A program made the position numbers and the translations under genes. From Candidatus Latescibacterota bacterium (GTDB lineage Bacteria > JAAXHH01 > JACQVL01), in assembly GCA_016209865.1 (NCBI GenBank), contig JACQVL010000054.1, forward strand, positions 1 to 13,483: a DNA stretch of 13,483 nt, read 5' to 3'. Each line of letters opens with the position of its first letter. Within the stretch, counting starts at the first letter, position 1. Shown here piece after piece: positions 1 to 13,483 of the stretch. The notes under the pieces are model-generated. The model made no database searches and was not told the origin of the DNA. It worked only from the letters and a program-made list of their open reading frames with translations.

Positions 1-17
1 ATCAAAACAGGTCATCC

Positions 18-73
18 GTAGGGGCGATCCTTGTGATCGCCCGCATCGGGGCGAATACAAGATTCGCCCCTAC
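18..73. repeat. REP-like double hairpin with GTAGGGGCGA inverted ends
   Basis: The element begins with GTAGGGGCGA and ends with its exact reverse complement. Inside are two hairpins. The first has an 8-bp stem GGGCGATC/GATCGCCC (22-29 with 35-42) around a CTTGT loop. The second has a 9-bp stem GGGGCGAAT/ATTCGCCCC (48-56 with 62-70) around ACAAG, the reverse complement of the first loop. It is therefore one hairpin unit present twice in opposite orientation, like a REP doublet or BIME. It lies just beyond the stop codon of the substrate-binding protein gene, so it may stabilise or terminate that mRNA. No T-run follows, so a classical intrinsic terminator is unlikely. Confidence 0.85.
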
Positions 74-95
74 AGGTCTTTACCGATTTTGGTCG

Positions 96-1130
96 TCAAA
101 ATTCATAAGGGAAGGGGCCGGGGGTTAGGTACTCGTCCGGCACGTCCGAGAACCCCCAGTCCTTCAGTTGCCGTGCCCAGGTGCCGAGGTTCTCTTTGGA
201 CACGCGGACGAGTTCCATCGGGTTGATTACCGGGACGTCCTTCTTGAGGTAGACTTTGTCGATGATCTTCTCGACCGAGACGTAGCCCCACAGGTAGGTC
301 GGCTGGGCGAGCAGCACCGGGACGATGCCTCGCTCGACGTACGGGAGCTCAGGGGGGAGGGCATCGACCGAGACGACCATCATTCTGCGTGGGTCGAGGT
401 CGGTCAACAGCGTCTTGGTGAACAGCGCCCAGCCGCCCACCATCGCCCAGCCGTTTACGGTCGGGTACGCGTTGTTCACGCGGACGACCTCGGCCGCCGC
501 GTCCTGCGGGGTTTCGATGTGGTAGAACGTGCCCACGATCGTGATGCCGGGGTGCTTCGCGGCCTCGCGCTTCACCCCTTCGACGCGCTTCTTGAGGTTG
601 GGCGCGTTCTGATTGCCCGCTAAGATGGCGACCGTGCCCTTTCCATTCATCTGCTTCGCTAATTCGGCCATCACCATCTCTCCCGTCTTGATGTCATCCA
701 CCCCATAGTACGCGAACCGCTTCGAGTCGGGCGCGTCGCTGTCGAACGTCATCACCGGCGTCCCGCGGGCGACCGCGTCGTTGATCGCGCCGGTGACTTT
801 GGCCGCGTCCGAGCAGGAGACGAGGATGACGTCCGCCCCTTCGTTGACCGCCTGCGCGATGCGCTGCGCCTGCACCTGGCCGTCCTCGGTCGGCGGCGTC
901 CGCCAGTCGATGATGACCTGGATGCCGTGCTTCTTCGACAACTCCTTCGCCGCCGCTTCCGCTCCTGTGCGGGCGGAGAGGAAGACCGGGTTGGTGGAGC
1001 TTTTGGCGATCATGCTGATCGTGATCGTCTTCGCGTCCTTTTTCGGTGCGGATTCTGTGCCGCATCTTGCGCTCACCACCAGCACCACGGCGCATCCCAG
1101 CGCCGCAACGAGTCGCATCACCCTGCGCAT
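96..1130 (-). CDS. Sugar-type ABC transporter substrate-binding protein (periplasmic binding protein family 4)
   Basis: A 344-residue periplasmic binding protein of the ribose/xylose type (Peripla_BP_4) that would deliver a sugar or related solute to the adjacent permease. Residues 1-21 form a signal peptide (basic start, then a hydrophobic run LVAALGCAVVLVV). The Cys at 23 could be a lipidation site, but the residue before it is Arg, a poor lipobox, so ordinary cleavage is also possible. Family landmarks include TFDSDAP (128-134) and YYGVDDIKTG (141-150), which match the hinge and ligand-pocket segments of ribose-binding-like proteins. The start lies 10 bp after the permease stop and has an AGAGG-like ribosome site. 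The ligand cannot be told from sequence. Family assignment is firm; the sugar specificity is inference from the family. Confidence 0.9.
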   Translation of the reverse strand: MRRVMRLVAALGCAVVLVVSARCGTESAPKKDAKTITISMIAKSSTNPVFLSARTGAEAAAKELSKKHGIQVIIDWRTPPTEDGQVQAQRIAQAVNEGADVILVSCSDAAKVTGAINDAVARGTPVMTFDSDAPDSKRFAYYGVDDIKTGEMVMAELAKQMNGKGTVAILAGNQNAPNLKKRVEGVKREAAKHPGITIVGTFYHIETPQDAAAEVVRVNNAYPTVNGWAMVGGWALFTKTLLTDLDPRRMMVVSVDALPPELPYVERGIVPVLLAQPTYLWGYVSVEKIIDKVYLKKDVPVINPMELVRVSKENLGTWARQLKDWGFSDVPDEYLTPGPFPYEF

Positions 1131-1140
1131 ACCGTGCCTC

Positions 1141-2199
1141 TCATTCCTTTTCGCCTTTACCGACCACCGATTTCGTCAACCTTCTCACCGTCCATTGCTG
1201 ATTCATCTGATCGAGGACGACGGCGACGATGATCGCGCAGCCGATGATGATCCATTCATAGTTCTGATCGAAGTGGAGCGTCCGGATGGATTGGCGGATG
1301 AGGACGATGAGGATCGCGCCTAACATCGCGCTGAGGGCACTGCCCCGTCCGCCGCTCAGGCTCGCCCCGCCGACGACGGCGGACGCGATGACGTACAACT
1401 CGTACCCGGTCGCATCCGCGCAGGACGCGGAGCCGTAATAGCTGCTCCCGACGAACGCCGCCACCCCGGCCGTCAGGCCCGACACCACATACACCCCGAT
1501 CAGAATCCGTCCTAAGCGCAGGCCGGCATACCGGCTGGCCTCCGCGTTGCCCCCGACCGCGAAGATGTGCCGGCCGATCACCGTCCGGGTCAGGTAGACC
1601 GCGCCGAGGGTGGTGATGACGACCATGATGAGCATAGGCGCCGGGTAGAGGGATTCGCTCAGGCCGAACGACGTCTTGATCACCTCCGTCAACGCGCCCG
1701 GCACGAGGATGCTCTCCGCCTGACTCGTCACGAACGCGATGCCCCGGAACACCCACATCGTGCCCAGAGTCACGATGAACGGGTGGACGCGCAGGCCGAC
1801 GACCATCAGTCCGTTGATCAGGCCGCACATCAGCCCGATCCCCGTGCAGAGCAGCACGCCAGGCCAGACGGTCGATGATGAGGCTTGCGGCCCCAGCCCG
1901 CGCAGCGCCATCGCCATCGTCACCCCCGACAGGGCGTAGACCGACCCGACGGACAGGTCGATCCCCCCGGAGATGATGACCATCGTCGCGCCGACGGCCA
2001 TGATGGCGAAAAAGCTCGCGTCCGTGGCCGTCTGCATCAGGGTGTAGGAATTCAGAAAATTGTTGACCGGTTCCCCGGTCGTCCGGTCGGCGTGCGTCCC
2101 GGCGGACAGCGTGAGGATCGTGCCTAAGAGGAGGATAACCAGGATCAGGCCGGATTGTTGGGCGTTGAGGAGGTGACGGAGCGTCTTGAGAGAGACCAT
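1141..2199 (-). CDS. Sugar-type ABC transporter permease (RbsC/BPD_transp_2 family)
   Basis: A 352-residue inner-membrane permease of the RbsC family, rich in hydrophobic helices. Diagnostic segments are the GIDLSVGS signature (79-86), the loop AVGGNAEASRYAG (214-226) and YVIASAVVGGASLSGGRGS (269-287), which corresponds to the ATPase-contacting region of this family. The frame is open 30 codons further upstream, but that stretch is translated from a hexamer repeat (TSTSTS-like residues), so I chose the ATG at 2197-2199. No clear Shine-Dalgarno precedes it, so the start remains somewhat open. The substrate-binding protein gene follows after 10 bp. An ATPase gene, usually adjacent in such operons, is absent between this gene and the upstream dioxygenase gene. 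The permease must share an ATPase encoded elsewhere or beyond the window edge. Confidence 0.9.
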   Translation of the reverse strand: MVSLKTLRHLLNAQQSGLILVILLLGTILTLSAGTHADRTTGEPVNNFLNSYTLMQTATDASFFAIMAVGATMVIISGGIDLSVGSVYALSGVTMAMALRGLGPQASSSTVWPGVLLCTGIGLMCGLINGLMVVGLRVHPFIVTLGTMWVFRGIAFVTSQAESILVPGALTEVIKTSFGLSESLYPAPMLIMVVITTLGAVYLTRTVIGRHIFAVGGNAEASRYAGLRLGRILIGVYVVSGLTAGVAAFVGSSYYGSASCADATGYELYVIASAVVGGASLSGGRGSALSAMLGAILIVLIRQSIRTLHFDQNYEWIIIGCAIIVAVVLDQMNQQWTVRRLTKSVVGKGEKE

Positions 2200-2226
2200 G
2201 GGCGAAAAGGAGGAAAAACGAAAGAA

Positions 2227-2258
2227 GGTTGAGGTTGAGGTTGAGGTTAAGGTTAAGG
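2227..2258. repeat. Hexamer tandem array GGTTGA/GGTTAA
   Basis: Five consecutive 6-nt units (three GGTTGA, two GGTTAA) plus a terminal GG. A second array in opposite orientation lies 19 nt further on; 18 of 20 positions pair with this one, so the two could form a long stem. The region sits between the dioxygenase and permease genes, upstream of the permease start. Confidence 0.85.
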
Positions 2259-2277
2259 ACTTTCGGTCACCCATCAG

Positions 2278-2299
2278 CCTGAACCTCAACCTGAACCTG
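2278..2299. repeat. Inverted partner of the GGTTGA hexamer array
   Basis: Units read GAACCT, CAACCT, GAACCT, the reverse complement of the neighbouring GGTTGA-type array. Together the two arms could form an mRNA hairpin with a loop of about 19 nt between the dioxygenase and permease genes. Confidence 0.75.
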
Positions 2300-2305
2300 C
2301 TCTTT

Positions 2306-2340
2306 ACTCGTCACTCGTCACTTGTCACTGTTTGTCACCC
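2306..2340. repeat. Seven-nt array ACTCGTC (copy 1)
   Basis: Units ACTCGTC, ACTCGTC, ACTTGTC then a degenerate ACTGTTTGTCACC. The same array recurs at two other gene ends in this window in the same orientation. It ends just beyond the stop codon of the dioxygenase gene, whose last codons also fall in low-complexity sequence. Confidence 0.8.
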
Positions 2341-2343
2341 TTT

Positions 2344-3189
2344 TCACCCCTTCACCGTTTCCCCTTTTTCCCCCTCTTTCTTCGCCTGTCGCCGGGCTGC
2401 CGCTTCACGCTTCTTGGCGGCGGTGGTGTTGGTCTGTCGTTGCCAGTACAGGTCGAGCGGCTGGTCGCGCCGGATGGCCGGAGTGCCGAAGCCGAGAATG
2501 AGCGCCCGGCGCGGGATGTCGGAACGGTTCGGGCCGGTGTAATGAAACGTCCGGCTGAAGTGGAACGTCGCGCCCCCCGCCGACAACGGGCAGGCGACCG
2601 CCGGACAGAGGTCGATGACGCCTTCATCGACTTCGAGCCCGTGAATCCTCGGGTCGTTGTTGATGTGGTGATGGGGTAGAATCTCCAGGCGGTGCGAGCC
2701 GGGGATGAACTGCATGCACCCGTTCTCCAAGGTGGCTTCCTGGAGGGGCATCCAGACGCCCAAGGAGTTGTAGATGAAGTCGGGTGACCAGTACGCTTCG
2801 TCCTGGTGCCAGGGGGTGACACTGCCGTACCGCGCCGGCTTGAAGATCGCGTGCGAGCCGTGGGGCTGCGCCTGCTCGCCTAACAGTTGCTTCGAGATGG
2901 CGAGCGCGTTCGCCTGGTAGAGGGAGTTCCGCAGGCCGGGCGCGTACCGGAGCGGGTCGAGGATCTGCGGCAGCACCGCGACCTGATCGTCTTCGTCAGC
3001 CCCGCCTAAATCGAACTCCATCCCGTCGTCGCGGCCCGCCCGGCGGGTGAAAATGTCATCGTACGCGGCCCGCATCCGCTCGATTTCGTCGGGCGTCGTG
3101 ATCGACTGGATGGCTAAGAACCCGTTGGTGCGAAAAAACTCGACCTGTTCCTGGGTGATGGTGATGGTCGGCGTGGGAAGATCGGACAT
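2344..3189 (-). CDS. PhyH-family Fe(II)/2-oxoglutarate dioxygenase
   Basis: A 281-residue member of the phytanoyl-CoA dioxygenase (PhyH) family: non-haem iron, 2-oxoglutarate-dependent oxygenases that hydroxylate diverse small molecules. The iron triad is visible as H128-x-D130 (in TPWHQDEAYW) and the distal H216 in FHYTGPNRS. Arg227/228 (IPRRAL) is placed to bind 2-oxoglutarate. The GSHR turn at 164-167 is also typical. The ATG at 3187-3189 is preceded by AGGGAG at 7 nt, preferred over an in-frame ATG 8 codons upstream. The C-terminal 25 or so residues (KKREAAARRQAKKEGEKGE) are charged and run into repeat-like DNA, so they are probably outside the fold. The substrate is unknown; this is a broad family, and adjacency to a sugar importer does not settle it. 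Confidence 0.9.
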   Translation of the reverse strand: MSDLPTPTITITQEQVEFFRTNGFLAIQSITTPDEIERMRAAYDDIFTRRAGRDDGMEFDLGGADEDDQVAVLPQILDPLRYAPGLRNSLYQANALAISKQLLGEQAQPHGSHAIFKPARYGSVTPWHQDEAYWSPDFIYNSLGVWMPLQEATLENGCMQFIPGSHRLEILPHHHINNDPRIHGLEVDEGVIDLCPAVACPLSAGGATFHFSRTFHYTGPNRSDIPRRALILGFGTPAIRRDQPLDLYWQRQTNTTAAKKREAAARRQAKKEGEKGETVKG

Positions 3190-3196
3190 CGGTATG

Positions 3197-3202
3197 CTCC
3201 CT
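3197..3202 (-). promoter_or_regulatory. Ribosome binding site deciding the PhyH start
   Basis: AGGGAG on the minus strand, 7 nt before the ATG at 3189. It supports the shorter start over the in-frame ATG at 3213. Confidence 0.7.
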
Positions 3203-3232
3203 GGAGGTCGCATGTAGAAACGGTGTAACGCC

Positions 3233-3263
3233 GATGCCCCGGAACTCGCCGCTCCGGGGCATC
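3233..3263. repeat. Strong perfect hairpin between coiled-coil and dioxygenase genes
   Basis: An 11-bp perfect stem GATGCCCCGGA/TCCGGGGCATC with a 9-nt loop. It lies after the coiled-coil gene and in the leader of the dioxygenase gene. No run of T follows on the minus strand, so it may stabilise, attenuate or separate transcripts rather than act as a standard intrinsic terminator. Confidence 0.7.
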
Positions 3264-3289
3264 AGTCTGCCTTGTCTGGATGGCCCGCC

Positions 3290-3631
3290 TCACCGCCTCG
3301 ACCCGGCTGCTCTGCCCTCCTCACGGAGCCGCTGCAGTTCCTGCTCCTTCTCCGTGATCTTCTGCTCCAGGTCTTTGATCCGGGCGAAGAGGGATCTGAC
3401 CGTATCGTCCGATAGGACGTCGGGCACGGATTCTTCCACGCCCAACTGGTAGACCCGGCCGCCTAATTCGGTCATCTGGGTGCGAATCTCGCCGCGATAC
3501 CCCTGGATCTCGAGCTTCAGCCGGCCCTTCCGGGTCAGGTCTTCCGCCACGTCGAGCGCGTCGGTCAGGCCTTTCCGGACCTTCTCCATCGGGCCATCCA
3601 GCTCCTGTTTGACGGTCTGCCACAGACTCAT
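3290..3631 (-). CDS. Small hypothetical coiled-coil protein
   Basis: A soluble, highly charged 113-residue protein that I do not recognise by family. Residues 1-60 look helical and amphipathic (MSLWQTVKQELDG, KVRKGLTDALDVAEDLTRKG). Residues 80-105 form a clear coiled coil (VRSLFARIKDLEQKITEKEQ). There is no signal peptide or membrane segment. The ATG at 3629-3631 has AAGGAG 7 nt upstream. An in-frame ATG 22 codons further upstream is rejected because the extension encodes the peptide VIPAEAGIQ, which is the translation of the dRS3-like repeat. It lies 75 bp downstream of the TM-helix membrane protein gene, across that repeat. A role as an adaptor or scaffold is possible but unsupported. Confidence 0.75.
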   Translation of the reverse strand: MSLWQTVKQELDGPMEKVRKGLTDALDVAEDLTRKGRLKLEIQGYRGEIRTQMTELGGRVYQLGVEESVPDVLSDDTVRSLFARIKDLEQKITEKEQELQRLREEGRAAGSRR

Positions 3632-3638
3632 AATCGTG

Positions 3639-3644
3639 CTCCTT
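3639..3644 (-). promoter_or_regulatory. Ribosome binding site deciding the coiled-coil gene start
   Basis: AAGGAG on the minus strand, 7 nt before the ATG at 3631. It fixes the start downstream of the dRS3-like repeat. Confidence 0.7.
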
Positions 3645-3664
3645 TCGAGAAAGAAAAGATCAAA

Positions 3665-3693
3665 CTGGATTCCCGCTTCCGCGGGAATGACAG
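3665..3693. repeat. dRS3-like REP hairpin (copy 1)
   Basis: CTGGATTCCCGC-TTCC-GCGGGAATGACAG. The 8-bp stem ATTCCCGC/GCGGGAAT encloses TTCC. It fits the ATTCCC-N8-GGGAAT pattern known as dRS3 in Neisseria and seen in many other bacteria. Read in one frame it gives the familiar spurious peptide VIPAEAGIQ. A near-identical copy lies at 7387-7413. Confidence 0.85.
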
Positions 3694-3706
3694 ACATGAT
3701 TGTTTT

Positions 3707-5293
3707 TTACTCGTCACTCGTCACTGCCTTCTCACCAACCTCTGACTCCTGACCCCTGACCCCTATCCCTTGCATCCGCTCCGCCGGCCGCGACCGTCGC
3801 GTCTCGAATCTTTTGATCCAGTGCTCGATCTGTCGGCCCGCCACGTCCCGCGCCCCTAAGCCGAACGCGAGCGCCGCCCCTAAGCAGAGGGTGCCCAGCA
3901 CCAGCCCGAACCCCACGACCAGGAATTCGTTGGCGATGCCCACCCGCTCGAGCGCCAGGACGAGCGCGAACACGATGATGGCGCTCTTCGCCAGACTGCC
4001 TAAGAACGGCCAGTCCCGCACCGTCCCCCGGACGAGCCGCTTCGCGTAATCCCCGACGTAGATGCCCAGGCCGAGAACGACGAGGCCGAACAGGACGCGC
4101 GTGGCAAACCCGAACAACTGGCTGACCAGGTCGGCGGCGATCTCTAACTGGAGCACGCGGGCGGCCTCGAGGATCGCTAAGAAGATCATCCCGATCATCA
4201 CGAACACCCCGACGAGCTGGGAAGGCGTCCGCCCGTCCCCGCCGACCGTCGTGACCCCGACCCGGCCGAGCATCGCGTCGAACCCGATGCCGGTCAGGAG
4301 GGTCGTGATGAACCGCATGAGCAGCCGGCCGATGATGACCGCGGCGATGATGATGACCAGCGCCGCCGCGGCCCCGGGGAGCACTCTGGTGATGAGACTC
4401 AACATCTCTTGCGCAGGTTTCGAGACCGCCGGGATATCCAGGGTCTCTAACGCGGCGATAAAGATCGGGATCATCATCACCGCATAGATGATCGTCCCGA
4501 TCGCCTCAGACACCTGATGAGGGCCGAGGCCCTCGATCCACCCGATCGTGCGAACCCGATGGTCGAGGCCGAGCACGACCAGCAGGTTGACGATGATCCC
4601 CCTGACGACCTGCGCCACCAGCCAGCCCACGAACAGGACGAGCAACGCCCCGATGATGTTCGGGAGGGTGTTGAGCATCCGGATGAGGATTTCCTTCAGC
4701 GGATCGGTCAGGGGAGATAGCGCAAGCACCCCTAAGGTCGGCGGGATGGCGAGGAGTAAGATCGACCAGAACACGATCGCCGAGACCGCCTCGCTCGGCG
4801 TGACGTTCCCCAGCTCCTGGCCGACGTGCGTCAGCATCCGGTTGTCGAACCCGACCGCCTGGAGTCCTTTGCCGACCCCCACCCGCAGCACGCTGGCGAC
4901 CACCCAGCCGGCAAAGAGGATGAGCATCGCGCCGAGCACGTTCGGCAGGTAACTCAGGACGAGCAGCATCATCTCCCGGAGCGGGTCGGTGATGATCGGC
5001 TGGGCGAGCGCACTCCCGGAGGCCAGCAACGCGCCGGCGAGGATCAGCCAGTACATCAACCGGCCCAGCCACTCCGTCAGCGACCCATCGAACTGGGCGC
5101 CCCACTGCCGGATCGCCTCATCCAGGCGGATGGCGTTCAACAGCCGGACGAGTCCGGCCCGGAGGAGCTTAGCGATAACCAATCCGGCCAGGAGGAGGGC
5201 GGCCGCGTACAGAAAATGGGGCAAGAACTCGACCGCCTCCGCGAGCATGCTGATGAGCATGTTTTTCATCGGGGTGAGCATGGCGAGGATCAT
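3707..5293 (-). CDS. Multi-pass membrane protein with repeated conserved TM helices (MscS-associated TM_helix type)
   Basis: A 528-residue inner-membrane protein made of repeated units, pattern LPNhhGAhhhhhhGWhhAxhhR. The best copies are at 116-137 (YLPNVLGAMLILFAGW) and 210-231 (LPNIIGALLVLFVGWLVA). Divergent copies lie near 24-50, 305-330 and 392-422. This matches the conserved TM helix repeat (PF05552) found in CmpX-like and other MscS-related proteins. The end AFGLGARDVAGRQIEHWI (476-493) resembles the pore-adjacent segment of that group, but no MscS beta domain follows. The start ATG overlaps the dnaJ stop (ATGA), so translation is probably coupled. The last residues, GVRGQESEVGEKAVTSDE, are encoded by the CTGACCCC and ACTCGTC repeat arrays and look acquired. 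Channel activity is inferred from the family only. Confidence 0.85.
   Translation of the reverse strand: MILAMLTPMKNMLISMLAEAVEFLPHFLYAAALLLAGLVIAKLLRAGLVRLLNAIRLDEAIRQWGAQFDGSLTEWLGRLMYWLILAGALLASGSALAQPIITDPLREMMLLVLSYLPNVLGAMLILFAGWVVASVLRVGVGKGLQAVGFDNRMLTHVGQELGNVTPSEAVSAIVFWSILLLAIPPTLGVLALSPLTDPLKEILIRMLNTLPNIIGALLVLFVGWLVAQVVRGIIVNLLVVLGLDHRVRTIGWIEGLGPHQVSEAIGTIIYAVMMIPIFIAALETLDIPAVSKPAQEMLSLITRVLPGAAAALVIIIAAVIIGRLLMRFITTLLTGIGFDAMLGRVGVTTVGGDGRTPSQLVGVFVMIGMIFLAILEAARVLQLEIAADLVSQLFGFATRVLFGLVVLGLGIYVGDYAKRLVRGTVRDWPFLGSLAKSAIIVFALVLALERVGIANEFLVVGFGLVLGTLCLGAALAFGLGARDVAGRQIEHWIKRFETRRSRPAERMQGIGVRGQESEVGEKAVTSDE
3708..3770. repeat. ACTCGTC array (copy 2) followed by CTGACCCC array
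   Basis: ACTCGTC units at about 3709-3726, then CTGACTC, CTGACCC, CTGACCC units at 3742-3766. The order (dRS3-like hairpin, ACTCGTC array, CTGACCCC array) is the same as at 7387-7507. This copy lies inside the 3' end of the TM-helix gene and encodes its C-terminal tail. Confidence 0.8.
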
Positions 5294-6315
5294 CCCGTTT
5301 TCTTGTGTCTGCCGCTCCGGGCAAACGCATCTAAAATTTTCCGCTGCTCGGCGGTGAGGGTCGACGGCGTCACGACGCGAACTCGCACGTACTGATCTCC
5401 CCGGCGGCCGTCCCGCCAGAGGCCGATCCCGGCCAGACGGAAGACCGTGCCCGTCTGCGTGCCGGGCGGGATCGTCACGATCGCCTTGGTCTTGTGGATC
5501 GTCCGCACCTTCAGCTTCGTCCCCATCGTCGCTTGCATGCTATCGATCGGCACCTCGCAGTGGATATCATCCCCCTGCTTCTTGAAAAAATTGTGCGGCT
5601 CCACCCGGAGGGTGACGAAGAGATCCCTCGCCGGCTCGCCGTGCGGCCCTTTCCCGCCCTGTCCCCGGAGCCGGAGCTGGGTGCCGTCATCCACCCCGGC
5701 CGGAATCGTGACCGAGAGGGTGCGCTCCGTCATGATCTCCTTCGACCCATGGCACCGGGGACACTGGACGGTCGAGGTTCCCGGTTTGATCCCGGAACCC
5801 TGGCAGGCCGGACAGGGGGCCGTCCAGAGGAACGTGATCATCGTCTTCCCGCCCGTGATCGCCGTCTCGAACGGGATCGTCACTTCGGCCCAGAGGTCTT
5901 CCCCGGCGGCGCGGCCCCGGCCCTGCCCGCGCGGCCGGTCCGCCTGCTCGAAGATCGTCCGGATCAGGTCATCAAGCCCGCCGACTCCGCTGACTTCGCT
6001 GGCCCCCACCCCGGAGAACGGCGCCCCCCTTCGGGCGGATCGACCGAAGATATCCTCCCAGTTCGGGGTCTTGCCGCCAGTCCGCCAGTGAACCCGGCCA
6101 AACCGCCGGTGCTGGTCGTACTCGTGCCGCTTCTCCGGGTCGCTCAGGACGCCGTACGCGGCCGCGATCTCCTTAAACCGTTCCTCGGCCGCCTTGTCCC
6201 CAGGCTGGCGATCCGGATGGTACTGTTTCGCCAATCGGCGGTAGGCTTTCTTGACGTCTTCCTCAGTCGCCGTCTCCGGCACCCCGAGCACGTTGTAATA
6301 GTCTATCCGTTCCAT
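5290..6315 (-). CDS. DnaJ-like co-chaperone with a half zinc finger
   Basis: A 341-residue DnaJ/Hsp40 protein. The J domain (1-70) carries HPD at 33-35, needed to stimulate DnaK ATPase. A short Gly-rich linker with DIF follows (88-115), then the peptide-binding beta domains (141-165 and 195-320, with IPAGVDDGTQLRLRGQG) and a C-terminal dimerisation-like end. Classical DnaJ has four CxxCxGxG motifs and about 370-380 residues. Here only two Cys pairs remain, CPACQGSG (168-175) and CPRCHGS (185-191), enough for one zinc site. I chose the ATG at 6313-6315. Upstream in-frame codons are encoded by a 7-nt repeat array, and the ribosome site is weak (GAGAGAG). Its stop overlaps the start of the TM-helix gene. 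No dnaK or grpE is in the window, so this is probably an accessory J protein rather than the main DnaJ. Confidence 0.9.
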   Translation of the reverse strand: MERIDYYNVLGVPETATEEDVKKAYRRLAKQYHPDRQPGDKAAEERFKEIAAAYGVLSDPEKRHEYDQHRRFGRVHWRTGGKTPNWEDIFGRSARRGAPFSGVGASEVSGVGGLDDLIRTIFEQADRPRGQGRGRAAGEDLWAEVTIPFETAITGGKTMITFLWTAPCPACQGSGIKPGTSTVQCPRCHGSKEIMTERTLSVTIPAGVDDGTQLRLRGQGGKGPHGEPARDLFVTLRVEPHNFFKKQGDDIHCEVPIDSMQATMGTKLKVRTIHKTKAIVTIPPGTQTGTVFRLAGIGLWRDGRRGDQYVRVRVVTPSTLTAEQRKILDAFARSGRHKKTG

Positions 6316-6328
6316 TTCTCTCTCGTAC

Positions 6329-6356
6329 CGACCACCGACCACTGACCACCGACCAC
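6329..6356. repeat. Four-unit CGACCAC array, left of DUF4159 gene
   Basis: Four tandem 7-nt units: CGACCAC, CGACCAC, TGACCAC, CGACCAC. It fills the gap between the DUF4159 stop and the dnaJ start. Its reverse complement, four perfect GTGGTCG units, is at 7052-7079, so the two bracket the DUF4159 gene as a 28-bp inverted repeat with one mismatch. Confidence 0.9.
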
Positions 6357-6359
6357 TCT

Positions 6360-7112
6360 CTATTGCGACAGCGCAAACGCGACGATGTTGATCCCCATCT
6401 GGAACGCCGCTTCTCGTTTCGGGGGCGGATCATGGTGGACGTCCGGGTCTGCCCATCCATCGCTGATGTTCGTTTCGTAGGTGTAGAGGACGATCAACCG
6501 GCCGTCATGGAACAGTCCGAACCCCTGCGCTGGTTTCCCGTCGTGCTCGTGGATCTTCGGAAGCCCGTGCGGAAACTCATAGATGATGTGGTAGATCGGA
6601 TGAGAAAACGGGAGTTCAACCAGGTCTTTGTCAGGAAACACCCGTTTGAGTTCCCGGCGGAAGGCTTTATCCATGCCGTAATCGTCATCCGCGTACAAAA
6701 ACCCGCCGTGAGTCAGGTACGCCCGGAGCCGCTGGATTTCCGCATCGCTGAGCTTGATCTCCCCGTGGCCAGTCATGAAGAGGATGGGATACGAGAAGAG
6801 GTTGTCATCCGTCAGGCTGATGATCTCCTGTTGCTCGTTCACCGCGATGTCTGCCCGCCGGCTCAGCTCCCGGCACAGGTTGGGGAGGATGTCCGGGTCG
6901 TTATACCAATCCCCGCCCCCGTTGTACTTCAGGCGGGCGATCGTCAACTTGCCGTTGACGACGGCCGCCCCCGTCTGACCGGCCCCCGCCAACGCCAGGC
7001 TGAGGAAAACCAGCCCGATCAGCAGGAAAACCCGGCTGGTGGCGCTGTGCGGTGGTCGGTGGTCGGTGGTCGGTGGTCGGTTCATGCGAGGACAGAAGAA
7101 GCGTTTGGGCAT
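6360..7112 (-). CDS. Exported DUF4159 domain protein
   Basis: About 250 residues with a hydrophobic signal segment (VFLLIGLVFLSLALAGAG) ending near an A-x-A-like site (QTGAA), then a DUF4159 domain. Family landmarks are LKYNGGGDWYNDP near its start, LFMTGHGEIKLSDAEIQRL, and YLTHGGFLYADDDYG. The fold is thought to be related to glutamine amidotransferase-like domains; the biochemical role is unknown. DUF4159 proteins are often larger and linked to BatA/MoxR-type loci, whereas this one stands alone. The start is uncertain: GTG at 7115, ATG at 7112 or ATG at 7085 are all possible. The first two place the peptide RPPTTDHRPP, encoded by the GTGGTCG repeat array, ahead of the signal sequence. It starts about 12 bp after the small membrane protein gene, so the two are probably cotranscribed. 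Confidence 0.8.
   Translation of the reverse strand: MPKRFFCPRMNRPPTTDHRPPHSATSRVFLLIGLVFLSLALAGAGQTGAAVVNGKLTIARLKYNGGGDWYNDPDILPNLCRELSRRADIAVNEQQEIISLTDDNLFSYPILFMTGHGEIKLSDAEIQRLRAYLTHGGFLYADDDYGMDKAFRRELKRVFPDKDLVELPFSHPIYHIIYEFPHGLPKIHEHDGKPAQGFGLFHDGRLIVLYTYETNISDGWADPDVHHDPPPKREAAFQMGINIVAFALSQ
7052..7079. repeat. Four perfect GTGGTCG units inside the DUF4159 5' end
   Basis: Four identical 7-nt units, the reverse complement of the array at 6329-6356. The array lies inside the open frame of the DUF4159 gene and encodes RPPTTDHRPP just before the signal-peptide core. Confidence 0.9.
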
Positions 7113-7124
7113 CACGATTACACC

Positions 7125-7313
7125 CTACCGCCGGGCGCGCCGTGTCGCCGGCCGGCCAGGCCGCTGGGAACTCCCATCCGGGGCGGCCGCACGCCCCTCC
7201 GCCGGACGAACCCGCTGCCCGCCGCCCAGCAGGGCCATCAGCCAGACCAGTCCGGCCGCGAGCAACGCGAAGATGAGAGTGCCAGCGAAACTAAAAAGAA
7301 GATTGGCTAACAT
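7125..7313 (-). CDS. Small single-span membrane protein
   Basis: A 62-residue protein that I cannot assign to a family. Residues 1-30 form one hydrophobic span (MLANLLFSFAGTLIFALLAA, then GLVWLMALLGG). A basic, Pro/Arg-rich tail (PGRPATRRARR) suggests a cytoplasmic C-terminus by the positive-inside rule. A good GGAG ribosome site lies 8 nt before the ATG, and the DUF4159 gene follows almost directly. These points support a real gene despite its size. It may be a membrane partner of the DUF4159 protein; that is inference from position only. Confidence 0.6.
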   Translation of the reverse strand: MLANLLFSFAGTLIFALLAAGLVWLMALLGGGQRVRPAEGRAAAPDGSSQRPGRPATRRARR

Positions 7314-7321
7314 GATGAAGG

Positions 7322-7325
7322 CTCC
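7322..7325 (-). promoter_or_regulatory. Ribosome binding site of the 62-residue membrane protein
   Basis: GGAG on the minus strand, 8 nt before the ATG at 7313. It is the main evidence, with the hydrophobic span, that this short frame is translated. Confidence 0.55.
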
Positions 7326-7344
7326 ATTCTCAGGTAAAAGTAAG

Positions 7345-7374
7345 GGGGTCAGGATTCAGGGGCCAGGGGTCAGG
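7345..7374. repeat. GGGGTCAG array, left arm of a 152-bp inverted-repeat element
   Basis: GGGGTCAGGATTCAGGGGCC followed by AGGGGTCAGG. Positions 7345-7366 match the reverse complement of 7475-7496 at 21 of 22 bases. Between the arms lie the second dRS3-like hairpin and the third ACTCGTC array. Confidence 0.85.
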
Positions 7375-7386
7375 AAAAATCAAGAA

Positions 7387-7413
7387 CTGGATTCCCGCTT
7401 TCGCGGGAATGAC
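7387..7413. repeat. dRS3-like REP hairpin (copy 2)
   Basis: CTGGATTCCCGC-TTTC-GCGGGAATGAC. The stem ATTCCCGC/GCGGGAAT (7391-7398 with 7403-7410) is identical to that of the copy at 3665-3693; the loop differs by one base. It lies in the 195-bp gap between PBP1A and the small membrane protein gene. Confidence 0.85.
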
Positions 7414-7443
7414 AACAGATAGAGGTGAATCAAGCAGTTGTTT

Positions 7444-7507
7444 TACTCGTCACTCGTCACTTGTCACTGCTTTACTGACCCCTGAATCCTGACCCCTGAC
7501 CCCTGTC
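7444..7507. repeat. ACTCGTC array (copy 3) and CTGACCCC array
   Basis: ACTCGTC, ACTCGTC, ACTTGTC, ACTG units at 7444-7468. These are followed by CTGACCCCTGAATC, then CTGACCC, CTGACCC units at 7475-7504, ending just past the PBP1A stop codon. It repeats the module seen at 3708-3770. The second half is also the inverted partner of 7345-7366. Confidence 0.85.
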
Positions 7508-7508
7508 T

Positions 7509-9893
7509 TCAAAACACCCTCCGTTCCTGGCGTTCGACGGGTGACGCCGCCACTGTTGGACGCTTGAACGGGATATCGACGCCAGGAATAGGCGCCCCCG
7601 CCAGCGTCACCGGACTCTGCCCCTCCGGGCCGACCCGGACGAAGACGACGCCCGGCGGGATGTCGAAATCGCGGATCGGGACGGTTTTCAGGGCTTCGCC
7701 CATGAATCGAACCCAGATGGGAAGCGCCACTCGTCCGCCCGTCTGCTCCTTGCCCAAGGGTTGATGGTTGTCGAACCCGACCCACACCCCGGCCACCAGG
7801 TCGGGCGCGTACCCGATGAACCATGCGTCCCCATAATCATCCGTCGTCCCCGTCTTCCCGGCTAAGGGGCGGTTGAGGACGTTCGCGCGCCGGGCGGTCC
7901 CCGTCAGGACGACGTTCTTCAGCAAATCCGTCATGATGTACGCCGTCGCCGGGGAGAGGGCGTAGCCCGCCGGGAGCGGGTCCTGGTCCGCCTGAGGGGG
8001 ATCGTCAGAGAACGCGTTCAGCCGGGTGTTGTCCTCCAGGACTCGACCGTACCGATCCTCGATCCGCTTGATGAAGACGGGCTCGATGCGCCGGCCTCCG
8101 GCCGCGAACACGGTGTACGCCCTCACCATCTCGACCGGGGTGACGCTCATCGACCCTAAGGCGATCGTCATGTTCCGGGGGATGGGGGACGTGATGCCGA
8201 GCCGTCTGGCGTACGCGATCGTCTCGTCCATCCCGACATCCGCTAAGAGCCGGACTGACACCGTGTTGAGGGACTGCGCTAAGGCGTTCCGGAGCGGCTG
8301 AGGTCCCAGGTACTTGTTCCGGTAGTTGCGCGGGCTCCACATCCGGCCGTTCGTCCCCCGGAACGCCACCGGCCCGTCGAGGACGACCGACAGCTCGGTG
8401 TACCCGTGATCGATGGCCGCCGCGTAGAGCATCGGCTTGAACGACGACCCCGGCTGCCGCTGCGCCTGCACCGCCCGGTTGTACTGGCTCCGGGTGAAGT
8501 CATACCCCCCGACCATCGCCTTCACGAACCCGGTCTTCGGGTTGAGGGCGATCAGCGCGCTCTCGACGCGCGGCTCCTGGTCGATGGCCACGGTGTACCG
8601 GCGGGGCGACCCGCCCGTCACCCGAACCCGGATGACATCGCCGGGCGTCAGGTGCTCCCGAAGCGGACGGGTGACGATCACATCCGGGCCGGGAGAAGAC
8701 CGGGTTGCCCACGCGCTCAGTCCCTCATCCACCACCCCGCGGAACCGTCCGATCGTGACGTCGATCGCAGGGTCGGTCCGGACGACCAGGGCGGCGTACC
8801 GCTTCCCAGCCCGCAGGCCGGGCGCCGGCGGCCATCCGGCCGTCTCGTTCCGGAGCGCCTGCATCTGCCGGCGCTGGAACTCCACCCAGTCGTCCTCGGT
8901 GTCGAGATGGAGTTCCGGCCCCCGGAACCCTTGCTGTTTGTCGAGCGCGTCCAGCCCTTCCCGGACCGCTTCCTGCGCCGCCTGCTGCATCATCACGTCC
9001 ATCGTCGTAAAGATCCGCAGTCCCCCAGTATAGAGCTGATCGGCGGAATACTTCTTCATCACCGCCTGGCGCACAGACTCCACAAAATACGGGGCGATGG
9101 CTAAGTTTTTGTTGTCTACGGGCACGAGCCGGATCGGCTCCCCCCACGCCAGGTCCGCCTCGTCCTGGGTGATCCAGCCATCCTGGACCATCCGGTTCAG
9201 GACGTAGAGCTGGCGGTTCTTCGCGGTCGCGAAATCTGTCTGGGGAGAATAGGCGCTCGGCGCTTTCGGGAGTCCGGCCAGCATCGCCGCCTCGGCCAGG
9301 TCGAGGCCGCCGACGTCCTTGTTGAAATAGTTCTGGCTCGCCGCCTGCACCCCGTAGGCCCCGTTGCCCAAGTAGACCTGGTTGAGGTACAGGAAGAGGA
9401 TGTCTTCCTTCGTCAGCTCCCGCTCTAAGCGGAACGCTAAGATCGTTTCCTTGATCTTCCGGCTGTACGTCCGTTCCCGCGTCAGGAACAGCATCCGGCC
9501 GACCTGCTGGGTGATCGTGCTGCCCCCCTGGACGACCTCATGCGACCGCAGGTTCTTGATCAGCGCCCGCACGATCCCGACGGGATCGACGCCGCTATGG
9601 TAATAAAAGTACTGATCCTCGGCGGCGATGAAGGCGTGAAGCACATAGGGAGGGATCTGCGCCAGTGGGACGATCATCCGCCGCTGGATGTAGAACTCAC
9701 CGACGACGCGGCCGTCGTCCGCGTACACCTCGGTCAGGATCGGGGGGCGATAATCGCGGATCGTCTGGAGATCCGAAGGGAGATCACGGTTGAAATGCCA
9801 GTACAGGCCACAGACGGTCAGACCGCTGATGATGATCAGACTGGTCGCCACTACGACCACTGGCTTGACCCAACGCCATCGCCGGGTGCGCAT
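7509..9893 (-). CDS. mrcA: Class A penicillin-binding protein (bifunctional glycosyltransferase/transpeptidase, PBP1A type)
   Basis: A 794-residue peptidoglycan synthase anchored by one N-terminal helix (about 11-32). The glycosyltransferase family 51 domain (about 60-235) has the catalytic Glu92 in AAEDQYFYYHSG, GGSTITQQ at 123-130 and RKIKE at 145-149. An insert at about 321-445 matches the OB-like domain of PBP1A proteins. The transpeptidase domain has the nucleophile Ser483 in SSFK (483-486), SLN (541-543) and KTGT (680-683), so both activities look intact. The ATG at 9891-9893 lies 4 bp after the stop of the upstream D-Ala peptidase gene; a frame extension upstream overlaps that gene and is rejected. 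The pair probably forms one transcript, joining glycan polymerisation and crosslinking to peptide trimming. Length and order fit PBP1A (MrcA/PonA); the exact symbol is family-level. Confidence 0.95.
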   Translation of the reverse strand: MRTRRWRWVKPVVVVATSLIIISGLTVCGLYWHFNRDLPSDLQTIRDYRPPILTEVYADDGRVVGEFYIQRRMIVPLAQIPPYVLHAFIAAEDQYFYYHSGVDPVGIVRALIKNLRSHEVVQGGSTITQQVGRMLFLTRERTYSRKIKETILAFRLERELTKEDILFLYLNQVYLGNGAYGVQAASQNYFNKDVGGLDLAEAAMLAGLPKAPSAYSPQTDFATAKNRQLYVLNRMVQDGWITQDEADLAWGEPIRLVPVDNKNLAIAPYFVESVRQAVMKKYSADQLYTGGLRIFTTMDVMMQQAAQEAVREGLDALDKQQGFRGPELHLDTEDDWVEFQRRQMQALRNETAGWPPAPGLRAGKRYAALVVRTDPAIDVTIGRFRGVVDEGLSAWATRSSPGPDVIVTRPLREHLTPGDVIRVRVTGGSPRRYTVAIDQEPRVESALIALNPKTGFVKAMVGGYDFTRSQYNRAVQAQRQPGSSFKPMLYAAAIDHGYTELSVVLDGPVAFRGTNGRMWSPRNYRNKYLGPQPLRNALAQSLNTVSVRLLADVGMDETIAYARRLGITSPIPRNMTIALGSMSVTPVEMVRAYTVFAAGGRRIEPVFIKRIEDRYGRVLEDNTRLNAFSDDPPQADQDPLPAGYALSPATAYIMTDLLKNVVLTGTARRANVLNRPLAGKTGTTDDYGDAWFIGYAPDLVAGVWVGFDNHQPLGKEQTGGRVALPIWVRFMGEALKTVPIRDFDIPPGVVFVRVGPEGQSPVTLAGAPIPGVDIPFKRPTVAASPVERQERRVF

Positions 9894-9897
9894 CTTC

Positions 9898-10842
9898 TCA
9901 TCCCCCAACCTTCTGTTCGGGCGTCTGAAGTCCCCAGAAGAGCAGTCTCCGCATGTCCGCAAACCGGGACGCGCTCGACACTCCGCCCAGCACGACCGCC
10001 ACGACGCCCTCCCCCAGACGATTGCGGGCGAGGGTGACCAGACAATACCCGGATTGCCGGATGTACCCGGTCTTCCCGCCGAGAATTTCCCACATCGACG
10101 CCTCCGGGCTTCTCAGTAACCGGTTCGTCGTGATGAGCTGATGCTGACGGCGGTTCGTCGAGAACCGGTATTCTGGAGTCGGCATGATCTTGGCGATGAT
10201 GTCGTTCTTCGACGCGTTCCAGAGCAACGCCGCGCAGTCGACCACGGTCGAGACGTTGCCCGGATCCAGGCCGGTGGGGTCGGCGAACGCGGAGTTCATC
10301 AGGCCGAGGCCGGACGCCATCTGGTTCATCCGGGTGATAAATTCTCCCCTCGGCAGCCCGGATGTCCGCGCGATCGCCCGGGCCGCCGCGTTGTCGGAGG
10401 AGACCAGGGCCGCGTAGAGGAGGTCCCGGACGGTCACCGTCTCCCCGGTCCTGAGCTGCGTCCATCTCGCCCCCCGGACATCCTCCCGGATGATCGTGAC
10501 CGTCTTGTTCAGGTCCGGGTTCATGTTCAAGAACGTGATCACCGTCATCAATTTCGTCAGACTGGCGATCGGGAGCTGGGCGGTCGGGTTCTTCTGGTAG
10601 AGCACTTCCCCGCTCTGCAAGTTCACGACTAAGGCCGCCTTCGCCCGGATGTTGATCGTGCCGTCAGGGGAGGGGACCCCGACATCGACAGGAGCAGGCT
10701 GGCGGCGCGCTGGCTGCCGGCGCCCCGCCTGTTTCTTCTTCGACCGGGGCACCCCCTCAGTCATCGACGGGGTGACGAGCATTCCCGTGACCGCCAGTCC
10801 CAGCACGATCGCTAACGTCCTGTCTCGCCAGCGCTGCATCAT
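9898..10842 (-). CDS. D-alanyl-D-alanine peptidase (S11 family, low-molecular-weight PBP)
   Basis: A 314-residue serine peptidase that trims or cleaves peptidoglycan peptides in the periplasm. An N-terminal export helix (about 9-25) precedes a basic, Pro/Arg-rich linker (32-52). The penicillin-binding motifs are all present: S94-LT-K97 (IASLTKLM), S149-D-N151 and K257-T-G259. There is no extra C-terminal domain, so it resembles the short PbpG/PBP7 (endopeptidase) type as much as the DacA/DacF carboxypeptidases. The ATG is preceded by a GAGGGGG-type ribosome site. PBP1A follows 4 bp after its stop, so translation is likely coupled. Upstream, beyond a short repeat-bearing gap, is the c-di-AMP synthase fusion gene. 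Family is certain; carboxypeptidase versus endopeptidase is not. Confidence 0.92.
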   Translation of the reverse strand: MMQRWRDRTLAIVLGLAVTGMLVTPSMTEGVPRSKKKQAGRRQPARRQPAPVDVGVPSPDGTINIRAKAALVVNLQSGEVLYQKNPTAQLPIASLTKLMTVITFLNMNPDLNKTVTIIREDVRGARWTQLRTGETVTVRDLLYAALVSSDNAAARAIARTSGLPRGEFITRMNQMASGLGLMNSAFADPTGLDPGNVSTVVDCAALLWNASKNDIIAKIMPTPEYRFSTNRRQHQLITTNRLLRSPEASMWEILGGKTGYIRQSGYCLVTLARNRLGEGVVAVVLGGVSSASRFADMRRLLFWGLQTPEQKVGG

Positions 10843-10867
10843 GCAGTCCCCCTCTCTAAAGGCAGTG

Positions 10868-10886
10868 GTCAGTGATCAGTGGTCAG
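10868..10886. repeat. GGTCAGT array, inverted partner across the cdaA stop
   Basis: GTCAGTGATCAGTGGTCAG in the 72-bp gap between the cyclase fusion gene and the D-Ala peptidase gene. It pairs with 10954-10972 at 17 of 19 positions, on the other side of the cyclase stop codon. Confidence 0.8.
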
Positions 10887-10914
10887 TAAAACTAACCCCC
10901 TTAAACCTTAGCTG

Positions 10915-12450
10915 TTAACCCGTCCTTACCGCTGTCTTACCGGCCACTGACCTCTGACCCCTGATCACTGGCCTTCTCCTGGATTGCGAGACCGGCTTGT
11001 TCGCCGCCGGCCGGTTCAGACTGATGCTGACCATCACCTCAGGGATGGACGTCCTGAACGAATAGACGTGCTGGGGCGAGATTTGCACTTTGCACGGGAT
11101 CGTCCGGCTCTCTGTGAGGGCGGCCAGGTCGATCGGGACGGTCGTTACCCGCTGGATAAGGTTGAGTTCCGCGACCGGCCCGCGGAGTTCGACCGTCTCC
11201 GGCTGGATGGCCACGCTGGCGAGCTGCAGTCCTTCCCGCAATTGTCCGGTGTACGAGAAGCGCACCGGAAACCGCCGGCTGACGATCTTATCGAATTTCA
11301 TCGTGATCGCCTTCGGGTCGATCGCCGTGGCTTCCATTCCGAGCGGGAGGCTCAGGTTATCGTCCGTGATGGGGATGGTATTCAGTCCTTCATGGGCGGA
11401 CGCTAAGTTCAGCTGGACCCGAATCTGGTCGGGACGCAGGGTGGAGATGCTCCCCCGCGGTCCCCGGACCCTGACCTGCACTTCGGTGTCCTTCATCGAG
11501 GCGCTCACGATATCGAGATCAGGCGGGACGTTCTGGTACTCCAGCTTCGCGTTCACGAACGTCTCAGAATACTGCTGGCCGACGAGCAGAAACCAGAGGA
11601 GGCAGGACAGCCCCAGCGCTAAGAATTTAGCCGCTAAGTTCCGGTGCAAGAGTTCAAAGAGGGACGCCCTGACCCACGTCCACTCCGGCTGCGTCGGCTG
11701 CGGCAAGAGATACTGCTCCAGCCGCTGTTTGAGTGGCTCCGCCCCGGCGACCGCCTCGATCTCGCCGTCGTGGACGAACGACACCATGCCCCGTTCTTCG
11801 GAGACAACGACGCACACCGCATCCCCCTGTTCGGTCAGGCCGAGCGCCGCCCGGTGCCGCGTCCCGTACCGGGGCGGCAGTCCTTCACGGGTTGACAGGG
11901 GGAGGTAACACCCGGCTTTGACGACCCGGTTCTTCTCCACGACGACCGCCCCGTCGTGAATCGGGGACGTATTCTGGAAGATGCTGAGGAGCAATTCTTC
12001 GCTGACCAGGCCGTCGAGCGGGATCCCGTCCTGGAGCAGCTCAGAGACGGGCGTCACGCGGGGAAACACGATCAGCGCTCCGATCCGCCGGTCGGCCATG
12101 CGCACGCACGCTTCGACCACATCCGACAGCACCTCATGCGGGACGGTGCGTCCCTTCAACTTGAGGATGGCCAGCGGGCTCGCTTTCTCTAAGAGCTGAC
12201 GGATTTCCGGCTGGAAGATGACGATCACCAGCACCAACAGGATCGCCCACAGGTACTGGAACAGCCAGCTCGTCAGGAACAGACCGCTCCATTGCGCCAG
12301 GAAGTACAGCAGCCCAAGCCCGGCGAGGCCGATCATGATGTGGAATGCGCGCGTCCCCCGCAGCCAGATGTACACGCTGTAGATCAACGACGCGACGATC
12401 ACGATGTCGAGATAATTCTGCCACTGGAGCAAGAACAGACGGTTGAGCAT
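10915..12450 (-). CDS. cdaA: CdaA-type diadenylate cyclase fused to YbbR (CdaR-like) domains
   Basis: A 511-residue membrane protein that should make c-di-AMP from two ATP. Residues 14-79 hold three membrane helices as in CdaA. The DisA_N cyclase domain (about 95-245) keeps the DGA motif (166-168), GTRHRAA (196-202) and a downstream SEE (217-219), so it looks active. A fourth helix (about 273-291, LAAKFLALGLSCLLWFLLVG) leads into two YbbR-type domains (about 296-480), the CdaR region that in Bacillus is a separate protein regulating CdaA. Here synthase and regulator are one chain, with the YbbR part predicted outside the membrane. The ATG lies 4 bp after the htpX stop; a longer frame overlapping htpX is rejected. 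The final residues (PVIRGQRSVAGKTAVRTG) come from repeat DNA. glmM, the usual downstream neighbour, is absent; peptidoglycan genes follow instead. Confidence 0.93.
   Translation of the reverse strand: MLNRLFLLQWQNYLDIVIVASLIYSVYIWLRGTRAFHIMIGLAGLGLLYFLAQWSGLFLTSWLFQYLWAILLVLVIVIFQPEIRQLLEKASPLAILKLKGRTVPHEVLSDVVEACVRMADRRIGALIVFPRVTPVSELLQDGIPLDGLVSEELLLSIFQNTSPIHDGAVVVEKNRVVKAGCYLPLSTREGLPPRYGTRHRAALGLTEQGDAVCVVVSEERGMVSFVHDGEIEAVAGAEPLKQRLEQYLLPQPTQPEWTWVRASLFELLHRNLAAKFLALGLSCLLWFLLVGQQYSETFVNAKLEYQNVPPDLDIVSASMKDTEVQVRVRGPRGSISTLRPDQIRVQLNLASAHEGLNTIPITDDNLSLPLGMEATAIDPKAITMKFDKIVSRRFPVRFSYTGQLREGLQLASVAIQPETVELRGPVAELNLIQRVTTVPIDLAALTESRTIPCKVQISPQHVYSFRTSIPEVMVSISLNRPAANKPVSQSRRRPVIRGQRSVAGKTAVRTG
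10954..10972. repeat. CTGACCCC/GATCACTGG array inside the cdaA 3' end
   Basis: CTGACCCCTGATCACTGGC lies within the last codons of the cyclase fusion gene and forms the inverted partner of 10868-10886, enclosing the stop codon in a 67-nt loop. Adjacent sequence (CACTGACCTCTGACC) extends the array. Confidence 0.8.
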
Positions 12451-12454
12451 CGTG

Positions 12455-13318
12455 TCAGGACCCCATCTCCTGGGCGATGGCTTCGAGCCGGGCGACGCGT
12501 TCCTCCGTGTGCGGATGGGTGCTGAACAGCGAAGCGATCGCGCCCCCTCGGAGCGGGTTGACGATGAACAGATGGGCGGTCGCCGGACTGGCGTCCATCG
12601 GCATCCGCTCAACCCCGCGCTCCAGCCGGCGGAGTGCGTTGGCGAGCGAGAGAGGGTGGCCTGAGATCTCCGCGCCGCCCCGGTCGGCAGCGTACTCGCG
12701 TGACCGCGAGATGGCCATCTGAATGAGCATCGCGGCGATGGGCGCGACGATCGTCAGCGCTAAGAGCCCGATCAGGCCGCCCCCCCGGTCTTCGTCCCGG
12801 TCCCGCCCGCCGAACCCGCCGAACATCGCCCCCCACCGGGCCATGCTGGCGATCATCGTGATCGCCCCCGCGATCGTGGCCGCGATCGAACTGATGAGGA
12901 TATCCCGGTTCCGGACGTGCGCCAGCTCATGGCCGATCACCCCTTCGAGCTCATCCCGGCTGAGCAGGCGCAGAATCCCTTCGGTGGCCGCGACCGCCGC
13001 ATGCTGCGGGTTCCGGCCGGTGGCAAACGCGTTGGGCGTCTCCGTCGGGATGATGTACACCCGGGGCATCGGCAGACGCGCCCGCATCGCCAGCCGCTCG
13101 ACCATCTGGTACAGCCCGGATGAGTCCTCAGGGCCGATTTCCTGAGCCCGGTACATCATCAGGACGATCTTGTCCGAGAACCAATAGCTGACGAAATTCA
13201 TCGCCCCCGCGAACACGAACGCGATCATCGCCCCTTGGTTTCCCCCGACCATCTGGCCGATCACGATGAGCAGCCCGGTGAGCGCGGCCATCAAGAGCGT
13301 CGTTTTCAGGTAATTCAT
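12455..13318 (-). CDS. htpX: HtpX membrane zinc metalloprotease (M48 family)
   Basis: A 287-residue inner-membrane protease that degrades damaged or misfolded membrane proteins. Two N-terminal helices (about 7-24 and 27-47) are followed by the M48 active site HELAH (His130, Glu131, His134) and the third zinc ligand Glu208 in [10 protein letters not shown]. Further helices lie at about 141-160 and 182-204. A Gly/Asp-rich cytoplasm-like loop is seen at 165-181. Length matches typical HtpX (about 280-295). The ATG at 13316-13318 has a strong GAGGAGGAG ribosome site; an in-frame extension of 44 codons upstream has none of the family and runs into AT-rich leader. The cyclase fusion gene starts 4 bp after its stop, so the two are cotranscribed. 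Confidence 0.96.
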
Positions 13319-13324
13319 CGATGA

Positions 13325-13333
13325 CTCCTCCTC
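13325..13333 (-). promoter_or_regulatory. Strong ribosome binding site of htpX
   Basis: GAGGAGGAG on the minus strand, 6 nt before the ATG at 13318. It decides the start over the longer frame. Confidence 0.8.
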
Positions 13334-13360
13334 TGCCTGTACAGACTCCCATGCCTCTAA

Positions 13361-13390
13361 CGAAATATAGTTTTTCAGATAATGTTTTGG
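13361..13390 (-). promoter_or_regulatory. Possible htpX operon promoter region
   Basis: An AT-rich stretch in otherwise GC-rich DNA, about 45-70 bp before htpX. On the minus strand it contains TATATT (complement of 13364-13369), one mismatch from the sigma70 -10 box. No convincing -35 box is seen at the proper spacing, so this is only a tentative call. Confidence 0.25.
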
Positions 13391-13422
13391 ACTACGCCTC
13401 CTGCCCTCACACCTCACCTCAT

Positions 13423-13475
13423 CCCCCGCTCCCCCTTCCCCTCTCCGCAAGCGGAGAGGGGAAGGGGGCTGGGGG
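13423..13475. repeat. Long REP/MITE-like hairpin, 18-bp perfect stem
   Basis: The arms CCCCCTTCCCCTCTCCGC (13431-13448) and its exact reverse complement (13451-13468) are separated by AA. A further CCCCC/GGGGG pairing across a small internal loop extends the stem to the full range. It lies upstream of htpX and is palindromic, so it could act as a bidirectional terminator for the preceding gene or be a dispersed repeat copy. The window then ends with GTAGGGG, the same seven bases that open the element at 18-73. Confidence 0.85.
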
Positions 13476-13483
13476 CGTAGGGG

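Follow-up and report, generated by a model that had tools for sequence, protein, structure and literature searches.

Cyanobacterial tandem heptamers are called STRR sequences, and REP/BIME elements are short dispersed intergenic modules that often occur as inverted pairs with variable spacers. In Xanthomonas campestris and X. axonopodis, GGGAATC heptamer repeats of about four units are located after stop codons on the coding strand and before start codons on the other strand, with 70 to 75 close inverted pairs, most of which are transcribed; G-quadruplexes were favored as the structure formed by this unit (Rehm et al. 2015, PMC4692102). Passages of the same paper describe intergenic dispersed tandem heptamers of cyanobacteria, both in Calothrix and, with the unit GGGGA(C/T)T, in Nostoc (PMC4692102). 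TAACTGA arrays of Beggiatoaceae are heptamers present at gene borders, and one orientation of these arrays supplies stops in all frames (MacGregor 2015, PMC4679880). An excess of heptamers in bacteria has been noted since 2007, for which a slippage preference and G-quadruplexes have been proposed without an agreed cause (PMC4679880, PMC4692102). The locally paired, inverted arrays analyzed here had been thought, in a preliminary description, to resemble no named repeat family; the Xanthomonas GGGAATC repeats, however, share this architecture and are built from a single unit (PMC4692102).

Short-unit arrays in the window

The window (the whole stretch of 13,483 nucleotides that was analyzed) is contig 349 of a draft assembly, G000, of 3.75 Mb and 83% completeness. 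Tandem arrays were found by autocorrelation, with triplet-shuffled sequence as the null. All eight arrays listed in the preliminary description were found, each no more than a few bases from the position assigned to it there. The G-rich (G-form) and C-rich (C-form) elements of the window are collected in Table 1.

Table 1. Arrays and REP-like palindromes detected in the window
Element	Position	Strand	Context
G-form arm, hexamer unit GGTTGA	2223..2258	+	left border of the gap between permease start (2199) and phyH stop (2344)
C-form arm CCTGAACCTCAACC	2274..2301	-	inverted partner of 2223-2258
C-form array ACTCGTC (family ACGAGTG)	2306..2329	-	outer layer, phyH stop border
REP-like palindrome GGATTCCCGCTTCCGCGGGAATGACA	3663..3692	.	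gap between coiled-coil gene and MS-channel gene
Two C-form arrays: ACTCGTC (3709-3725), CTGACCCC (3742-3764)	3709..3764	-	
C-form array ACCGACC (family ACCACCG)	6327..6356	-	3 nt past DUF4159 stop
G-form array CGGTGGT (family ACCACCG)	7050..7081	+	start-side border of DUF4159
G-form arm GGGGTCAG (family ACCCCTG)	7345..7377	+	outer left arm, gap before PBP1A stop
REP-like palindrome	7385..7414	.	in loop of 7345/7471 pair
C-form array ACTCGTC	7445..7468	-	inner layer within 7345/7471 loop
C-form arm CTGACCCC	7471..7505	-	inverted partner of 7345-7377; adjoins PBP1A stop (7509)
G-form arm CAGTGGT	10863..10887	+	upstream of dacA (start 10842); flanks AGGC, AAAAC
C-form arm GGCCACTGACCTCTGACCCCTGATCACTGG	10939..10970	-	partner of 10863-10887; overlaps 3′ end of cdaA-ybbR reading frame

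Arm complementarity was 88% over 24 nt for 2223-2246 and 2278-2301, 97% for 6327-6356 and 7052-7081, 82% over 33 nt for 7345-7377 and 7471-7503, and 84% over 25 nt for 10863-10887 and 10946-10970; the scores of these four arm pairs were far above shuffled maxima. The match of 90 to 96 percent given originally was, therefore, too high for the first, third and fourth pairs. The second pair, 6329/7052, had been regarded as being of the same kind as the others, but its topology is reversed, with a C-rich array on the left, a G-rich array on the right and the DUF4159 gene enclosed. Among pairs of arrays 300 to 3,000 nt apart, 14 of 142 were same-unit inverted, which is the chance level. Because unit matching at gene-length distances does not exceed chance, 6329/7052 represents two distinct border arrays from the same family and not a hairpin pair. 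The array at 6327-6356 has the G-form on the coding strand of DUF4159, after the stop.

Other arrays were layered or overlapped coding sequence. No same-unit partner for the ACTCGTC array at 2306-2329 was present in the permease-phyH gap. The arrays at 3709-3764 overlap the MS-channel stop and encode the final residues of this protein (...KAVTSDE-stop); heptamer arrays extend predicted protein C termini and disturb the annotation of gene ends. As the units of paired arms match in reverse, a gap can fold into a hairpin. The three paired elements of the window folded far better than shuffles, with z scores of −3.8 to −5.9, indicating that the hairpin formation suggested previously is possible, and self-folding of single arrays was no better than that of shuffles. 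No called intrinsic terminator (a short stem-loop, rich in G+C, with a run of Ts behind it) coincided with the arms in the window, and no Rfam family was matched at the gathering score.

Form, polarity and pairing of the arrays across the genome

Statistics were derived from 945 kb of the window's genome, about a quarter of the whole, in which a crude dicodon model called about 800 genes (88% coding). Contigs were chosen partly by the presence of ACTCGTC, and 160 kb was picked blind; the blind portion agreed with the contigs partly picked for this motif. In the first 337 kb, 90 arrays with a period of 7 were detected as opposed to 0 in triplet-shuffled sequence, period 8 was minor, and periods 5, 6, 9 and 10 were nearly empty. 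The full 945 kb contained 326 period-7 arrays, of which 278 were mostly intergenic, and 42 period-8 arrays (34 mostly intergenic). Thus, within the unit size of 6 to 8 nt described initially, the real period is 7, with 8 being secondary and 6 rare. Units had also been described as private to each pair; they belong instead to about seven genome-wide families, the exception being the GGTTGA hexamer, which forms a small family. At least seven families recur, the main ones being ACGAGTG, AAAATCC, ACCACCG, AAGGACG, ACCCCTG, AACCCCG and ACCACTG, with about 14 to 140 arrays per family in the 945-kb sample. The exact 16-mer ACTCGTCACTCGTCAC was present at 160 sites genome-wide, compared to 0 for the reversed control.

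The typical array is about 31 nt long, equivalent to four and a bit 7-nt units, and a four-unit peak was observed in most families. Lengths were 24 or 31 nt for ACGAGTG, 31 to 32 nt for AAAATCC, about 30 nt for AAGGACG and 32 to 33 nt for AACCCCG. The phase is fixed, with 123 of 140 ACGAGTG arrays beginning with AGTG, and the flanks are A-rich and AAARC-like on the 5′ side and often AAAA on the 3′ side. The outermost units of the 31-nt ACGAGTG arrays hardly vary, a pattern to which a bias in end detection may contribute, and position 14 is C, A or G.

Arrays were present at nearly half of the gene gaps of at least 80 nt in the 945 kb, and occupancy of these gaps was unrelated to gene orientation (135/282 co-oriented, 17/30 convergent and 22/50 divergent). 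Of 719 gaps, 61 contained arrays of both forms, the G-form being to the left of the C-form in 60 of the 61. The inverted partner of a G-form array was on the right rather than the left by 72:0, while that of a C-form array was on the left rather than the right by 86:2. At stop borders the median distance to the array was 4 nt, and 52 of the 172 arrays there extended into the end of the gene; at start borders the median was 30 nt. Only one border was occupied in approximately 160 gaps, a little over 70% of those occupied. These single arrays keep their polarity in all four gene orientations, with the G-form by the left gene and the C-form by the right gene, although adherence is weaker at start borders. 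Since single arrays also obey the polarity, pairing alone leaves it unexplained. Supply of stop codons in all frames was considered as a property of the units; it holds for AGTGACG but fails for GGATTTT and CGGGGTT and, hence, is not general.

Adjacent arrays less than 200 nt apart in the 945 kb included 57 same-unit inverted pairs and 0 same-unit direct pairs, whereas 2,000 permutations of the units gave expected numbers of 7.9 inverted (maximum of 17) and 8.2 direct pairs. Similarly, the families matched in 49 of the 61 gaps with both forms, as compared to 16.5 expected and a maximum of 26 in 2,000 shuffles. The preliminary description had asked for a genome-wide check for an excess of this type, to be refuted if nearby units were no more alike or inverted than distant ones; close arrays shared a unit in inverted orientation far more often than by chance, both here and in a relative that belongs to another family, so that the refuting outcome was not obtained. 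A gene-cassette reading, in which a C-arm, a gene and a G-arm form a mobile gene, was rejected, as gene-flanking pairs were unit matched no more than by chance.

The order of the source genome comprises 16 genomes in three families. In one relative from another family of this order (G013; 51% G+C, 440 kb), arrays with periods of 7 and 8 dominate, and the units (AATCACC, AAATCACC, AATTATG and AAAGTAC) differ from those of the source genome. Eight of 14 close neighbors in this relative were same-unit inverted, as opposed to 0.7 expected, with the G-form nearer to the left gene by 21:7 and the C-form nearer to the right gene by 29:6. Sampled stretches of other relatives in the order had few arrays or none. 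The block SBP-permease-coil-DUF4159-dacA-cdaA is kept in relatives, and no arrays were detected at its syntenic junctions in 12 of these genomes. As the relatives retain the syntenic block without junction arrays, the arrays of the window are lineage specific.

Candidate explanations of the paired arrays

We tentatively favor, at somewhat less than an even chance, the view that the arrays are dispersed border modules of about 31 nt, two of which, sharing a unit, are kept around a gap as an imperfect hairpin that can act in both directions. Noncoding modules occupy the edges of gene gaps, with the G-rich strand leading away from the left gene and the C-rich strand toward the right gene; when both borders are filled, usually by one unit family, an inverted repeat, long and slightly imperfect, surrounds the whole gap. 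Unit matching may be kept because the arms pair, whether in an RNA hairpin made from either strand or in a cruciform of the DNA. The resultant stem could delimit neighboring transcription units from both sides, by halting exonucleases or read-through or by defining where transcripts end, and the equal occupancy across gene orientations is as expected of such a two-way border. Same-family pairing above a threshold would probably suffice, leaving single mismatches and unit identity free to drift, and modules might spread by copying among family members, through ectopic conversion or a mobilizer, without local inversion. Several observations run counter to a border hairpin: the match between arms is not tuned at the level of single bases, about 160 gaps are single sided, the window elements were not called as intrinsic terminators, and a mobilizer candidate was not found (no Y1_Tnp).

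The main rival to a border stem is selfish or neutral dispersal, whereby modules are copied among gaps and purged from genes and ribosome-binding regions without having a border function; family matching would then be due to the mode of insertion, as when a single event delivers two copies derived from the same donor family. This rival is a serious, if rather doubtful, possibility. Dispersal would account for the syntenic junctions without arrays in 12 relatives, for a very high copy number combined with a patchy distribution (the exact AGTGACGAGTGACGAGT was found in 0 of 58 other genomes), for the frequency with which arrays run into reading-frame ends (52/172 stop-border arrays) and for the absence of pairing refinement between arms. 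A slight excess of arrays at broken junctions (23 of 53) over conserved ones (10 of 37; p 0.13), obtained in considering the arrays as possible marks of rearrangement, may also fit dispersal. It is less easily reconciled with a strict polarity even between convergent genes, with a constant length despite unrelated units, with the occurrence of the same rule in G013 with other units and in Xanthomonas (PMC4692102), or with loops that are not carried along. G-quadruplex formation by G-rich arrays, as proposed for GGGAATC, has the same placement and the same preference for about four units in its favor (PMC4692102), and the AACCCCG and ACCCCTG families, which contain four G-runs, are the two to which it may apply. 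The most abundant families, ACGAGTG, AAAATCC and AAGGACG, lack a run of three Gs and yet exhibit the same length, polarity and pairing; quadruplexes are, therefore, not the general reason for the geometry here and have only the faintest prospect of explaining it. Intercistronic stems could also couple translation by drawing stop and start codons close to each other, given that arms follow stops by about 4 nt and precede starts by about 30 nt and that 36 of 40 pairs in an early set were between co-oriented genes. Co-oriented gaps are simply the commonest, however, and arrays are equally present in convergent and divergent gaps of at least 80 nt, which makes coupling very improbable.

Two further origins, both raised in the preliminary description, concern how the arms arose. 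One is local copying and inversion: a template switch across a hairpin, then growth through slippage, with pairing as a mutational by-product. Both slippage and template switching at quasipalindromes are established sources of mutation, and the presence of one unit within pairs and different units in neighboring pairs would be a natural outcome. Arm mismatch was, however, 0.091 within pairs (arms about 91% matched) as against 0.083 across pairs of one family, and arm lengths within pairs were uncorrelated (Spearman 0.17, p 0.24). Compensatory or mirrored variants within pairs were absent, with a slight deficit; the arms instead carry genome-wide family variants, such as C or A in unit 2 of ACGAGTG arms, and the near-constant array length contrasts with the broad spread that free slippage would generate. 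Selection on RNA alone, looked for as an excess of G-U pairs, was also rejected, with mismatches in the transcript orientation being G-U in 41 cases and A-C in 43. An even split of this type is also expected of a stem used on both strands. The other origin, in which the arms are terminal inverted repeats of small MITE-like mobile elements, is in keeping with inverted arms, dispersed intergenic copies and nearby REP-like palindromes. The 70 loops, which range from 7 to 161 nt with a median of 80 nt, share no sequence beyond a REP-like ATTCCC palindrome (24/70) and a few other small palindromes, despite the close match of the arms; many gaps have a single arm, and no match to a RAYT or Y1_Tnp (PF01797) gene was obtained in the genome, whose 83% completeness leaves this absence uncertain. 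Since the loops have no common sequence, the arms do not delimit a single element. Together, the unrelated loops, the unmirrored arm variants and the equality of G-U and A-C mismatches make both origins unlikely: recent local inversion-copying has a small chance of being the main source of arrays, and mobile-element ends a slim one.

Comparison with described heptamer repeats and border elements

The arrays may represent a unit-agnostic border architecture in bacteria, a generalization that is conceivable but rather doubtful, in which evolution conserves a geometry, namely a pair of inverted arms made of heptamers, each about 31 nt long, that surround a gap with the G-rich strand pointing away from the gene. 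The heptamer itself would turn over, varying from gap to gap within a genome and from one related genome to another, yet stay matched within each gap. If true, the Xanthomonas repeats would be read in terms of pairing and no longer as G-quadruplexes. Several unrelated heptamers of near-identical length, polarity and placement, each matched within its gap, separate geometry from sequence, and a genome with multiple units makes a pairing-based border role directly testable.

Among described elements, copies of a MITE share their interior, whereas the loops here are unrelated. The REP/BIME module is itself a palindrome, in contrast to arms that are tandem heptamer arrays and do not fold alone; moreover, several unrelated sequences serve here, and a RAYT gene was not found in the 83% complete genome. 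The TAACTGA arrays consist of one unit and are mostly forward and just upstream of starts, with one inverted case among 170 sets (PMC4679880). The Nostoc heptamers form only a few inverted pairs, and the passages concerned do not report family-matched borders (PMC4692102). The greatest similarity is to the GGGAATC repeats of Xanthomonas, with which the arrays share intergenic tandem 7-nt units, mostly about four per array, a G-form on the coding strand just after stops and on the noncoding strand before starts, and close convergent (inverted) pairs. Xanthomonas has a single unit with G-quadruplex potential; what is new here relative to this precedent is that one genome contains at least seven families of units, most of which lack GGG and are unable to form the proposed quadruplexes. 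Furthermore, and unlike in Xanthomonas, the two borders of a gap are family matched, and a relative from another family uses yet other units.

Gene ends and an interrupted block

Two reading frames in the window were found to run into heptamer arrays: that of the MS channel does so within 3707-3730, giving a protein with the C terminus ...KAVTSDE, and the CdaA-YbbR frame within 10915-10975, with its protein terminating in array-coded residues. The ends of both genes have probably been reshaped by the arrays. The second frame (10915-12450) encodes a diadenylate cyclase (CdaA_N and DAC) fused to a YbbR domain, and single matches span the same extent in the relatives.

A block (SBP, permease, coil, DUF4159, dacA, and cdaA) is contiguous in the relatives but broken up in the window by the phyH, MS-channel plus DnaJ, and PBP1A genes, and arrays are present at most of these joints.

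Positions of interrupting genes and other repeats in the window
Feature	Positions	Sequence
phyH (interrupts block)	2344-3189	
MS-channel plus DnaJ (interrupts block)	3707-6315	
PBP1A (interrupts block)	7509-9851	
REP-like palindrome	3663-3692 and 7385-7414	GGATTCCCGCTTTCGCGGGAATGACA
Non-heptameric intergenic inverted repeats	18-73 and 13424-13475	GGGGCGAATACAAGATTCGCCCC type; CCCCTCTCCGC/GCGGAGAGGGG

Palindromes and unit copies within loops

The core of the REP-like palindrome was present in 64 copies in the 945-kb sample of this genome, and an ATTCCC/GGGAAT palindrome was contained in 24 of the 70 hairpin loops compared. Two gaps of the AAGGACG unit family (L024:1161-1299 and L040:6226-6409) held additional AAGGACGAAAA copies scattered within the loop, as if the modules could multiply inside a gap.

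Heptamer arrays outside the order

A Bacteroidetes contig outside the order carried an inverted heptamer pair of the same type (ATTTACG/AAATCGT, gap of 108; L127:4893-5066). In G016, another outside genome, arrays of several units were clustered within 3.6 kb (L149:395-3978) and were longer, reaching 59 nt.
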